DNA of 64,000 nt from NCBI GenBank assembly GCA_021299695.1, contig JAJTEK010000018.1, positions 62,001 through 126,000 of the forward strand, written 5' to 3'. Numbering within the stretch: the first letter of the stretch is position 1; each line of letters begins with the position of its first letter. The DNA is from Pirellula sp. Lineage in GTDB: Bacteria > Planctomycetota > Planctomycetia > Pirellulales > Pirellulaceae. Shown here one piece after another: positions 1-64,000 of this stretch. The notes under the pieces were generated by a model. It did not search any database. It was not told where the DNA came from and saw only the letters and a list, made by a program, of their open reading frames with translations. Both the position numbers and the translations under genes were made by a program.

Positions 1-10
1 GTGGGGGGCG

Positions 11-181
11 GGGCGGTAGCTCAAGAGTCTTGGCCCCGCCGGCATAAAGCCGATCGGAGGCCAAAGAGGATGCCCCGACGGAGGCGGAACTTGCGGCTAC
101 TAAGGCGGGAAGGGGTGCGGGCGGGGTTCTAGCTGAAGAGCCTTGGCCCCGACGGCGTAAAGCCGGTCGGAGGCCAAAGAG
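11..181. repeat. Two 58-bp direct copies of a palindromic dispersed repeat
   Basis: Copies lie at 11-68 and 124-181. Both have the layout TAGCTnAAGAG, then CTTGGCCCCG, then a small GGCnTAAAGCC hairpin, then CGGAGGCCAAAGAG. The outer CTTGGCC and GGCCAAAG arms pair, and so do the inner arms, so each copy can fold into a nested stem. A third, shorter relative (GGCGTAAAGCCGAACGGAGGCCAAGGAG) lies at about 289-317. The spacer between copies carries CCGACGGAGGCGGAACTTGC, which resembles a sequence near 25517. This looks like an intergenic REP-like family; mobility or function cannot be judged from one window. Confidence 0.6.
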
Positions 182-185
182 TGTG

Positions 186-271
186 AGCGGAAGTGCGCAA
201 GCACTCCGGTGAGTGATGGAGTGTCCTCGATATCGCAAGGTTTCTCACCGGACGGCTTGCGCCGTTCCGCT
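186..271. repeat. Long imperfect inverted repeat (stem about 28 bp)
   Basis: The left arm is 186-213 and the right arm 244-271. Pairing is AGCGGAA with TTCCGCT, then GCGCAAGC with GCTTGCGC flanked by two-base mismatches, then TCCGGTGAG with CTCACCGGA, around a loop of about 30 nt. The right arm runs into TTTTATTT. It could act as an RNA hairpin or be another dispersed palindromic element. Confidence 0.6.
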
Positions 272-415
272 TTTATTTCAACGCCTTTCGGCGTAAAGCC
301 GAACGGAGGCCAAGGAGGAAATCGCTAGCCTGCTCGGGCCCAAACGCGGCTTCCTGGCGGGCTTGGTTAAATCGCTCAACCGCTGGCGCTGGTTGGCTCA
401 CGGGGGATTCGAACA

Positions 416-444
416 CGCGAATCGACGGAGCTTGTCGCTTCGCG
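416..444. promoter_or_regulatory. Palindrome next to a -10-like box upstream of msrB
   Basis: CGCGAA-t-CGAC (416-426) and GTCG-c-TTCGCG (434-444) form a near-perfect dyad around a 7-nt centre. TATACT follows at once (445-450) and could be the -10 box for the gene starting at 511, which would place the dyad over the -35 zone. No good -35 hexamer is seen. Operator function is inferred from position and symmetry only. Confidence 0.35.
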
Positions 445-510
445 TATACTAACACTGTCGTTCGAACCCTTTGCCAATCTGATTGAACCAACCGATCAAC
501 CGAGGTCCAC

Positions 511-1236
511 ATGCCTACCCAAACTACGTGTTGCCCTTTGACAAAACTGTCCTGGTTCCTCCCCTTGATCCTGCTCGCCATCCTCGGTGGTCTGCTCCTG
601 CGGCCCACCGGGAACTTATTGGCCCAACCCCCCAAAAATGCCAAAGCTTCGGCTCAACAAGAGGAAGGCAAAGAGACGGCCAAAGTCCCCGTTGGCCGGG
701 GCGGAATCCCCAACGCTAAGCTGAACGCTAACTCCAAAGGTAAAAAGATGGATGAACCCGAATACAACAAATTGACCCCCGAAGAACGCTGGGTTCTCCT
801 CAACAAAGGGACCGAATACGCTTTTACCGGTAAGTACACCGACCACTTCGTCGAAGGAACTTACCTGTGCAAACGCTGCAACGCCCCGCTCTACAAATCC
901 GACGACAAATTCCACAGCGGTTGCGGTTGGCCTGCCTTCGACGATGAAATCAAAGGCTCAATCCACCGAGAAACCGACGCCGATGGATCCCGCATCGAAA
1001 TCACCTGCAAAAACTGCGGCGGTCACCTCGGCCACGTCTTCAACGGCGAAAAGATGACCAAAAAAGATTCCCGACACTGCGTCAACAGCATCTCGATCAA
1101 GTTCGTGCCCAAAGGCAAGGAACTCCCCGCTGTGATCACCGCCAAGAAACTCGACGAGATCAAGAAACTCGACGAATCCAAAAACACCCCCGTCGCAAGC
1201 CCCACCCCCGATTCGGCTCCCACCAAGAAGCCTTAG
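511..1236 (+). CDS. msrB: Exported peptide-methionine (R)-S-oxide reductase (MsrB)
   Basis: MsrB reduces methionine-R-sulfoxide in oxidised proteins. This 241-residue protein has a hydrophobic N-terminal segment (about residues 14-30) ending near LLAQ (36-39), so it is probably exported or membrane-anchored. A charged linker follows, then the MsrB domain (about 83-200). Both zinc pairs are present (C120/C123 and C166/C169), as are the SGCGWPAF motif and catalytic C190 in RHCVNS. The tail after residue 200 is low-complexity (Lys, Asp, Pro). The gene stands alone ahead of the nuo locus. An exported MsrB implies repair of periplasmic or surface proteins, as known for the PilB/MsrAB family. The family call is secure; location is inferred. 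Confidence 0.93.
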   Translation: MPTQTTCCPLTKLSWFLPLILLAILGGLLLRPTGNLLAQPPKNAKASAQQEEGKETAKVPVGRGGIPNAKLNANSKGKKMDEPEYNKLTPEERWVLLNKGTEYAFTGKYTDHFVEGTYLCKRCNAPLYKSDDKFHSGCGWPAFDDEIKGSIHRETDADGSRIEITCKNCGGHLGHVFNGEKMTKKDSRHCVNSISIKFVPKGKELPAVITAKKLDEIKKLDESKNTPVASPTPDSAPTKKP

Positions 1237-1317
1237 CCGCCCAAACCTCCCACGGCTCCATTAGCTTTGATTCTCTTGGGTTCCCAGATATTCCCAAGAA
1301 AATAACAACATCTGCCC

Positions 1318-1345
1318 CTGACAAATCGTCGCAATTCTCTACAAT
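1318..1345 (+). promoter_or_regulatory. Promoter of the nuo locus
   Basis: CTGACA (1318-1323) and TACAAT (1340-1345) are separated by 16 bp, each one base from the sigma-70 consensus. Transcription would start near 1352, just before the Rex-like dyad at 1358-1377 and about 145 bases before the chosen nuoA start. Confidence 0.6.
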
Positions 1346-1357
1346 ACTGCGGATTAG

Positions 1358-1377
1358 TTTGTGAAAAATTTCACAAA
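1358..1377. promoter_or_regulatory. Rex-type operator overlapping the start of nuo transcription
   Basis: A perfect 20-bp dyad with core TTGTGAA-AAAT-TTCACAA matches the Rex operator pattern TTGTGAA-N4-TTCACAA. Rex is an NADH-sensing repressor that in other bacteria controls respiratory genes, including nuo in streptomycetes. The site sits just after the predicted start point, which suits repression. No rex gene lies in this window. The sequence match is direct; the regulator is inferred. Confidence 0.7.
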
Positions 1378-1497
1378 GTCACCTGTTTGGTCCGAAGGAT
1401 CTCTGGGTGATCGGTCCGGCGGGGTTAGGGCGAGGGAACTTGCACTTGCCGGACTAGAGTCGGTTGAATGTTCGAAAGCTCCGTCGGAGGTTTTCTA

Positions 1498-1878
1498 GTG
1501 ATCGCTCACTTGCCCATCCTGATCTACCTCATCGCCGTCCTTGGCTTTGCGGCCGTCTCGCTTTTCTTGCCGCACCTGGTGGCTCCTCGGCGACCGACGC
1601 GGATCAAGGATATGCCTTACGAGTCGGGGATGGATCCGATCGGAGATGCCAAGAAGCCCTTCGACATCAAGTTCTACCTGACGGCGATCTTGTTTTTGGT
1701 TTTCGACATTGAACTGTTGTTTTTGTATCCCTGGGCCGTATCGCTCTTGGCTCCTGACGGAGTGCCCGAATCGTTTCGGCCCGCGGTCCTGGCTGTCTTG
1801 ATGGTCCTTCTTGCAACCCTGGGCCTTGCCTATTGGGTGGCTTACCGCAAAGGAGTCTTCGATTGGCGACGCAAATAA
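1498..1878 (+). CDS. nuoA: NADH-quinone oxidoreductase subunit A
   Basis: A small membrane subunit of complex I beside the quinone channel. The protein has three hydrophobic helices and the family signature around [20 protein letters not shown] followed by [16 protein letters not shown] chose GTG at 1498 because GGAGG (1486-1490) lies 7 nt upstream, giving 126 residues. An in-frame ATG at 1468 would add ten residues but has no clear ribosome binding site. The stop overlaps nuoB by 16 nt. It is the first gene of a complete nuoA-N cluster behind a Rex-type operator. Confidence 0.93.
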
Positions 1879-2465
1879 ACAAGCAACTTGGCGATAACGT
1901 ATTTCTGACCAGCATCGATGCGGCGGCCTCGTGGGCACGCGCCAACAGTCTCTGGCCGATGCCATTTGCAACCGCTTGCTGTGGCATCGAACTCATGAGC
2001 ACGGCGGCCTCCAAGCACGATCTGTCGCGCTTTGGTAGCGAGGTGATGCGGTTTACTCCTAGGCAGTGCGACTTGATGATCGTCGCTGGCCGTGTGGTCA
2101 TGAAGATGATCCCGGTCTTGCAGCGTATTTGGCTTCAAATGCCTGAACCGAAGTGGTGCATTTCGATGGGCGCATGCGCTTGCACCGGAGGTGTTTTTGA
2201 CACCTATGCGGTTGTCCAAGGCATCGATCGATTCCTTCCGGTGGATATCTACATCCCGGGCTGCCCGCCACGTCCTGAGCAGTTGATCAAGGCGATCATG
2301 GATCTTCAAGAGAAGATCAAGAAGACCGGGACTTACAATGCCCGCGAGTTCAAGCTTCGGATTCTTCCGGACGGACCTAGTCGTTTCGACCAAGACGAGT
2401 TGGTCCGAATCCGCGAGCGAAACGGATTCCAACTCGAAGAGCCCAAGTACGATCCAATCCACTAA
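1863..2465 (+). CDS. nuoB: NADH-quinone oxidoreductase subunit B
   Basis: NuoB carries cluster N2, which passes electrons to quinone. Cluster ligands are seen in the adjacent-cysteine motif ATACCGIE, in [10 protein letters not shown] and in [13 protein letters not shown] at 1863 is the likely start: AAAGGAG (1849-1855) sits 7 nt upstream and the protein then opens with [13 protein letters not shown] longer frame starts at 1833 inside nuoA. The end of nuoA overlaps this start, suggesting translational coupling. The protein is about 200 residues, usual for the family. Confidence 0.95.
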
Positions 2466-2483
2466 ACACTTGGAATTGAACCG

Positions 2484-2987
2484 ATGTCGGAATCTACAAA
2501 CCTTAAAGAAGTACTCGAGTCGAAGCTTCCGGGCGTCGCGCTCGCTTGGTCCGAATTTCGCTCCCAGCAGCGCGTGAGAGTCCCTGCTTTGCAAATCGCG
2601 CAAGCGCTACGGGCACTGCGCGATGCGGGGATGGATCAGATCGTCGATATCACGGCCGTCGACATGCTGGAGTACCCCGGCGCGACCGATCGCTTCGAGG
2701 TGGTCTATCTGTTGCTCGACACGCAAAGTGGCCAGCGGCTAACGGTCAAAACGCACTTGAACGAACCGGACTTGAAGCTCCCGTCGGCCTATCCGATTTG
2801 GATCGGTGCCGATTGGCTCGAGCGCGAGGTCTACGACATGTTCGGGATCGTCTTTGAAGGCCATCCGAACTTTAAGCGGCTGCTTTTGCCCGACGCCTTC
2901 GAATCCTTCCCGCTTCGCAAAGACTATCCGGTCAAGGGCCGGGGCGAACGCCATAACTTCCCCATCATCACCCGCGCGGAGAGCTAA
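2484..2987 (+). CDS. nuoC: NADH-quinone oxidoreductase subunit C
   Basis: A peripheral-arm subunit (30-kDa family) that supports the quinone site with NuoD. At 167 residues it is a normal stand-alone NuoC, not a NuoCD fusion. The family signature is seen in the DWLEREVYDMFGIVFEGHPNFKR region, followed by PLRKDYPVKGRGE. It begins 18 nt after nuoB and ends 5 nt before nuoD. Confidence 0.95.
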   Translation: MSESTNLKEVLESKLPGVALAWSEFRSQQRVRVPALQIAQALRALRDAGMDQIVDITAVDMLEYPGATDRFEVVYLLLDTQSGQRLTVKTHLNEPDLKLPSAYPIWIGADWLEREVYDMFGIVFEGHPNFKRLLLPDAFESFPLRKDYPVKGRGERHNFPIITRAES

Positions 2988-2992
2988 ATCAG

Positions 2993-4213
2993 ATGCCTTT
3001 GGACCTGATCGAATCGCCTGACTTGGATGCCGGCTACCGCGAAGGCTTGTGGACATTGAACTTCGGTCCGCAGCACCCAGCGACCCACACGACCTTGCGT
3101 CTGGTACTGAAGCTCGACGGCGAGATGGTCGTCGAAGCCGATCCAGACATCGGATTTCTGCACAGCGGATTTGAAAAGCTTGCCGAGGTCCTCGACTACA
3201 ACCAGTACGTGACGATCGTCGACCGGATGAACTACATCTCGCCGATGGCCAACGAAATCGCTTGGCACCATGCCGTCGAAGGCCTTCTGGGAATCGAGTT
3301 GACCCCTCGATGCAAGTACATCCGTACGATCTTTGCCGAGTTGATGCGCATCCACGATCACTTGCTGTGCACGGGCACCTGTGTGCTCGATCTCGGTGGG
3401 GCGACGGCCTTCATGTATGCGTTCAACGAGCGAGAAAAGATCTACGAGATCTGCGAGAGGGCCAGCGGCCAGCGGTTCCACACGAGCTACACCCGCGTAG
3501 GGGGCTTGCTCTACGACGTGACCGACGACTGGGTCGCGATGGTGCGTGATTTCTGCAAGACCTTCCCGCGAGCCTACCGGGACTTTGCCGGCCTTGTGAT
3601 GAAGAATCGGATCTTTGTCGAACGGACCCGCGATGTGGGAGTTTTGAGCAAAGCCGATGCGATCGCGGGCGGGGCGACCGGACCGGTTGCACGCGCAAGC
3701 GGAGTTGAGCGGGATCTGCGTCGCGATGAGCCTTATCTGGCCTACAACGATCTGGATTTCGATGTCTGCTGTGCTCAGGGTGGCGATTGCTATTCACGCT
3801 TCCAAGTCCGCATGATGGAGATGGTCGAGAGTCTCAAGATCATCGAGCAAGCGATCGAAAACCTTCCTTCTGGACCGGTTTTCATTTCCGGTACGGGCAA
3901 GGAAGGCTTGCCGGACAAGACCGAGGTCTATCGGAGCATCGAAGGCTTGATCCATCACTTCGAAAACATCATGCCCAACCGCCAAATGCCTTCTCCCAAG
4001 GAGTCGTACTACGGTGCGACCGAGTCCCCCAACGGCGAGCTTGGCTATTACATCGTCTCGGACGGTGATTTCAAAGCCTACCGCGCCCGAACGCGACCAC
4101 CTTCGGTGCTTCACTTTTCTCTATTTAACCGCATGATCCGAGGCTGCATGCTCAGCGACGTGGCCGCTGTGCTCGGTAGCATCAACATCATCGCTGCGGA
4201 GTTGGATCGATGA
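2993..4213 (+). CDS. nuoD: NADH-quinone oxidoreductase subunit D
   Basis: The 49-kDa subunit, which lines the quinone pocket. At 406 residues it has normal length. It contains the conserved NFGPQHPATHTTLRLVL segment near the N-terminus (HP loop), IGFLHSGFEKLAE, and the C-terminal ESPNGELGYYIVSDG and RTRPPSVLHFS segments. The last bases overlap nuoE as ATGA, a typical coupling arrangement. Confidence 0.96.
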   Translation: MPLDLIESPDLDAGYREGLWTLNFGPQHPATHTTLRLVLKLDGEMVVEADPDIGFLHSGFEKLAEVLDYNQYVTIVDRMNYISPMANEIAWHHAVEGLLGIELTPRCKYIRTIFAELMRIHDHLLCTGTCVLDLGGATAFMYAFNEREKIYEICERASGQRFHTSYTRVGGLLYDVTDDWVAMVRDFCKTFPRAYRDFAGLVMKNRIFVERTRDVGVLSKADAIAGGATGPVARASGVERDLRRDEPYLAYNDLDFDVCCAQGGDCYSRFQVRMMEMVESLKIIEQAIENLPSGPVFISGTGKEGLPDKTEVYRSIEGLIHHFENIMPNRQMPSPKESYYGATESPNGELGYYIVSDGDFKAYRARTRPPSVLHFSLFNRMIRGCMLSDVAAVLGSINIIAAELDR

Positions 4214-4704
4214 GCGAACTGAGCGAAAACGCAAAACAAGTCATCGCCGAACACTTGCCTCGCTACCCGAGCAAGCAGGCCGTCACCTTGCCGGCCTTGC
4301 ACGTGGTGCAGCAGGAGCGACGGTACGTGAGCAACAAAGCGATGGAAGAGATCGCCGAATTGCTCGAACTCTCCCCGGCCCAAATCAGCGACACCGCATC
4401 GTTCTACGGATTCTTTCGGACCGAAGAGAATCCGCTCGGGCAAAAACGGATTTGGGTATGCCGCTCGCTCCCATGCATGCTCCGAGGAGGCGAAGAGCTC
4501 TTAGCGGCCCTTTGCGAAAAATACCATATTGTCCCAGGCCAAACGACGGCCGATGGGAAACTGACGATCGAGCTGGCCGAGTGCCTCGGGGCTTGCGACG
4601 GCGCCCCGTGCATCCTGCTTGAAGATGAACTGCACCTGCGATGCAGCCTCGAAGATGTCGAACGCATCGCCAACGAGCCAAACGCTCCAACCAAGAAAGC
4701 TTGA
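4210..4704 (+). CDS. nuoE: NADH-quinone oxidoreductase subunit E
   Basis: A thioredoxin-fold [2Fe-2S] subunit (cluster N1a) of the NADH-input module. At 164 residues it is a typical length. The four ligands fit the C-x4-C (CRSLPC) and C-x3-C (CLGAC) pairs, and the family segment ISDTASFYGFFRTEE is present. The start overlaps nuoD by 4 nt. Confidence 0.95.
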   Translation: MSELSENAKQVIAEHLPRYPSKQAVTLPALHVVQQERRYVSNKAMEEIAELLELSPAQISDTASFYGFFRTEENPLGQKRIWVCRSLPCMLRGGEELLAALCEKYHIVPGQTTADGKLTIELAECLGACDGAPCILLEDELHLRCSLEDVERIANEPNAPTKKA

Positions 4705-4718
4705 AGCGGGAACCCACC

Positions 4719-6053
4719 ATGAATCCAACGGAATTCAAACCGGTATTGTTAGGTCGAGTCGGCAAGCCCGATAGCCAGTCGCTTGCCACGTACCGCGCCG
4801 ATGGCGGCTATGAGGCTTTGGCGAAATCCTTGAAGATGGCCAACACCGAGGTCATCGATTTGGTCAAGAACTCTGGCCTACGAGGACGCGGCGGGGCAGG
4901 GTTCCCGACGGGACTCAAGTGGACGTTTCTGCCCAAGGATGTCCAGGGTCCGATCTACCTGTGCATCAACGGCGACGAGAGCGAACCGGGTACTTTCAAC
5001 AACCGCGTGCTGATCGAAGAGGATCCGCATCAGGTTCTCGAAGGGATCGTCATCAGCAGCTTCGCCACCCGCGCGACGACCGCTTATTTCTATCTTCGCT
5101 ACGAGTATGGCCGATGCTATCGAGCCCTTCAAAAAGCGGTCGATGAGATGTATGCGAACAATCTGCTCGGCAAGAACATTCTCGGATCGGGCTACGACCT
5201 GGACATCTATCTCCACCGCGGGGCCTGTGCGTACATCTGCGGCGAAGAAACCGGCTTGATCGAAAGCCTCGAAGGCAAACGAGCTTGGCCCCGGATCAAG
5301 CCACCGTTTCCGGCCATCGAAGGCGCCTTTCGCAGGCCTACTGTCGTCAACAACGTTGAGACGATGGCGTGTATCCCGCACATCATCAACCACGGAGCCG
5401 AGTGGTTCCAATCGATGGGAGTCCCCAAGGACCCCAACAACCCGCGCGATGCAGGTTCCTACGGACCGAAGCTCTACTGCATCAGCGGACACGTCAACAA
5501 GCCCGGCCTGGTCGAACTGCCGATGGGAATCTCTGCCCGCGATCTGATCGATCAGCATGCCGGTGGGGTTTGGAAGGGGCGAAAGGCCAAGGCGGTAATT
5601 CCCGGGGGCTTGAGCATGGGATTCATGACCAACGCCGAACTCGACACACCGCTGGACTTCAATGGTCCAGGACGCGTCGGATGCCTTGGACTCGGGACCG
5701 CTGCGGTGGTCGTCATCGATGACCAGACCAGCATGGTCGATGTCCTCTACAACGCCTGCCGATTCTTCGCCCACGAATCATGCGGACAGTGCACCCCATG
5801 CCGCGAAGGGACCGCTTGGTCGACCAAGATCCTCGAGCGCATCCGAGAGGGCAAAGGCAAGCTCAGCGATATCGATCTGCTTATGGAAATCGCCAATTCG
5901 ATTGGGACCATTCCTGGCACGACGATCTGTGGACTTGCCGACGGGGCCGCTTGGCCGATCAAAACAGCGATCAATAAATTCCGTGGCGAATTCGAAGAGT
6001 ACATCAAAAGCGGACGGCGCAGCGAGAGCTTAGCTCTTGCTGGCGCTCACTAG
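4719..6053 (+). CDS. nuoF: NADH-quinone oxidoreductase subunit F
   Basis: The NADH- and FMN-binding subunit with cluster N3. The FMN/NADH sites show as GRGGAGFPTGLKW and GDESEPGTFNNR. The [4Fe-4S] ligands are in ESCGQCTPCREG plus a later cysteine in TTICGLADG. I chose ATG 4719, 14 nt after nuoE, because the protein then starts MNPTEFKPVLLGR as in relatives. The open frame extends back to 4641 inside nuoE, but that part is not family sequence. The product is 444 residues. Confidence 0.95.
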   Translation: MNPTEFKPVLLGRVGKPDSQSLATYRADGGYEALAKSLKMANTEVIDLVKNSGLRGRGGAGFPTGLKWTFLPKDVQGPIYLCINGDESEPGTFNNRVLIEEDPHQVLEGIVISSFATRATTAYFYLRYEYGRCYRALQKAVDEMYANNLLGKNILGSGYDLDIYLHRGACAYICGEETGLIESLEGKRAWPRIKPPFPAIEGAFRRPTVVNNVETMACIPHIINHGAEWFQSMGVPKDPNNPRDAGSYGPKLYCISGHVNKPGLVELPMGISARDLIDQHAGGVWKGRKAKAVIPGGLSMGFMTNAELDTPLDFNGPGRVGCLGLGTAAVVVIDDQTSMVDVLYNACRFFAHESCGQCTPCREGTAWSTKILERIREGKGKLSDIDLLMEIANSIGTIPGTTICGLADGAAWPIKTAINKFRGEFEEYIKSGRRSESLALAGAH

Positions 6054-6090
6054 CCCGAAGCACTTAACACTTTTTGGGAAAGCAATAAAA

Positions 6091-7581
6091 GTGGTCAAAG
6101 TCAAAGTCAATGACATCGAGGTCGATGCAGATCCTAAGGACAACTGCATCTTGGCGGCTCGAAAAGCTGGGATTGAGATCCCACACTACTGCTGGCACGA
6201 ATCGCTCTCGGTCGTAGCCTCATGCCGCATGTGCTTGGTCGAAGTCGGCGAGACCAAACCCGACGGAACCGTCGCCATGGGCCCCAAACTCGTACCGGGT
6301 TGCCAAACGCCGATCAAAGAAGGGACCATCATCCGGACCGATTCGTCCAAGGTGAAAACCTCGCAACAGATGACCCTCGAGCTGTTGCTATTGAATCATC
6401 CGCTCGATTGCTCGATCTGCGATCAAGCGGGCGAGTGCTACCTGCAGGATTACACCTACAAGTATGGCAAGGCCCACAGCCGACTCGATGAGCCGAAAAT
6501 CCAACGTGAGGACAAGTACCACATCGGAGAACAGATCGCCCTGTTTACCGACCGCTGTGTCATGTGCACCCGCTGCGTTCGCTTCACAAGAGAGATCAGC
6601 GGAACGGCCGAGCTCCAAGTCGTCGCTCGGGGATCGCACGAAGAGATCGATGTCTTTCCAGAGACTCCCTGCAACAACAAGCTCGCTGGCAACGTCGTCG
6701 ACCTGTGCCCCGTCGGTGCCCTTTGCAGCAAGGACTTCCTCTACAAGAAACGGGTCTGGTGGCTCAAGCATGCCGATAGCGTGTGTACGGGTTGCTCGAC
6801 GGGCTGCAGCGTTCAAGTCGATCAAAACGACAACAAAGTCTACCGGTTACGCCCGAGGGAAAACCCACAAGCCCAAGGGCACTTCATGTGCGACGAAGGT
6901 CGGTTTGGGTTCAAATACATCCACGACGAGCGACGCATCAAGTACCCGAGACTCAAGAACCCGCCTTCGAGCGCCAATGCGACGGTCCGCTCGACAGCTC
7001 CCTCGGATCTGTCGTTTGCCGATCCATGGCCAACGGTCTTGGCCGAAGCTCGCAAGCGGATCCACTCGGCGATCCAAAACGACCCCTCGGGTTTCGTCGT
7101 CGTCCTGTCCCCTTTCATGACGGTCGAGGAAGCTTACCTGCTGGCCTCGTACATCAAGGGAATCGATGCGAGAACCAAGTTGACTCTCGGGCCTGTTCCT
7201 GTGGTAGGCAGCGACGATCCTGCGCCACTTCGAGGGCTCGGTCATCCATGCCGAATCGCTCGGAAAATCCTCGGCCAGCGCCTGGTTCGTCGTCGGTGGA
7301 TCCAGCACTGGTTGGGTCAACGAGAAGATCGACCAAGCCGTCGGAACCCCGTCGCTGTTGATCGTCCAAGACATCTTCCCATCCCCACTGAGCGAACGGG
7401 CCGATGTGGTCTTCGCTGCAGGATCGTTCGCCGAGCGGGATGGAACCTACGTCAACCATGCGGGGCTAGCCCAAAGCACCCATGCATCGATTCGTCCTCC
7501 AGAGGAAGCCCGAGCCGACGGCCGGATTCTTATGGAACTGGCAGGGCGTGCGGGCTTGTTCAACGCCATGGCGTTGCGTAA
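6091..7581 (+). CDS. nuoG: NADH-quinone oxidoreductase subunit G, frame-disrupted
   Basis: NuoG carries the remaining iron-sulfur chain of the peripheral arm. The N-terminal half is intact: [2Fe-2S] ligands in PHYCWHES, SCRMC and PGCQTP; the His/Cys cluster in HPLDCSICDQAGEC; two further clusters in DRCVMCTRCVRF and LCPVGALC; and CTGCSTGC of the molybdopterin-type domain. The likely start is GTG 6091. After VPVVGSDD (to about 7218) the frame turns into an Arg-rich non-family stretch ending at 7581. The true continuation is in the next frame from 7214. As given, the gene encodes only the N-terminal two-thirds of a normal product. See the separate entry for the remainder. Confidence 0.88.
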   Translation: MVKVKVNDIEVDADPKDNCILAARKAGIEIPHYCWHESLSVVASCRMCLVEVGETKPDGTVAMGPKLVPGCQTPIKEGTIIRTDSSKVKTSQQMTLELLLLNHPLDCSICDQAGECYLQDYTYKYGKAHSRLDEPKIQREDKYHIGEQIALFTDRCVMCTRCVRFTREISGTAELQVVARGSHEEIDVFPETPCNNKLAGNVVDLCPVGALCSKDFLYKKRVWWLKHADSVCTGCSTGCSVQVDQNDNKVYRLRPRENPQAQGHFMCDEGRFGFKYIHDERRIKYPRLKNPPSSANATVRSTAPSDLSFADPWPTVLAEARKRIHSAIQNDPSGFVVVLSPFMTVEEAYLLASYIKGIDARTKLTLGPVPVVGSDDPAPLRGLGHPCRIARKILGQRLVRRRWIQHWLGQREDRPSRRNPVAVDRPRHLPIPTERTGRCGLRCRIVRRAGWNLRQPCGASPKHPCIDSSSRGSPSRRPDSYGTGRACGLVQRHGVA

Positions 7582-7696
7582 GGAGATCGGAACCAAGATC
7601 CCTGAACTCTCGGCGATTGCCACCGGAGATCTCGGGGAGCATGGAGTGCGACTTGCCAAGTTCGCCAATCACACCGCTGCGGCCAAAAGCTCATAG
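7214..7696 (+). pseudogene. nuoG: C-terminal remainder of nuoG in the other frame
   Basis: Frame 2 from 7214 reads TILRHFEGSVIHAESLG and later WFVVGGSSTGWVNEKIDQ, LLIVQDIFPSPLSERADVV and GTYVNHAGLAQ, which fit the C-terminal part of NuoG-type molybdopterin oxidoreductase domains. It ends with TAG at 7694-7696, 33 nt before nuoH. Between VGSDD and ILRHFEG I would expect about 20-30 more residues from related NuoG proteins, so the lesion is probably a deletion plus frame change, not a single base. GACGAT at the junction could be the scar of a recombination between short repeats, or of a misassembly. Confidence 0.75.
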
Positions 7697-7729
7697 CGCT
7701 CCAGGGAGCCCTCACAAGGAACACCGTTG

Positions 7730-8920
7730 ATGATCAAAAGCTTACTCGAGTTTTGGCCTGTCCTATGGCCCGCCCTGGCGGCGATCGGAGTGATCCTCGC
7801 CGTTGTGCCGTTCCTAGGTCTTTACATGACCTTTGTCGAGCGAAAAATCGCTGCTTACGTTCAGGACCGAGTCGGGCCCAACCGGGTCGGACCTTTTGGA
7901 CTTTTCCAAGCGATCGCCGACGGCATCAAGATCTTTCTCAAAGAGCAACTCATCCCCGACCACGTCTTTACGACACTGTATTTTCTGGCGCCGGCATTCA
8001 GCTTGATCACCGCCATGTTCGCGCTGGTCGTCATGCCCTTTGGGCCCGTCGCGACGGACTACAAAGATGGGTTTCGATTCGTCGTGGCTCCAGGAATCGA
8101 TATCGGCATCCTGATGATGCTTGCGATCAGCTCCCTGTCGGCCTACGGGATCATCATCGGTGGCTGGGCCTCGAACAACAAATACTCCATCTACGGTGCG
8201 ATCCGTTCCTGCGCACAGTTCATCAGCTATGAGATTCCGCTTGGGCTTTCGATCCTCGGTGTCATCGCGATTACCGGCTCGCTGAACATCGAGAAAATCG
8301 TCGAAGCCCAATCCGGGAGTCTTCTGGATTGGAACGTCTTCTGGCAACCTGTTGCGATGCTGGTGTTTTTCACCGCAGCGTTGGCTGAAACCAACCGACT
8401 CCCGTTTGACTTACCCGAATGCGAGCAAGAGCTCGTCGGTGGTTTCCACACTGAATATAGCGGGATCAAATTCGTTCTTTATTTCTTGGCCGAATACACA
8501 CACATTGTCACGGTCAGCTTCTTGACGGCACTGCTGTTCCTTGGCGGATGGCACTTTCCAGGCCTTCCAGGCCCCTCGGGGGCTTCCACGCCGATCCTGC
8601 TGCTCGGCTTGGGCGTGCTGCTGGCCAAGGTCGCGTTGGTGGTCTTGGTGATCATCCTTTTGCGTTGGTCCTTGCCCCGATTCCGATTCGACCAATTGAT
8701 GGGTTTGGCCTGGAAGGGTCTGATTCCGCTCGGGCTTATCAATCTCGTCGGAGTTGCGATTGTGCTGTCGCTCGGACTCCCCAAGCATCTTTTGGTTGCT
8801 ACGGTCATCCTTCCTGTCCTTGCTGCCTACTACAGCGCCGCGAAGTTTAATGCTTCCATGGCAAGCACCGACGCAATGCGACAAGGACTCTCACCCCAAG
8901 GAGCGGTCTCGTATGAGTGA
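7730..8920 (+). CDS. nuoH: NADH-quinone oxidoreductase subunit H
   Basis: A membrane subunit at the junction of the two arms, forming part of the quinone tunnel. It has about eight or nine helices and the hallmark VERKIAAYVQDRVGPNRVG, then LADGIKIFLKE-like sequence and AETNRLPFDLPECEQELVGG. ATG 7730 is preferred (AAGGA at 7716-7720); a TTG lies one codon upstream. The product is 396 residues. The 3' end overlaps nuoI by 8 nt. Confidence 0.96.
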   Translation: MIKSLLEFWPVLWPALAAIGVILAVVPFLGLYMTFVERKIAAYVQDRVGPNRVGPFGLFQAIADGIKIFLKEQLIPDHVFTTLYFLAPAFSLITAMFALVVMPFGPVATDYKDGFRFVVAPGIDIGILMMLAISSLSAYGIIIGGWASNNKYSIYGAIRSCAQFISYEIPLGLSILGVIAITGSLNIEKIVEAQSGSLLDWNVFWQPVAMLVFFTAALAETNRLPFDLPECEQELVGGFHTEYSGIKFVLYFLAEYTHIVTVSFLTALLFLGGWHFPGLPGPSGASTPILLLGLGVLLAKVALVVLVIILLRWSLPRFRFDQLMGLAWKGLIPLGLINLVGVAIVLSLGLPKHLLVATVILPVLAAYYSAAKFNASMASTDAMRQGLSPQGAVSYE

Positions 8921-9578
8921 TCCCCAGAAAAACGATCCCCAGAAAAACGAAGCCCAGATGAACAAGCCATCGGCTAAGAAATCGGTCAAGTGGGGAGAAG
9001 CTCCCAAGATGAGCATCCTGGACGCTCTGTATTTGCCGGCGATTGCCTCCGGATTGGCAACTGCAGTCCGGCATGCGGTATCGGGCAAAGCGACCACGCG
9101 TCAGTACCCGGAAGTCGAACCCGAGATTCCGCCTAATTACCGTGGTGTTCATCGCTTGAATCGCGACGAAGCAGGCCGTGTCAAATGCGTTGCTTGCTAC
9201 ATGTGCCAGACGGCTTGCCCGGCCAATTGCATCGAGATCATTGCGGCTCCGGCCCCCAAGGACGATCCGCATTGGAAAGATCGCGACAAGTTCCCTGCGA
9301 CGTTTACCATCGATGAACTCCGATGCATCTACTGTGGGATGTGCGAAGAAGCTTGCCCGGTCGATGCGATCGAACTGACGAGCATCTACGACCTGACGGG
9401 TATGACCCGGGAAGAGATGATCTTCGACAAAGAGAAACTCCTGTCGGTCTTCGATGAGACGGTCAAGTCCGGTCAGGATCCGGTCAGGACCAACCGAGGG
9501 AACCTTGGTCCCGCCGCCGAAGTTTCACCGACGGCCAAGGGTGCTCCGCCCCCACCGGGCCGCGGGAAGTCAGGCTGA
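8913..9578 (+). CDS. nuoI: NADH-quinone oxidoreductase subunit I
   Basis: A ferredoxin-like subunit with clusters N6a and N6b. Two ligand sets are seen: CVACYMCQTACPANC and CIYCGMCEEACPVD. ATG 8913 overlaps the end of nuoH, and the open frame further upstream is only the nuoH shadow. The product is 221 residues. The N-terminus has a short repeat (DPQKN twice), and a Pro/Gly-rich tail follows the ferredoxin core, both outside the conserved fold. Confidence 0.95.
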   Translation: MSDPQKNDPQKNEAQMNKPSAKKSVKWGEAPKMSILDALYLPAIASGLATAVRHAVSGKATTRQYPEVEPEIPPNYRGVHRLNRDEAGRVKCVACYMCQTACPANCIEIIAAPAPKDDPHWKDRDKFPATFTIDELRCIYCGMCEEACPVDAIELTSIYDLTGMTREEMIFDKEKLLSVFDETVKSGQDPVRTNRGNLGPAAEVSPTAKGAPPPPGRGKSG

Positions 9579-9690
9579 TTTTTTCCAGCCAACGATTCAG
9601 CAGATAGATACTTCAGACACACAAAATTTCAGTGAACACAGATTCAGTGACTAGACACTCGATCGATAGAAACGACGTAAGAGGCCATCA

Positions 9691-10512
9691 GTGAACCCTT
9701 TACCGATAGACCCGAAAAATTTGCCGCTGGTTAACGGCGATCCATTTCAGGGGAATCTCGCCCAGATTCTTCTGATGGTGATTCTCCTCGGGGCCGTTGC
9801 TTACTTGCTGCTCCAACACGGGCTGATCAAGTCGAAAATGATGGCTTGGGCCGGTGCAGGGCTTTTCGCGTTCGCGGCCCTGATGGCTTTTACTTCGATT
9901 CCGATGCAACTCGATTCGCTTGTCCGCATGTGCTTTAGCATTTTGGCCGTCGCTGGCGGAATTGCGTTTATCACCACCCGAGAGCCTGTCCATGCAGCCT
10001 TGGGGTTTGCCACGGCGGTCCTTTCCTCCTGCGGGGTGATGTTCATGCAGTCGGCTTATTTCATCGCCGCTGCGACCATGATTGTCTACGCCGGTGCGAC
10101 CATCATCATCTTCTTGTTCGTTTTGATGTTCGCACAAAAAGCACAGCTCCAATGGTACGACGTTCAGTTGACGAGCCCCGTGATCGCAACGGTGGTCGCT
10201 ACAAGTTTGCTTTTGGCGATCGCTTGGAGCGTTTCGGAGTCTGGTGAAATCCTGCCGGTCAAGCTCGACCTGACGCGACCCTATAGCTTGGCCGAAACGG
10301 GTCCATCTCCTGGTACGGTGATGCCTCCGGTCCCCGAAGCGAGCATGACCCAAGAGCAACTCAATGCGTTTGTTCCGGCCAAAACCTCGGGATTGGGTCG
10401 TTCGATGTTTACCGATTATCTGCTTGCGATCGAATTGGCCGGTACGGTCCTTTTAGTCGCCACGCTCGGAGCGATCGTCTTGGCACAGAAACCAGAAAGG
10501 GACCTGTCGTGA
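9691..10512 (+). CDS. nuoJ: NADH-quinone oxidoreductase subunit J
   Basis: A membrane subunit of complex I with five predicted helices. The family signature is in AYFIAAATMIVYAGATIIIFLFVLMF. It starts with GTG at 9691 after a 112-nt gap from nuoI, the largest gap before nuoN, which could hold an internal promoter. At 273 residues it is longer than many NuoJ proteins, because of a long loop (about residues 180-235) before the last helix. It overlaps nuoK by 4 nt (GTGA). Confidence 0.93.
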   Translation: MNPLPIDPKNLPLVNGDPFQGNLAQILLMVILLGAVAYLLLQHGLIKSKMMAWAGAGLFAFAALMAFTSIPMQLDSLVRMCFSILAVAGGIAFITTREPVHAALGFATAVLSSCGVMFMQSAYFIAAATMIVYAGATIIIFLFVLMFAQKAQLQWYDVQLTSPVIATVVATSLLLAIAWSVSESGEILPVKLDLTRPYSLAETGPSPGTVMPPVPEASMTQEQLNAFVPAKTSGLGRSMFTDYLLAIELAGTVLLVATLGAIVLAQKPERDLS

Positions 10513-10997
10513 GTCACTCCGAAGTCCAGAACCTCCTGCTCTTAGGAGGCATTCTCTTTGCCCTAGGATTGATCGGTTTTCTGACCCGACGATCTTTGAT
10601 TTTGATGTTTCTGTCCCTGGAAACCATGCTTTCGGGGGTGAGCCTCAACCTCATCGTCTTCTCGAAATACCATCAGAATTATCAAGGCCAGATTCTGGCC
10701 GTCATGGTGCTGACCATCTCGGCATGCGAGGCAGCGATCGCTCTGGCGATGGTCGTGTCTCTCTACCGACGCAAAGCCACCTTGGACGTTCAGGCCTGGG
10801 ACGATTTGAGCGAAACGATCCTGCCGAAATCCACCTCGGGTGATTACCAAGACCTCGAGCACGAAGAAAATTATCCCAAACTCAGTCCTGCAGGATTGGA
10901 TCCCTTGGACAGACCGGTCCCTAGTTCCATGCAAGCATCCTTAGATCAAGACCAGAAAACCTCTCCCATCGTGTCGGAGGTCAACCAGCGTGCTTAA
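10509..10997 (+). CDS. nuoK: NADH-quinone oxidoreductase subunit K with C-terminal extension
   Basis: A small three-helix membrane subunit with conserved buried glutamates. The core (about residues 1-100) shows LSLETMLSGVSLNLIVFS and ACEAAIALAMVVSLYRRK. NuoK is usually about 100 residues; this one has 162 because of an acidic, Pro/Ser-rich tail of about 60 residues that should be cytoplasmic. The start overlaps nuoJ, and the end overlaps nuoL by 8 nt. The role of the tail is unknown. Confidence 0.93.
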   Translation: MSHSEVQNLLLLGGILFALGLIGFLTRRSLILMFLSLETMLSGVSLNLIVFSKYHQNYQGQILAVMVLTISACEAAIALAMVVSLYRRKATLDVQAWDDLSETILPKSTSGDYQDLEHEENYPKLSPAGLDPLDRPVPSSMQASLDQDQKTSPIVSEVNQRA

Positions 10998-12957
10998 TTT
11001 CGAATCTCTCGTTTGGCTTATTCCACTTGCACCCCTGGTAGGCTGTATCGTCTGTACGATCCTGTCGTTCCGTGGTGACAAACACTACGCGCACATTCCT
11101 GCGATCGTATCCTTGCTCATCTCGGCCGCATGCGCTCTGATGGTCCTGCTTCAATGGAATGCCGAAGCGTCCGATACTGGATTTCAGATCGCCGAAGGAT
11201 ACCGCTACCTGGAAATCGGCAACGTGGACCTCAATCTAGCGCTCCGCGTCGATACGCTCTGCTTGACGCTCCTTTCGGCCGTCACGTCGATCTCGGCGAT
11301 GATCGCGATCTACTCCAAAGGCTACATGCACGGCGACGACGGTTATGCTCGTTACTTTGCAGTCTTCTGTGGGTTCGTCTTCTCGATGACCATGCTGGTC
11401 CTCTCCCATAACTTGCTCATGATGTACGCCTTCTGGGAAGGAGTCGGGACCTGCAGCTACCTGTTGATCGGTTATTGGTTCCGCAAACCCTCGGCAGCCC
11501 GTGCTGCGACCAAAGCGTTTTTGGTCAACCGCATCGCCGATACCGCGTTCCTCTTTGGGATCCTGCTCCTGGCCTACGCGATCGGACACACCGATGTGGG
11601 GGCATCGCAAAGCTGGTTTGCCCGTCTGGACTTCCAAACCATTTTCGATGCAGCGCCGGTCCTGGCTGAGAAACACGCAGGGCTTCTATCGACCATCGCT
11701 TGGCTGCTGATGATCGGTGCGATTGGAAAGTCAGCCCAGTTCCCATTCCACGTTTGGTTGCCCGATGCGATGGAAGGTCCGACGCCTGTCTCGGCCTTGA
11801 TCCACGCCGCTACGATGGTCACCGCAGGTGTTTACCTGATGGCTCGACTAGCTCCACTTACGGTCTTGACCCCATCGGTCCTGATCACCGTCGCTTGGCT
11901 CGGCGGAATCACCTCGCTGATCGCAGCGGTTATGGCGCTCTACCAAGACGACCTGAAACGAGTTTTGGCGTATTCGACCGTCAGTCAACTCGGCTATCTC
12001 TTCATGGCGCTCGGAACCGGTGCGGTCAAGGACTTGATGACCGTTGCGGTCGTCGCCGCGATGTTCCACTTGGTCACCCACGCTTTCTTCAAGGCTTTGT
12101 TGTTCCTCTCGGCCGGTAACGTGATGCATGCGATGGGGGACGTGATCGACATGCGAGAGTTTTCAGGGCTCAAGCGGGTGTTGCCCAAGACCAATATTCT
12201 CTTTGCGATCGGTGCTGCGGCTCTCGCGGGCGTTCCGCTCCTGGCAGGCTTCTTCAGCAAAGACTCGGTGCTTGCTGTGCTGCTCGATGCGAGCTCCGAT
12301 ACGATGGTCGGCGGTCATTTTTCTGTATTGCTTGGGATCGGTTTTCTCACGGCATTCCTGACGGCGATCTACACGTCGAAGGCCTACTTCAAGACGTTCC
12401 ATGGCCCGGAAAAGGTGCCCGCGGCCGCAGGGCACCACGCGCACGATGCTTCCAATGTCATGCTAGCCCCGATGGCCGTACTTGCCCTCGGTGCCTTGCT
12501 CGCGGGAGCACTGCTAGGTCCCACGGGCAAGATTTCTGAGTATGTCTCCAAAACACCTGGACTCCATCACCACGAGCACTCTGAGCCTATGTGGCTCTTG
12601 GTAGTCTCCTCGCTGATCGCCCTTGCGGGTGTCTTCGTCGGCTTCACCATCAGCCACAAATCCCCAGCCACCGACGGACTGGGAAAAAGCATTGCAGATT
12701 TTGGTCGCAATCGCCTTTACATCGATTGGTTCTACAACTTGGCAATCGTTCAACCGATGCTTTCGTTCGCGAAAGCCTTGGAATGGTTCGATACGAACAT
12801 CATCGGTGCTCTGACCGATGCGGTTGCGGATTTGCCGAGAATCTTTGGGCTCGCGGGCCAACGGATCCAGACAGGACGGGTTCCATCCTACAGCCTGCTG
12901 ACCGCCGTCGGTGTCGCTTTGGTCGCCATTTGGATCGTTACGAGAGCAAGTTGGTAG
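10990..12957 (+). CDS. nuoL: NADH-quinone oxidoreductase subunit L
   Basis: An antiporter-like proton-pumping subunit with a long C-terminal lateral helix. The 655-residue protein has many helices and the conserved MMYAFWEGVGTCSYLLIGYW, FPFHVWLPDAMEGPTPVSALIHAATMV and YSTVSQLGYL motifs. A His-rich loop (GHHAHDASN, HHHEHSEP) lies near residues 480-530. GTG 10990 overlaps the end of nuoK. nuoM starts 2 nt after the stop. Confidence 0.96.
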   Translation: MLNFESLVWLIPLAPLVGCIVCTILSFRGDKHYAHIPAIVSLLISAACALMVLLQWNAEASDTGFQIAEGYRYLEIGNVDLNLALRVDTLCLTLLSAVTSISAMIAIYSKGYMHGDDGYARYFAVFCGFVFSMTMLVLSHNLLMMYAFWEGVGTCSYLLIGYWFRKPSAARAATKAFLVNRIADTAFLFGILLLAYAIGHTDVGASQSWFARLDFQTIFDAAPVLAEKHAGLLSTIAWLLMIGAIGKSAQFPFHVWLPDAMEGPTPVSALIHAATMVTAGVYLMARLAPLTVLTPSVLITVAWLGGITSLIAAVMALYQDDLKRVLAYSTVSQLGYLFMALGTGAVKDLMTVAVVAAMFHLVTHAFFKALLFLSAGNVMHAMGDVIDMREFSGLKRVLPKTNILFAIGAAALAGVPLLAGFFSKDSVLAVLLDASSDTMVGGHFSVLLGIGFLTAFLTAIYTSKAYFKTFHGPEKVPAAAGHHAHDASNVMLAPMAVLALGALLAGALLGPTGKISEYVSKTPGLHHHEHSEPMWLLVVSSLIALAGVFVGFTISHKSPATDGLGKSIADFGRNRLYIDWFYNLAIVQPMLSFAKALEWFDTNIIGALTDAVADLPRIFGLAGQRIQTGRVPSYSLLTAVGVALVAIWIVTRASW

Positions 12958-12959
12958 TC

Positions 12960-14447
12960 ATGAATATCCTCATCCCCTTACTGATCCTCGTCCCCCTGGC
13001 GTCTGCCTTGGTGATCTTTTTCTCCGGACCTAGAGCCAAAGCGATGGTTCCGTTTGGAATGCTTGCCGCAGCCCTGACGCTGTTGCTGAGCATCGGCCTT
13101 TGCTTCCAGGTCTACCAAGCTCCTTCGACGCTGACTCAAAACGCCGGCGCTGCACAAGCGACCATCGCGCCCAAAGTCAGCTTCATCTCCGAAACGCTGC
13201 GGTTTGTCCTGCCGGTGTCGGTCGCTGGTCAGCCCATCGATTGGCAACTGTCGTTCGGGGCCGACGGTATCTCCGCATTGATGGTTTTGCTTACGGGCAT
13301 CGTCGGCTTCTTCACGGTTTGGTTGGCCAGCAGCCAAATTCGTGTCAGGACCGAAACCTACATCGGGCTCCTGCTCGTGGCGATCTCGATGCTCATGGGG
13401 GTCTTTCTTTCGATGGATCTCCTCTCGTTTTATATCTTCTTCGAAGCGGTCCTGATCCCCTTGATTCTGCTGATTCATGGCTGGGGCGATGGCAAGAATC
13501 CCCAAGCCGCCTCCAAGCGATTTTTGTTGTTCACTCTCGCCGGTAGCATTCCGATGGTCGTCGGGTTGATTTCCTTGGCGATGGCTCCGCTGGCCAACGG
13601 CCAACCCTCGACGGTGGCGTTCAGCGAACTTTCAGCGATCGCGGCTCAAGCAGCCAGCAGTGGCGTTCCCATCGGTAGCAAAGACTCCTGGGCCGTATGG
13701 CTGCTGCTGTTGGGATTTGGGATCAAGCTTGCCATCCTTCCGTTGCACACATGGCTTCCGATGACCTACGCTGCGGCTCACCCGAACACCACGTCGCTGA
13801 TCGCTTCGGTGGTCGCCAAGCTTGGCCTCTACGGACTGCTGCGAATCGTCATTCCTTTGACGCCTGTAGCGTTGTCGATCGAAGCCCAATTGGTCGTAGG
13901 GACCCTCGGTGCGATCGTGATTGTCTACGGCGCTTTGGTGGCGTTGTCCAAGGACAATATGCGTGAGGTACTGGCCTTTAGCTCCCTGTCCCACGTCGGT
14001 TTCATCACGCTCGGACTCATGAGCATGACGCGTGAGGGACTCGGAGGGGCCGCTCTACAAATGTTCAACCACGGATTGATCACTGCGGCGATGTTCTGGA
14101 TCCTCTCGATGCTCGAGCAACGGCACGGTCCGATCCGCTTGCGCAGCGAGGATCAAGGGATGGCTGCTCAGTATCCCAAACTGGCCGTGCTGCTGGTGTT
14201 CTTTACCCTGGCAGGAGCGGGGCTCCCTGGTCTCAACGGATTTGTCGGCGAGTTCCTGACCCTCTCAGGCATGATGAGAGTGTGCACGACCCTCGTTGCG
14301 ATCGCTGTGCTCGGTACGGTCCTGGGCGCTTGGTACGGCCTACGCATCGTTCAGCGATTGCTCTTCGGGAGCAATGGCACACGCTACGACAACCACAATC
14401 GCCCCCTGGCAGGAGTCGACCTGAGGGCTCAGGAATGGATTCCGTAG
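12960..14447 (+). CDS. nuoM: NADH-quinone oxidoreductase subunit M, truncated by TAG
   Basis: An antiporter-like proton-pumping subunit. Family motifs are clear: FYIFFEAVLIPLILLIHGWG, LPLHTWLPMTYAAAHPNTTSL and FSSLSHVGFITLG. ATG 12960 is the natural start just after nuoL; the longer open frame to 12591 is shadow. The frame stops at TAG 14445-14447 after GVDLRAQEWIP, giving 495 residues. The same frame then continues with 53 sense codons that look like the missing last helix, so the gene appears cut by a nonsense change. TAG is used as a normal stop elsewhere here (for example nuoF), so recoding is unlikely. Confidence 0.9.
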   Translation: MNILIPLLILVPLASALVIFFSGPRAKAMVPFGMLAAALTLLLSIGLCFQVYQAPSTLTQNAGAAQATIAPKVSFISETLRFVLPVSVAGQPIDWQLSFGADGISALMVLLTGIVGFFTVWLASSQIRVRTETYIGLLLVAISMLMGVFLSMDLLSFYIFFEAVLIPLILLIHGWGDGKNPQAASKRFLLFTLAGSIPMVVGLISLAMAPLANGQPSTVAFSELSAIAAQAASSGVPIGSKDSWAVWLLLLGFGIKLAILPLHTWLPMTYAAAHPNTTSLIASVVAKLGLYGLLRIVIPLTPVALSIEAQLVVGTLGAIVIVYGALVALSKDNMREVLAFSSLSHVGFITLGLMSMTREGLGGAALQMFNHGLITAAMFWILSMLEQRHGPIRLRSEDQGMAAQYPKLAVLLVFFTLAGAGLPGLNGFVGEFLTLSGMMRVCTTLVAIAVLGTVLGAWYGLRIVQRLLFGSNGTRYDNHNRPLAGVDLRAQEWIP

Positions 14448-14609
14448 GTCGCTGTCGGTTTTCTTTGCCTCTACATCGGCTTGTTCCCCATGAGGACGAT
14501 GAAGCTCTTCCAAGCCGATACCGACCGATTGGCCACGTTGGCAGAACCTGTTTCCAAACAGATTCACCGCGACATGGACACGCTCGTCGTCGAGTCAACA
14601 AATCCTTGA
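14448..14609 (+). pseudogene. nuoM: C-terminal remainder of nuoM after in-frame TAG
   Basis: In the nuoM frame, the codons after TAG read VAVGFLCLYIGLFPMRTM and run to TGA at 14607-14609. NuoM proteins normally end with a hydrophobic helix of this kind (xxxxIGLYP) followed by a short polar tail, which fits. Translation here would need readthrough or a corrected base. Without the TAG the product would be 549 residues. Confidence 0.7.
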
Positions 14610-14663
14610 GTCCATGATCCACCATCACCTAATCAGCAAAACGAAAACCCGTGAGGCCCAACC

Positions 14664-16115
14664 GTGGATTTGATGCAAATCACCAAAGCTGCTGCCACCC
14701 ACTTGACCCCTGAGATCATCCTTCTGATCGGTGGAACTTTGGTCATGTGTGCCTCGGTACTGAGGGGCAAGTCGCAGCGGGAAGACATCTACGCACAGCG
14801 AAACAACTATGCAGTCGCATCGCTCATCTGCCTACTAGCGGCTATAGCGGCCCGATACTACCGAGGGGTCCCCGAGATCGGTAATGCAGATCTAGGACTA
14901 TTCCGATTCGACGCTTCGGCCCTGGCCGCAGAACGGCTTACCTTTCTCGGAGGCATGATCCTCATTCTGATGTCTTGGTCGACGGCTCCGAAAGGACGCT
15001 TGGCCGAGTACTACGGATGCCTGTTGATCATCCTGGCTGCCATTCCAATCGTCGGTGCATCGAACGATTTGGTGTCGATGTTTCTGGGTCTCGAGCTCGT
15101 CAGTTTCCCGACCTATATCCTCCTTGGAATTGTCCGGAACGATAACGCTGGAGCCGAAGCTTCCTTGAAGTACTTTCTCCTGAGCGCCTTTGCCTCGTGC
15201 TTTTTCCTCCTGGGTGTGAGCTACCTGTTTGGGTTTTGTGGATCGACCAACTTGGCGGTTATTCAGGGGTCTTTCGGTGAAGGGAAGCGATTGATGGCCT
15301 TGGGGCTGCTCCTGGCGATCTGCGGACTGGCGTTCCGGATCACCGCCGTGCCTTTTCATTTTTACGCTCCCGACGTTTTCGAGGGGACCAGCGTGACGAT
15401 GGCCGGTGTGATGAGTTATCTGCCCAAGGTGGCTGGGTTTGTTGCCCTGATTCGATTGCTCGGAACAGGAACGCTCAGTCCAGGTGCAAGCGGTGTCGTC
15501 ATCCCAGTGCTTTTGGTGTGCGCGGCACTGACGATGTGCATAGGCAACATCCTTGCGGTGGCTCAGAACAATCTCCGACGTATGATGGCCTATTCGAGCG
15601 TCGCCCATACGGGTTACCTGCTGCTTGCTCTGGTCGCTTTGATCCGGCAGGATGCGAGCCCTGGAGTGATGTACTCCTACTTGGCAGCCTATGCAGCGAT
15701 GACCTTGGGACTGTTTGCTTGCCTAGGTGAAATCGAGGCCGCTGGGGGCAAGTCCCATTTGATCGGGGACCTCTCCGGCATGTTTCAGCGCAGACCTGCT
15801 GCTTCGATCGGCTTGACCGTCGCTCTGATCAGTTTGATCGGATTGCCGTTTACCGCAGGTTTCTGGGCCAAGTTCATGGTGTTCGTCGGAACGGTCGCCG
15901 ACCGTCAAACCGATTCGATCAGCATGTTGATGGGAGCTCTGATGGCCATCAACGCGGTGATCGCTGCGAGCTATTACTGGCGGATCTTGAGCACCCTTTA
16001 TGCCAAGAGCGAATCGAATGTACCGTTGCGGGTGTTTCGTCCAAGCTTGTTCTTTGCCTACACCATCTGCACGGTACTGACGATCCTTTGGTTCTTTGTC
16101 CCATCGGCCATGTAA
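14664..16115 (+). CDS. nuoN: NADH-quinone oxidoreductase subunit N
   Basis: The third antiporter-like subunit and last gene of the locus. The 483-residue, multi-helix protein has the conserved ELVSFPTYILLG, PFHFYAPDVFEGTSVTMAGVMSYLPK (trimmed family form) and MAYSSVAHTGYLLLA motifs. GTG 14664 is used; ATG 14673 is possible. Its stop shares one base with the next start. Confidence 0.95.
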   Translation: MDLMQITKAAATHLTPEIILLIGGTLVMCASVLRGKSQREDIYAQRNNYAVASLICLLAAIAARYYRGVPEIGNADLGLFRFDASALAAERLTFLGGMILILMSWSTAPKGRLAEYYGCLLIILAAIPIVGASNDLVSMFLGLELVSFPTYILLGIVRNDNAGAEASLKYFLLSAFASCFFLLGVSYLFGFCGSTNLAVIQGSFGEGKRLMALGLLLAICGLAFRITAVPFHFYAPDVFEGTSVTMAGVMSYLPKVAGFVALIRLLGTGTLSPGASGVVIPVLLVCAALTMCIGNILAVAQNNLRRMMAYSSVAHTGYLLLALVALIRQDASPGVMYSYLAAYAAMTLGLFACLGEIEAAGGKSHLIGDLSGMFQRRPAASIGLTVALISLIGLPFTAGFWAKFMVFVGTVADRQTDSISMLMGALMAINAVIAASYYWRILSTLYAKSESNVPLRVFRPSLFFAYTICTVLTILWFFVPSAM

Positions 16116-17107
16116 TGCGTTGGGCCTTTGTCGGAATAGGTCGGGTTACCCACCGAATGGTCGAAGCGGTTCGGTCCGCTGGACACGAAATCGTCTTGGC
16201 CGCCGGTCGGGATCCTGCGAAACTTCGCGAATGGCAAACCCGATTCGGCGTCGAGCACGGGACGACCGACCTGGATGCGGCTTGCGAGTCCGATCAAATC
16301 GATGCGGTGTATGTCGCCCTGCCGCCGTCGTTGCATGCTCGCTATGCGATCCGAGCGCTCGAGTCCCGTAAGCGGGTCCTCTGTGAGAAAGCCCTAGCTC
16401 TTTCGCTGGACCAAGCCGAAGAGATTCGCCAAGCGGTCTTGCGTACCCAAATGCCGCTGGTGCATGCGACCGCCTTCCCCCATCACCCCCGTTCGATTGC
16501 GATGCGGAACGTGATCGAGAGTGGAGAACTCGGTGAGATCTGCCGCATCAGCGTCGCATGCACTGTCGGGGGAATTCTTCAACGGCGCGATCATCGAAGC
16601 GACGCGAGTGCCGGAGGCGGTTGCTTGCTCGACTTGGGTTGGTACTGTGTCTACTCGACGCTATGGTTTACCGATTTTCGCCCCTCGCAGATCCTTTCGA
16701 TAGGAACACGCGTTGGCAACGAACCATCCTCGGCGTGGTACCAAGTCCAATCCATGGCCAGATTGGAGTCGGGACTCAAGGAGTCTCCCAAGGCGCACCG
16801 TTCCTTGGTGGCCAGTTGGGATTGCGGTTACGAGGCGGCAGGGCGCAAGTGGATCGAAATTGCAGGGACTCAGGCATCCTTGATCTGCGATGATTTCTTG
16901 AGGCCTTGGGATATCGAAAAACCGAGGTTCTGGGTGCATGGCTCCGATGGCAAAGCAAGATCGGAACAAGCCGGAGTTGGAGTCTTCCAAGAAGCACGGC
17001 TGGTCGAATCGGTGGCTACTTGTACGTTCGACGAGTCGCTCGAAGCGTTATCGTTGGCCATCGAGACGCAATCGATCCTTTCGAGGATCGAAAACGGCTT
17101 GGCTTAA
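16115..17107 (+). CDS. Gfo/Idh/MocA-family oxidoreductase
   Basis: A 330-residue NAD(P)-dependent dehydrogenase-like protein. The N-terminal Rossmann fold opens MRWAFVGIGRVTHRMVEAV, and the central segment reads RKRVLCEKALALS, where most relatives have EKP; the Pro is Ala here. The C-terminal half is the usual alpha/beta substrate domain, with a GGGCLLDLGWYCVY segment typical of the family. It begins on the last base of nuoN, so it may be cotranscribed, but nothing links it to respiration. The substrate is unknown; sugar derivatives are usual for the family. It converges with the next gene with a 4-nt overlap. Confidence 0.85.
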   Translation: MRWAFVGIGRVTHRMVEAVRSAGHEIVLAAGRDPAKLREWQTRFGVEHGTTDLDAACESDQIDAVYVALPPSLHARYAIRALESRKRVLCEKALALSLDQAEEIRQAVLRTQMPLVHATAFPHHPRSIAMRNVIESGELGEICRISVACTVGGILQRRDHRSDASAGGGCLLDLGWYCVYSTLWFTDFRPSQILSIGTRVGNEPSSAWYQVQSMARLESGLKESPKAHRSLVASWDCGYEAAGRKWIEIAGTQASLICDDFLRPWDIEKPRFWVHGSDGKARSEQAGVGVFQEARLVESVATCTFDESLEALSLAIETQSILSRIENGLA

Positions 17108-17988
17108 GAGCGTGTTGAGCCCGGACTGTCGGCCAACCAAAATCGAATACTTGCAAGGCTCAGCAGGGCCGTAGCGATGATCAGCAGCACACTGAAAGCA
17201 TCGAATTCAAACCGGTCTTTACCAGAGAACGTCTGGTACATCGCGTAAGCTAGCCAGCAAAAGTGCGCAAGCGACAGTGTATCGATGATCGCTTTGCCCT
17301 TGGATACTCCCCATCGGTCCGAGAGCCATGCGACCAACGCGAGTGTTTGAATTGCGTGGAGTGCAGCCCCGTGGGGAAACTTCAGAACTCCGCGTCCACC
17401 GTAGAGGGTTGGGGAATCGCCCCGCAAGGCTTGGTATTGTCCGATCCATGTGATCAGGTAGCCGACCAAGACGCTGATGCAAAGCAGGAGCATTCCCCAT
17501 CGAATAGCCCATCGCATCGCACGGGAGCACGCATGGATGGCATGGGGTTGCCAGGCGCGGTAAGTGATTTGAAAAATGGCAAGAACGGCAATCGAGATCA
17601 GCAATAGCATCGCCAATTCGATCAGCCCGTTGGTCACCCCGTCGTGGTTGAAGTGGCTCTGTTCCTTGCGCCATGTTTGAAGGGTGATGAGAAAAACCTC
17701 AAGCAGCAGCGTAAGCGAGAGAGTGTTTCGGATCGTATGGTCGTAAGGCGTCGGACGGACCTTGTCGATTGCCCAGAGGCACGACCAGAGGGTCACACCC
17801 GTCGAGAGTCCAAAAAGGGTCGCTTTTCGAAACGAGAGGGGGTCCTCCCAGGATTGATCCAACAACCAGAACAAGCAAGCGTGGAGCAAACCGCTGGCAA
17901 GGAGGGCAAGGACGCAAGCTTGTTCCCAAGGGGACTTGAGCCCAAGACTCTGCGCACGATTCACCCAATTTCGGTAAGGCAGGTTCAA
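17104..17988 (-). CDS. Multi-pass membrane protein of unknown function
   Basis: A 294-residue protein with about seven or eight hydrophobic helices (for example around residues 26-45, 57-75, 90-105, 125-147, 165-190, 235-250 and 262-285). I do not recognise a family. Short charged loops and an LYGGRGVLKFPHGAALHAIQ segment between helices are the only distinctive parts. Its 3' end overlaps the convergent oxidoreductase gene by 4 nt. Coding signal is good, with no frame breaks. Confidence 0.7.
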   Translation of the reverse strand: MNLPYRNWVNRAQSLGLKSPWEQACVLALLASGLLHACLFWLLDQSWEDPLSFRKATLFGLSTGVTLWSCLWAIDKVRPTPYDHTIRNTLSLTLLLEVFLITLQTWRKEQSHFNHDGVTNGLIELAMLLLISIAVLAIFQITYRAWQPHAIHACSRAMRWAIRWGMLLLCISVLVGYLITWIGQYQALRGDSPTLYGGRGVLKFPHGAALHAIQTLALVAWLSDRWGVSKGKAIIDTLSLAHFCWLAYAMYQTFSGKDRFEFDAFSVLLIIATALLSLASIRFWLADSPGSTRS

Positions 17989-18029
17989 CCAATCGTCCTT
18001 CTTGCACGGGACCTTCTCAAAGCACGCGA

Positions 18030-18092
18030 ACTCTTTAGGCTTAAGGCTTAAGGCTTAGCCTCTGTGCTCTCTGTGCCTCTGTGTTTCCCATT
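18030..18092. repeat. Short low-complexity direct repeats
   Basis: GGCTTAA is repeated in tandem near 18038-18056, followed by CTCTGTGCTCTCTGTGCCTCTGTGTTTCC (two stretches of CTCTGTGC-type units). It lies in the gap between two minus-strand genes and resembles simple dispersed repeats found in many genomes. No function can be assigned. Confidence 0.4.
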
Positions 18093-18151
18093 CTTCCTTG
18101 CCTTTAACTCTTCCGGGCCTTCCCATCATCGACCGATCTAGCAGGTGGAGG

Positions 18152-18820
18152 CTATGGGTTCGCAGGCTTGGCGTTACCTTCGGCTTCGAGCCGATCGAGC
18201 ATCATTTGAAGCTGTTGTTTGAAGGCTGGGTCGTCGGATTGTCGGATCAGTTGCTCGAGTTGTTTTTTCATCATCTGCTGTGCTTCTGGAGTTTGAGCTG
18301 CGGCGTTGTTTCCTACATTTGGCTCGTCGGCGAATTTTCGCACCCATTCGAATGCTGCTGGATGCTTTCTCTTGAGCGCTTTGCGCGTATCGGCTCGGAA
18401 CTCGGTTTTCTTTTCCTTGCCCCGTTGCAATTCCTTGATCGTCACACGAATGCCAACCTTTGGCGACTCCTCGATCGTCACGTCCTGCTTGCCATTTCGC
18501 ACACGCGTTATCGATACGCTTTGGCCGTCGCGTTCCTCGAAGGACTTTTCAACGGTATGGCCGTTGATATTGGTAACCGAATGGCTCTGCGAGTTTCGAA
18601 AAAAGTTGCTGCTGGCCGATGGCGAGGCACTCTCCGGATCCTCGCCAGGAGATCGCTCCTGCTTGGGTCCCTGGGATCCCGAGGAGAATCCCGACGAGGA
18701 TCCAAAACTGAAACTGAAGGATTGTTGGGCAAGTGCCGGGGATGCAGTCGAGACGACAGCCATGATTCCCACAGAAGCGATGATCGCCATCGAGAGGATA
18801 CCGTTGATCAAAAATTTCAT
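18152..18820 (-). CDS. Exported hypothetical protein
   Basis: A 222-residue protein with a clear signal peptide (about residues 1-31, ending SPALAQ). A Ser/Gly/Phe-rich stretch (about 33-50) and a Pro/Ser linker follow, then a small domain (about 75-150) with NGHTVEKSFEERDGQSVSI-type beta strands, and a Gln/Met-rich helical C-terminus. I do not recognise the family. It is divergent from the redoxin/cytochrome gene at 18964, with a shared 143-nt promoter region. It may be a periplasmic structural or regulatory protein; this is unproven. Confidence 0.7.
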   Translation of the reverse strand: MKFLINGILSMAIIASVGIMAVVSTASPALAQQSFSFSFGSSSGFSSGSQGPKQERSPGEDPESASPSASSNFFRNSQSHSVTNINGHTVEKSFEERDGQSVSITRVRNGKQDVTIEESPKVGIRVTIKELQRGKEKKTEFRADTRKALKRKHPAAFEWVRKFADEPNVGNNAAAQTPEAQQMMKKQLEQLIRQSDDPAFKQQLQMMLDRLEAEGNAKPANP

Positions 18821-18963
18821 GTTCGTTGTCTCCCTAGCAAGCAGAATGGAAGCAGTCCGTGGACGTGAAGATCCTGAGCGAGTCTATCAGTAGAGTCCCT
18901 GATTGTAGTACAATTCGTTGGGTCGACCACTTGGGATTCCCTTTTTCGTTGGATTGGTTTGCG

Positions 18964-20790
18964 ATGAAAACAAAAAACGTTTTTTGGATTGCATCGAGTG
19001 TTTCGAACGCTTTGGTCTTTGCCTGCTTTTTCATTATCCTTGGGGCTCCACTGCGGGGCGATGAATCCCTGGGTACCAAGATACCAATTGGAACCAAGGT
19101 CGAAGGGCTTCGATTCAAGGACATCCGAGGGGTCCGGCGCGAGCTATCGGAACTCGGTCCTCATCGGGCCTTTGTGCTGACGTTTGTCACCTCCGACTGT
19201 CCGATCGTCAAAAAGACGTTCCCCAAGCTTACGGAACTCCATGGCCAATTCTCGAGCCAAGATGTCGCGTTTGTTTGCGTCAATGTGGGACTCAACGACA
19301 CGATTCGGGACATGGCGAGCCAAGCCATCGAGTTCCAAGCTCCTTGGGCTTTTATCAAGGACTACGACGCTCAGGTCGCGGGCAAGCTCGGCATTACCCG
19401 TACGCCGGAGGTCGCAGTCCTGGACTCGGAGTACCGGTTGATCTACCGAGGCAGAGTTGACGATCAAATACGGCTAGGAGGGGTCAAGCCCAACGCATCG
19501 CGATCCGATCTGCGTCTTGCCCTTGAGGAACACTTGGCCGGCAAGCCTGTAAGTGTCCCGGAGACCCTTGCCGACGGCTGCGCGATCAGTCGAGCACCTG
19601 CGATCGCCGAGTCGAATACAACCGCTCTGAATTATCATGAGCACATCGCGCCGATCATCCTTGAACATTGCACAACGTGCCATCGTCCTGGAACCGCAGC
19701 ACCTTTTTCGTTGATGACCTCTCAAGATGTCTTAGGGCATGCGGAGATGATCCAAGAGGTCATCCGCGACGAGACCATGCCTCCTTGGTATGCGAACAAA
19801 AAGCATGGCGAGTTTCAAAACGACCGCTCGCTGAGCGAATCTCAAAAAGGAGCACTTTTGGGATGGCTAGCCTCTGGGCGCGCGATGGGTTCGGAGGAGC
19901 AAACTCCTGAGCCACCGGAATTCGAACAAACGCCATGGCGTATTGGCACTCCGGACTTGATCATCACCACCCTCGAACAGCATACGGTTCCTGCGACCGG
20001 GTTTGTTCCTTACAAATACGTCGTCTTGCCCCATCTGTTTTTGAACGACACTTGGGTCAGCGCTTTTGAAATCCGACCTTTGAATCCCGCTGTCGTTCAC
20101 CATTGCAATATGGCTTATGCGACCAGCAAGGGGGCGAGCGAAGAGACATTCATCACCGGATATGTTCCGGGCGGCCAGCCGATGGATTTGACCAAATTCG
20201 ACAACCAAGTTGCTTACAAGCTTCCGGCAGGTTCTGCCTTGGGCTTGCAGATCCACTACACCACCACCGGACAGGAGCAAAAGAGTCGGATCCAAATCGG
20301 ATTGCGTTTCCCACGCGAGAAGATTCGCAAGCAGCTCTACCACTTCGTTCTGGACCCACGGGGTTGGAAGATTCCGCCTGGAGATCCTGCATTCCGAATC
20401 AGCTCCGAGCATGAGCTAGCCCGCGATGCGGATCTGCTTGGCATCTTCACCCACATGCATGTCCGGGGCCGAGACATGACGTTCTTTGCAAAGGATCCAA
20501 GCGGTTCGCAGGAGACGCTCCTGCAGATCCCCAACTACAACTTCGAATGGCAACTCGGCTACGAAATCGCACCTGGCACGAAGCTCCTGCCCAAGGGGAC
20601 GACCATCCAAGCCGTTGCCCACTTCGACAACTCGCCGTTTAACCCTTACAACCCTGATCCCAAAGCGACCGTCGAGTACGGGGCTCAGACTGTCGATGAG
20701 ATGTTCAATGGGTTTGTCTTTTACGTCGACCAGAACGAAATCCTGGACATCGATGTCGATCCGAAGACGGGCAGAGTCAAAAAGAAATAG
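18964..20790 (+). CDS. Exported redoxin / cytochrome c / copper type II monooxygenase-like fusion
   Basis: A 608-residue protein from ATG 18964. It has a signal peptide (about 1-32), then a thioredoxin-fold domain (about 42-190) with a single active cysteine, C79 in TSDCPIVKK, then a short cytochrome c-like segment with heme motif CTTCH (236-240). The C-terminal half resembles copper type II ascorbate-dependent monooxygenases: VVHHCNM, LQIHYTT and THMHVRGRDM supply possible copper-binding histidines. It probably acts in the periplasm in redox or copper-dependent chemistry. Substrate and direction are unknown. Related fusions are common in planctomycetes. Confidence 0.8.
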   Translation: MKTKNVFWIASSVSNALVFACFFIILGAPLRGDESLGTKIPIGTKVEGLRFKDIRGVRRELSELGPHRAFVLTFVTSDCPIVKKTFPKLTELHGQFSSQDVAFVCVNVGLNDTIRDMASQAIEFQAPWAFIKDYDAQVAGKLGITRTPEVAVLDSEYRLIYRGRVDDQIRLGGVKPNASRSDLRLALEEHLAGKPVSVPETLADGCAISRAPAIAESNTTALNYHEHIAPIILEHCTTCHRPGTAAPFSLMTSQDVLGHAEMIQEVIRDETMPPWYANKKHGEFQNDRSLSESQKGALLGWLASGRAMGSEEQTPEPPEFEQTPWRIGTPDLIITTLEQHTVPATGFVPYKYVVLPHLFLNDTWVSAFEIRPLNPAVVHHCNMAYATSKGASEETFITGYVPGGQPMDLTKFDNQVAYKLPAGSALGLQIHYTTTGQEQKSRIQIGLRFPREKIRKQLYHFVLDPRGWKIPPGDPAFRISSEHELARDADLLGIFTHMHVRGRDMTFFAKDPSGSQETLLQIPNYNFEWQLGYEIAPGTKLLPKGTTIQAVAHFDNSPFNPYNPDPKATVEYGAQTVDEMFNGFVFYVDQNEILDIDVDPKTGRVKKK

Positions 20791-20802
20791 CGATCGTCGG
20801 AC

Positions 20803-22068
20803 TTAAACCGTCGGTTTTAAAATCGCGTGGAAGATCTTGCACCACTCGTCGGCGACATCGGCCCAAGTCCGCTGCTTCATCCTTTGGAAGCCGGCGAGTT
20901 GTCCGGCGAGTTTGCCGCTGCGGTCTTGATCCAACTCGAAAACGGCTCTCGCAAAATCCGATTCCGAATGGGGGTCAAAGTAGATCGCATCTGGACCCAT
21001 GGCAGCAAGCTGTTCGCGGAGCGAGGGAATATCGGAAGACAGGATTGGACATCCAAACGACAATGCCTCCATCAGCGGAAACGAGCCTTGTTCGTACAAG
21101 CTCGGAACGGCGGTTGCAAACGCATGGCGATAGAGCGATTCGAGCTCTCCTCGTGAGACCTTGCCCAACACATGCACCCAAGGCTCTAGCTGCAGATCCT
21201 TGATCAAGTCTTGGAGATTCGGCGGTGTTTGTTTGATTCCTGTAAAGACCACATGCCATGGATCCGGCTGATCGCGATTGATCGAAGGCAGGGCGCGAAG
21301 AAGCAGTTGATGGTTCTTGTAGTTCCGAAAGGCAGCGGGATACAAGAGGTACCGGCCCGCAGGGATCCCCTCGGGCAGCATCGATGGTGGTTCGGACGAA
21401 CGACGGAAATCCCGAGGGACCGCGGGTCGCACCATCCGAGTCCTATCGGAAGCCAAGCCTAGGGTTCCATGCAGATCTTTGTGCAAGATGAAGTCCGACA
21501 TGCAAGCTACGATCTTGGCTCGAGCGGTAACTTGATTGACCAATCGCTTGAACGAGTCGAGTTTCTCCGGCGGTGTACCGTCGGAGAAATGGTAGGTGAC
21601 CAAGTCATGAACGATAACGACCGTCGGCTTATTGAATTCCTGATCCAGCCCGACGTAGGGAAGCAGCCAAAGATCGACACCCTCGAGCCAACTCGCTTTG
21701 GAGTGGTTGACGCGACGTTCAAACCATCGGTAAGTCCACCCCAGGGGGCCTTGATCGCGGATGCTCGTTCCGGTGCGCTCGATACGGCGGCGGTCGGCTT
21801 GCCTGAGTGTCTTCCAGGGTTTGCGGAGATAAAACGGCGGCTTGGAGTTTCCGACGACTTCGATGCGATCGGGTGCCAGTTGCCTCAAGGGTTCGAGCAG
21901 TTGCTCTTGGCCCTCTTTGGCGACCAGAAGTATCTTTTCCATAGAAGGTTGCCCGAGGAGACCTTCGACGAGGTTAGCGACGAAAACTCCAATCCCTTCG
22001 GTGGGTTCGAGCGTCACACCGTAGTCGCACCAGATACCGAGTTTGATCTTCTCTAGCTGGTCCGTCAT
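20803..22068 (-). CDS. Glycosyltransferase, GT4 (group 1) family
   Basis: A 421-residue GT-B transferase. The N-terminal domain starts KIKLGIWCDYGVTLEPTEGIG, and the C-terminal donor domain contains AGRYLLYPAAFRNYKNHQLLLRAL and PSLYEQGSFPLMEALSFGCPILSSD, the usual EX7E region. ATG 22068 overlaps the stop of the upstream gene as ATGA, so it is translationally coupled to the 1090-residue exported protein; an upstream ATG at 22110 is less likely. Donor and acceptor are unknown; polysaccharide or glycoprotein synthesis is plausible. Confidence 0.87.
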   Translation of the reverse strand: MTDQLEKIKLGIWCDYGVTLEPTEGIGVFVANLVEGLLGQPSMEKILLVAKEGQEQLLEPLRQLAPDRIEVVGNSKPPFYLRKPWKTLRQADRRRIERTGTSIRDQGPLGWTYRWFERRVNHSKASWLEGVDLWLLPYVGLDQEFNKPTVVIVHDLVTYHFSDGTPPEKLDSFKRLVNQVTARAKIVACMSDFILHKDLHGTLGLASDRTRMVRPAVPRDFRRSSEPPSMLPEGIPAGRYLLYPAAFRNYKNHQLLLRALPSINRDQPDPWHVVFTGIKQTPPNLQDLIKDLQLEPWVHVLGKVSRGELESLYRHAFATAVPSLYEQGSFPLMEALSFGCPILSSDIPSLREQLAAMGPDAIYFDPHSESDFARAVFELDQDRSGKLAGQLAGFQRMKQRTWADVADEWCKIFHAILKPTV

Positions 22069-25000
22069 GGTGCGGTGGGATTGACTAAGAGCCATTGGTC
22101 GCGACTCCACTGATCGTTGTCACCGGCGACCAGGAATTCCGTGCTCAGAGAGGGGCGTTGCCGCTGAATGCTCAGAGCCCAAGGGAGTTTGTCCCAGGGA
22201 ATCGTCGAGTCGTCCATGAGTTCCTTGATGGGGATCGCGAGTTCTGCATTCCAAGCCTCGTCGGTCGGGTGGAACGCGATGTACCACTGCGGATTCCAGA
22301 CTCGAATGTCGTTGCATTGGTCCAAAACGCCTCCTTGGATATCCCAGGCGAACTCGAACCAGGTTGCATAGTCACGATCGATATCGATCCTGAGCCTTAC
22401 ATGGTCAAGCATCGGATCCATCGAATCCCGCTTGGCGGTCCCATCCTTGGCTTTCATCTCTCTGGCTTTGGAGTCCTTGGTATGGGCGCCCTTGAAAGCG
22501 GGGTTAGAGCGTTGGGACTGCAAAGAGCTCGACGCAAGCTCCGAGGAACGGTTGCGTGGGGAACTCAGGTGGACAAAGAGGAAATCCTGGTCGCGGCACA
22601 ATCGGACCATGGAAGTCTCGGTCTCATCGGCCCAGGCCGTCGAGAGCCGAAGTCGGATGGCTTGATCCCACAATTCCGGTTCGGCTAGGCCATCTAAGTG
22701 TGGGCGGATTTGGGTCCAGGGTATTCTTGGGATCGGCAATGAGCCGGCGGGAGGAGCGTTGATGATTTGCTCCTGTTCGTAGATTCCCGACCAGTTCCCG
22801 AGTTGAGGGTAGTACGCCGGCCAAAAGCCCCGTTCGGAGGTCGGGTCGAGTCCTCCGGCACGGGTCCATGAGCTGGTACGAAAACGCGAGGCGATCAGCC
22901 AAGCCCATGCGGGTTCGGATTTCTTGGTCTGCCAACCCTCAGGCCACCCCCCCAGAAGCTTGGCGAATCCTTTTTCACCGGTCCCACGTGCGATCGGTGT
23001 CAGGCGGGATTCGTTGATGTAAGAAGCGGGTTTAACACCGCTGTCTTGGGCTCCAAACGGGGAAGCGGCATTGCTGGTAGGTGCTGTTGCAATTTGGACC
23101 GAATGATCTGTTTGCTGTTGGAGTTGGCCGCGTATCAACTGCTCGATTTCGGCCGAGCCGGTGTAGGTCATCAGCTCACGATAAGCCATTTCCTGCTGTT
23201 CTTGGTTGCTAAATCGAGCCAGGATCAACTGGAGCGAGGCGTGCCAGCGGTGCCAATTGCCCTGCACTCGGGATTCTTGGGATACCATCCACAAAACATC
23301 CAGCGCCGATTCCGGCGAGAGGGGTTTGATCAACTCCAGGAGCGATTCGTCCCAAGCGTTCTCGCGATAGAGCTCGCTTCCTCGCGTCTGGAGCAATTGC
23401 GAGACACGGCCCGACGCGTTGGCCGAGGCCATGAGGGTTGCGAGTTTGATTTTCAGCAGCGGTTTATCGCAAATTTTCGTGTCGTTTTGCAAGACAAGGC
23501 CATCGAGAGGATGACTGATCGTTGCCGATTTATGATGGACCAACCGGTAATGGACTTGTCCCTCGAGCGACGCTGGAGTTTGTGCATCCAAGGGCAAACA
23601 TCCGGACGCATAGTAGTAGCGGATAGGCTGAAGCGGCTTGGCCAAGAGCTGATTGCTTTTCTTGAGAACCATCGAAGGCGCCAACGTAAATCCACTCGAT
23701 TCGCTGCGCTGGATCGTTCGCTGAACGGTCCAAGCACCGAGTTGGTCCTCAATGAGACTTTTGGCTGGAGAGAACGAGGGGTTACCGGCCAATTGGACCG
23801 CTTGGGTGGCCAGGGCCCCGTTGGCACTGCGGAGCATGTTCGAGGAGGATAAATCATCGACGAGCACGACATCGGGGCGGTGCAGGCGGATCTCTTGGAC
23901 CATCCATCGGAGCAATGCATCGCTGGAACGTTGGTAATAAGCCAGATCATTGATCTTCGTGCCGTTGGGAAGATCGCTGATTGGCAATCCACGGTGGGTC
24001 GTCACATGATCCAAATGGATGCGTGATGCCAAGCATTCCAAGGCCGAGACGCGATCGAGCTGATGGTGGAGGTCTTCGGTGAAACGACGGTTATGAACGA
24101 CCAACGCAGCGGCTTGATGCTGACCCTCATGAGCGATGTAAGCCAGAGCATCCCAGGGAATGCTCTGATCCGTTGCGCTGATGCTAAGCCCCAAAGTGCG
24201 CTGGGCTGAGGCATGAGTTTGCCTCCAAGATCGGCCGGAATTGCGCGATTGAAGAATGGTACCGAGCCGACCGCAAGCCATCAGGACTTGATCGTTCCAG
24301 GAATCCAGGCCCAGAAGCACGGTCGCAACGCCTGTTGGCTGTTGAATCCAGCTCGCACCGTGATCTTCCGAACACCAAATCAGGTTTCCGGGTTTTCCGA
24401 CAATCCACATCCGATCGGTCCCCCCCTTCATCTGGACAAGATCCACCAGTGGGGCGTCCTCCTTGGCAATCGGCAGATCGATGCTCTGCCATCGCAGGCC
24501 ATCGATCGAGTGCCAGAGCTGGGCCGCATCTCCCCCCAACCACCATCCTTGGGGCTGGAGCTTGCAGAATCGGATAGGTCGAAATTGGTCGGTATCGATC
24601 GCAACGGATCGGAAATCGACACCATCGGCAGCGAAAAAGACGCGGCTAGCTCGGTCGACGATCAGGGCACTTCCTTCGTCGCTCATGGCTACGGATTGAA
24701 GGTGACCACAAGGGGTCGGGCGCGGGCTCCAGGACCTGCCTCCATCGATCGATTCGAAAAGCGCCGATCCGAAATGGTCCGACCAATCCCCCCAGGCGAT
24801 CCAATGCCGATGCTTGATTCTCTGAAGGCCTATGAGTCGGGGCAGTCCTGGAATATCCGAGGCGTTCCAGGTTTTTCCCTCGTCTTGCGTGATCAAGACA
24901 ATCCCGATGCTCCGTCCGGTCGCCGGCTCGAGGGTCCCCCCGACGATCAGGCCGTTTCGATCCTCCATCCCGATGGCGTAGTAGTTGAACTCGCTACGGC

Positions 25001-25337
25001 CGGCCGAGAGGTTTTTCCATTGCTTGCCACCGTCGTCGGTCATGAGGATAGCCCCGGCATCGCCGACGACAAACGCTCGGTCGATCGAGAGCATTCGGCA
25101 ATCGTGAAGCTTCGCGTCGACCAAGGAGGCAACCGGTTCGGTTCGCTGAGAATCGGTTCGCTGAGAATCTGTTCGCTGGGAGTCAGGGCGTGCGGGGACC
25201 TGAGCAAACCCTTGGGTCCCGAGCAACAGTGCGCCACCTAGGATTTGCAGAGCCAGCAATAATAAAAGTTCGACTCGATAATGTTCTTTTTTCTGAGCAT
25301 CCATGCGCAGAAGAACCCACCCCTTTGTTCGACGCAA
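22065..25337 (-). CDS. Large exported protein with Ycf48-like propeller
   Basis: A 1090-residue protein. The N-terminal signal segment (about 23-46) is followed by three DSQRT repeats, then BNR/Ycf48-type propeller repeats (about 70-400) with recurring GDAGAILMTDDGGKQWKN-like units (SxDGGxxW). The middle (about 410-520) has a HxGQHQAAALVVHNRR...RPDVVLVDDLSS segment that faintly recalls PIG-L-type deacetylases but lacks the HPDDE motif. The C-terminus (about 900-1085) resembles DOMON/CBM9-like beta sandwiches. The precise role is unknown. It is likely in the periplasm or on the surface and is coupled to the downstream glycosyltransferase. Confidence 0.7.
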   Translation of the reverse strand: MRRTKGWVLLRMDAQKKEHYRVELLLLLALQILGGALLLGTQGFAQVPARPDSQRTDSQRTDSQRTEPVASLVDAKLHDCRMLSIDRAFVVGDAGAILMTDDGGKQWKNLSAGRSEFNYYAIGMEDRNGLIVGGTLEPATGRSIGIVLITQDEGKTWNASDIPGLPRLIGLQRIKHRHWIAWGDWSDHFGSALFESIDGGRSWSPRPTPCGHLQSVAMSDEGSALIVDRASRVFFAADGVDFRSVAIDTDQFRPIRFCKLQPQGWWLGGDAAQLWHSIDGLRWQSIDLPIAKEDAPLVDLVQMKGGTDRMWIVGKPGNLIWCSEDHGASWIQQPTGVATVLLGLDSWNDQVLMACGRLGTILQSRNSGRSWRQTHASAQRTLGLSISATDQSIPWDALAYIAHEGQHQAAALVVHNRRFTEDLHHQLDRVSALECLASRIHLDHVTTHRGLPISDLPNGTKINDLAYYQRSSDALLRWMVQEIRLHRPDVVLVDDLSSSNMLRSANGALATQAVQLAGNPSFSPAKSLIEDQLGAWTVQRTIQRSESSGFTLAPSMVLKKSNQLLAKPLQPIRYYYASGCLPLDAQTPASLEGQVHYRLVHHKSATISHPLDGLVLQNDTKICDKPLLKIKLATLMASANASGRVSQLLQTRGSELYRENAWDESLLELIKPLSPESALDVLWMVSQESRVQGNWHRWHASLQLILARFSNQEQQEMAYRELMTYTGSAEIEQLIRGQLQQQTDHSVQIATAPTSNAASPFGAQDSGVKPASYINESRLTPIARGTGEKGFAKLLGGWPEGWQTKKSEPAWAWLIASRFRTSSWTRAGGLDPTSERGFWPAYYPQLGNWSGIYEQEQIINAPPAGSLPIPRIPWTQIRPHLDGLAEPELWDQAIRLRLSTAWADETETSMVRLCRDQDFLFVHLSSPRNRSSELASSSLQSQRSNPAFKGAHTKDSKAREMKAKDGTAKRDSMDPMLDHVRLRIDIDRDYATWFEFAWDIQGGVLDQCNDIRVWNPQWYIAFHPTDEAWNAELAIPIKELMDDSTIPWDKLPWALSIQRQRPSLSTEFLVAGDNDQWSRDQWLLVNPTAP
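25139..25184. repeat. Three 15-bp tandem repeats within a CDS
   Basis: The unit GGTTCGCTGAGAATC is repeated about three times with small differences and encodes DSQRT three times on the minus strand, just after the signal peptide of the large exported protein. Its length may vary between strains. Confidence 0.7.
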
Positions 25338-25501
25338 TCCGTTGTGAACCTTCCGACTGCGGCCCCCGCATCGTTTGGGTTAAGATACCCGAAAAGCGAG
25401 GTGACGATCCATAGAGGTTTTTAGGAAAAATCTGCAGAAATGCAGTTCGTGCCTCGCATTGGATTTCGTCGTACTCGTACTCGATGGCGGATGGGTAAGC
25501 C

Positions 25502-25543
25502 TACCGTCGGGCTTGCCCGGCGGAGGCGTAACTTGCAGCTACA
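25502..25543. repeat. Dispersed repeat relative of the 66-98 sequence
   Basis: CCGTCGGGCTTGCCCGGCGG forms a small hairpin and is followed by AGGCGTAACTTGCAGCTAC. The second part closely matches AGGCGGAACTTGCGGCTAC at about 80-98. It lies in the gap between the two minus-strand genes ending at 25564 and starting at 25337. Confidence 0.5.
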
Positions 25544-25563
25544 GATTGATCGAGGTGAATCGT

Positions 25564-27009
25564 TTACTTGATTTCCTCAACGGCGTATCCGGATCGGTAT
25601 TCGCGTCGGATCAGCGCATTGCCTTGTTGGGCATAATCGCCTACGAAGCGGCCGGTTTTCGGATCGAGTTCCATCCAGTGGCTCATCCGGATGGCTTGGT
25701 CCTCGGGATCGATTTGATGGGCGTTTAGGTGGCTGACCATTTGCTCGATGAGCTTTTGCCAGCCGGGGAAATCCCTGGCCGATTCGGCCTTATCTTCGAT
25801 ATGGCTCGAATCGCCAGCTTGGTAGCAAATATTCGCAAAATTGCACCATCCGGTCGAGTCATGGCCGACCTGGACGTCGGCGTTGAGGAGCTCCGATTTG
25901 CGGGTCCTGACCCCTTCGATGAAGTTGGCTTGGTGGGAGCTTCCGCCATTGCCTTTGAACTCCTTGATCAGCTTGCCATCGAGATCGTAAGCCTTGGCCG
26001 ACCCGCGTTGGCCTTCCAAGCGTCCGGCTTGGCAGTACACGACGTATCCGCTCCCGGGGCCTGGGAAGTCGGGGGATTTTTTGCCGTCGGGAGTATCGGG
26101 CAGGTTGCTCAGTCCGATCACGACCGGGATCGAGCCGGTGTCGAAGGCCACGGCATGGACGTTGGGGGATTGGCCCGCGTCGTTCCAGACCATCCGTCCT
26201 CCGCCGCCGAGGATCCTGCGTGGGACTTGGACGCTATCGCGGAAGACGACATTGCGGACATCGTCTAGAACATGAACGCCCCAGTTGCCCATCTCGCCCG
26301 AGCCGGTATTCCAGTCCCAGTGCCAGTCGTAGTGCCAAGCGTTCCGGAAGACAGGACGGTCGGCCGCCGGCCCGAGCCACAGGTCATAATCGACGTTGGG
26401 GTCTTTGGGGAGCGGGTCTTTGCGTTTGCCGATCGGGCCGCGCACGCCGAAGCGGTTTACTTGGACTCGCTGGATTTGGCCTAAGGCTTGCTGTTCATGG
26501 AGGAAAGCTTTGAGTTCCTTTTGCATCGGGTCGGAGCGTTGCTGGGTTCCGACTTGGCAGATCCTCTGATATTTCCGAGCAGCGGCGATCGTCTGCTCAC
26601 CTTCCCACTGCGAATGGGAGAGCGGTTTCTCGACGTAAACATCCTTGCCGGCTTGCATGGCCCAGATCGCCGCAAGGCAGTGCCAATGGTTGCAGGTCGC
26701 GACGACGACGGCGTCGATGTCGGGGTCTTCGATGAGTTTGCGAAGATCGGTCGCTGTTTTGGCATCGGGAAATCGGGTTTTGGCTTTCGCAACGCGGGTC
26801 GAGTCCGGATCGGACAATCCGACAATCTTCACACCGGGAACCTTGGAGAAGCTGCCCATGAGTTCGTTGGCTCGTCCGCCGCAACTGAGGAATGCGAGTC
26901 GGATTTCGTCGTTGGCAGACGCATGGGCTCGGAGGCCACAGGCGAGCCCGGCGGTACCAAGGGCCGTCTGGGAGAGAAATTGACGTCGAGCCAGTTTGAG
27001 GGATTTCAT
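25564..27009 (-). CDS. Tat-exported Gfo/Idh/MocA-family oxidoreductase
   Basis: A 481-residue protein with a Tat signal at the N-terminus (LARRQFLSQTALGTAGLA), a Rossmann domain starting IRLAFLSCGGRANELM, and the family EKP in KDVYVEKPLSHSQ. A long C-terminal domain contains WHYDWHWDWNTGSGEMGNWGVH, typical of the planctomycete branch. ATG 27009 is chosen because it puts the twin-arginine motif near the N-terminus; an in-frame ATG lies at 27033. It probably acts on a sugar or cyclitol in the periplasm. The substrate is unknown. Confidence 0.88.
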   Translation of the reverse strand: MKSLKLARRQFLSQTALGTAGLACGLRAHASANDEIRLAFLSCGGRANELMGSFSKVPGVKIVGLSDPDSTRVAKAKTRFPDAKTATDLRKLIEDPDIDAVVVATCNHWHCLAAIWAMQAGKDVYVEKPLSHSQWEGEQTIAAARKYQRICQVGTQQRSDPMQKELKAFLHEQQALGQIQRVQVNRFGVRGPIGKRKDPLPKDPNVDYDLWLGPAADRPVFRNAWHYDWHWDWNTGSGEMGNWGVHVLDDVRNVVFRDSVQVPRRILGGGGRMVWNDAGQSPNVHAVAFDTGSIPVVIGLSNLPDTPDGKKSPDFPGPGSGYVVYCQAGRLEGQRGSAKAYDLDGKLIKEFKGNGGSSHQANFIEGVRTRKSELLNADVQVGHDSTGWCNFANICYQAGDSSHIEDKAESARDFPGWQKLIEQMVSHLNAHQIDPEDQAIRMSHWMELDPKTGRFVGDYAQQGNALIRREYRSGYAVEEIK

Positions 27010-27078
27010 GGGGAGGAGTGCAATCGTGAGCAAAAGGGGTTCAGGGGGGGATGGTCCAGGGGCCTGCCGAGGGCAGGT

Positions 27079-27696
27079 TCAGGTGATGGTTCCGGCCGAG
27101 GCCAGGAAGGTTTTCCAAGAACTGTAACGCGGATCCTTCAACGTCACTGTGATACCTGGGTTGGCCGATGGTCGGACCGGATCGCTCAGGAGTTTCATGC
27201 CGGCTTGGGAAGGTGTTCGCCCACCCTTTTTGCTGTTGCAACCCACACACGAACAAACGACATTTTCCCAAGTCGTCTTGCCACCTTGGGAGCGGGGCAT
27301 GACGTGGTCGAGGCTCAATTGGCTCAGGGGTCGGGACTGACCGCAATACTGGCAGCGATGGGAGTCGCGGGCAAAGAGCGTTTTTCGGTTGAAACGGACA
27401 GTCGATTTCGGGACGCGATCGTAGAGAACGAGTCGGACGATTCGGGGTACTTGCAGTTCCCGCGTCGGGGTTTTGATGTAATCTTCGCCGAGTTGTTTTT
27501 CCATCGAGTGCAGGTCGGAAAGCTCGCACCAATTTTCGAAGTCGTAGTTGATGTACTGATCGTCCTCGATCGTGATCACCTCGGCGCAGCCACGGTACAA
27601 GAGCGTCATGGCACGACGCACGTCGACCACACGGATGGCCATATAAAATCGATTCAGAACCAACACACTGCAATCTAGGGAAGAGCTGCTGCTCAT
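27079..27696 (-). CDS. HNH endonuclease family protein
   Basis: A 205-residue protein with an N-terminal alpha/beta domain (about 1-100; VLVLNRFYMAIRVVDVRRAMTLLY) and an HNH module: zinc cysteines in CQYCG and CVGCNSKKG around LDHVMPRSQGGKTTWENVV. ATG 27696 is preferred because GGGAG lies 8 nt upstream; the open frame reaches 27765. Stand-alone genes of this type are common in planctomycetes and cyanobacteria. The target is unknown; no restriction-modification or phage genes are nearby. It is divergent from the acetyltransferase at 27857. Confidence 0.85.
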   Translation of the reverse strand: MSSSSSLDCSVLVLNRFYMAIRVVDVRRAMTLLYRGCAEVITIEDDQYINYDFENWCELSDLHSMEKQLGEDYIKTPTRELQVPRIVRLVLYDRVPKSTVRFNRKTLFARDSHRCQYCGQSRPLSQLSLDHVMPRSQGGKTTWENVVCSCVGCNSKKGGRTPSQAGMKLLSDPVRPSANPGITVTLKDPRYSSWKTFLASAGTIT

Positions 27697-27856
27697 CGGT
27701 TCAACTCCCGAAACATCGACCTGGGCTAGGGTGAAAACCGCCATGTGGCATCGGATTTTAACCAATTTCAGGGTCCGGGTCCAACAGGCTCGCTGCAGAA
27801 CCCGTCGGTTTGGATTATTGTAATTGCTTTTTTTAGCTTGCCTGGAGCTTCGAAGG

Positions 27857-28495
27857 ATGGCAAAGAAACTCGTGTTTGTCGTTGGCGCCGGCGGTCATGC
27901 CAAGATGGCGATCGAGACGCTCGCATCCATGGCTGAATACCAGATCATCAGTTGCATGGATAAACACCCTTCGAGCGATCCCATTCTCGGCTACCCAATC
28001 TTCCCTGAAAATTCACAGACTTTGACCCAATTGCTCGAGGCCAAGGCGCTCGCATTGGTCGCCCTAGGGGACAATCGCTTGCGAGAGCAAGTGACCGAGC
28101 GGCTTCAGACTTTGGGTTTTCAATTCGCGACGGCCATCGCTCAATCGGCTTATGTCTCGCCCTCGGCACAAATAGGTCCTGGGTCCGTGGTCATGCCCAA
28201 AGCGGCCGTCGGGGCGATGGCAAGAATCGGCCAAGGAGTCATTCTCAACACTTCCTGCTCGGTCGACCACGACTCGATCCTGGGAGATTATGTCCACATC
28301 GCTCCGGGTTGCCATTTGGCCGGCGGCGTGAGGGTCGACCAAGGAGCGATGCTCGGGATCGGAACCTGTGTGATCCCCAACTGCCATATCGGAGCTTGGT
28401 CGATCCTAGGGGCCAACTCGACCGTCGTCCGGGACCTCGCTGCCAACGGCACTTATGTCGGGACTCCTGCCCGAGAGTTGCACAAGGATTCATAA
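27857..28495 (+). CDS. NeuD-type sugar O-acyltransferase (left-handed beta helix)
   Basis: A 212-residue protein. The N-terminal PglD/NeuD-like Rossmann domain has KLVFVVGAGGHAKMAIE (about 3-19), and the C-terminal hexapeptide repeats (about 95-205) include VSPSAQIGPGSVVMP, ILNTSCSVDHDSILGDYVHIAPGCHLAGGV and the catalytic His region. GGAG (27844-27847) sits 9 nt before ATG 27857. It probably acetylates a nucleotide-linked sugar for surface polysaccharide. The next gene starts 51 nt downstream on the same strand. Confidence 0.85.
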   Translation: MAKKLVFVVGAGGHAKMAIETLASMAEYQIISCMDKHPSSDPILGYPIFPENSQTLTQLLEAKALALVALGDNRLREQVTERLQTLGFQFATAIAQSAYVSPSAQIGPGSVVMPKAAVGAMARIGQGVILNTSCSVDHDSILGDYVHIAPGCHLAGGVRVDQGAMLGIGTCVIPNCHIGAWSILGANSTVVRDLAANGTYVGTPARELHKDS

Positions 28496-28546
28496 GGATT
28501 GATTCGGTAGCCCTTTGGCCGTTTGACAAGGTAATTCAGTCCGACC

Positions 28547-29146
28547 ATGACGATATCTCGATCGGTATTTATCAAACGCTATCGGATGCAAATCGAGCTT
28601 GCATCCTGCATGGACTGGATCTCCCAAGAGCTATCGACCGATCCTGCGATCGATTGGTTGGCTTGGCAGCCAAAACACGTCGGCTTGCATGCACAGGTCA
28701 AGTGGGAGAGTTTTCGCCAAGAGATGGACGGCAATGTCTTTCCGTGCCTTGCGAATCGAGAAGGGTGCAAAACCCTGATGCGTGAACTCTCCTCGAAGAG
28801 CAATTTCGTACCCGAAGCGACTTGGCTCGCCTGTCTGATCGATACCCACGGCGCGACAAGCCCAGGGAGCGATGGTCTCGCGAGGGTCGGAGTCGGAACC
28901 ATCCAGGGCTTGAGGGTAGGACCCGTCCATGGAGCGATCCAAAACATCGGGGTCGTCGAAGCTTGCCGGGGCCGGGGGATCGGCAAAGAGCTCATCCGAA
29001 GAGCCCTTCGGGGATTTTATCTCACAGGTTGCCGTGTGGTGAGTTTAGAAGTCACAACGCATAACTTTCGCGCGATCGAGCTTTATCGTTCGGTCGGATT
29101 TCGCAACATCGAGACGGTCTATAAATACAGTCTCTTTGGTGGTTGA
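28547..29146 (+). CDS. GNAT-family N-acetyltransferase
   Basis: A 199-residue protein whose C-terminal half is a GNAT fold. The acetyl-CoA pyrophosphate loop is VVEACRGRGIGKELIRRAL, followed by LEVTTHNFRAIELYRSVGFRNIE. The N-terminal half (about 1-100) is less conserved and may set substrate choice. It is probably cotranscribed with the NeuD-like gene and converges with hemA. The acceptor is unknown. Confidence 0.85.
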   Translation: MTISRSVFIKRYRMQIELASCMDWISQELSTDPAIDWLAWQPKHVGLHAQVKWESFRQEMDGNVFPCLANREGCKTLMRELSSKSNFVPEATWLACLIDTHGATSPGSDGLARVGVGTIQGLRVGPVHGAIQNIGVVEACRGRGIGKELIRRALRGFYLTGCRVVSLEVTTHNFRAIELYRSVGFRNIETVYKYSLFGG

Positions 29147-29147
29147 A

Positions 29148-30443
29148 TCAACCGAGTTTGAACAGCCGACGGATTGCCGTCGCGAGCGACTCGCGGTGAT
29201 CCTCGTGGGGGGCTTCTCGAAGCGATTGCAAGGGTCCGTGCAGGAGTTTGTTGATCACACGATCGACGGCTTGAAGGATTTCTTGGTGGGCCTCGGCATT
29301 GAGTTCCTGCATCGATTGCTTGGAAAACAAACGCAGCAACTCCGAGTCGCGAATCAAGTCGGCTTGGTCTCTCAGAGCGCGAATGGTATCGCCCGACTGC
29401 CTGAGGTTCCAATCGGCTAGGATTTTTTGGACCTCTTCGTCGATGATTTTGCGAGCCTTGGGAAGCTGCTGCTTTCGGAACGCTTCGTTGCGTTGGCAGA
29501 CCGATTGAAGGTCATCGACCGAGTAGAGATAGACACTCGGTAACCGAGCGATGGCCGGTTCGAAGTCTCTAGGGACAGCAAGGTCGAGGATCAGAAGGTT
29601 CGGGCGAGTCCGTTTGGCAAGGATCGGTTTTAGACGACTTTCGGTGACGATGGGTTCTGCAGCGCCGGTGGTGCTGACGACAAGGTCGGCCCAGGCCAAG
29701 AGCCGATCGAGGGCGTCCCATGGCTCGGCGCGGAGCTCGAACTTGGCTGCGGCACTCATTTGATCTGCGACACTCTGAGCCTTGTCGAGCGAACGATTGA
29801 CGATCACGATGTTCCGAGCACCCGCATCGAGGAGGTACTGAAGCGTCTCGACCCCCATCTGACCGCTCCCGATGACCACGATGTTCTTGTCATCGAAACG
29901 TTCGTAGAACTCCGATGCCACTTCGCTGACCGCGACGCTCGGGACGCTGACTCGTCGGCGATGAATCTCCGTCTCGGTCGTGACTCGCTTGGACACTTGG
30001 TTGGCATGCTGAAAAAGCGAGTGCATCACGGCGCCTGCGGCACCCTCGAGCTTGGAACGGTCGTAAGCCGAACGGACTTGGGCCGGTATCTGCGATTCGC
30101 CGACGACCAACGAGTCGATGCTGCTTACGACCGTAAAGAGGTGCTCGACGGCTTGGCCATCATGGCGGACTTTGAAGTGCTCTTGGATCGTACGCAGACC
30201 GACGCGATGGAACTCCGAGAGGAACCGTTCGATGGCCTCTTGCGTTGCGATCTTATCCTCGTGACTCGACCCCCAATAGAGTTCCACTCGATTGCAGGTG
30301 TTGAGCAAGACCGCCTCGGTGCCGGGAAACTGCTCCTTGAGACTCCAGAGGGCTTGGGTGATCTGCTCGGAACTGAATGCCACTTGCTCGCGGATTTCCA
30401 ACGGCGTGTCATGGTGGCTGCAACCGATCATTCGCAGCTTCAT
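29148..30443 (-). CDS. hemA: Glutamyl-tRNA reductase
   Basis: Converts glutamyl-tRNA to glutamate-1-semialdehyde, the first step of C5 tetrapyrrole synthesis. The 431-residue protein has catalytic C50 in LLNTCNRVELYW, the GESQIPAQVR region, and the NADP domain motif VVIGSGQMGVETLQYL. The C-terminal dimerisation helices are present. It starts within the last 4 nt of the upstream ccsA/hemX-like gene, a pairing seen in other bacteria that links heme synthesis with cytochrome assembly. Confidence 0.95.
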   Translation of the reverse strand: MKLRMIGCSHHDTPLEIREQVAFSSEQITQALWSLKEQFPGTEAVLLNTCNRVELYWGSSHEDKIATQEAIERFLSEFHRVGLRTIQEHFKVRHDGQAVEHLFTVVSSIDSLVVGESQIPAQVRSAYDRSKLEGAAGAVMHSLFQHANQVSKRVTTETEIHRRRVSVPSVAVSEVASEFYERFDDKNIVVIGSGQMGVETLQYLLDAGARNIVIVNRSLDKAQSVADQMSAAAKFELRAEPWDALDRLLAWADLVVSTTGAAEPIVTESRLKPILAKRTRPNLLILDLAVPRDFEPAIARLPSVYLYSVDDLQSVCQRNEAFRKQQLPKARKIIDEEVQKILADWNLRQSGDTIRALRDQADLIRDSELLRLFSKQSMQELNAEAHQEILQAVDRVINKLLHGPLQSLREAPHEDHRESLATAIRRLFKLG

Positions 30444-31291
30444 GCATCACCCCAGTTGCTCACGCCGTGAGGAGCCGTAACGACGGCAGCCAGGGTAGCT
30501 ACGACGATGGCAAAGGAGAGAATGTTCAGTGCGGCAGTCCACTCACCCTTGCCACGGTTGGTGGAGATTCTCTGGGCTAGTGCTGCGATACAAAGCCAGA
30601 CGAACAAGGCCGTCGTCAGTAGGATTCCGCGATCGGTCCAAGCGACAAAGCCATCGCGTGTGAAATTCATGATGGCTCCAGAGACGACCCCAAAACCGAT
30701 CGCCGCGGCGCTACCCAGGGTGCAGCTTTGTCCCAACTCTTGGAGATACTCAAGCGACGGCAATCGGAACGACCATCGCCTATCCAATCGACGCTTGAGC
30801 TTTCGCGCATGGACGAAGTACATCACCCCAGAGGCGAACCCCAAAGCCACCAGGATCGTTCCGATGAGCATGGCCATCGAATGGACCATCCGCCAAAATG
30901 AGACCGTCGAGGTGGACTTGCCGATCGGACTGTCCGAGGGAAACACAACGGCAAGAGCCACAAGCAAGAGGATCAGCGGAAGCAAGAACAGACCGATCTG
31001 CTTGTCGCTGCGACGGTAAAGCATCACGCAATAGGCCAGTGCTAGGACCCAAGCCGCTGCGATCGACCAATCTCCCCAGGTCTTTAGATACCTGAATCCT
31101 TGCTCATACCAGATGCCTTGGATCACCAAATCCGCCAGGTACAGCGTATGGGTCAAAAAGGCCAGCAGGAACATCCCGAGGGAGACTCTCGTAAGCCATT
31201 GTCGGAGGGACTCTCCAGAGATCGCAAAGCGGAGCGACTCGATGACGAGCACCAGAAGGTATGCGATCAGAAAGCAGGTAGCGTTTGGCAT
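30440..31291 (-). CDS. CcsA/HemX-like cytochrome c assembly membrane protein
   Basis: A 283-residue protein with about eight helices and the CcsA/HemX pattern: conserved histidines in FLTHTLYL and RMVHSMAM, then SLEYLQELGQS and IGFGVVSGAIM. The classical heme-handling WWD motif is not obvious, so it may be nearer HemX than a true heme exporter. It is cotranscribed with hemA (4-nt overlap), which supports a role in heme supply or cytochrome maturation. Confidence 0.8.
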   Translation of the reverse strand: MPNATCFLIAYLLVLVIESLRFAISGESLRQWLTRVSLGMFLLAFLTHTLYLADLVIQGIWYEQGFRYLKTWGDWSIAAAWVLALAYCVMLYRRSDKQIGLFLLPLILLLVALAVVFPSDSPIGKSTSTVSFWRMVHSMAMLIGTILVALGFASGVMYFVHARKLKRRLDRRWSFRLPSLEYLQELGQSCTLGSAAAIGFGVVSGAIMNFTRDGFVAWTDRGILLTTALFVWLCIAALAQRISTNRGKGEWTAALNILSFAIVVATLAAVVTAPHGVSNWGDA

Positions 31292-31352
31292 CTTTGGACA
31301 CTCCCGAGCAGTCAGCCCGGCGCAGAGTACTCAACGAAGGAACATCGACTGC

Positions 31353-31389
31353 AAAGAAAAAAATCCCTGTGCTCAAATCGCACAGGGAT
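31353..31389 (-). terminator. Intrinsic terminator after the acidic-protein gene
   Basis: On the minus strand ATCCCTGTGC pairs with GCACAGGGAT across a 7-nt loop (arms at 31380-31389 and 31363-31372), followed by seven T and TCTTT. This is a strong Rho-independent terminator 48 nt past the stop at 31437. Confidence 0.85.
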
Positions 31390-31436
31390 AGTCTATACCT
31401 TTTGGGCCAAAACGCTAACGATCGCTCGGAGGCCGA

Positions 31437-31973
31437 TCAGTCCCAATCTTCCTCGTCATCTTCTTCTTCCTCATCGTCATCGTCGTCATCCCAATCGTCG
31501 TCTTCCTCATCGAACTCGTCGAGTTCTTCTTCATCCTCGTCATCATCCTCGTCATCGTCATCATCATCGTCATCGTCGTCGTCGTCGACTTCCTCCCACT
31601 CCCCATCCTCTTCTTCCTCTTCAAACTCTTCTTCGTCTTCGTCTTCGTCCTCGTCCTCGTCTTCGTCCTCGAACTCGTCGTCTTCGTCCTCAAACTCATC
31701 TTCGTCTTCGTCTTCGTCCTCGTCCTCATCGGCCATGACGATCGAGTGAGAGACATCCCCGAACGTTTGGATCGCATCCAACGAGTCGTTCAGCCATTCG
31801 ATGTCACGCGTCGCGGTTGCGGAAATCATCTCTTTGCGTGGGAATATTTTCTTCACAGTGGGCACCCTTAGCTTCTTTCGAGGTTCTTTCGTGGGTTTGG
31901 TGACGACCAAGTTTGGCACGCCCAATCGGGTTAGCGATGGAGCAAAACCGTTCCGATGGGGCAATCTAGCCAC
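31437..31973 (-). CDS. Poly-Asp/Glu acidic protein
   Basis: The open frame gives 178 residues; from about residue 80 on it is almost only Asp and Glu with a few Trp and Phe. The start is uncertain: GTG at 31973, ATG at 31829 (ISATATRDIEWLNDSLDA), or ATG at 31736, where the acidic run begins. The scpB terminator at 32002-32033 and this gene's own strong terminator suggest an independent unit. It may be a cation- or basic-protein-binding disordered protein. Reverse-strand Ser- or Arg-rich frames here are artefacts of the repeats. Confidence 0.6.
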   Translation of the reverse strand: MARLPHRNGFAPSLTRLGVPNLVVTKPTKEPRKKLRVPTVKKIFPRKEMISATATRDIEWLNDSLDAIQTFGDVSHSIVMADEDEDEDEDEDEFEDEDDEFEDEDEDEDEDEDEEEFEEEEEDGEWEEVDDDDDDDDDDDDEDDDEDEEELDEFDEEDDDWDDDDDDEEEEDDEEDWD

Positions 31974-32001
31974 CTACCCATCGGACTTCAATATGCGGAA
32001 T

Positions 32002-32033
32002 GAAAAAATTCAACCGGAAAATACCAACCGGCT
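32002..32033 (-). terminator. Probable terminator of scpB
   Basis: On the minus strand AGCCGG (32033-32028) pairs with CCGGTT (32017-32012) around a 10-nt loop, followed by GAATTTTTTC. The stem is short but the T run is clear, just past the scpB stop at 32037. Confidence 0.5.
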
Positions 32034-32036
32034 GAT

Positions 32037-32723
32037 TTAACTCTCAGACGCTTGGTCGGTCAACGTGTTGCGAATCCTGGAAGCAATTTCGGACTCTGCT
32101 TGAAGAATCTTTTGGAAGCGTGGGAGATTTTCGATCGATTGGAGCCCAAAAACTTTCAAAAACGTCTTCGTCGTCTCGTACAAGAAGGGTCGTCCAAGGT
32201 CCTCGTCTCTGCCGCAAACGCGAACCAAATCCCGCTGGATCAATTGTCGCAGGACCTCATCGCAACCGACACCTCGGATCGCCTCGAGCTCGGCCCGCAC
32301 GACCGGTTGGCGGTAAGCGATGATCGCTAGCGTTTCGAGCATTCCCGAGCTGAGAATCTGCTCGGAGGGGACCGACCCTGTCCTGCGCAACCAAAGCGCA
32401 AACTGTTTGCGAGTAAAGATTTGCAGTCCGCCTGCGACCTCCTCGATCCGGTAAGCCCGAGCGGCTCGATCGTAACGCCCATTGAGCTCTTTGACGGCCG
32501 TTCGGACGGCCGTCGGGTCTGGAAACCCAAGCAAACCAGCAAGATGCCTCGCAGAAATCGGTTCGTTTACCACCATCAAAACCGCTTCTAAAAGCCGAAG
32601 CTGCTCGGAGGGCTCCCGACGATCGGCCAGAGCATCGCCGGAACGTGGGCTCGAATCCTCTTTTTTGCGTTTCCACCAAGCCACGGTAGGCTCCCTGCGA
32701 ATAAACGTTTTGTCGGCCTGCAA
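32037..32723 (-). CDS. scpB: Segregation and condensation protein B
   Basis: ScpB is a winged-helix partner of SMC and ScpA in chromosome condensation. The 228-residue protein has tandem winged helices; recognisable parts are LLEAVLMVVNEPISARHLAGLLG, SSGMLETLAIIAYRQPVVRAELEAIRGV and RPFLYETTKTFLKVFGLQS. The N-terminal 35 residues are variable. The smc gene lies about 8 kb away on the other strand; scpA is not in the window. Confidence 0.9.
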   Translation of the reverse strand: MQADKTFIRREPTVAWWKRKKEDSSPRSGDALADRREPSEQLRLLEAVLMVVNEPISARHLAGLLGFPDPTAVRTAVKELNGRYDRAARAYRIEEVAGGLQIFTRKQFALWLRRTGSVPSEQILSSGMLETLAIIAYRQPVVRAELEAIRGVGCDEVLRQLIQRDLVRVCGRDEDLGRPFLYETTKTFLKVFGLQSIENLPRFQKILQAESEIASRIRNTLTDQASES

Positions 32724-32813
32724 CGCTTCGGGTGCTATAATCCAAGCCGATCCACACGCCGATACCTTAGCGAATCGGATCCCCCATTACCAATTCAGCT
32801 TCCAAAAAATTCC

Positions 32814-33542
32814 ATGAGCTCTGCGAACGCACCGACACCCCCGAAGCCATCGCAAGGAACGACTCCCGAGGGGAAAAAAAAGGGGCGACTGGCTCTGGTT
32901 CTAGGAATCTTGGCAGGACTCTTGGTTTCAATTGTTTTTCTTTTGCCGCTGTGCCGGACCACGGGCCAGGAGTTTTCACCGGCTCGGTTCCAAATACGCC
33001 AATTCTTCCTTTACAGGATCCCGGGTACCGATCTGCAATTCCTGCCCACCTTTCAATCGAGCATGCCCAACGAGACGCCAGCAGAGGTGCTCAAGGACCT
33101 CAAGACCTACGCCTCGAATGACACCTGGCACATGCTCAAGTCCGACTCTCGGGGGGGTGATTCCTTCCCCGCCAATCTCCTGGTCACCTCGCTGATGCGT
33201 CTGAACGTCGAAAACCATCTCTACTGGGGGGATTGGTCGATCAAACAGCCCGGGTACGCTGCGTCCCTCTGGCCGATCATCCAGGCGATGGCCATGAGCA
33301 ACCTCTACCATGAAATACCCGAGGTGCTTCGGTTCGCCGAAGGCTACAGCGGCCCCGCAAGTGATTTCGATCATGAACTGCTCACAACCGTGCATGAAAA
33401 GATCCACCAGCGCAAGGATCGCTACGGCTTGGCAGGATCGGACATTCCGACCGGCAAGCAAGCCGAGTCCGAGGGGATCGTCGATTGGGACCAAGCAGCC
33501 CAATGGCTCAAGGACCATCCTATCCCGGTCAAGAGCCCTTGA
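32814..33542 (+). CDS. Membrane-anchored hypothetical protein
   Basis: A 242-residue protein with a Pro/Lys-rich N-terminus, one transmembrane helix (about 24-45), and a soluble C-terminal domain (about 55-240) containing LYRIPGTDLQFLPTF, NLLVTSLMRLNVENHLYWGDWSI and a Trp-rich WDQAAQWLKDHPIP end. I do not recognise the family. It is divergent from scpB with 90 nt between starts, and converges with the PVC cytochrome. Confidence 0.7.
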   Translation: MSSANAPTPPKPSQGTTPEGKKKGRLALVLGILAGLLVSIVFLLPLCRTTGQEFSPARFQIRQFFLYRIPGTDLQFLPTFQSSMPNETPAEVLKDLKTYASNDTWHMLKSDSRGGDSFPANLLVTSLMRLNVENHLYWGDWSIKQPGYAASLWPIIQAMAMSNLYHEIPEVLRFAEGYSGPASDFDHELLTTVHEKIHQRKDRYGLAGSDIPTGKQAESEGIVDWDQAAQWLKDHPIPVKSP

Positions 33543-33572
33543 ACCGAAATCTCTAGCCCCCCGCGGCTTGGG

Positions 33573-36077
33573 CTATCTCGAGCCTTGCATGAGAAACGCC
33601 AATAGATCCCTGACCTCCCGGTCGCTCATCGTATCGAGCAGACCGGTTGGCATCAGCGAAGACCGCAATTCCTTTCGGTCCTGAATCTCTGACTTCTGAA
33701 ACGTTACTTCTTGGCCAAAACCGTTGCGGTAGACTTCGTTGCTCGATGAGCGCAGCAAAATTCCAGTGAAGTCGGAACCGTCGGTTAGCTCCAGATGCGT
33801 GGTATAAAACTGAGGCGCAACCTCCCGATTGGGTTCCAAGATCGACTCAAGGATCTCTCGGGGCGTTCCCTGCTTGGCAATCAAACTCAAATCGGGGCCG
33901 ACGACATTCCCCCGACCTTCGTGTCGATGGCACTGCGAACAAGCAGCCCCGGCGACATGGAAGAAGATTCTCCGGCCGGCTTGAGGATCCGGTGCCCCGT
34001 CGAGCCCCCCGAGGGCCTCGAGCCATTGGTCCAAGTTCCTCGGCTGGCGGGTCGTCGAACCGACAGACAGGACCTCAGGATCCAGTCCGCTTTGACGCAT
34101 GACCCGCTGTGCCTCCCGGGCCAACGAACCCTCGGGACCTTTGGCCAAAGATTCCACCAAGGCTCTTGCCGTCGGTCGGCTCGTCCCGATCAATCCGGCC
34201 AAGGCATCGAGCCGAAACGGTTCGTCCATCGATGCATCCCGGGCGATTTTTTCCAGAAGCTCATGCGATTCTTGATCCTTACGCAAGGCCACCGAGCGGA
34301 CGACCTCACGTGTCAAATCCGGATCGTTACGATCGAGCAAATGTTTCAACTCAACGATCCCTAACCCTTGGTGCTCGGCAGGTGCCAATCGCATCGCGTA
34401 AGCGGCAATGCGGGCAGGAGTGTTCGGGTGGGTAATCCGCTCGACGAGCATCTTCGCATCAGTGACCCCTTGGCTCGGTTCGCCCTTAAGTGTGTTGGTC
34501 GTCGCAAGGGCCGCTTCGAACAAACGGTACTCGAGCGCGGGGTCCTCGAGCATTTTCTGGACCTCAGGCAAGTACTCTTTCCATACCCCGTCGGCGATCC
34601 AACGCAGGGCTTCGAATCGGATCTCTGGGTCTGGATCCGACCAGAGCATTTGAACCCATCGCGGATTCTGGAAATCCTCCTTTCGCATCGCAACCAACGC
34701 ACCTACACGACGCTCGGAGGGCAAGGCTCGCCACTGGGCATGCGACCAGTCGCGAGCGATTCTTGCAAGTTCCCGCTGAGCCGCGTCGGCAAGGTAAGGG
34801 TCGGTACCTTGCACCCATCCAAACAAAGCTTCGAGCGATCGCTCCGCATCGCTAAGCCCCAAACCCGAACGCAAACGCTCGGCAAGTTGGGCTTCGGGGG
34901 TCCATTCCTGCGAATCCTTGACAAGCCAATCGGCGCGCTGGGGGTCGATCGTGAGTTTCCAAAGCCGCCCCATGCCATGGAGTTCGTAGGAAGGGGATAC
35001 CCAATCGGCAAAGTAATACTCGCGGTCGTTCTTGCGCACCATTCCGGTCGGTCGAAACATGTCACTGCCTCGAAGTAGCTCGATACGCTGGGCTCGAAGC
35101 GTCGCTCCTTGCCATCGCAACGGATAGTAATCGATGCAATGGTTGCTCCAGGATGGGATCATCACCCCACCTCCGAGGCCGACGACTGCGCAAGGTCCTT
35201 CGCCACTCGGGCTGATCATCCCAAGGGTGCCTCGCAGTTGGCCCTCCCAACAAACAAAGGGATGCACAGGAGCACTTCCATAGACATACTGAAAGCCGTA
35301 ATCGCCCCCTTCGACCACATGGAGCAGTCGGCAAGGAGGACGGCTACCCGGGTCATTCTCGGCCGCAAACAACACCCCATCGCTGCGCATCCACAATCCA
35401 AAGGGATTCCAAAACCCTTTGGCGATCCGGCGGAGATCCCCGCCGACTTTGGTGCAGTGAAATACGCCCCCTTCGCCCCGACCCAAAAGCGACTTGCCAT
35501 CGCTACCGCGGAGTGTCCAGTCTTTGCCAAAGTTCTCGCCGAGCGAGAAAATCAACCCACCATCGGTGTGCCAAGCCATCCCGCTCAAACCATTGTGGGG
35601 ATAGTCGGCCAACGTATCGAGCCCCGCGATCGTTTCCTCTGTGTCCCCCACCCCATCGTTGTCGGAATCCTTAACCCTCAAGATCCGATCGCGCTGGGCG
35701 ACATAAAGCCAACCGTCTGCCCCCCAGAGCAACTGCATCGTCGCTTTGGTCTTGTTGTAAAACACCCTCCGGTTTTTTCCTTCGGAGTCAAAAACCAAAA
35801 TCTCATCAAACTCCGGTCCCTGATAACTCGAAGGCCGAAAATGGGTATGGTTGGAAACCACCCAAATGTTTCCCTGAGAGTCCAAGTCGATCCCGGTGGG
35901 AGTGACCAAATCCGGATGCTCGGCCAACCGTTCGACTGCTACCCCAGGGACCCACGCCTGAACCTTCGAGGCCGTCTTGTCAGAAGACTCCTGGGCCGAC
36001 GTCACCTCAGAGGCTAATGCCACAAGCAACCAAAAAATCCAACTTACCAAGCCCAAGGAATTCGGGAGACTAGACAT
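33573..36077 (-). CDS. PVC-type membrane-bound dehydrogenase-like protein with c-type heme
   Basis: An 834-residue protein with a signal peptide (about 1-29). An N-terminal beta-propeller of the planctomycete dehydrogenase/NHL type (about 45-370; GIDLDSQGNIWVVSNHTHFRPSS and FWNPFGLWMRSDGVLFAAENDPGSRPP, trimmed), HEAT-like helices (about 420-660) and a PVC heme domain follow. In that domain ACSQCHRHEG supplies CxxCH, and SLIAKQGTPREILESILEPNREV and the terminal MSDREVRDLLAFLM are typical. These proteins are abundant in planctomycetes and probably periplasmic. The electron donor and substrate are unknown. Confidence 0.87.
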   Translation of the reverse strand: MSSLPNSLGLVSWIFWLLVALASEVTSAQESSDKTASKVQAWVPGVAVERLAEHPDLVTPTGIDLDSQGNIWVVSNHTHFRPSSYQGPEFDEILVFDSEGKNRRVFYNKTKATMQLLWGADGWLYVAQRDRILRVKDSDNDGVGDTEETIAGLDTLADYPHNGLSGMAWHTDGGLIFSLGENFGKDWTLRGSDGKSLLGRGEGGVFHCTKVGGDLRRIAKGFWNPFGLWMRSDGVLFAAENDPGSRPPCRLLHVVEGGDYGFQYVYGSAPVHPFVCWEGQLRGTLGMISPSGEGPCAVVGLGGGVMIPSWSNHCIDYYPLRWQGATLRAQRIELLRGSDMFRPTGMVRKNDREYYFADWVSPSYELHGMGRLWKLTIDPQRADWLVKDSQEWTPEAQLAERLRSGLGLSDAERSLEALFGWVQGTDPYLADAAQRELARIARDWSHAQWRALPSERRVGALVAMRKEDFQNPRWVQMLWSDPDPEIRFEALRWIADGVWKEYLPEVQKMLEDPALEYRLFEAALATTNTLKGEPSQGVTDAKMLVERITHPNTPARIAAYAMRLAPAEHQGLGIVELKHLLDRNDPDLTREVVRSVALRKDQESHELLEKIARDASMDEPFRLDALAGLIGTSRPTARALVESLAKGPEGSLAREAQRVMRQSGLDPEVLSVGSTTRQPRNLDQWLEALGGLDGAPDPQAGRRIFFHVAGAACSQCHRHEGRGNVVGPDLSLIAKQGTPREILESILEPNREVAPQFYTTHLELTDGSDFTGILLRSSSNEVYRNGFGQEVTFQKSEIQDRKELRSSLMPTGLLDTMSDREVRDLLAFLMQGSR

Positions 36078-36146
36078 AAGGGAACCTGCTCAAGGCGAAG
36101 GCCTGCTAGCACAAGGGTTTGCGAGAATCGCAGACCGAAAAGAAAA

Positions 36147-36218
36147 CTACCCCGCTAGGACTCGAACCTAGAATAAAGGAACCAAAATCCCTTGTGTTGC
36201 CAATTACACCACGGGGCA
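36147..36218 (-). tRNA. tRNA-Gln (UUG anticodon)
   Basis: The minus strand folds as a complete cloverleaf. The acceptor stem is TGCCCCG with CGGGGTA, the D arm GTG/CAC, and the anticodon stem AGGGA/TCCTT with loop TTTTGGT (anticodon TTG). The T arm is CTAGG-TTCGAGT-CCTAG and the discriminator is G. The 3' CCA is not encoded. Confidence 0.95.
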
Positions 36219-36237
36219 ATAAGAAAAGAGTGCGAGA

Positions 36238-36266
36238 AGTGTAGCCAGAATCGCCTCGCATGGCAA
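36238..36266 (-). promoter_or_regulatory. Promoter of tRNA-Gln
   Basis: On the minus strand TTGCCA (36266-36261) and TACACT (36243-36238) are separated by exactly 17 bp. Transcription would start near 36231, about 13 nt before the tRNA 5' end. The -35 box lies just beyond the 3' end of the HtrA gene. Confidence 0.65.
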
Positions 36267-36283
36267 CTGGAAACCAAACCAAA

Positions 36284-37645
36284 TCAACGAACTCTCGCAA
36301 CCTCAGGTGTCATCGCAACCATCAACTGCTGACGCTTGCGAATCACATAGTATTTCGATGGGGTCGATTGCTTGAAATTCGGGCTCGCAAGAATCCACTG
36401 CAGATTATCCATGCTGACGGTCTGCCATTCCATGATCCCAACGATGATGTCTCCGACCATCAAACGATTGCGAGCCGCAGGACTCCCAGGTCGCACCTCG
36501 GTGATCCTGAGCCCGCCTCGATAATCTTCATTAATACTAGAGACCTCCGAGAGGGGAGCGGGTGCCAAACGGATCCCGATCTGTTCCCAAGCCATCTTCG
36601 CGACGCTGGCTTCGGAATTGCTAGGACCTGCGCCCTGAAGCTGCAGGGTTTGGATTTTGGTGGTCCCGCCGCGAGCGATCGAAAGCTCTGCGGAGTCCCC
36701 TGGCCGACTCTCGAGAAGTGCCAACTCCACATCGAGGCGAGTCTGGACCGGCATGCCATTGACTTTTTCTACGATATCGCAGGCGTAGAGGGCTTGGGAG
36801 TTGGAGTCCTCACCCCGGTCGCTCCGGAGAATCAGTTTGCCCTGGCCGTTCTCGAACGACCTGGTCATTTCCATCCCCAATTCGATCGGTTCGCGGCGGA
36901 TCGAGGCGACTAGGTTGGCCATGACCTCGAGGGCCGAATCGATCGGGATTGCAAATCCGATCCCTTGGGCCCCGACACGGACCGCCACGTTGATACCAAT
37001 GACATCGCCATCTAGGTTCAACAAGGGTCCGCCGGAATTTCCCGGGTTGATGTCCGCATTGGTTTGAATGAGATCTTTGTACTCTTGGGTGCCGTTGACC
37101 GGAATGTCTCGGTGCAGGGCGCTGACGATCCCTTGGGTCACGGTGTTTTGATAACCGAATGGATTGCCGATGGCCACGACGGTCTCGCCGCGCATCAGAT
37201 CCGAAGAGGTGCCGAACTGGATGGTGGGAAGCTCCTTGACCGCAGGGATTTTGATCAAGGCCAAGTCGGTCGATGGGTCATAGTTAAGCAATTTCGCAAT
37301 CGCCGTTGAACCATCCGACAGGGTCACTTCGATGCGTCCTACATCTTCGACCACGTGAAGGTTGGTGATGATGTAGCCACGGCGATCGATGATCACCCCA
37401 GTTCCCATCCCATTGACTTCCTGCTTGGATCCCGCCCCACTTGCCGACGCTGTTGCGATCACCTTGTTGCCCTGGATACTTACGACCGCTGCTTCTGCGC
37501 GTTGGATGGCACGCACGATCGGACTTACCCTGGCGCTAGGATCGGTAGCTTGTGCCGATACGATGCCGAGAGATAGGCTCAAACCCATTGCCAAGCTCGA
37601 GAGCTTGAGCAACGACTGGCTTGTTTTTACAAGACGAAAACTCAT
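36284..37645 (-). CDS. Periplasmic HtrA/DegP-type serine protease
   Basis: A 453-residue protein with a signal peptide (about 1-33) and a trypsin-like domain with H97 (TNLHVVED), D127 (DPSTDLALIK) and S204 (NPGNSGGPLL), followed by one or two PDZ domains (about 265-445; RITEVRPGSPAARNRLMVGDII). It degrades or refolds damaged envelope proteins. The catalytic triad is complete. It lies just upstream of tRNA-Gln on the same strand but is separated by the tRNA promoter. Confidence 0.93.
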   Translation of the reverse strand: MSFRLVKTSQSLLKLSSLAMGLSLSLGIVSAQATDPSARVSPIVRAIQRAEAAVVSIQGNKVIATASASGAGSKQEVNGMGTGVIIDRRGYIITNLHVVEDVGRIEVTLSDGSTAIAKLLNYDPSTDLALIKIPAVKELPTIQFGTSSDLMRGETVVAIGNPFGYQNTVTQGIVSALHRDIPVNGTQEYKDLIQTNADINPGNSGGPLLNLDGDVIGINVAVRVGAQGIGFAIPIDSALEVMANLVASIRREPIELGMEMTRSFENGQGKLILRSDRGEDSNSQALYACDIVEKVNGMPVQTRLDVELALLESRPGDSAELSIARGGTTKIQTLQLQGAGPSNSEASVAKMAWEQIGIRLAPAPLSEVSSINEDYRGGLRITEVRPGSPAARNRLMVGDIIVGIMEWQTVSMDNLQWILASPNFKQSTPSKYYVIRKRQQLMVAMTPEVARVR

Positions 37646-37929
37646 TCTGGGCCCGGGTTTCTGCTCGGGGAATCAGTGCAACTTCGACGTCTAGCTTTGC
37701 AGGAATTGCGGGTCCCACCACCAGTTTCGACGACGCCGTTAGCATCGGATTTTCCGCTTGTCGGGCATGACGGAGATCCAATTCGAGTTAACAATCATCC
37801 CACAAGGATGAGTTCCCCTAGGCCTCCAATCTTACCTAGACTCACAGAGCACTGAGTACCGTTTCACTGAGTACGATTACGACGAAATCCGATGCGATGC
37901 ACGGAGCAATCGTCAAGGCAATCGTCGGA

Positions 37930-38274
37930 TCAACCCGGTGGCCAGTCCAAGGGACGCCCCCCGAGGATATGGTAATGGAGGTGAGGTACCGACTGGCCGC
38001 CATCGCTACCGATGTTGGTCACAACACGATAGCCCCCTTGGCTCAACCCGCACGTTTCGGCCACCTTGGCGACGACGAACTGCAAATGGCCAAGGAGTTC
38101 CTTGTCCTCCTCGGTCGCCTCGGCAAGCGAGCGGATCGGCTTTTTAGGAATCACCAGCACGTGCGTTGGTGCCTGGGGGTGAATGTCAGCAAATGCCAAG
38201 GACCACTGGTCCTCGTAGACAATCTTGGCCGGAATCTCCTTGCGGATGATTTTCGAGAAAATGGTCTCCGACAT
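37930..38274 (-). CDS. HIT-family (HinT-like) nucleotide hydrolase
   Basis: A 114-residue protein with the histidine triad HLHYH at 98-102 and the typical opening [19 protein letters not shown]. HinT-like proteins hydrolyse aminoacyl-AMP or other purine phosphoramidates. Length and motifs are normal. Confidence 0.93.
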
Positions 38275-38366
38275 GGCTTATCTGTTCTTTCGCTTCAATT
38301 TGTCTCATCAGAAAGATCGCGCTGACCCGAATAGTTTACCAAGCCTTCGATCGACAAGGGAGTGTC

Positions 38367-38747
38367 ATGCTAGCAAAACATAATGTGTGGAATCGCGCCA
38401 AGAGCTCGATGCTCTTAGGTTGGTTGACCGCAAGTTGCCTTGGGTGCTCGGTTTGCCCATCGCCCTACGATTACGACTATGGAACGTATGGGACCAAGAC
38501 CCCCCGAACCGACATGCGCCATGGCCGGGTGGGATCTATTTTGAGCGATCCGGTCTACCGAGGCGGTCCGACCCTTGGCGAGCCGGGCGTGATCACTGAG
38601 GGCTTCATCACCGAGGGCGTTGTTAGCGAGGGGGTCATCTCCGATGAAATCCTCTACGAGGGTGTGATCCCCGGCGAGCCACAACGGGTTCTGCGATCTC
38701 CGCTGCGAACTCCGCTGGGATCGCCAGGCGAGATTGTTATCGAGTAA
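38367..38747 (+). CDS. Small putative lipoprotein
   Basis: A 126-residue protein with a basic/hydrophobic N-terminus and cysteines in LTASCLGC, which could serve as a lipobox. A Tyr-rich stretch (YDYDYGTYG) and a run of imperfect repeats (EGFITEGVVSEGVISDEILYEGVI) follow. The family is not recognised. It precedes the FlgI-like/HEAT protein on the same strand by about 160 nt, but no operon signal is seen. Confidence 0.55.
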   Translation: MLAKHNVWNRAKSSMLLGWLTASCLGCSVCPSPYDYDYGTYGTKTPRTDMRHGRVGSILSDPVYRGGPTLGEPGVITEGFITEGVVSEGVISDEILYEGVIPGEPQRVLRSPLRTPLGSPGEIVIE

Positions 38748-38905
38748 TTCGCTTCGCTGAGAAACGTCGGACTCTCTACGCGAACCTTCTGTTCGAGAGC
38801 CGGGAAAGTGCCAAGCTCTCTTGACGCGTCGGTGTGAATTTAGGTAGTCAGGGAACTTCTGGAATCTTCCGAATACCCTTGGTCTATCACGAGGCAGTGC
38901 GTCAG

Positions 38906-40861
38906 ATGGAATGGAATTCTGTGGCCTTGACCCGGGCTCAGCGGGCCCAAGAGCCGAAGCTAACGCGCCGCGCTGTTTTGATTGCGACCCTCTCGTTCTG
39001 TTTGTCCCCGGGCTGCAAGCTCTTCACGAGGGACAAAAAAAGCGACTTTGAAAAGTCCAATGCCAAGCTCCAGGAGCTCCAGGCCGATCCAGATCGGCTC
39101 CGTTTGATCGGTGAGGTAGCCCGCGCCTCGGGGGTCCGACCGCGTCGATTTGAGTCCTTGGGCTTGATCACGAATCTGCCGGGAACCGGCGGGGTGGTCA
39201 AACCCAGCGCGCAGCGGGACATGATGCTCGAAGAGATCCGTCGCAACGAGATTCTCGATGCCGAACGTCTACTGGATTCCCCGATGACAGCCACCGCAAA
39301 ACTGAGCCTCTATGCCAACCCTTGCGATGAAAAAGGGGACTTGGCCGACGTCCTGATCGAATGCTCTGGCGAGTGCGATGCGACGGACTTGCGAGAAGGC
39401 CACCTGATGGAGTCGCACCTCTTTGAGTACTTTACGGTCAAGGACAGCCAGTTGCGCAAGAGCCTTGAGAAAGCCACGGCCAGGGGGGATGTGTTGATCT
39501 TTCCGGCTTCCTATTCAAAAACCAGCGAGATCGAGCCACTCAAGGGTGTGGTCTTAAGCGGCGGCAGGATCAAAGACGAATCGCGGATGGCAATTCTGGT
39601 CTCCGAGGAGTACCGTCATGTGCATTGGGTCAAGGCGATGGAGGCATCGATCAACCGTCGATTCTACTATCAGGATTCGGGCAAGCAGGTCACGGTGGCC
39701 AAGGGAAGGAACGATCGAGAGGTCCGGATCGCTGCGCTTCCAAAGTACCGATTCGATCCGACCCATTACTTGGGAACGATCCTCTCGTTGGGCTTTGCTG
39801 AGAGCCCCGAGCAAGTCGCCGAGCGTTTGGCCGGATGCCGTCGAATGCTCGGCCATCCAGAGCTTGCTCGCAAAGCCGCTTGGGAGCTCGAAGCCATCGG
39901 CAGCCCTGAGGCTATCGAGGCATTGAAATTGGCCTTGGCCAATGAAAACGACGAAGTGCGGTTCTACGCTGCCTACTCGCTGGCTTACATGGATCAACCC
40001 GAGTCGGTTCCGATCCTCGAGAATCTGGCTCGGATCTTTCCGAAGTATCGTGCCCACTGCTTGATCGGTCTGAGTGTCAATCAGCACGCATCGGCGAAGG
40101 AAGCTCTCGAATCGCTCCTTCAAGACCCCGATCCGGAGATCCGTTTTGGAGCTTATTGGTACCTCTACCATCGCGATTCCCGAAATCCGATGATTGCCGG
40201 CGAGCCGATAGGCGAATCGTTCCGGTTGGTTCGGATCCCGAGCGAGCATTCCCAGGTCTGCGTTTCGATGGAACGTCGCCCAGAGGTCATCCTCTTTGGA
40301 CCGACCCCGGAGCTCAAGATCGTCAAGCAGCTAGAGCCCACCCCATCGCTGCGCATTACGCCAATGTCGAGCGGTCTTGTCCGTGTGGCCAAACGGACCC
40401 TCAGCGGGGAAATCCTCCAAACGATCATCACCTCGGATCTGGTCTCCTTGATCAAATCGATGATTGCCGTTCAGGGCAACTACGGCGACGTTGTCCATAC
40501 GCTCGATGCGATCGAGCGATCAGGAGGTTGCTCGGCCTCTGTGGCATTGCATCCGCTCCCGCGTACCGGGCGACTCTACGGGACTCCCACGGAGGTTGAG
40601 TTCTCTGAATCGAGTCGATCCGAGTCGAGTCAGTCAGAATCGAGTCTGTCCGAATCGAGCTTATCGGAATCCGATGACGCTCAACCGATCGATGGGCCAA
40701 GCAGCGATCTGCCATCGCTTGGGGACTCAAGCAGCGCAGGATCGCCCAAGAATGAATTGGATGTTCAAAGATCGGATCCTTTGAGTTCGGGGGCTCGTTC
40801 GTATTCGACGACTAAGACCCCTTGGTATCGCCGCATGCCGTTTACCAACACCTCTGACTGA
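38906..40861 (+). CDS. FlgI-like lipoprotein with inserted HEAT repeats
   Basis: A 651-residue protein from ATG 38906 (the open frame starts at GTG 38834). A hydrophobic segment ends near SPGC, a possible lipobox. The N-terminal part (about 75-260) follows the flagellar P-ring protein FlgI: IGEVARASGVRPRRFESLGL then LPGTGG, a GDLADVLIECSGECDATDLREGHL segment and GGRIKDESR. Next come HEAT repeats (about 310-420). Then a second FlgI-like part ends DVVHTLDAIERSGGC, like the FlgI C-terminus. The tail has SESS repeats. It seems to be a FlgI relative split by a HEAT insertion, probably an envelope protein and not a classical P-ring. Confidence 0.7.
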   Translation: MEWNSVALTRAQRAQEPKLTRRAVLIATLSFCLSPGCKLFTRDKKSDFEKSNAKLQELQADPDRLRLIGEVARASGVRPRRFESLGLITNLPGTGGVVKPSAQRDMMLEEIRRNEILDAERLLDSPMTATAKLSLYANPCDEKGDLADVLIECSGECDATDLREGHLMESHLFEYFTVKDSQLRKSLEKATARGDVLIFPASYSKTSEIEPLKGVVLSGGRIKDESRMAILVSEEYRHVHWVKAMEASINRRFYYQDSGKQVTVAKGRNDREVRIAALPKYRFDPTHYLGTILSLGFAESPEQVAERLAGCRRMLGHPELARKAAWELEAIGSPEAIEALKLALANENDEVRFYAAYSLAYMDQPESVPILENLARIFPKYRAHCLIGLSVNQHASAKEALESLLQDPDPEIRFGAYWYLYHRDSRNPMIAGEPIGESFRLVRIPSEHSQVCVSMERRPEVILFGPTPELKIVKQLEPTPSLRITPMSSGLVRVAKRTLSGEILQTIITSDLVSLIKSMIAVQGNYGDVVHTLDAIERSGGCSASVALHPLPRTGRLYGTPTEVEFSESSRSESSQSESSLSESSLSESDDAQPIDGPSSDLPSLGDSSSAGSPKNELDVQRSDPLSSGARSYSTTKTPWYRRMPFTNTSD

Positions 40862-40869
40862 GAGGACGC

Positions 40870-43767
40870 ATGTTACGAGCGCTGGAACTCTCAGGCTTCA
40901 AAAGTTTTGCAGACCGTACGCGATTTGACTTCGCCGATGGGATCACCGTGGTTGTCGGTCCCAACGGTTCGGGCAAATCGAACGTCGTCGATGCGATCAA
41001 ATGGGTTTTGGGAGCCCAGAGCGCCAAGGCCCTGCGCGGCTCGGACATGACGGATGTGATTTTCAAAGGATCTGCGCAAGGTGGTCGCAAGCCGGCCAAC
41101 AGCGCAGAGGTCACATTGGTTTTGGACAATCGAAAACGGATCTTGCCGACGGACTTCGATGAGGTGCAAGTCAGTCGGCGGGTTTACCGCAGCGGAGAAG
41201 GGGAGTATGCGATCAACGGGCGTCCGTGCCGACTCAAGGACGTCCGAGAGCTTTTCCGAGGCACGGGCGTTGGCTTTGACGCTTATAGTCTCATCGAGCA
41301 GGGCAAGGTGGATCGGTTGCTTCAGTCCTCCTCAAAGGATCGGCGGGCGATCTTCGAGGAGGCTGCAGGGATCTCTCGATTCAAGGCACGCAAGGCCGAG
41401 GCCGAGCGCCGCATGGCGCGCGTCGACCAGAACATGGTGCGGCTTCGAGATATTGTCGAGGAGGTGGGCAATCGTCTCTCTGCGCTAAAAAATCAGGCGA
41501 CTCGAGCTCAGCGTTACCGGGAATTAAACTCCAAAATGCTCTCGCAGCGACGTAGGCTCGGGACCCTAGAGCGCAACGAACTGCAAAAGCAACTTGCGAA
41601 ATCGGTCCAGCAGGTCCGCCATGCCATCGATCAAAAAATCGCCTTCGAAGGCCAGCTTCAAGCCATCGAAACCCAATGGAATGAGGCGACGAAAGGAGTG
41701 CAGGACCGCCAAGCGACTCTTGAGGCAACCCAAAGAAGCATCATCGATCTTCAGACGATCCAAGCAAAGAAAACCGGCGAATTGGCGTCCTTGCGCCAAC
41801 GGCATTCCGAGTGGCTCACCGAACAAGCGAACTTGCAAGATCGCATCGAATCGCTCGAACGCCGTGTCTCAATCAGCCAAGAAGAAATCAACGAGCGGAA
41901 CGGAGAACTCGACGAACTTGACGCCCAACGCCATGCGCATGCCGAGTCCCTTGCGCAACTCGACCAAACGTGCAAAGATCGCGATTTGCAACTCGGCGAG
42001 CAACGCTCGAGGCTCGAGTTGCTCAGACTCGAGCAACAGAACCTCCGAGATGCGATCTCCCAAGTCCGTTACGATGCTTCGTTGCATGAATCCAAGCTAG
42101 AACAGCTCGCCGATGCGATCGACCAAGGCCGTCAAGCATCCGAAGGGATCGAACTGCAGCTTCGAGAACTCAAGACCGAGTACGAACGATTGTCCTCGGA
42201 CAAGCAGCAGGCCGAGCAAGGTTATGGGTTGGCGATCGCCGCCCGAGAGTCGGCAAAAGAACTCTTCGAGCAAATGACTCAGTTGCAAGATCAACAATTG
42301 CAGGAGATGCTCGAGGTCCATGCGCAGATCCAAAGGCTGCGCGAGCGCAGCAAAGTCCTCGAGGAGCTCGAGGACCAATTTGCAACCGCCGGAAAGGGTG
42401 GTCAGCAACTGATCCGCGCGGCGGCTGAGCTAGTCGAACGAAAATCGCAAGAGCACAGTTATTCGCTAGAAACGAATATGCTCGAACAAGCCGCTAGGTC
42501 GATTCAAGGAATCGTCGCGGATTTGATCAGCTCCGAATTGCATCTGGCTCCGCTGGTCGATGTGGCCCTAGGACCTCATGCCGATGCGGTCGTCCTGACC
42601 GATGGCCAAGTGGTCGATTGGATCCAAGACCGACGGCTAGAGCCCAACGGACGCGTGACGCTCCTGAGACTCGATCGGTTGCCAGCACGCAGGACCGGCG
42701 AGAAGATCCAGCTCGACGGACTCCGAGGTGTGCTCGGCCGCGCCGACCGATTGGTTCGCTACGAGACAACCCATGAGCCTCTGGTCCGATCGCTCCTAGG
42801 GACAACTTGGTTCGTCGAGTCGCTCACGACAGCGTTGGAGTTGAGTCACCTGCGCGGAGCGGGACTGCGGTTTGTTACCGCCGAGTGCCAATTGATCGAT
42901 AGCGATGGGAGCATTACCATCGGTTCATTGCAAGCCGGCTTGGGACTCGTCTCACGGCGCAGCGAGATGCAAGCAGCCGAGGAACAGATCGAAAATCTGC
43001 AAATGCGATACTTGCAAGCCAAATCGACGCTCGAGCAGACTCAGCAAGAACACCACATCGCCTCGGAAAAAGTCCGTTCGACCGAAAAAGAGGTTTTCGA
43101 CACGCAACGGAATGTCGAGTCGATCCATGAACGCATGCTCGGTCGAGCCAAGCGTTCCGAGGAACTCCATGATGAATTGCTCGCCAAGCAATCGGCGATC
43201 TTTGAGTATGAGTCCCAGCGCTCGAGCTTGCTCGATCTCTTGAGCGAGAGGAAACTTGCGCTCGAAAAACTCCACGACCAGAGCCAAGCGATTCTCGAGA
43301 CACTCGCTCAAAAAGAAAGCGAATTCGAAGAGCTCGAGCTTTTGTCTCGCGCCTCGCAGAGCGAATTGGTCGACAAACGGGTCGCCGCGGCACGTCTCGA
43401 ACAACGCATCGACGGACTCAGAACCACCCTGAAGCAATTGCTCAACGACACCCACGAGCGGAATCATCATGTCCAGGTCGCTAACGATGGGCTCCAAAGC
43501 TTAGCCAACCGCATCGCAGAAATCACCGATCAAGCCGAAAGGCTCCGAGAGGAACTCTCTGAGGAAGACCAACAACTCGTCGAACTACAGCAAGCTCGAC
43601 AGGTCGCTCTCGAGTCGCTCGAAGCTGGGCAGTTCGAACTTCAAAACATCGCTCAAAACCGAGACGGCTTGCAACGACAGATCGATAAATGGACCGATCG
43701 TTGTGCGAACTTTGAACTCGAGCAAACCCGGCTGGAACAAGAACTCCATTCCTTTGTGTCTCGATAA
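40870..43767 (+). CDS. smc: Chromosome partition protein SMC, N-terminal part, frame-disrupted
   Basis: SMC is the ATPase of bacterial condensin. Walker A is GPNGSGKSN (30-38) and the RGSDMTDVIFKGS segment follows. Long coiled coils flank a hinge (about 535-680, LVDVALGPHADAVVLTDGQ). The frame ends after about 965 residues at LEQELHSFVSR, before the C-terminal ATPase half. That half, with the ABC signature and Walker B, is in the next frame (43703-44467). ATG 40870 follows the upstream gene by 8 nt. Either one base is wrong near 43757 or a larger segment is lost; without repair no complete ATPase is made. Confidence 0.9.
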   Translation: MLRALELSGFKSFADRTRFDFADGITVVVGPNGSGKSNVVDAIKWVLGAQSAKALRGSDMTDVIFKGSAQGGRKPANSAEVTLVLDNRKRILPTDFDEVQVSRRVYRSGEGEYAINGRPCRLKDVRELFRGTGVGFDAYSLIEQGKVDRLLQSSSKDRRAIFEEAAGISRFKARKAEAERRMARVDQNMVRLRDIVEEVGNRLSALKNQATRAQRYRELNSKMLSQRRRLGTLERNELQKQLAKSVQQVRHAIDQKIAFEGQLQAIETQWNEATKGVQDRQATLEATQRSIIDLQTIQAKKTGELASLRQRHSEWLTEQANLQDRIESLERRVSISQEEINERNGELDELDAQRHAHAESLAQLDQTCKDRDLQLGEQRSRLELLRLEQQNLRDAISQVRYDASLHESKLEQLADAIDQGRQASEGIELQLRELKTEYERLSSDKQQAEQGYGLAIAARESAKELFEQMTQLQDQQLQEMLEVHAQIQRLRERSKVLEELEDQFATAGKGGQQLIRAAAELVERKSQEHSYSLETNMLEQAARSIQGIVADLISSELHLAPLVDVALGPHADAVVLTDGQVVDWIQDRRLEPNGRVTLLRLDRLPARRTGEKIQLDGLRGVLGRADRLVRYETTHEPLVRSLLGTTWFVESLTTALELSHLRGAGLRFVTAECQLIDSDGSITIGSLQAGLGLVSRRSEMQAAEEQIENLQMRYLQAKSTLEQTQQEHHIASEKVRSTEKEVFDTQRNVESIHERMLGRAKRSEELHDELLAKQSAIFEYESQRSSLLDLLSERKLALEKLHDQSQAILETLAQKESEFEELELLSRASQSELVDKRVAAARLEQRIDGLRTTLKQLLNDTHERNHHVQVANDGLQSLANRIAEITDQAERLREELSEEDQQLVELQQARQVALESLEAGQFELQNIAQNRDGLQRQIDKWTDRCANFELEQTRLEQELHSFVSR

Positions 43768-44467
43768 AACGCTCGATCGCTACGAACTGGAGTCACAACT
43801 CAGTGCACTTAGGCACGAAATCCAAATGGCTGGCAGCGTGAATCTCGAAGCCCTCGAGGAGCTTGAGCAACTCCAATCTCGCTACGACACACTCTCAGGG
43901 CACGAGAAAGACCTACTCGAGACCAAAGCCACCTTGACCAAAACGATGCAGAAGATCGACGTCGACTCCCAGTCGATCTTCCTGGAGACACTCGAAAAAA
44001 TCCGTGTCAATTTCCAAACCCTCTACCGCAAGTCCTTTGGCGGCGGACATGCAGATATCGTCCTGGAGAACCCAGAGGATCCCGATAGCGGTATCGAGAT
44101 CCTAGCGACTCCACCAGGCAAAACCACCTTCAGCAACAACTTGCTCAGCGGCGGAGAAAAGGCCCTGACGGCCGTCTCATTGATCATGGCATTCTTCCAG
44201 CATCGACCGAGTCCCTTTTGTGTGCTCGATGAGGTCGACGCACCGTTTGACGAAGCCAACATCGGACGGTTCGTCAACGTCCTGAACGAATTCCTCGATA
44301 GCACCCGATTCATCATTGTGACGCATAGCAAAAAAACCATGACCGCAGCCGACAGGATCTATGGAATCACCATGCAAGAAAGTGGGGTCTCGCGGCAGGT
44401 CTCGGTGCGGTTCGAAGAGATCCCCGAGCGAGCCGAGGCGGCCCAACACGAAAACAAAGCGGCTTAA
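43703..44467 (+). CDS. smc: SMC C-terminal part in shifted frame
   Basis: Family sequence starts near 43760 (LDKTLDRYELESQLSALRHEI). It includes AGSVNLEALEELEQL, the C-terminal head RKSFGGGHADIVLE, the ABC signature LLSGGEKALTAVSL and Walker B PFCVLDEVDAPFDEAN. The first 18 codons of the open frame are not SMC-like, so this is the downstream half of one interrupted gene and not a separate gene. It ends at TAA 44465-44467. Confidence 0.85.
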   Translation: MRTLNSSKPGWNKNSIPLCLDKTLDRYELESQLSALRHEIQMAGSVNLEALEELEQLQSRYDTLSGHEKDLLETKATLTKTMQKIDVDSQSIFLETLEKIRVNFQTLYRKSFGGGHADIVLENPEDPDSGIEILATPPGKTTFSNNLLSGGEKALTAVSLIMAFFQHRPSPFCVLDEVDAPFDEANIGRFVNVLNEFLDSTRFIIVTHSKKTMTAADRIYGITMQESGVSRQVSVRFEEIPERAEAAQHENKAA

Positions 44468-44482
44468 GAGGCTCAGCGGACT

Positions 44483-44513
44483 TCTTGGAACTTGCGAAAT
44501 TCCAGATTTTTTT
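44483..44513 (+). terminator. Weak terminator candidate after smc
   Basis: TGGAA and TTCCA form a 5-bp stem around a 9-nt loop, followed by GATTTTTTT. It lies 20-45 nt past the smc stop and before fliW. The stem is short, so confidence is low. Confidence 0.35.
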
Positions 44514-44596
44514 CGTGTTCGGCTTAAACCGCTGACGAATCATGCCGAATAAATCGATGGTTTCGTCATCCTACGCAGCTTACCAACTCGCAAACC

Positions 44597-45040
44597 ATGC
44601 AGATCCAATCGACACGCTTTGGCCAACTAGAAATCAGTCACTCGGACCTGATTTTCATGCCCCATGGCTTGATCGGATTCGAGGAATACCGCCACTGGGT
44701 CCTGCTCGCCTCGAAAGAAAGCGAGGAACTCGCTTGGCTACAGTCGGTCGCCCTGAGCCATGTCGCACTCCCGATGATCAGTCCGCGCAGATTCGTCCCG
44801 AACTATCGGCTCCAAGTCCAACGCAGGGATCTGGATTTGCTTCAGATGCACGCCAAGGACCAAGTGTATGTTTTGGCATCGCTGAGCAAGCAAGGCAACC
44901 ACTGGACAACGAACCTAAAGAGCCCTGTGATTCTGAACTCCACACGCCGCTTGGCCGTCCAGGTCATCGTCATCGACGATCAACCCCTTAGCCAACCGAT
45001 CATCCTGACCGATGCCCTCGAGCTTCACAAAGCGGCATAA
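44597..45040 (+). CDS. fliW: Flagellar assembly factor FliW
   Basis: FliW binds flagellin and antagonises CsrA in other bacteria. The 147-residue protein has the family opening IQSTRFGQLEISHSDLIFMPHGLIGFEEYRHWVLL (trimmed) and the C-terminal NLKSPVILNSTRRLAVQVI. It starts 129 nt after smc and converges with surE. csrA, the usual neighbour, is not seen next to it. With the FlgI-like gene it forms a loose pair of flagellum-related families around smc. Confidence 0.9.
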   Translation: MQIQSTRFGQLEISHSDLIFMPHGLIGFEEYRHWVLLASKESEELAWLQSVALSHVALPMISPRRFVPNYRLQVQRRDLDLLQMHAKDQVYVLASLSKQGNHWTTNLKSPVILNSTRRLAVQVIVIDDQPLSQPIILTDALELHKAA

Positions 45041-45050
45041 AATCAACCGC

Positions 45051-45794
45051 TTAAAATTTGCTGCTTAACCGTGTCGCAGTGATCTGCCCGGAGAAGCACA
45101 CCGCTACGTCGAGCAACTCGCTGCGGGGACGCTCTTGGTAATTGCTCCGGTACTTTAACCACTGCGCCGGATCCGAACGGCCCTGATCCGAAGACTCTTG
45201 ATCCACACAGGCAAAATCGTACGTGAGCATTTGAGGCTCTGGACGGCATTGCACCAGAGGCAAATCGACTCGCGTGCTCTCGACGACCGGCAAGTTGATG
45301 TTCCAAAACTCGGTAGGCTCAAGCTCAAGCGATTGAAGATGCCTCCACGCGTGGATCGCACGAAGAGCCGTAAGATCCCAGTGCCTCGGTCGGTCCCTGC
45401 GAAGATACTGTGAAATCGCCATCGATTTCAAGCCCATCAAGGACGCCTCGCGCGCCCCGGCCACCGTGCCGCTGTAGTGAATATCGACTCCGAGATTCCC
45501 CCCCTCATTGACCCCCGAAAGCACCCACTTGGGACGGATCCGCAGATGCTTGATCGCCACGCGGATGCAATCGGCAGGAGTTCCAGAGACTTTCCAACTG
45601 ACCGAATCGATCTGCACTACCTGCAGGGCCTCAGCCGTCGTCACACCGTGCGAGCAGCAACTGCGGACCGTGTCGGGCGCGACCATGGCCATCGTACCGA
45701 TCGCCCCGATGGCCTGCCCCAGAGCTTGTAGCCCATAGGCATCGATCCCATCGTCATTGGTAAGTAGAAAGTCGACTTCCAGGTCCCTCAGCAC
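45051..45794 (-). CDS. surE: 5'/3'-nucleotidase SurE
   Basis: SurE dephosphorylates nucleoside monophosphates. The 247-residue protein has FLLTNDDGIDAYGL with the metal-binding DD (about 14-15), VSGTPADCIRVAI, and SGVNEGGNLGVDIHYSGTVAGAREA, all hallmark segments. The start overlaps the end of the upstream isomerase-like gene by 7 nt, suggesting coupling. Confidence 0.93.
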   Translation of the reverse strand: MLRDLEVDFLLTNDDGIDAYGLQALGQAIGAIGTMAMVAPDTVRSCCSHGVTTAEALQVVQIDSVSWKVSGTPADCIRVAIKHLRIRPKWVLSGVNEGGNLGVDIHYSGTVAGAREASLMGLKSMAISQYLRRDRPRHWDLTALRAIHAWRHLQSLELEPTEFWNINLPVVESTRVDLPLVQCRPEPQMLTYDFACVDQESSDQGRSDPAQWLKYRSNYQERPRSELLDVAVCFSGQITATRLSSKF

Positions 45795-46633
45795 GTGAGC
45801 CTCAAAAGGGTTTGGTGAGAGGTCTCCAAAAGGTGGTCGTAATCGTATTCCTCGACATCTTCACCCAGAAGCTCGACCTCGTAATAGCCCTGGTAGCCGC
45901 TGTTCTCGATCGTTTGGATGATCGGTGCGATCGGAACACGGCCATGCCCCAAAAGGCAGCGATTCTGCAATCCGTTGGGGATCGATTTGGAATCACCGCA
46001 TTGAACGAGTCGGATCTGAGGCGTAATCTCAGGAAGCCAATCGAGGACCCGCGGATCTTGGGCCATGTGATAGCAATCAAAGACGATACCCAAATTGCTC
46101 TGGTCGATCGACGAGAGAACCTCGAGCGTCTCGGGAATGTTCGTCAAGAATGAGAAATTCTGGGCGCACCCTGAATGCATCGGCTCGAGGGCCAGTTGCA
46201 CTCCCAACGCAGCGGCCTGCTGCGCGACCTCTTTGAGGGCAGAGACGAGCAACCGGCGCACATGGCTCCGCGTGTGCCCAGCCCTAGAGCCGGCCAGAAT
46301 CACCAAGCAATCGGCTTGCAAGTCCGATGCAACATGCACCGCATCGAGCGCATCGCACAGGGACTCCGCATGCGATCGACCCTCAAAGCCGGTAAAGCCA
46401 CCAGCCCAATGAAGCGACGAAACACTCATTCCTAACTCGTCGAGAAGTTGGCGACCCTTCGATTCGCCAAAGTCCGAAAGCTTGTCCCGCCATATCCCGA
46501 TGGCCCGATAACCGTGATCCCTGTACCGAATCACATCGTCCTCGAAACTCCATCGCATGGTGGAAAGCTCAAGCACCGACAGACGTTCTCTCCAGAGCTT
46601 ATCCATACAGGTTTTCCACCATTGCTGTTCCAT
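45788..46633 (-). CDS. Sugar phosphate isomerase/epimerase-like TIM barrel
   Basis: A 281-residue xylose-isomerase-like barrel (AP endonuclease 2 superfamily). Likely metal ligands appear in LALEPMHSG, GIVFDCYHMAQDP, QCGDSKSI and YYEVELLGED. ATG 46633 or the ATG nine codons later (46606) may be the start. It overlaps surE by 7 nt. The substrate is unknown. Confidence 0.83.
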   Translation of the reverse strand: MEQQWWKTCMDKLWRERLSVLELSTMRWSFEDDVIRYRDHGYRAIGIWRDKLSDFGESKGRQLLDELGMSVSSLHWAGGFTGFEGRSHAESLCDALDAVHVASDLQADCLVILAGSRAGHTRSHVRRLLVSALKEVAQQAAALGVQLALEPMHSGCAQNFSFLTNIPETLEVLSSIDQSNLGIVFDCYHMAQDPRVLDWLPEITPQIRLVQCGDSKSIPNGLQNRCLLGHGRVPIAPIIQTIENSGYQGYYEVELLGEDVEEYDYDHLLETSHQTLLRLTC

Positions 46634-46951
46634 GCGGCAAGCGGTCTGTGCAACGCTTCACCGACGCTTTCTGACGCCCAACGTTGCGTTGGCCAAACAG
46701 TATGCCCAGCCAGTGGCTTTCCGTAAAGATAGGCAAACAACCTTGAGCAGCCTGCATAAAAACCGGGCAGCACCACAAGGTTCGTGGCCCAATGGACCGG
46801 AAAGCCCAAAAGTCTTGGTCTTTTTTCGATGCCCTCGCATCGCATGCAAGCTCCGAACTACCCCAGAAAAGTCAATAAAAAATGACTTCTAAAAATTCAC
46901 AATCAGCAACTGTAAAAAACGCTACCAAAAAACCCCAAAGCTTGGACCCAA
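46634..46951. other. Gene-free region upstream of a sigma-54-type promoter
   Basis: Several short overlapping frames on both strands show no family sequence. The region is relatively AT-rich toward 46860-46940 and leads into the -24/-12 element at 46952. Upstream activator sites are expected for such promoters, but I cannot identify one. Confidence 0.4.
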
Positions 46952-46969
46952 TTGGCACGCCAAGTGCAT
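46952..46969 (+). promoter_or_regulatory. Sigma-54-type -24/-12 promoter
   Basis: TTGGCACG-CCAAG-TGCAT matches the sigma-54 pattern TTGGCACG-N4-TTGCA except for one base, with correct spacing between the GG and GC pairs. Transcription would start near 46980. Confidence 0.65.
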
Positions 46970-46979
46970 CTCCTTACCG

Positions 46980-47111
46980 GTATCAAACTCTCAGGTTGAA
47001 GACCGACCCTGGGACACTTGAGTAGACGGACACTGAAAAAATCGCGGTGGATTGGGATCGGCTGGAAGAGGGAGAGGACTTTCAGCTGGTTTCACCCACC
47101 GCGTTTTTTTT
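46980..47111 (+). ncRNA. Candidate short sigma-54-driven transcript
   Basis: This interval lies between a -24/-12 promoter and a strong intrinsic terminator at 47043-47111. It would give an RNA of about 130 nt. The only open frame through it is the 5' extension of the lnt frame, which shows no Lnt sequence. It could be a small RNA or an attenuated leader of lnt. Confidence 0.45.
47043..47111 (+). terminator. Strong intrinsic terminator or attenuator
   Basis: CGCGGTGG (47043-47050) pairs with CCACCGCG (47096-47103). Inside, GCTGGAAG pairs with CTTTCAGC using one G-T pair. Eight T follow at 47104-47111. The element sits upstream of the likely lnt start. Confidence 0.75.
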
Positions 47112-47215
47112 CGTTCCAACTCATCTTCAAATCTTCGAGCATTGCGTCTAGTATCCATCCTGCGAGTCGTTCAAGAGAGGCGACATCCGTCGAGCGATGC
47201 GAGCGGGGGTGGGAT

Positions 47216-48949
47216 TTGGAATCGAACGATAAATCAGGCGCTCTGGCGGAGCGATCGCGTCATTTTCTTTGGTGTTCCCTTGCCTGCTGCCTGACGTATT
47301 ATCTGGCGCAACCCCCGATCGCTTTCCCGATCTTGGCATGGGTCGCCTGTGGGATTTTTTCCTACATCGTCGCTCAGTATCCAACGGTAACACGTCGCGA
47401 TCACTGGATCGCTTGGGGCGCTGCGAGTCTGATGTGGCTGTTTCTCTTGCAAGGGATCCGTTTGGCGTTCTGGCCTCTGACAGCCGGTTGGATCGCCTTG
47501 TCGTTGTACTTGGCGGTCTACTTTCCCGTTTCGCTCTCGATCGCAAGAAGTCTTCACCATCGGTACCGGTTCCCCTTGGCCCTGGCATGTGCGATCGGTT
47601 GGACGAGCGCCGAGCTGCTTCGCTCCTACGTCATCACTGGATTTACCCCTTGCGCGCTTGCCCATTCGCAAACCCCTTGGCCGATCGTTCTGCAGATCGC
47701 CAGTCACTTGGGCACCTACGGCGTGGGCTTCATGATGATGCTCAGCATGGGCTGGTTGGTCGATGTGTTTCTCGAGGCTCGGCGGGGCAAGTCTCCTCCG
47801 GTTTTCTGGGTCTTGGCCCACGCCCACGCGTTGATTCGGGTCGTGATCTTTGGTTGGTTTCTCCTGGGCTATGGAGCTTGGACTGCTAGGGAACGCCACA
47901 TCCGACAGATGGAACCGATCAAGCCCTTGGGGCGTATTGTCTTGATCCAAGACCACATGCCAACGATGTTCGATGCGACCCCCGAATCGATCGAAGAAGG
48001 CTGGCTCAGTTACGAGATAACGACCCAAAGAGCGATCGAAGCGATACGCCAGGACGGTGCCAAAGGGGCAAACCCCGATGCATCGAAAATCGACTTGCTC
48101 GTCTGGCCCGAGAGCATCTACTCGGGGCTGGCGCCGACGATGATTTGGGATCGAGGCCAAAGTGCTCCGGCAACCTTGGGCATGGACCGCGAGCAATTGG
48201 AGATCGCCTTTGGAAATCTGGAACGAGCCAACGCAATGAAACTCCGTCGGCTGCGATTGGCCAGCGGTGGTCCCCTGCCGAATCTATTGGTAGGGACCGA
48301 CGTGATCGACATCCGCAATGGGGCCATGGACCGCTACAACAGCGCCGTGTGGATCGGCAATTCGGGCCAGCCGATCGATTACTATGCTAAGTCCCACTTG
48401 GTGATGTTCGGGGAGTACATCCCAGTTCTATCCTGGTTCCCATCGATCATGCAGTCGATCGGACTGGCGACGCTCAGTGCGGGCAAGGAGCCGAAGGCTT
48501 GGGAGTTGGCTTCAGGCCGTCGCGTGATGACCAACGTCTGTTTCGAGGATACGGTTCCGCATTTGATGCGATCCCAAGTCCAACGATTGACGGCCCAGGG
48601 CAAGGCCCCCGATGTGATGATCAACATCTCCAACGATGGATGGTTTCGCGGGTCGAGCATTCTAGACCATCATCTCAACAGCGCGATCCTGACGGCCGTT
48701 GAAAACAGGATCCCGGTGCTCGTAGCGGCCAACACCGGCATCACGGCTTGGATCGATGGCGATGGCCGAGTGATCAAGCGATTGCCGAAGATGGATGCTG
48801 GCTGGTTGGTCGCAGAGCCCATCCCCGATGGGCGCAGTGGCTGGTGGAGTACCTGGGGTGATTGGCCTGCCAAGTTCGTTTCACTCATCGGCCTGCTCCC
48901 GAGCACCCTGTGGATCGCGCGACGCTGGTTTTCCAAAAGAATAACTTGA
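47216..48949 (+). CDS. lnt: Apolipoprotein N-acyltransferase
   Basis: Lnt adds the third acyl chain to lipoproteins in the inner membrane. N-terminal helices are followed by a nitrilase-like domain with the catalytic Glu in DLLVWPESIYSG, Lys in YAKSHLVMFGEYIP and Cys in MTNVCFEDTVP. The open frame reaches back to 47018, but that part crosses the terminator at 47043-47111 and is not Lnt-like. TTG 47216 is the most likely start (577 residues). The family call is secure; the start is not. Confidence 0.88.
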   Translation: MESNDKSGALAERSRHFLWCSLACCLTYYLAQPPIAFPILAWVACGIFSYIVAQYPTVTRRDHWIAWGAASLMWLFLLQGIRLAFWPLTAGWIALSLYLAVYFPVSLSIARSLHHRYRFPLALACAIGWTSAELLRSYVITGFTPCALAHSQTPWPIVLQIASHLGTYGVGFMMMLSMGWLVDVFLEARRGKSPPVFWVLAHAHALIRVVIFGWFLLGYGAWTARERHIRQMEPIKPLGRIVLIQDHMPTMFDATPESIEEGWLSYEITTQRAIEAIRQDGAKGANPDASKIDLLVWPESIYSGLAPTMIWDRGQSAPATLGMDREQLEIAFGNLERANAMKLRRLRLASGGPLPNLLVGTDVIDIRNGAMDRYNSAVWIGNSGQPIDYYAKSHLVMFGEYIPVLSWFPSIMQSIGLATLSAGKEPKAWELASGRRVMTNVCFEDTVPHLMRSQVQRLTAQGKAPDVMINISNDGWFRGSSILDHHLNSAILTAVENRIPVLVAANTGITAWIDGDGRVIKRLPKMDAGWLVAEPIPDGRSGWWSTWGDWPAKFVSLIGLLPSTLWIARRWFSKRIT

Positions 48950-48973
48950 AATCCCAGCAGAGGATCGGTCTGT

Positions 48974-50062
48974 TCAATCGCAGAGCCATCGCATCCAAGC
49001 TTCAATGCCGTAGTTTCGATCCGGGTCGAGTCGACTCAGAATGCCATAAGTGCAAGCGAGAAACAACAACGCAAGGAAAATCGAGGTTGAGATCGGCAGG
49101 GCATTCATCCAAAAATGGGTCGGCTCGAAGCCACTGGAAAGACCGTAGATCCAAAGGGGCCACAAGTGAACGATATGATGCAGGATGTAAACGGTTAGCG
49201 AGTAACGACTGAACATCCTCGCGATATCGAACCAACCCTTCCATCGCAAAGCCTGCGGATTCTGATCGATCCATCGGTGCGACAACCCCAACATAGCCAA
49301 AGTCATCCCCAACATTCCAAGCACGTACTCAATCGTCGGCGGGAACATGGTCCAGCCTCCGAAGTAATTCTTGCCGATCGGGTCGGGCAAATGAATGCGA
49401 AATCGAATCGCAAGCAGCGATAAGGCGATCAATACGGCCCCGAGCCAAACCAAGGTCCATGGCGAGACTCGCGATTCGTCGGCATCGATCGGGGCAAAAA
49501 GCTTAGCGGCTGCAACATACCCGCAGAGAGAAAAAGCGATCCAAGGGAAGATTGGAAAGTAACCCGTACACAAAAAGCCTATCAACAGGTCCGACAAAGT
49601 GAAATCGCATTCGAAGTATCTGTTTTGCCAATAGGATGCATAGTCGGCTTGGCCCCGCAGAATAGGACTTATCAGCAACCCTATCGCAGCACCAAGCGCT
49701 GCGATAGGCAGAGGCAATCGTCGGAATCCGTCGAGCAGAATCAGAGCCGTTCCCACAAACGTCAAGACATCCCAATTGAAGGTATCCTCGGGAAGCCAAA
49801 CAAAAATATTGAACAGAAAACCGATACCAATGACAAACAATCCACGACGCACCGAGACCTTGGAGATCTCTTCTTGACTTTTACCTCGTGCCACCTGGCC
49901 TTGGACCCAAAGATAATAACTCACGGCGCTGAGGAACGCGAACAGAGGTGCTCCAAAGCCCGTCAGGGGCGAAACATATCCCGAAAGGTTCTCACCGAAA
50001 TGCACCAGCACCATTACGAAAATAGCGAACGTACGCAGGACATCAATCGAGGCAAATCGCAT
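48974..50062 (-). CDS. DUF1624 (HGSNAT-like) membrane acyltransferase
   Basis: A 362-residue protein with about ten helices. The opening RFASIDVLRTFAIFVMVLVHFGENLSG matches the HGSNAT/DUF1624 acyltransferase family, in which a membrane histidine carries the acyl group. A later YILHHIVHLWPLW segment is typical. It starts 6 nt after the DUF155-like gene and is probably the third gene of a minus-strand operon. The acceptor is likely a surface glycan, by inference. Confidence 0.8.
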   Translation of the reverse strand: MRFASIDVLRTFAIFVMVLVHFGENLSGYVSPLTGFGAPLFAFLSAVSYYLWVQGQVARGKSQEEISKVSVRRGLFVIGIGFLFNIFVWLPEDTFNWDVLTFVGTALILLDGFRRLPLPIAALGAAIGLLISPILRGQADYASYWQNRYFECDFTLSDLLIGFLCTGYFPIFPWIAFSLCGYVAAAKLFAPIDADESRVSPWTLVWLGAVLIALSLLAIRFRIHLPDPIGKNYFGGWTMFPPTIEYVLGMLGMTLAMLGLSHRWIDQNPQALRWKGWFDIARMFSRYSLTVYILHHIVHLWPLWIYGLSSGFEPTHFWMNALPISTSIFLALLFLACTYGILSRLDPDRNYGIEAWMRWLCD

Positions 50063-50068
50063 CGTGGA

Positions 50069-51073
50069 CTATTTCGCTGGCGTTCGAGTGGAGTCTGCAG
50101 GCGGTAAAGCCCAAGCAGATGCGGTGACTGCAGGTACGGTGACTGCAGGTACGGTGACTGCAGGTACGGTGACTGCAGGTACGGTCACTGCAGGTACGGT
50201 ACTCGCAGGGGCCAAGCTCGTGATCGATTCAAAAGCACTCAGCAACAGTTGCGCAACCAATAGCAAAATGATCGTCCATTCGAGCATGTGCCCTGTGCGG
50301 GCGAGTTTAAAATCGCTCGATCGTTGACCACACATTTCGTAGACATGCTCAAAGACCTCAAGCTGTTCGCCGAGAAATTCATGACGATGCATCATCCGAG
50401 TTCGCTCCCGGAACCGCTCTGCAATCTGGCTGGCCAAGGTGGGTGGATGCAGATGAGGTGAATAGACAAATGGCCCCAAGCGAGCCAATCGCGCTCGCAA
50501 CATAGCCACTTGTTGGAATCGCTGTTGAAGCGATTTTTGCTTGCCCAGCGAATTCTCATGAAACTCAAAAGCCAGAGGAATGTCTGTCTCCATCGCCGGC
50601 CAGCATTCACCCAGAGCGCGTTCGATCCTCCTGAGTTCGGATTCGTAGTAGTAAACTTCAACCACCGCAAGCCTGAGCGACTCGAGGCGCTCAGGTGCAC
50701 CCAGGATCGCACATCGCTGCGGGGTCCAGCAAATCTGAGTTCCCTGAAAGGTCATCCACTGAGCGGTCGAAGCCTTTGAAACTTCCGATGCCTCGACCCA
50801 ATGCTGAACCTGTCCCAAGCTCTCGTTTGGACTCCGTTGACTTTGAACATCCGTTGCACTAGGGGAAGTCGGAATGACCAACAGTGTCACCACCTCTTTT
50901 TGACTTTCGTTCGATGCTGCGTCCTTGGCAAGGATCACTGCATTTTGGTTGATCGGGGGCAAGAAACTCAGCAATACCTCCTGACCCGCCAAAGGCTTGT
51001 CCGTAAACGCAATGCGTTGAAGGACCGCACCTTCGGGCAACGTGGCCATTCGGTTCATTTCGTCTGCAATCAT
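50069..51073 (-). CDS. RMD1/YagE (DUF155)-like membrane protein
   Basis: A 334-residue protein. The middle has VVEVYYYESELRRIERALGECWPAM, and a late helical segment EQLEVFEHVYEMCGQR leads into a single membrane helix (MLEWTIILLLVAQLLLS), matching the RMD1/DUF155 pattern near its C-terminus. After the helix comes a Pro/Val/Thr tail with five PAVTV units encoded by a 15-bp tandem repeat. It overlaps the upstream oxidoreductase by 4 nt. The biochemical role of the family in bacteria is not established. Confidence 0.65.
   Translation of the reverse strand: MIADEMNRMATLPEGAVLQRIAFTDKPLAGQEVLLSFLPPINQNAVILAKDAASNESQKEVVTLLVIPTSPSATDVQSQRSPNESLGQVQHWVEASEVSKASTAQWMTFQGTQICWTPQRCAILGAPERLESLRLAVVEVYYYESELRRIERALGECWPAMETDIPLAFEFHENSLGKQKSLQQRFQQVAMLRARLARLGPFVYSPHLHPPTLASQIAERFRERTRMMHRHEFLGEQLEVFEHVYEMCGQRSSDFKLARTGHMLEWTIILLLVAQLLLSAFESITSLAPASTVPAVTVPAVTVPAVTVPAVTVPAVTASAWALPPADSTRTPAK
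50123..50197. repeat. Five 15-bp tandem repeats in a CDS
   Basis: GGTGACTGCAGGTAC occurs five times in perfect register (50123, 50138, 50153, 50168, 50183). The first four are identical and the fifth has one G to C change. A degenerate copy follows. On the minus strand it encodes PAVTV repeats in the tail of the DUF155-like protein. Near-identity suggests recent expansion. Confidence 0.95.
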
Positions 51074-52467
51074 CGATGGTCACTTTCTGAAAAATCCGTC
51101 AATCGCGATGCCAACCACGCCCCTACGTATTGCGCCGAATCGAGCACGCCATTCAAAGTCGAATCAAATAAATAATCCCCAACCACAAATAAATTGGGAT
51201 GGTCCTTAGGCTCGGGTTGATGCCGTCGATCCAGGTTCATCATCTGCAAGCCACCGGGGATAGCATTGACTGCACCGATCCAGCGATGGACGCGTGCCTC
51301 GAGCATCATGTGCCGCCCATGCTGCAAAAAGCCTGGGAGTGAATCCAAGGCTTGGTTGACGAGTTCCTCGTCGGTGCATGCACTCATGTCCTCGGCCGCC
51401 TGGCCAGCCAAAAGCCAACCAAGCACTCCTTGGGTTGTATTCGGATCCCGCGAAGATTCGTCGTACAAGCAGCACCCTCCGAATCGATCGAGCATCCAGT
51501 AAGAATCCGCGCAGGAACTGTGCCAAAACGGCCTTTCGAATAAAATGGTGATCCTCAAGTAATGCGCAGGAAAATTGTAGTGCGCATGATGGGAACGCAT
51601 GGCAGCCTCAAGCCTCTTGCCGGGATAGGTCACCGACTCAAGACGATTATGAGGCAGCGCAATGACAATAAAATCGAAGTCGTCTTCCCTCGGCTCTTTT
51701 TGGACAAGCGAGGTCACACGCAGCTTAGACCCGATCCTCTCGATGGTTTGTACCGGGCACTCAAGGCGTAGGTCAGCGTCGATTCGGGCTGCTAGCTCCC
51801 GAACAAGACGCTCGTTTCCACCCTCGATGCCGTACAGGTGCATATAGGCAGGATCGTTCATCAAGTAATTCTGAAGTCCGTAGGCGATACTCGTCTTGGC
51901 AGGCTCGGTCGCTAGATCGCTATGGATCATTTTTTCAATGTACTCATGAGCCACCGGCTCACCGACATTCGCAAGCACCGAATCGAAACGTCGTTCCTCT
52001 ACAGGCTCAGTCGCACCCTCGGGATGGTCGGAGTAGTAGAACTCCAGGGGAGTCATCCGATCTTTCGCCCACCGATCGAACTGCAGAAACGATCGGTAAG
52101 CCGCCGAGCCTAATTGCTCGCGAATGTCATCGAGGTTGCCCAAAACCCGGTCGTTCATGACCACTGAGGCCCCACCCATCGGACGCATGGGCAGCCCGAG
52201 TTCCTCGATCAGATCCCGGAGAGGATCGTCATCGAAATGCGAATAGCCATAGAATTCCGCCGCACCAGCTTCGTAGCGAACAGGATACGCATCAAACTGT
52301 GGTGTCTGGATTTTACCTCCAAGGCGGCTACTGGCCTCATAAAGAACCACATTCAACGGGCAACTGGCTAACTTCTGCAGCATGTAAGTGGTCATGAGGC
52401 CTCCAGGGCCTCCTCCCACAACACCTATTTTTGGAATATGCGTGAATCGAAGTTGCTGTTTTTTCAT
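51070..52467 (-). CDS. FAD-dependent amine oxidase-like oxidoreductase
   Basis: A 465-residue flavoprotein. The FAD-binding GGGPGG (18-23) is in KIGVVGGGPGGLMTTYML, followed by VVLYEASSRLGGKIQT, the usual second part of this fold. A C-terminal NLFVVGDYLFDSTLNGVLDSAQYVGAWLASRL (trimmed) fits the amine oxidase/protoporphyrinogen oxidase-like superfamily. It starts a probable three-gene minus-strand operon. The substrate is unknown. Confidence 0.87.
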   Translation of the reverse strand: MKKQQLRFTHIPKIGVVGGGPGGLMTTYMLQKLASCPLNVVLYEASSRLGGKIQTPQFDAYPVRYEAGAAEFYGYSHFDDDPLRDLIEELGLPMRPMGGASVVMNDRVLGNLDDIREQLGSAAYRSFLQFDRWAKDRMTPLEFYYSDHPEGATEPVEERRFDSVLANVGEPVAHEYIEKMIHSDLATEPAKTSIAYGLQNYLMNDPAYMHLYGIEGGNERLVRELAARIDADLRLECPVQTIERIGSKLRVTSLVQKEPREDDFDFIVIALPHNRLESVTYPGKRLEAAMRSHHAHYNFPAHYLRITILFERPFWHSSCADSYWMLDRFGGCCLYDESSRDPNTTQGVLGWLLAGQAAEDMSACTDEELVNQALDSLPGFLQHGRHMMLEARVHRWIGAVNAIPGGLQMMNLDRRHQPEPKDHPNLFVVGDYLFDSTLNGVLDSAQYVGAWLASRLTDFSESDHR

Positions 52468-52975
52468 TAAGTATTGGTTATGTTCGAAACATGTCTCCCA
52501 TGGCCATCTTGATCATTCTGCGCGATGATACTGGAGTGTGACAGATTTCCCGAAAGTTTGCTCTACCATCCTAAAAAAATCTCTCTTGCAAAGCATACAG
52601 ATAGGACTGACATCCCCTTGGACCATTCCCGGGGTCAAATTAGCCATTCCAGCCAACGAGATCCAAGTGAGCGTCGAGGGCGGTATCTAGACTCCTACCC
52701 ATTCAAGACAATCCTCATACGCCGTGTATCCCGAGTCGACTGTCCCGAGGATCGAATCAAGACCGTGACGGTACCATGAACTCAGCTGCATAGGCGATTC
52801 ACGTTCAGATTTGAGAGGTTTGCGATCGAAAAAGCATTTTCCGCGCGGGCTTTTCAAGCTTCCTGGCCCGTTGACTGAAGGATAAACGATGAAGCCAGCG
52901 GCGGAATAGCATCGACTTGCTAAACAAACTACTCCTACATGGAGTAAAGCAGGGACCTTTAACCGACAAGCGTCT
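52468..52975. other. Gene-free AT-richer region
   Basis: Only short frames without family sequence are present, such as an 84-codon one on the plus strand (52525-52779). The left part should hold the promoter of the flavoprotein operon. A small ACTCC/GGAGT hairpin lies near 52928-52945, past the kinase stop. No tRNA or mobile-element signal is seen. Confidence 0.4.
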
Positions 52976-55717
52976 TCAGCGCACTAACCTTTCCGCGAGT
53001 TCACCGATGTTTTGCCAATGCACATCGCTTGCCAATCCTGAGAACACCTCTAGTTGCCTCATCCTTAAAAAATCATTGAGGATTCTACGAATCACTGGAT
53101 ACAAATCTTGTCTCTGCCCAACCTGTTGAGAAAGCAACCATTCACGAAATGTGGCCGTCTGGTTTTCGTATAACTTTCGATAGCTGGTAGACATCGGATC
53201 GTGTGTGTGTAACAGTGCTGCAGCAAGGAACATATCTTCGCTATAACCATGAAAAGGCCCTGGATCCTTCAACTCGACCCACTGTTCGGCTTGCTTCAGC
53301 AATTCAATACTACCTTCTACATTGCCGATATCCAGCTCGGAATAGAAGGCTCGCAGAACATTGACCAAGTAACCCATCTCGAACTCGCAGCATCGATCCA
53401 GCTCAACCAACCTTCGGTATAACTCGATCGCTTCGTAGCGATAGAGAAGCGAGGAGCGATTAAGCTGTACTCTGCGAGTCTCCTCGAGTCCCTCGGTAGC
53501 CTTCTTTTCATCGAGGTACACATCCGCAAGATTCCATGCCGTACTTGCGGATCGTTTGAGCCACACCAACGATCGAGGAGCCTGATCCAACTCATGTTTC
53601 CGTTCCTGCCAGGCTTGCTGCAAAATCCTGCTAGCACGCTCGAATTCCCTATTTTGCGTGTAGGACATCCCAAGATTATTGGGGATACGAGAACGCAAAT
53701 CTCGCAACAATTCAGAATCCTCATCGGATAGTGCACTTTCAGGAACACCTTGGATCAATGCCAAGGCGTCTAAATAGGGCATCTGGATTTTTTTCGAAAA
53801 TTCACTGTATTGCGAAACCTGGCCCCAAGACGGGTTAAGAAATCCCTTGTGGAACATGTATCCATATTGGCATTTGAGTGCCGCCAAGGGTATTGCAAAC
53901 CTAGGTTCAGCGGTGTCGATCCCCTTGATTGCGTGCTCGTAGACACGCTGTGTCACTTTTGGATCCTCGAGAGGCCAATCGAAGCCTTTGAATATGTAAA
54001 TCGCACTGCGCAGCAAATTTTCAGCACACAGCAAGACTTCACGATGGACCGACGTTTCGAATACCTCCTCAGAAGATTTGACGTGCTTTGGCTGTAACCT
54101 ATCCCAGTCGTGTCGTAAAAAGTCTTCTACAATCTCCTTGGCGACGGTCTCTGCGGAACCGGTGTTGGGAATTGGATAGCTGTATTCCTTCGCTAGTCGA
54201 ACTAATTTGCTTTTGACTCGAATTTCGATCAATTTTACTAGTGGATCTGTATTAATGATCTCGCTTGACGTATTTTCGATGGCTTTCAACGTGCGAACTA
54301 GATAAGCATGCGAAGCGTCCGACTTATCAAAATCCAGCAGCGAATCCGAGACATCTAACGACAATCGCAGGGCCGCGATCCGAACTTTTGGACTGATCTT
54401 GGTATTACCCCAGGTGGCAAGACTCTCGTCGATCAACGCTTCGATTTGTGCCTTACCCTTGCGAACACCGATACGCTCCATCACCACCAACTCTGTGACT
54501 TGTCTGAACATGCTTGAATTGCGAAGCATCAACGAATCGAGGGTTTGGCTGAGTTCGAAATTCAATGCTTTTGCCTGTTGATTCAGTTGTCTCTGATGGA
54601 AAACATAGCTCCCAGCAAATGCGGCCGCCATCGACATCGATGCCGCCAGGGCGACCGTTTTGGGGTTGCGACGCAGGCTAGCTCGCAACCATGGCACTAT
54701 TTGCAATCGTTTCGACTGGTTTACTGGTTGAACTAGGCGATCTAGTTCGCTCAGAAATACTCGGGCGTTTCTCGGGCGAAACTCGGGACGCGGATCCGTT
54801 GCTATTTTCCAGAAGCAGGCCAACGCCTCCTTAGGAATCACTCCAGAATCCTCGAATTGCAACTCGGTCGCTTCTTGAATCAGCAGCGCTAAACAAGCTA
54901 CATCGTAGGAGGTATTCAAAGGGGTAGCGTACCGTATCTCGTCCAACGCCCCGGCGAGTCTGTGCGCAAATGCAGGTCGTTTCGACTCCCCAAGAAGGTG
55001 CCACTTAGGGAGCCGCACCGCACTTCCGAAATCGATAACTCGCCATGCATCCTCTGGATTCTCGATGGTATTTGTTTTGCGGCGGTTGCGTGCTACGAGC
55101 AGATTCTCCAATGTAAGATCGCCATGAACAATTCCACGATTATGGATCGAACCGACAAGATCGATAAGCCAACGAACACGGGACAGAGACTGGAAATCTT
55201 CTGGGCGTGCATTCCGAACACCAAAAAAATACTCAGTGACAAGAAACTTGACCTGACACTGACCGACCATAATTGTTCCGTCTTGAATATACTTTGGTAT
55301 GCGTCCTTGCAGTTCAGGCACATTGGCAAGTTCCTTCAGGACGCGAACCTCCTGTGTAATCGCCCCCGAAGAGTCCTGGGTCTGATTGGCGAGCAAGCGT
55401 ATCTCCGTTGGGCTGATCGTCGCCAGTTTGATGCACACCGTACGTCGATACTCCTTAGATGTACCCCATGGATCGCTGATCGCTAAGAATACAGGGTTCA
55501 GGGATTGGCCTGGATGCAGCGGTTCGATAAGGCAATATCCTGGGATCGAGTCCATATCGAATCCATCCAAATCTATTTCCGAGTCCCGTAACGAATTGAT
55601 TAAATCTCGATGCGAGTTCGGATTCGCAAGAATCTCTTCCTTGATCGCTAGCGGGTATTCTTCCCAGTACATGATTGCTGATTGTAAGAAGGGGATCGAT
55701 TCATCCGAGTAGTTCAC
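52976..55717 (-). CDS. Membrane Ser/Thr protein kinase with long helical sensor region
   Basis: A 913-residue protein. The kinase domain (about 60-330) lacks an obvious Gly-rich loop but has K97 (VCIKLA), E123 (TQEVRVL), the catalytic loop HGDLTLENLL (198-207; HGD for HRD) and the IDFGSA metal motif (D229). One helix crosses the membrane (about 354-373). The remainder (about 380-900) is helical and TPR-like. ATG 55717 lies inside the end of the upstream gene (17-nt overlap). The base composition is more AT-rich than its neighbours. Targets are unknown. Confidence 0.8.
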   Translation of the reverse strand: MNYSDESIPFLQSAIMYWEEYPLAIKEEILANPNSHRDLINSLRDSEIDLDGFDMDSIPGYCLIEPLHPGQSLNPVFLAISDPWGTSKEYRRTVCIKLATISPTEIRLLANQTQDSSGAITQEVRVLKELANVPELQGRIPKYIQDGTIMVGQCQVKFLVTEYFFGVRNARPEDFQSLSRVRWLIDLVGSIHNRGIVHGDLTLENLLVARNRRKTNTIENPEDAWRVIDFGSAVRLPKWHLLGESKRPAFAHRLAGALDEIRYATPLNTSYDVACLALLIQEATELQFEDSGVIPKEALACFWKIATDPRPEFRPRNARVFLSELDRLVQPVNQSKRLQIVPWLRASLRRNPKTVALAASMSMAAAFAGSYVFHQRQLNQQAKALNFELSQTLDSLMLRNSSMFRQVTELVVMERIGVRKGKAQIEALIDESLATWGNTKISPKVRIAALRLSLDVSDSLLDFDKSDASHAYLVRTLKAIENTSSEIINTDPLVKLIEIRVKSKLVRLAKEYSYPIPNTGSAETVAKEIVEDFLRHDWDRLQPKHVKSSEEVFETSVHREVLLCAENLLRSAIYIFKGFDWPLEDPKVTQRVYEHAIKGIDTAEPRFAIPLAALKCQYGYMFHKGFLNPSWGQVSQYSEFSKKIQMPYLDALALIQGVPESALSDEDSELLRDLRSRIPNNLGMSYTQNREFERASRILQQAWQERKHELDQAPRSLVWLKRSASTAWNLADVYLDEKKATEGLEETRRVQLNRSSLLYRYEAIELYRRLVELDRCCEFEMGYLVNVLRAFYSELDIGNVEGSIELLKQAEQWVELKDPGPFHGYSEDMFLAAALLHTHDPMSTSYRKLYENQTATFREWLLSQQVGQRQDLYPVIRRILNDFLRMRQLEVFSGLASDVHWQNIGELAERLVR

Positions 55718-56750
55718 AAACCAATGGGTCTTGTCCTAGCAAAGACCGTCCGAGGCGACGCGCAAGCAAAGCGATGTCCTCTGCGTAATGCTCGACGGTA
55801 AATTCCCGATCGTGTTTTTGCGACCAACTTTTATTCAACGACTCCGAGAGCCGAAGAGGCCAGACAGTAAACCCCTGCTGGAACAACGAACGGATTCGAT
55901 CATGGATGTCTTGATCCCGAACGGGAGCGACAGGAACTAGTTCCCCGTGTTTCAGAACCAGCAGGCCATAAAGAAACATCAGCAAGTGACGACTGAGCCG
56001 TTCTTCCGTCAGTTGCTCCAAATCGCGGGGGCTGACTCTTGGGTATCTTGAGCGCAAGGAGTCCCAGGTATTCTGCAGCGTAGGTAACGGTTCGCTCTGT
56101 GGATCACTCGTATCAATTCCTTCTGGAAATCGAGCATCTGGTTGTAAGTGAAATCGAACCATGAACGCAGCTAGATTGGAGATCATGATGTGGGAATCGG
56201 GATAGAAATCAGCGATCGAGGCTTTCGAATGGATCGCCAATCGCATAAGGTCGCTGAGCTTCATTGAACGAGTTCGGTTGGCGTTGGCCTTGCTGAGCAT
56301 CTGAAGTAGGTACAACGATTTGGTGTTTGAGTCCATAATATCTAGCGGCAGGGCGTTGACCAAACGGTCTTTGCGTTGAAGCCCGAGTATCCTCTGGACC
56401 TGCTTGGTCGACTCCACCCCAAACCGGGCATGGATTCCCTCGCTGGTAAAGAGCGGAAAGGCTTGTTGCCGAGCCGTTTCGATTGCTCGGAGCGTATCGG
56501 TCATATGGACGATCGGTCGTTCATACGATGTATTTGAAATGGACTCGAATTGGGATTCGGCCCAACGTACGGTTTGGTGGAGATACCCATCAAGGGAGTC
56601 CATGGGTGTGGCGGTGATCCAGCCACAACTAAAGCCGACCGACTGGTAGATCAGATCTGACGCGGATACATGCGTTGTGTTGTGCACATTGGGCCTATGC
56701 TGTAGGGATTTCGTTTTTTTAATGCCGGGCAGCATGGATGGAAACCTCAT
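55701..56750 (-). CDS. Protein of unknown function coupled to the kinase
   Basis: A 349-residue soluble protein without signal peptide or membrane helix. Features are mostly helical segments: DGYLHQTVRWAESQFES, IVHMTDTLRAIETARQQ, a Lys/Arg-containing middle, and a C-terminal VEHYAEDIALLARRLGRSLLG. I do not recognise the family. It overlaps the kinase start by 17 nt, strongly implying coupled expression, so it could be a regulator, substrate or adaptor. Confidence 0.65.
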   Translation of the reverse strand: MRFPSMLPGIKKTKSLQHRPNVHNTTHVSASDLIYQSVGFSCGWITATPMDSLDGYLHQTVRWAESQFESISNTSYERPIVHMTDTLRAIETARQQAFPLFTSEGIHARFGVESTKQVQRILGLQRKDRLVNALPLDIMDSNTKSLYLLQMLSKANANRTRSMKLSDLMRLAIHSKASIADFYPDSHIMISNLAAFMVRFHLQPDARFPEGIDTSDPQSEPLPTLQNTWDSLRSRYPRVSPRDLEQLTEERLSRHLLMFLYGLLVLKHGELVPVAPVRDQDIHDRIRSLFQQGFTVWPLRLSESLNKSWSQKHDREFTVEHYAEDIALLARRLGRSLLGQDPLVCELLG

Positions 56751-57256
56751 TGAAGCAAATCCGCTCTAGGAGTGCAAGTTTTTTGCATGTTATAGGCCCA
56801 CACCAGTTTGGGGTTTGAACTAGGAACATCCAAGAACCGTCGTCTTGGGTTGCGCCGAGCGGGCGCAATCATTAAAAAATTCATTTGACAAACCATCGAG
56901 GAACCCAACCACCGAGACGCGGCGAACACCGAGCAGTATCATGCCCGTGCTACTGAGCGAAGCGGCACTCTACTCGTTGGCTGTTCGAACTGCGGCAAGG
57001 CCGACCGTTGATCGAGGCGATGTGCGGGAACTTGCAGACCGATGAAGCGAATTGGTATGCTTGGTCGTTTCGAGCACGCGCACGCGCACGCGCACGATTC
57101 CGCGAAACCAAACAGGAACATTTCAGGCCGAACAATACTGCAAGGCGATCTGGTACAATCGATTGGCTGTGTTTCTGCTCCAAAGTCCCCGAAAATCGCC
57201 AGTTGCAATCGTCCCGGGCGACTATGTTTCCGAATCCAATGATGAAAGGCATCCCG
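56751..57256. other. Gene-free region between divergent genes
   Basis: No family sequence is seen. TGCAAGTTTTTTGCA (about 56769-56783) is a small dyad near the start of the minus-strand gene. A GCACGC hexamer repeat lies at 57074-57096. The open frame of the PQQ protein extends back through part of this region but is not family-like. Confidence 0.4.
57074..57096. repeat. GCACGC hexamer tandem repeat
   Basis: Nearly four copies of GCACGC in tandem lie about 160-180 nt upstream of the PQQ-propeller gene. In the extended frame this would read as Arg-Ala repeats, but that frame is probably not translated there. Confidence 0.7.
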
Positions 57257-58606
57257 ATGAGGAGCTTATTTCAATCCGTGCTGCTGACGATCCCCTCGCT
57301 CGCCGCGATCCTCATAGCGAATATCGCATGGACCAACCAAGCCCTAGCGCAACGTGTCGATCTTGCCGACAAAGATGTCCAATGGGCTTGGAACACCCAA
57401 GAGGTGGCACAGGCTGGCAAAGGATTCTGGCCCCAATACCGTGGCCCCAATGGGGATGGACACGCCGCTGCCTCGTGCGATCCACCGATCCTCTGGAACG
57501 AATCGACCAACATCGCCTGGCGCACGGATTTGACGGGTAAGGCTTGGTCCTCCCCGGTCGTCTGGGGCGAAAAAATCTGGCTGACCAACGCCACCAACGA
57601 TGGACTGAGCATGTCGGTGCTTGCCATCGATCGAAACGACGGAAAAGTCCTTATCGATCGAGTCATTTTCACCAATCAGGAAACGCAAAAAGACTATCAC
57701 CAATTCAACTCCTACGGCTCTCCGACTCCGGTCTGCGACGGCAAGCGAGTTTACATATCCTTTGGTGCTTATGGCACCGCAGCGCTCGATGCCCAAGACG
57801 CTTCGGTCCTTTGGGAACGACGGGATCTGCCCTGCAACCACTACCGAGGTGCTGGGGCTAGCCCCATCCTCTTCGGCAACCTCCTGATCTTCAGCATGGA
57901 TGGCTTCGACTACCAATACCTCGTTGCCCTCGATAAAAACACTGGCAAAACCGTTTGGAAAACCGATCGCAAGATCGACTACGGCACCGAGGATGGCGAT
58001 TGGAAAAAAGCCTACAGCACTCCCCATGCCATCGAGGTCGAGGGCAAACAACAGATTATCTCTCCTGCAGCCAAGGCCGTGATCGCTTACGATCCGTCCA
58101 GCGGCCAAGAACTTTGGAAAGTTCGCTACGAAGAGCACTCGAGCGCCATTCGCCCGTTGTTCGATGGCAAGCACCTCTTCATTAGCTCAGGGTTCAGCAA
58201 AGCCAAACTCCTCTCGATCTTGCCGTCGGGTGATGGGGATGTCACCTCCACCCATGTGCAGTGGCAAGCCACCCGCGCGATCGGTTGCAAACCCTCTCCG
58301 GTGTTCCTTGCTGGAAATATCTGCTCGTTGGAAGATCGCGGCGTGCTGACTGCCATGAATCCATCCAACGGAGAGATCGTCTGGCAAAAACGTCTAGGGG
58401 GCGACTTCAGCAGTTCTCCGGTGGTCGCCAAGGATCGAATCTATTGCTTCGACGAGCAGGGCAAAGGCCACGTGGTCGATGCCCAAGGGGAGGTCCTATC
58501 GGAGAACACCCTCGACGCAGGTTGTTTGGCATCCCCGGCAATCGTCGGGGACGACTTGATCGTCCGAACCCGCACGAGCCTCTACTGCGTCCGGAAAAGC
58601 AAATAA
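57257..58606 (+). CDS. Exported PQQ-binding-like beta-propeller protein
   Basis: A protein of about 449 residues from ATG 57257 (AAAGG 7 nt upstream). A signal peptide ends near NQALAQ. The propeller blades follow, with FWPQYRGPNGDGHAAA at the start and repeated WRTDLTGKAWSSPVVWGEKIWLT-like, LVALDKNTGKTVWKT and ILWQKRLGG-type blades. Such proteins are numerous in planctomycetes, and many lack a proven enzyme activity. Upstream in-frame ATGs exist at 57224 and 57242. An intrinsic terminator follows. Confidence 0.87.
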   Translation: MRSLFQSVLLTIPSLAAILIANIAWTNQALAQRVDLADKDVQWAWNTQEVAQAGKGFWPQYRGPNGDGHAAASCDPPILWNESTNIAWRTDLTGKAWSSPVVWGEKIWLTNATNDGLSMSVLAIDRNDGKVLIDRVIFTNQETQKDYHQFNSYGSPTPVCDGKRVYISFGAYGTAALDAQDASVLWERRDLPCNHYRGAGASPILFGNLLIFSMDGFDYQYLVALDKNTGKTVWKTDRKIDYGTEDGDWKKAYSTPHAIEVEGKQQIISPAAKAVIAYDPSSGQELWKVRYEEHSSAIRPLFDGKHLFISSGFSKAKLLSILPSGDGDVTSTHVQWQATRAIGCKPSPVFLAGNICSLEDRGVLTAMNPSNGEIVWQKRLGGDFSSSPVVAKDRIYCFDEQGKGHVVDAQGEVLSENTLDAGCLASPAIVGDDLIVRTRTSLYCVRKSK

Positions 58607-58644
58607 GCAACTACTGGAGCCATGGGCCGGGCCGACATAACAAA

Positions 58645-58670
58645 ACCCGGGGACAGTCCCCGAGTTTTTT
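58645..58670. terminator. Intrinsic terminator, probably bidirectional
   Basis: CCGGGGA and TCCCCGA pair around CAG, followed by GTTTTTT on the plus strand. On the minus strand the same hairpin is followed by GGGTTTTG. It lies between two convergent genes (stops at 58606 and 58730). Confidence 0.75.
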
Positions 58671-58729
58671 CCCTGCGTCATGTCTATTCACAATAGGCTC
58701 ATGCGCATCAGGAGCTTCTTGCCTAGTTC

Positions 58730-60094
58730 TTAGACTTGGCGAACTTGCCGCCTTTGCGGTGAATTCGGGACGCTTATGGATAGCCCTCGGGAGCCGTATA
58801 CGGCAAGGAGACTAATGACCGGAATGATCGGAGCCCGCATCCGCATGTTGCTCCAATAAACAGCGTGCACTAAACACAGGCTCGCGGCCAGGGTCAACGC
58901 GGGTAACCAACAAACGAACTTGGGCTCGGATCCAGCTCGACGCAGTAGACGAATAAGCCCTACGAAGCCTGCGGTCGTCGTAATGGCATACCAAATCCCG
59001 ATCGCGCCTCGGACGATCCAGTGGGTTTGATGTTCGGCCGGCCACCAAGCCCACATCCATCCCAAGCGTATCGCACATGCCTTGAAAAACAAAACAGGAT
59101 TGGCTCGGATGGACTGCCAACCCAACGCGTTGGCAAGCGCATCGGAAGCGATCTCATCGGAGGTGATTTGGTCGGAGGCGGATCGGACGTTCGTCTCAAG
59201 ACGCTTGGCATTCCACCATGCATGAAAACGATCGTCGTCCCACTGACGAGACCAACTGGTTTCCCAATGTTCATAGAGGATTGGATTGTTGGCCAAGAGC
59301 AACGTATAGCCACCATGCGTCGTGGCCCAAAGACCTTGCCCCATCTCCGATTGATTCCGTTTCCACCACGGCAATAGGACCAGCAGGCAGCCGATCAGAA
59401 GACAACTGGCGCGAAGAGGATTTCGACGAAGTTCACTGCCACCCCAAAGGAGTGCCCAGGCCAGCGCGGTCGGTCGGCAAAGGCAAGCGATCCCAAGCGT
59501 CGCCCCAATTGCCAGACCGCGCGTCGAATGCTGCCTTCGACCCAGTAGGCCGCCCCCTGTGAGGTCCATCGTATCCTTGCGATCCAAGAATAAAGTCAAC
59601 CACCAGGCCAAGAGTCCTAGGAACGTGGCGAGCGTTTCGGTCATCACCAAGGTCGATTGACGCAAGAGAATCGGATCGAAGAGAACCAGGGCACTGGCCA
59701 CAAGGCTTTGCAGGCCGCTCAGACCGAGCCGAAATGCGATGCGATAGGTCAACGTGACACTGCAAGCTCCGAGGATTGCGTGCAAAATTGCAATAGGCAA
59801 CAGGTCCGATTCGAAACCTTGCAACCAACTCAAGAGCCACGGATACAGTGGTGGTCGGTAAGCCGTAGCCACGGGGTGCCCTTGGGGATCGAGGATTCCA
59901 AACGTGCCTGTCGCATAGAGCGTTTGAGCGAGTCTGCGATACGCATCGCGATCGGCTAGAAGACTCGGCAGAGTGAGGATTAGGATCGTTAAGCGAAAGG
60001 CAAGAGCGATCAGGAACACCCCGATGGACCAACCCAGACCCTCGAGTGGCCTTGAAGTGTTGGGACTTTGGTCGAGCGAGTTTTGGGCGCTCAT
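58730..60094 (-). CDS. GT39/PMT-like membrane glycosyltransferase
   Basis: A protein of about 454 residues from ATG 60094 (the open frame reaches 60250). It has about ten or more helices. An acidic motif after the first helix, LLADRDAYRRLAQTLYATGTFG, and AYRPPLYPWLLSWLQG fit the ArnT/PMT GT-C superfamily. It overlaps no upstream start if 60094 is used. Lipid-linked sugar transfer to protein or glycan is likely. It sits in a minus-strand run with an epimerase-like protein and UDP-glucose dehydrogenase. Confidence 0.82.
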   Translation of the reverse strand: MSAQNSLDQSPNTSRPLEGLGWSIGVFLIALAFRLTILILTLPSLLADRDAYRRLAQTLYATGTFGILDPQGHPVATAYRPPLYPWLLSWLQGFESDLLPIAILHAILGACSVTLTYRIAFRLGLSGLQSLVASALVLFDPILLRQSTLVMTETLATFLGLLAWWLTLFLDRKDTMDLTGGGLLGRRQHSTRGLAIGATLGIACLCRPTALAWALLWGGSELRRNPLRASCLLIGCLLVLLPWWKRNQSEMGQGLWATTHGGYTLLLANNPILYEHWETSWSRQWDDDRFHAWWNAKRLETNVRSASDQITSDEIASDALANALGWQSIRANPVLFFKACAIRLGWMWAWWPAEHQTHWIVRGAIGIWYAITTTAGFVGLIRLLRRAGSEPKFVCWLPALTLAASLCLVHAVYWSNMRMRAPIIPVISLLAVYGSRGLSISVPNSPQRRQVRQV

Positions 60095-60137
60095 TGAGAT
60101 CGGTACTCGGAGGGGATTGAGCCGGGTTTCGGCCCGT

Positions 60138-61310
60138 TTAGGAGGCTCCAGGCGACCAGCCTGGAGCAGGTTGTTTTTCGATGCTGCAAGGTTGGGTTTG
60201 AAGGCTTTCGATGCGGTGCTTGGCCAGGGCCACTTGACTCTTGGTCCCATGAGGTTGGAGTTTCAATCGAAAACTCTTGGATTCGCCACCTTGCAATGGT
60301 ACTGTGCGGCGATGTTGCTGTTCGAAGGTTTTGGTGTTGGGGAATCCGGTTGCAGGTTCGATGCCCACGACGTAGCCGTCTTGAAGGGCTCCGGTGTTCT
60401 TCCAAAAGTTGACCACAGGGAGGGTGGATTGGTCGAATAGGACTGAATACCCGATACTTTCGTCGGGGTTGCATAGCATGGCCTCAGTCCACTGGTCTTC
60501 GGATCCCAAGGGCTCTGCGTAGTAGACTTGCTCAGAGTACCCGCTTTGCGGTCCCTCGCATCGGTCCCAACTGTCGATGCCTTGGGCAGCCCTGGCGTCC
60601 CTTGGGGCTAAGCGGTTCAGCGGGGCGATGATTTTGGATCCCGATTCCAAGGGGCCTTGGCCAAGGTTGATATGGTAGAGCAGTTGCATCGAACCCGGGG
60701 TCGATCGTGTATTGGTGACCGTATCATGGATTTCGATCGCCGAAGAACCGGCCCGGAATCGCATGCGAGTCTGGAGTTCGAGCGAGTAGATCAGGAACCG
60801 CGATTCGATGACTGTTCCGATGACATCCAAGGTGCCTTGTTGGGGGTCGACCTCGATCCTCAGTTGGCTAGCTGGCAGGTTGGCGATGCGACCGTGAACC
60901 GGGTAGATGACTTTGCCGTGGCTGTCGAAATCGGGGGCTCCGTTGCTGAGCAAGCCGCATCGTACGAGCAACTCATCGAAACCTTCGAGCCATCCGATCC
61001 CCGAAGGATCAGCGACCGGGACCAAGGCCGGATGCACTGGACCTGCCACTGGGCTTTGCCAGCCGAACTCGATCCCTTGGACCCAACTTTTCCAGATCCC
61101 CATGCCTCGCATCGGCAAGAGAACCGTTCGCATCGCTTGGGTGTCGATGGTCAAGCACTGCATACCGAGCGCTTTGCCGGAGTTCCAGCAGGACCAATCG
61201 AAGCGGACGGTTCCAGCGGGCAGTTGGATCTCTTGGGAGATCGGATCGGATGAATTCCTCAGGTTCGATTCATCGGATCGGGTCGGAGAGATCAACTGCC
61301 AGTGCAGCAT
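60138..61310 (-). CDS. DUF4432 / aldose-1-epimerase-like protein
   Basis: A protein of about 390 residues from ATG 61310; the open frame extends back into the UDP-glucose dehydrogenase gene, but that part is not family-like. The galactose-mutarotase fold is suggested by LPMRGMGIWKSWVQGIEFGWQSPV, a HGKVIYPVHGRIANLP segment and a late LLYHINLG and VVGIEPATGFPNTK. The exact sugar is unknown. Only 37 nt separate it from the end of the upstream gene, so they may share a transcript. Confidence 0.83.
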   Translation of the reverse strand: MLHWQLISPTRSDESNLRNSSDPISQEIQLPAGTVRFDWSCWNSGKALGMQCLTIDTQAMRTVLLPMRGMGIWKSWVQGIEFGWQSPVAGPVHPALVPVADPSGIGWLEGFDELLVRCGLLSNGAPDFDSHGKVIYPVHGRIANLPASQLRIEVDPQQGTLDVIGTVIESRFLIYSLELQTRMRFRAGSSAIEIHDTVTNTRSTPGSMQLLYHINLGQGPLESGSKIIAPLNRLAPRDARAAQGIDSWDRCEGPQSGYSEQVYYAEPLGSEDQWTEAMLCNPDESIGYSVLFDQSTLPVVNFWKNTGALQDGYVVGIEPATGFPNTKTFEQQHRRTVPLQGGESKSFRLKLQPHGTKSQVALAKHRIESLQTQPCSIEKQPAPGWSPGAS

Positions 61311-61347
61311 TGTAGGGAGTCCCTTGTTCAAGGAGTATGAGAGCCTA

Positions 61348-62787
61348 TCAACTAGGTGGGGTGCTCGATCGTCCGATCCCGTACACCTCGAAACCGATGC
61401 TTGCGAGCTTTTCAGCAGGAAGAATATTTCTTCCGTCGAACAAAAACGCCGGTTGTTGCATGTTTTGATGCACGCGATGCATATCGAGTTGCTTGAACTC
61501 ATCCCATTCGGTCATCACGGCGATCGCATGGGCTTTGTCGGAGGCTTGGTAAGCATCCGAGACGACGGTCACATTTTTCTCGATCAACAGACGGTGCCTT
61601 GCGGAGACCTCCAGAGACTGGTCTTTGAAAACGTGGAGCAAATCGTTTCGGATCTGTTTTTCTGAGACTCTCGGGTCGTAGATCACTAGCCGAGCCCCTT
61701 CTTCGAGCAGGTCGCGGCAGACATAGATTGCGGCCGATTCACGCGTGTCGTTGGTATCTTTCTTGAAAGCGAATCCCCAGATGGCGATTTGCTTGTCCGA
61801 TACGGTATGAAAGAGAGTTCGGACGATATTCGTCGAGAACCTTTTCTTTTGGTAATCGTTCATCACGACGACTTGCTCCCAATACTTGGCTACATCCGCG
61901 AGACCGAAATGTTCGCAAAGATAGACTAGGTTTAGGATGTCTTTTTGGAAGCAGGATCCGCCGAATCCAACCGAGGCTTTGAGGAATTTTGGCCCGATTC
62001 GCGAATCGGTGCCGATCGCCTTAGCCACCTCGTCGACGTCGGCACCGGTCGCTTCGCACAAGGCCGAGATGGCGTTGATCGAGGAGACCCTCTGGGCGAG
62101 GAATGCGTTGGCAGTGAGTTTCGAGAGCTCGCTACTCCAAAGGTTCGTCGTGAGGATCTTCTCGCGTGGGATCCATCGTTCGTAGACTTGGGCCAATCGC
62201 TCGATCGCCGAGGCGGACTCACCGCCGATCAAGACTCGATCCGGAGACAGTAGATCTGCGATCGCGGTTCCCTCGGCCAAAAACTCAGGATTGCTCAGCA
62301 CGTCGAAAGTCGCCCCATTCGGTGCACTTTTGAGGATGCGTTTGACGGCCTCTGCGGTCCGAACCGGCAAGGTGGATTTTTCGACCACGATCTTATGCCC
62401 AACGGAGCATTCGGCGATGCGTCTTGCACATTTCTCCACGAATTCGAGGTTGGCCGCACGCCCCGCACCCATTCCGTGCGTCTTGGTCGGGGTGTTGACC
62501 GAGATAAAGATCATATCCGAACTGCGGATCCCGCCCTCGACATCGGTCGAGAAGGTCAAGTTCCTACCTCTTGCCTGTTCGACGATCTCCTTGAGCCCCG
62601 GTTCGTAGATCGGCAGAACGTCCGAGTTCCATTGGTCGATTCTGGACTGATTCAGGTCCACGACCGTCACATGGATATCTGGACACTGCTTGGCGATCAT
62701 CGCCATGGTCGGACCTCCGACATAGCCGGCCCCGATGCAGCAGATCCGAAGTTGATTTTGGGAAGCAGTAATCGATGACGAACTCAT
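61348..62787 (-). CDS. UDP-glucose 6-dehydrogenase
   Basis: Oxidises UDP-glucose to UDP-glucuronate with NAD+. The 479-residue protein has the Rossmann motif GAGYVG (19-24), a substrate-binding [11 protein letters not shown] segment, and catalytic Cys in [11 protein letters not shown] (about residue 280). Length and motifs are close to the eukaryote-like branch ([30 protein letters not shown] trimmed). It supplies sugar acids for cell-surface polysaccharides, in line with the glycan genes next to it. Confidence 0.95.
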
Positions 62788-63073
62788 AGGGAAAAAATCA
62801 TCCGAGGAATTTGGAGTGCGATAGGTCGGATCGGCTCCGGGGTCGTTAGTATGATTCTCCCAATTTTTTTGGGTAGGGATTTTTCCCTGAAATGACTCCG
62901 GTATCCAAAGAACAGCTCAGGTTTGCCTGCTTTGTAAAAAACGACCTCCGGATTTGGAAGTTTTTACAAAAACAACCGACCCGGGTGACTTGGAACCGAA
63001 CCACCAAGCCCCCCAACTTACCCAATTCCACCCAATCGAATCGAATCCACAGCCCTTTTGGTTTTTTGGAGTT

Positions 63074-63090
63074 TTGGCACGGCTTGTGCA
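63074..63090 (+). promoter_or_regulatory. Sigma-54-type -24/-12 promoter
   Basis: TTGGCACG-GCTT-GTGCA matches the sigma-54 pattern except for one base. It is nearly the same as the element at 46952 (both TTGGCACG-N5-TGCAT). Transcription would start near 63101. Confidence 0.65.
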
Positions 63091-63100
63091 TAGTATGTCT

Positions 63101-63305
63101 TCCATCAGGAGCCCAAGGGTGCCTGAATGTTTGGAACAAGGAAGTCCCGTGATCTTAGTGGCGTCGAACTTCAGCAACCCTGGAGGAACCGACAGACCTT
63201 CCCATCAGGTTAGGCCCAGCTTTCACGGCGGTTAAGACATCCTCGGAGAAGACTCGCTCCGCAAGCCTTCGCAACAGACCGTTGCTTGCACTTGCGGGGC
63301 GAGTC
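63101..63305 (+). ncRNA. Candidate short sigma-54-driven transcript
   Basis: The interval runs from the predicted start to a strong hairpin. A 46-codon ATG frame (63095-63235) begins at about -6 relative to the start point, so it is unlikely to be translated from this promoter. A small RNA of about 200 nt, or a structured pdxJ leader, is possible. Confidence 0.4.
63251..63305 (+). terminator. Strong nested hairpin upstream of pdxJ
   Basis: GACTCGCTCCGCAAG (63251-63265) pairs along all 15 bases (one T-G) with CTTGCGGGGCGAGTC (63291-63305). An inner GCAAC/GTTGC stem adds to it. The following GTTTCCCTTTCTTATTT is only moderately T-rich, so it may be an attenuator or structural element and not a full terminator. 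Confidence 0.5.
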
Positions 63306-63387
63306 GTTTCCCTTTCTTATTTCGCCAAACTGGGCTACTATGAAGGCTTACTTCAACCCTCGGACCCTTACATTCGGCCTGATCCCT

Positions 63388-64000
63388 ATGGTGGAACTCG
63401 GCGTCAACATCGATCACGTTGCAACCGTCCGTCAGGCGCGTAGGACGGTCGAACCCGACCCGGTCGCTGCAGCCGTCTTGGCCGAGCTCGGCGGGGCGGA
63501 TTCGATCACCGTGCACCTTCGCGAAGATCGTCGCCACATCCAGGATCGCGATATTCGTGTCTTGGCCGAGACCATCCGGTCGAAGTTCAACTTCGAGCTT
63601 TGTTGCTCTCCGGAAATCGTGCAAATCGCCTGCGGTGTTCGCCCCGATCAAGCCACTTTGGTCCCGGAGAAAAGACAGGAAATCACCACCGAAGGGGGAT
63701 TGGACCTGCGATCGGCCAACAAGGAATTGCGAAACGCTATCGCTGCATTGAGCGACCAAGGAATCCGGGTGAGCCTCTTTATCGATCCGGACCAGGAACA
63801 AGTCCGTTTGGCAAAGGAGTTCGGTGTCCAAGCCGTCGAGCTCCATACGGGCCAATATGCAGAGACTCGGGGGCAGGAGCAAGCCGAGCAACTCGAGCGT
63901 CTTCGACGCGCCTCGGAACTGGTCCTCGAATTGGGTCTCAAGCTCCATGCTGGTCACGGTCTTACCTATCAAAACGTGCGCCCTGTGGCTCGCATCCCTG
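63388..64000 (+). CDS. pdxJ: Pyridoxine 5'-phosphate synthase (partial, runs off the edge)
   Basis: PdxJ condenses 1-deoxyxylulose 5-phosphate with aminoacetone phosphate derivative to form pyridoxine phosphate. The frame from ATG 63388 reads VELGVNIDHVATVRQARR, then ITVHLREDRRHIQDRDI, VPEKRQEITTEGGLD, FIDPD, ELHTGQYAE and LKLHAGHGLTYQNV, all hallmark PdxJ segments. About 204 codons are present. ATG 63340 is in frame but adds non-family residues. Confidence 0.95.
   Translation, partial: MVELGVNIDHVATVRQARRTVEPDPVAAAVLAELGGADSITVHLREDRRHIQDRDIRVLAETIRSKFNFELCCSPEIVQIACGVRPDQATLVPEKRQEITTEGGLDLRSANKELRNAIAALSDQGIRVSLFIDPDQEQVRLAKEFGVQAVELHTGQYAETRGQEQAEQLERLRRASELVLELGLKLHAGHGLTYQNVRPVARIP

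Follow-up and report, generated by a model that had tools for sequence, protein, structure and literature searches.

Rex usually represses its targets with NAD+ and is released by NADH, as described in the available parts of two reports (PMC8836258, PMC5355995). In Streptomyces avermitilis, according to the portion of that study to hand, Rex controls nuoA1-N1, cydA1B1CD, atp and rex-hem, and protects positions -3 to +25 at cydA1 and -42 to -16 at nuoA1, the protected sequences being given as TTGTGACCTGCTTCACAT at nuoA1 and TTGTGATACGGTTCACGA at atpI (PMC5355995); the footprints at cydA1 and nuoA1 thus provide precedents for both promoter occlusion and an early block to transcription. The original prediction had held that Rex controls nuo in streptomycetes, which is borne out for nuoA1-N1 of this species (PMC5355995, as far as available).

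The window (the whole 64,000-nucleotide stretch of Pirellula sp. DNA that was analysed) contains a dyad ahead of a nuo (complex I) operon which resembles the S. avermitilis sites in its operator consensus, in its complex I target and in its location within or just after the promoter (PMC5355995, available part). The window core, TTGTGAA-AAAT-TTCACAA, also fits the Staphylococcus aureus Rex consensus TTGTGAAW4TTCACAA letter for letter, although the S. aureus targets named in the accessible text belong to fermentation and nitrate respiration and do not include complex I (PMC2883068). Our preferred reading, to which we assign a probability of about 0.93, is that the nuo operon is controlled by the host's own Rex repressor, with this dyad as its operator. 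This interpretation, put forward in the original prediction, is supported by a host rex gene, by conservation of the dyad and by an operator that tracks rex across the class.

A predicted Rex operator at the nuo promoter

Positions 1358–1377 read TTTGTGAAA-AA-TTTCACAAA, with two perfect 9-bp arms flanking a central AA. The predicted operator (1358–1377, no strand assigned) is a conserved inverted repeat with its core, TTGTGAAAAATTTCACAA, at 1359–1376; this 18-bp core matches the Rex operator (ROP) palindrome TTGTGAA-N4-TTCACAA with zero mismatches. The coordinates and the exact Rex-consensus core that had been proposed are correct, whereas perfection over 20 bp does not hold in the strict sense, the central AA not being self-complementary.

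A promoter search places a -35 element, CTGACA, at 1318–1323 and a -10 element, TACAAT, at 1340–1345, both on the + strand; TGACAA and TACAAT are invariant in 10 aligned leaders. The pair matches the consensus at 10 of 12 positions with a 16-bp spacer, and is the one such promoter found in 1200–1600, compared with a mean of 0.1 in shuffled sequence. The operator lies 12 bp past the -10 hexamer and 120 bp ahead of nuoA, that is, in or beside the promoter (recognised by its consensus match) of a respiratory gene, as expected for a Rex operator. Transcription would be expected to start near 1352, which would put the operator at about +7 to +26; the proposal that a -35/-10 pair precedes the dyad, with the dyad just beyond the predicted start point, therefore stands.

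Exact TTGTGAAN4TTCACAA occurs once in the 5.49-Mb genome, compared with 0.010 expected from the base composition of the window. Sites with at most two mismatches number 16, as against 9 for the reversed-pattern control, and comprise the nuo site, one site with a single mismatch and 14 with two. Further Rex targets in this genome were considered and rejected: the single-mismatch site falls within katG, and the 14 two-mismatch sites (L003, L004, L304–L315) each lie inside a mechanically called open reading frame of at least 80 aa, one of which (around L314) may be spurious.

Two further features of the flanking DNA were observed. The nuo leader at 1346–1500 is predicted to fold better than its shuffles (z = -2.65), with a long GC-rich stem between the operator and nuoA. 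Farther upstream, at 25–320, three alike copies can be seen by eye around GGC(G/A)TAAAGCCG(A/G)(T/A)CGGAGGCCAA, each with a small dyad.

The genes downstream are all on the + strand. The nuoA gene (complex I chain 3; 1498–1878; Pfam PF00507, 94.8 bits) has a probable ribosome-binding site, GGAGG, read from the sequence at 1486–1490; comparison with relatives makes the GTG at 1498 behind this site its most likely start, rather than the ATG at 1468 which opens the mechanical open reading frame. It is followed by a nuoB frame of uncertain start (1833–2465; PF01058 on 1878–2462), nuoC (2484–2987; PF00329), nuoD (2993–4213; PF00346) and nuoE (4210–4704; PF01257); the remainder of the operon, nuoF to nuoN (4641–16115), was assigned by reading the translations of the open reading frames. 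By eye, the nuoG frame (6037–7696) seems broken: a 514-aa open reading frame ends apparently out of frame, overlapped by one in another frame (7358–7696) which resembles the NuoG C-terminus, through either a sequencing error or a real frameshift.

The Rex protein of the host

The host genome holds one PF06971 match, the 211-aa rex gene (G000:C20; 1483–2118 of locus L005), so that a Rex is encoded alongside the operator. The protein scores above the cut-off of several NCBIfam models, among them three that are Rex equivalog or subfamily models: NF003995 (244 bits, cut-off 126), NF003992 (233, cut-off 226) and NF003993 (226, cut-off 217). Both expected domains exceed their cut-offs, the winged helix PF06971 with 62.2 bits and the Rossmann domain PF02629 with 76.5 bits, and the Rossmann motif GVGNLG occupies residues 92–97. 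A rex homologue, on whose presence the original prediction had staked itself, is thus found through three NCBIfam models together with PF06971 and PF02629; the genome check that it proposed yielded this one rex gene, but no second exact site in the 5.49 Mb.

The best PDB match of the host protein is Thermotoga Rex (171 bits), of which 12 residues touch DNA, Arg48 and Lys49 being key, according to the available part of that report (PMC8836258). Nine of these 12 are identical in the host, with Arg48 corresponding to host Arg51; the changes are Lys49 to Arg, Glu34 to Arg and Lys43 to Asn. Two contact residues deemed conserved in the accessible text of that report (PMC8836258) differ in the host protein, which counts against control of nuo by this Rex.

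The rex gene is preceded by one of aminotransferase type that includes a phosphopantetheine domain, and it is convergent with a ccoP-like cytochrome gene. Autoregulation, which occurs in Streptomyces and is not a defining property, was rejected, and its apparent lack is a point against the Rex reading: none of 31 rex loci has an operator with at most two mismatches close upstream (one locus, L055, covers only about 190 bp upstream), and the nearest matches are about 1 kb upstream in L045 and, in the host locus, downstream inside the ccoP-like gene.

Conservation upstream of nuoA and nqrA

Upstream of the nine closest named NuoA loci (73–99% identity), TTGTGA-N6-TCACAA is present in 9/9 with zero mismatches; the closest of these relatives, at 92–99% identity, include three Pirellula metagenome assemblies. 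With at most two mismatches allowed, the motif precedes 50 of 80 named NuoA loci, in which as much as 400 bp ahead of the match (less in some) was scanned and which overlap the genomes of the family sample (for example L141 and G010). The alignment of 10 leaders has TGACAA, TACAAT and the operator arms as its invariant blocks; across relatives, the arms are nearly invariant and the centre is variable. Conservation of the dyad upstream of nuo in close relatives, the second point on which the original prediction could have failed, is therefore confirmed by the nine exact sites and the invariant arms.

In the family sample, the operator (at most two mismatches, within 400 bp) is ahead of 24 of the 29 nuoA loci drawn from the best 30 NuoA matches; base-shuffled family upstream regions reach two mismatches in 54 of 3000 cases, and fewer in none. 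Across a phylum-wide sample, 30 of 148 genomes, 3 of the 148 being of the host family, have an exact site. A second, more distant type of NuoA (about 33–40% identity, mostly in open frames of 200–300 aa) is also seen in family genomes, alone or beside the first.

The operator is likewise ahead of 26 of the 30 nqrA loci in the family sample under the same rule, to which a wider upstream range adds that of G029 (27/30). NqrA was identified through PF05896 for all 30, and through three NqrA domains for two of these. All but two of the 30 genomes (the exceptions being G004 and G025) are without a nuoA of the window type, and the operator precedes nqrA in 25 of those 28. This exchange of nuo for nqr suggests that the regulator is tied to the function and not to the gene.

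Several loci read individually (L069, L070, L073, L074, L078, L088, L090, L091 and L093) have a Rex-type operator ahead of nqrA and no window-type nuoA. Further exact operators stand before Rieske protein genes (L066, L085), a multihaem cytochrome c gene (L297) and, as two sites, a cytochrome c gene (L075). Among 15 stretches read around the sites of genomes G219 and G206, nuoA and the multihaem cytochrome c gene of L297 were recognised.

Co-occurrence of operator and rex

Across 118 genomes of the class (completeness at least 92%), rex is present in 76 and absent from 42. The 76 rex-bearing genomes contain 138 exact sites compared with 6 reversed-pattern sites, while the 42 others contain 19 and 14, respectively; in family f3, whose 29 genomes are all without rex, the numbers are 14 and 13. 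NuoA matches of at least 117 bits were taken in 75 of the 104 class genomes with a match, one of which (G291, L222) was left out at a contig end, leaving 74 upstream regions. A site is present in 55 of 58 of these regions with rex, compared with 1 of 16 without (Fisher p = 7e-12), or 1 of 14 once two short rex-less regions are left out (G245, about 160 bp, and G260, about 210 bp upstream). Because related genomes have a common ancestry, p-values for the link between operator and rex overstate independence. Absence of rex goes together with absence of the site in three families (f3, f63 and f66), easing this problem of shared ancestry without removing it; within f63, the site is found in none of 5 regions without rex and in 17 of 18 with it. 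Of the 11 class families scored, 9 yield evidence for an operator at nuoA.

The host family shows the link too, though less strongly, with the site in 44 of 47 genomes that have rex and in 5 of 10 without (p = 0.003; the second-type nuoA of G020 is not included). Five genomes (G009, G041, G044, G051, G059) are without both. Set against control by Rex, 5 of the 49 site-bearing family genomes (G015, G031, G038, G050, G052) have no rex hit, even when searched with the complete Rex protein; genome incompleteness predicts about 2.5 such cases, and among the five is G038, whose completeness is rated at 99% and which carries an exact site at nqrA. Also counting against it are rex-bearing genomes without a site: in the class, G205, G231 and G228 (which has a 3-mismatch remnant), and in the family table, G007, G029 (which carries a 1-mismatch site farther upstream) and G016 (3 mismatches).

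A hairpin and T-run between promoter and operator in relatives

The leaders of many relatives contain an additional element. Ahead of the operator, a terminator-like hairpin followed by a T-run is found in 63 of 100 nuo leader clusters (65% identity), including those of L027, L176 and L177; it is GC-rich, lies between the promoter match and the operator, and has arms that vary by lineage yet still pair. After removal of 17 duplicates among 132 operator leaders, and of L025 and L224, in which the best match is not a nuo operator, a strict rule finds such an element within the 70 bases upstream of 68 of 113 unique nuo operators; as controls, the 70 bases before that stretch give 4, the reverse strand gives 5, and shuffled sequences give 78 of 1130. 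Counted back from the operator, the T-run begins at a distance of 13–19 bases (most often 16), and in 45 of the 68 at 16 or 17. A promoter (at least 5/6 of TTGACA, 16–18 bp, TANNNT) is found upstream of hairpin or operator in 58 of 100 clusters, the window's clade included, compared with 22 of 2000 shuffles; where both are found, 6 to 32 bases separate the -10 from the stem, and many other Planctomycetia have their best promoter match farther upstream than the window does.

The window's own clade has no hairpin and T-run, either in the leader clusters or in the alignment of 10 leaders, and its predicted promoter and operator show the simple form; in all, 37 of the 100 clusters, this clade among them, are without the element. 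Folding of the 42 upstream bases agrees only partly with the rule-based counts (z below -1.5 in 12 of 24 nuoA and 12 of 25 nqrA family leaders). Two known RNA classes were rejected as the source of the hairpin among 17 loci upstream of nuo: no Rfam RNA reached its gathering score, and a tRNA was present in one only (L223, 2395–2490). The suggestion that the operator core doubles as a -10 (TAWNAT, at many Pirellulaceae nuo sites) is not general, many leaders having AAACCC or AAATCC.

We consider it possible, at a little under even odds, that the element in relatives is an attenuator driven by a Rex roadblock; this would cover most of the sampled operator-bearing relatives and adds to the preferred explanation, and is no alternative for the window. 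Operator-bound Rex would stall RNA polymerase on the T-run, leading to termination, and removal of Rex by NADH would allow read-through. The narrow spacing of the T-run at nuo favours this, as does the association of the element with operators: at class nuoA it is found in 38 of 56 loci with an operator and in 1 of 18 without, the single exception being G228 with its operator remnant. The geometry is also reasonable, given that Escherichia coli polymerase halts 14 nt before an EcoRI-Q111 roadblock in the available account (PMC5499547), a distance at which the end of the RNA would fall within the opening bases of the T-run. Among 44 loci in which the longest upstream open reading frame points away from nuo, 30 keep the element (not deduplicated; frames called mechanically), so it is not simply a neighbour's terminator.

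The evidence at nqrA is mixed. There, no more than 3 of 27 satisfy the strict rule (7 of 270 shuffles), which speaks against attenuation, as do the nuo clusters without the element; a relaxed rule (longer loops, fewer T) finds 14 of 27, compared with 4 in the stretch before and 45 of 270 shuffles, and 13 of the 14 start 15–18 bases ahead of the operator, close to the nuo spacing. The relaxed rule is, however, less specific at nuo, where it picks out 84 of 113 but also 25 in the stretch before and 319 of the 1130 shuffles, and no hairpin was visible by eye at the apparent Rex sites before Rieske and cytochrome genes. In addition, a strong terminator would stop transcription even without Rex, so the hairpin would have to be weak or overcome.

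Alternatively, the hairpin may serve as a 5′ mRNA stabiliser, or as an insulator against read-through from upstream, uncoupled from Rex, a role to which we likewise give somewhat less than an even chance. Its position near the inferred 5′ end, shortly after the -10, is what such a role would predict, whereas the like spacing from the operator at two unrelated targets and the near absence from operator-less nuoA are not, and a stabiliser needs no T-run.

Returning to attenuation, the broader proposal, which is speculative and in our estimate falls short of an even chance, is that Rex of Planctomycetia governs respiratory NADH oxidation at the unrelated nuo and nqr systems, in many lineages through a DNA-bound, NADH-gated attenuator. 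In these lineages Rex would be a roadblock about 16 bases beyond the start of the T-run, leaving access to the promoter open; NAD+-bound Rex would turn a leaky leader hairpin into a terminator, and NADH would undo this. The conserved promoter–hairpin–operator leader of these relatives offers a directly testable case of repressor-assisted termination.

Other readings of the window dyad

Crp sites have the form TGTGA-N6-TCACA, the same geometry as Rex sites. The dyad fits this form, which does not discriminate between the two, so that sequence alone cannot decide against an operator for a Crp/Fnr-family regulator. HTH_Crp_2 is above cut-off in 35 of 60 family genomes, and in four genomes (G016:C84, G018:C1, G030:C169, G043:C51) rex has a Crp-type gene as a neighbour, no more than about 2 kb away. 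The distribution of the domain nonetheless makes this reading very unlikely. A search of the host genome with PF13545 (HTH_Crp_2) gave three matches, all below cut-off (best 24.4 bits compared with 27); the domain is wholly absent from eight family genomes with a nuoA or nqrA site (G002, G004, G005, G012, G017, G031, G033, G054), although G031 also has no rex hit; and across the family sample the site does not follow Crp, being present in 27 of 34 genomes with it and 22 of 23 without (p = 0.13). A chance palindrome, or merely an RNA hairpin of the nuo leader, is barely credible: the transcribed dyad is predicted to fold as an 8-bp hairpin, but it has no T-run behind it, base identity is conserved beyond pairing, with nearly invariant arms around a variable centre, and the occurrence of the operator follows rex.

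Proposed control and comparison with known systems

Under control of nuo by Rex, at low NADH and high NAD+ a Rex dimer would bind the operator just past the start point and block initiation or early elongation from the CTGACA-TACAAT promoter. As NADH builds up, Rex would take it up and leave the DNA, whereupon complex I would be made and NADH re-oxidised, so that the predicted control couples the supply of complex I to the NADH/NAD+ ratio. Binding, NADH response and repression at the window are here extrapolated from established Rex biology. The predicted position of the operator is close to that of the S. avermitilis cydA1 footprint (PMC5355995, available part).

Compared with S. avermitilis, in which the accessible text lists eleven direct target genes or operons, the host has one clear site, and whereas S. 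avermitilis rex has its own operator, the 31 planctomycete rex loci, from another phylum, have none close upstream (PMC5355995). The leader of the relatives has partial precedents only in the literature searched on Rex, roadblocks and terminators, as far as those sources were available (PMC6504234, PMC4348106). At Chlamydia trachomatis trpRBA, YtgR-dependent termination occurs at an operator, and an attenuator is predicted, and not validated, in the same intergenic region (PMC6504234). The likeness is that a repressor downstream of the promoter ends transcripts; YtgR, however, answers to iron and not NADH, and the available text describes no hairpin at fixed spacing (PMC6504234). Bacillus subtilis sivA-rocG similarly has a leaky terminator upstream of a CcpA roadblock operator, but there the terminator is that of sivA, the gene upstream, and no fixed spacing is claimed in the part available (PMC4348106).

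For planctomycetes, the literature searched holds no description of Rex control, in keeping with the original prediction that it is little described in this phylum; an earlier comparative or regulon-database prediction is possible. A main comparative study of Rex is reportedly that of Ravcheev and co-workers, from 2012. Rex operators at nuo were already known from Streptomyces, and the analysis supports the view that the predicted operator in the window extends them to the planctomycetes.
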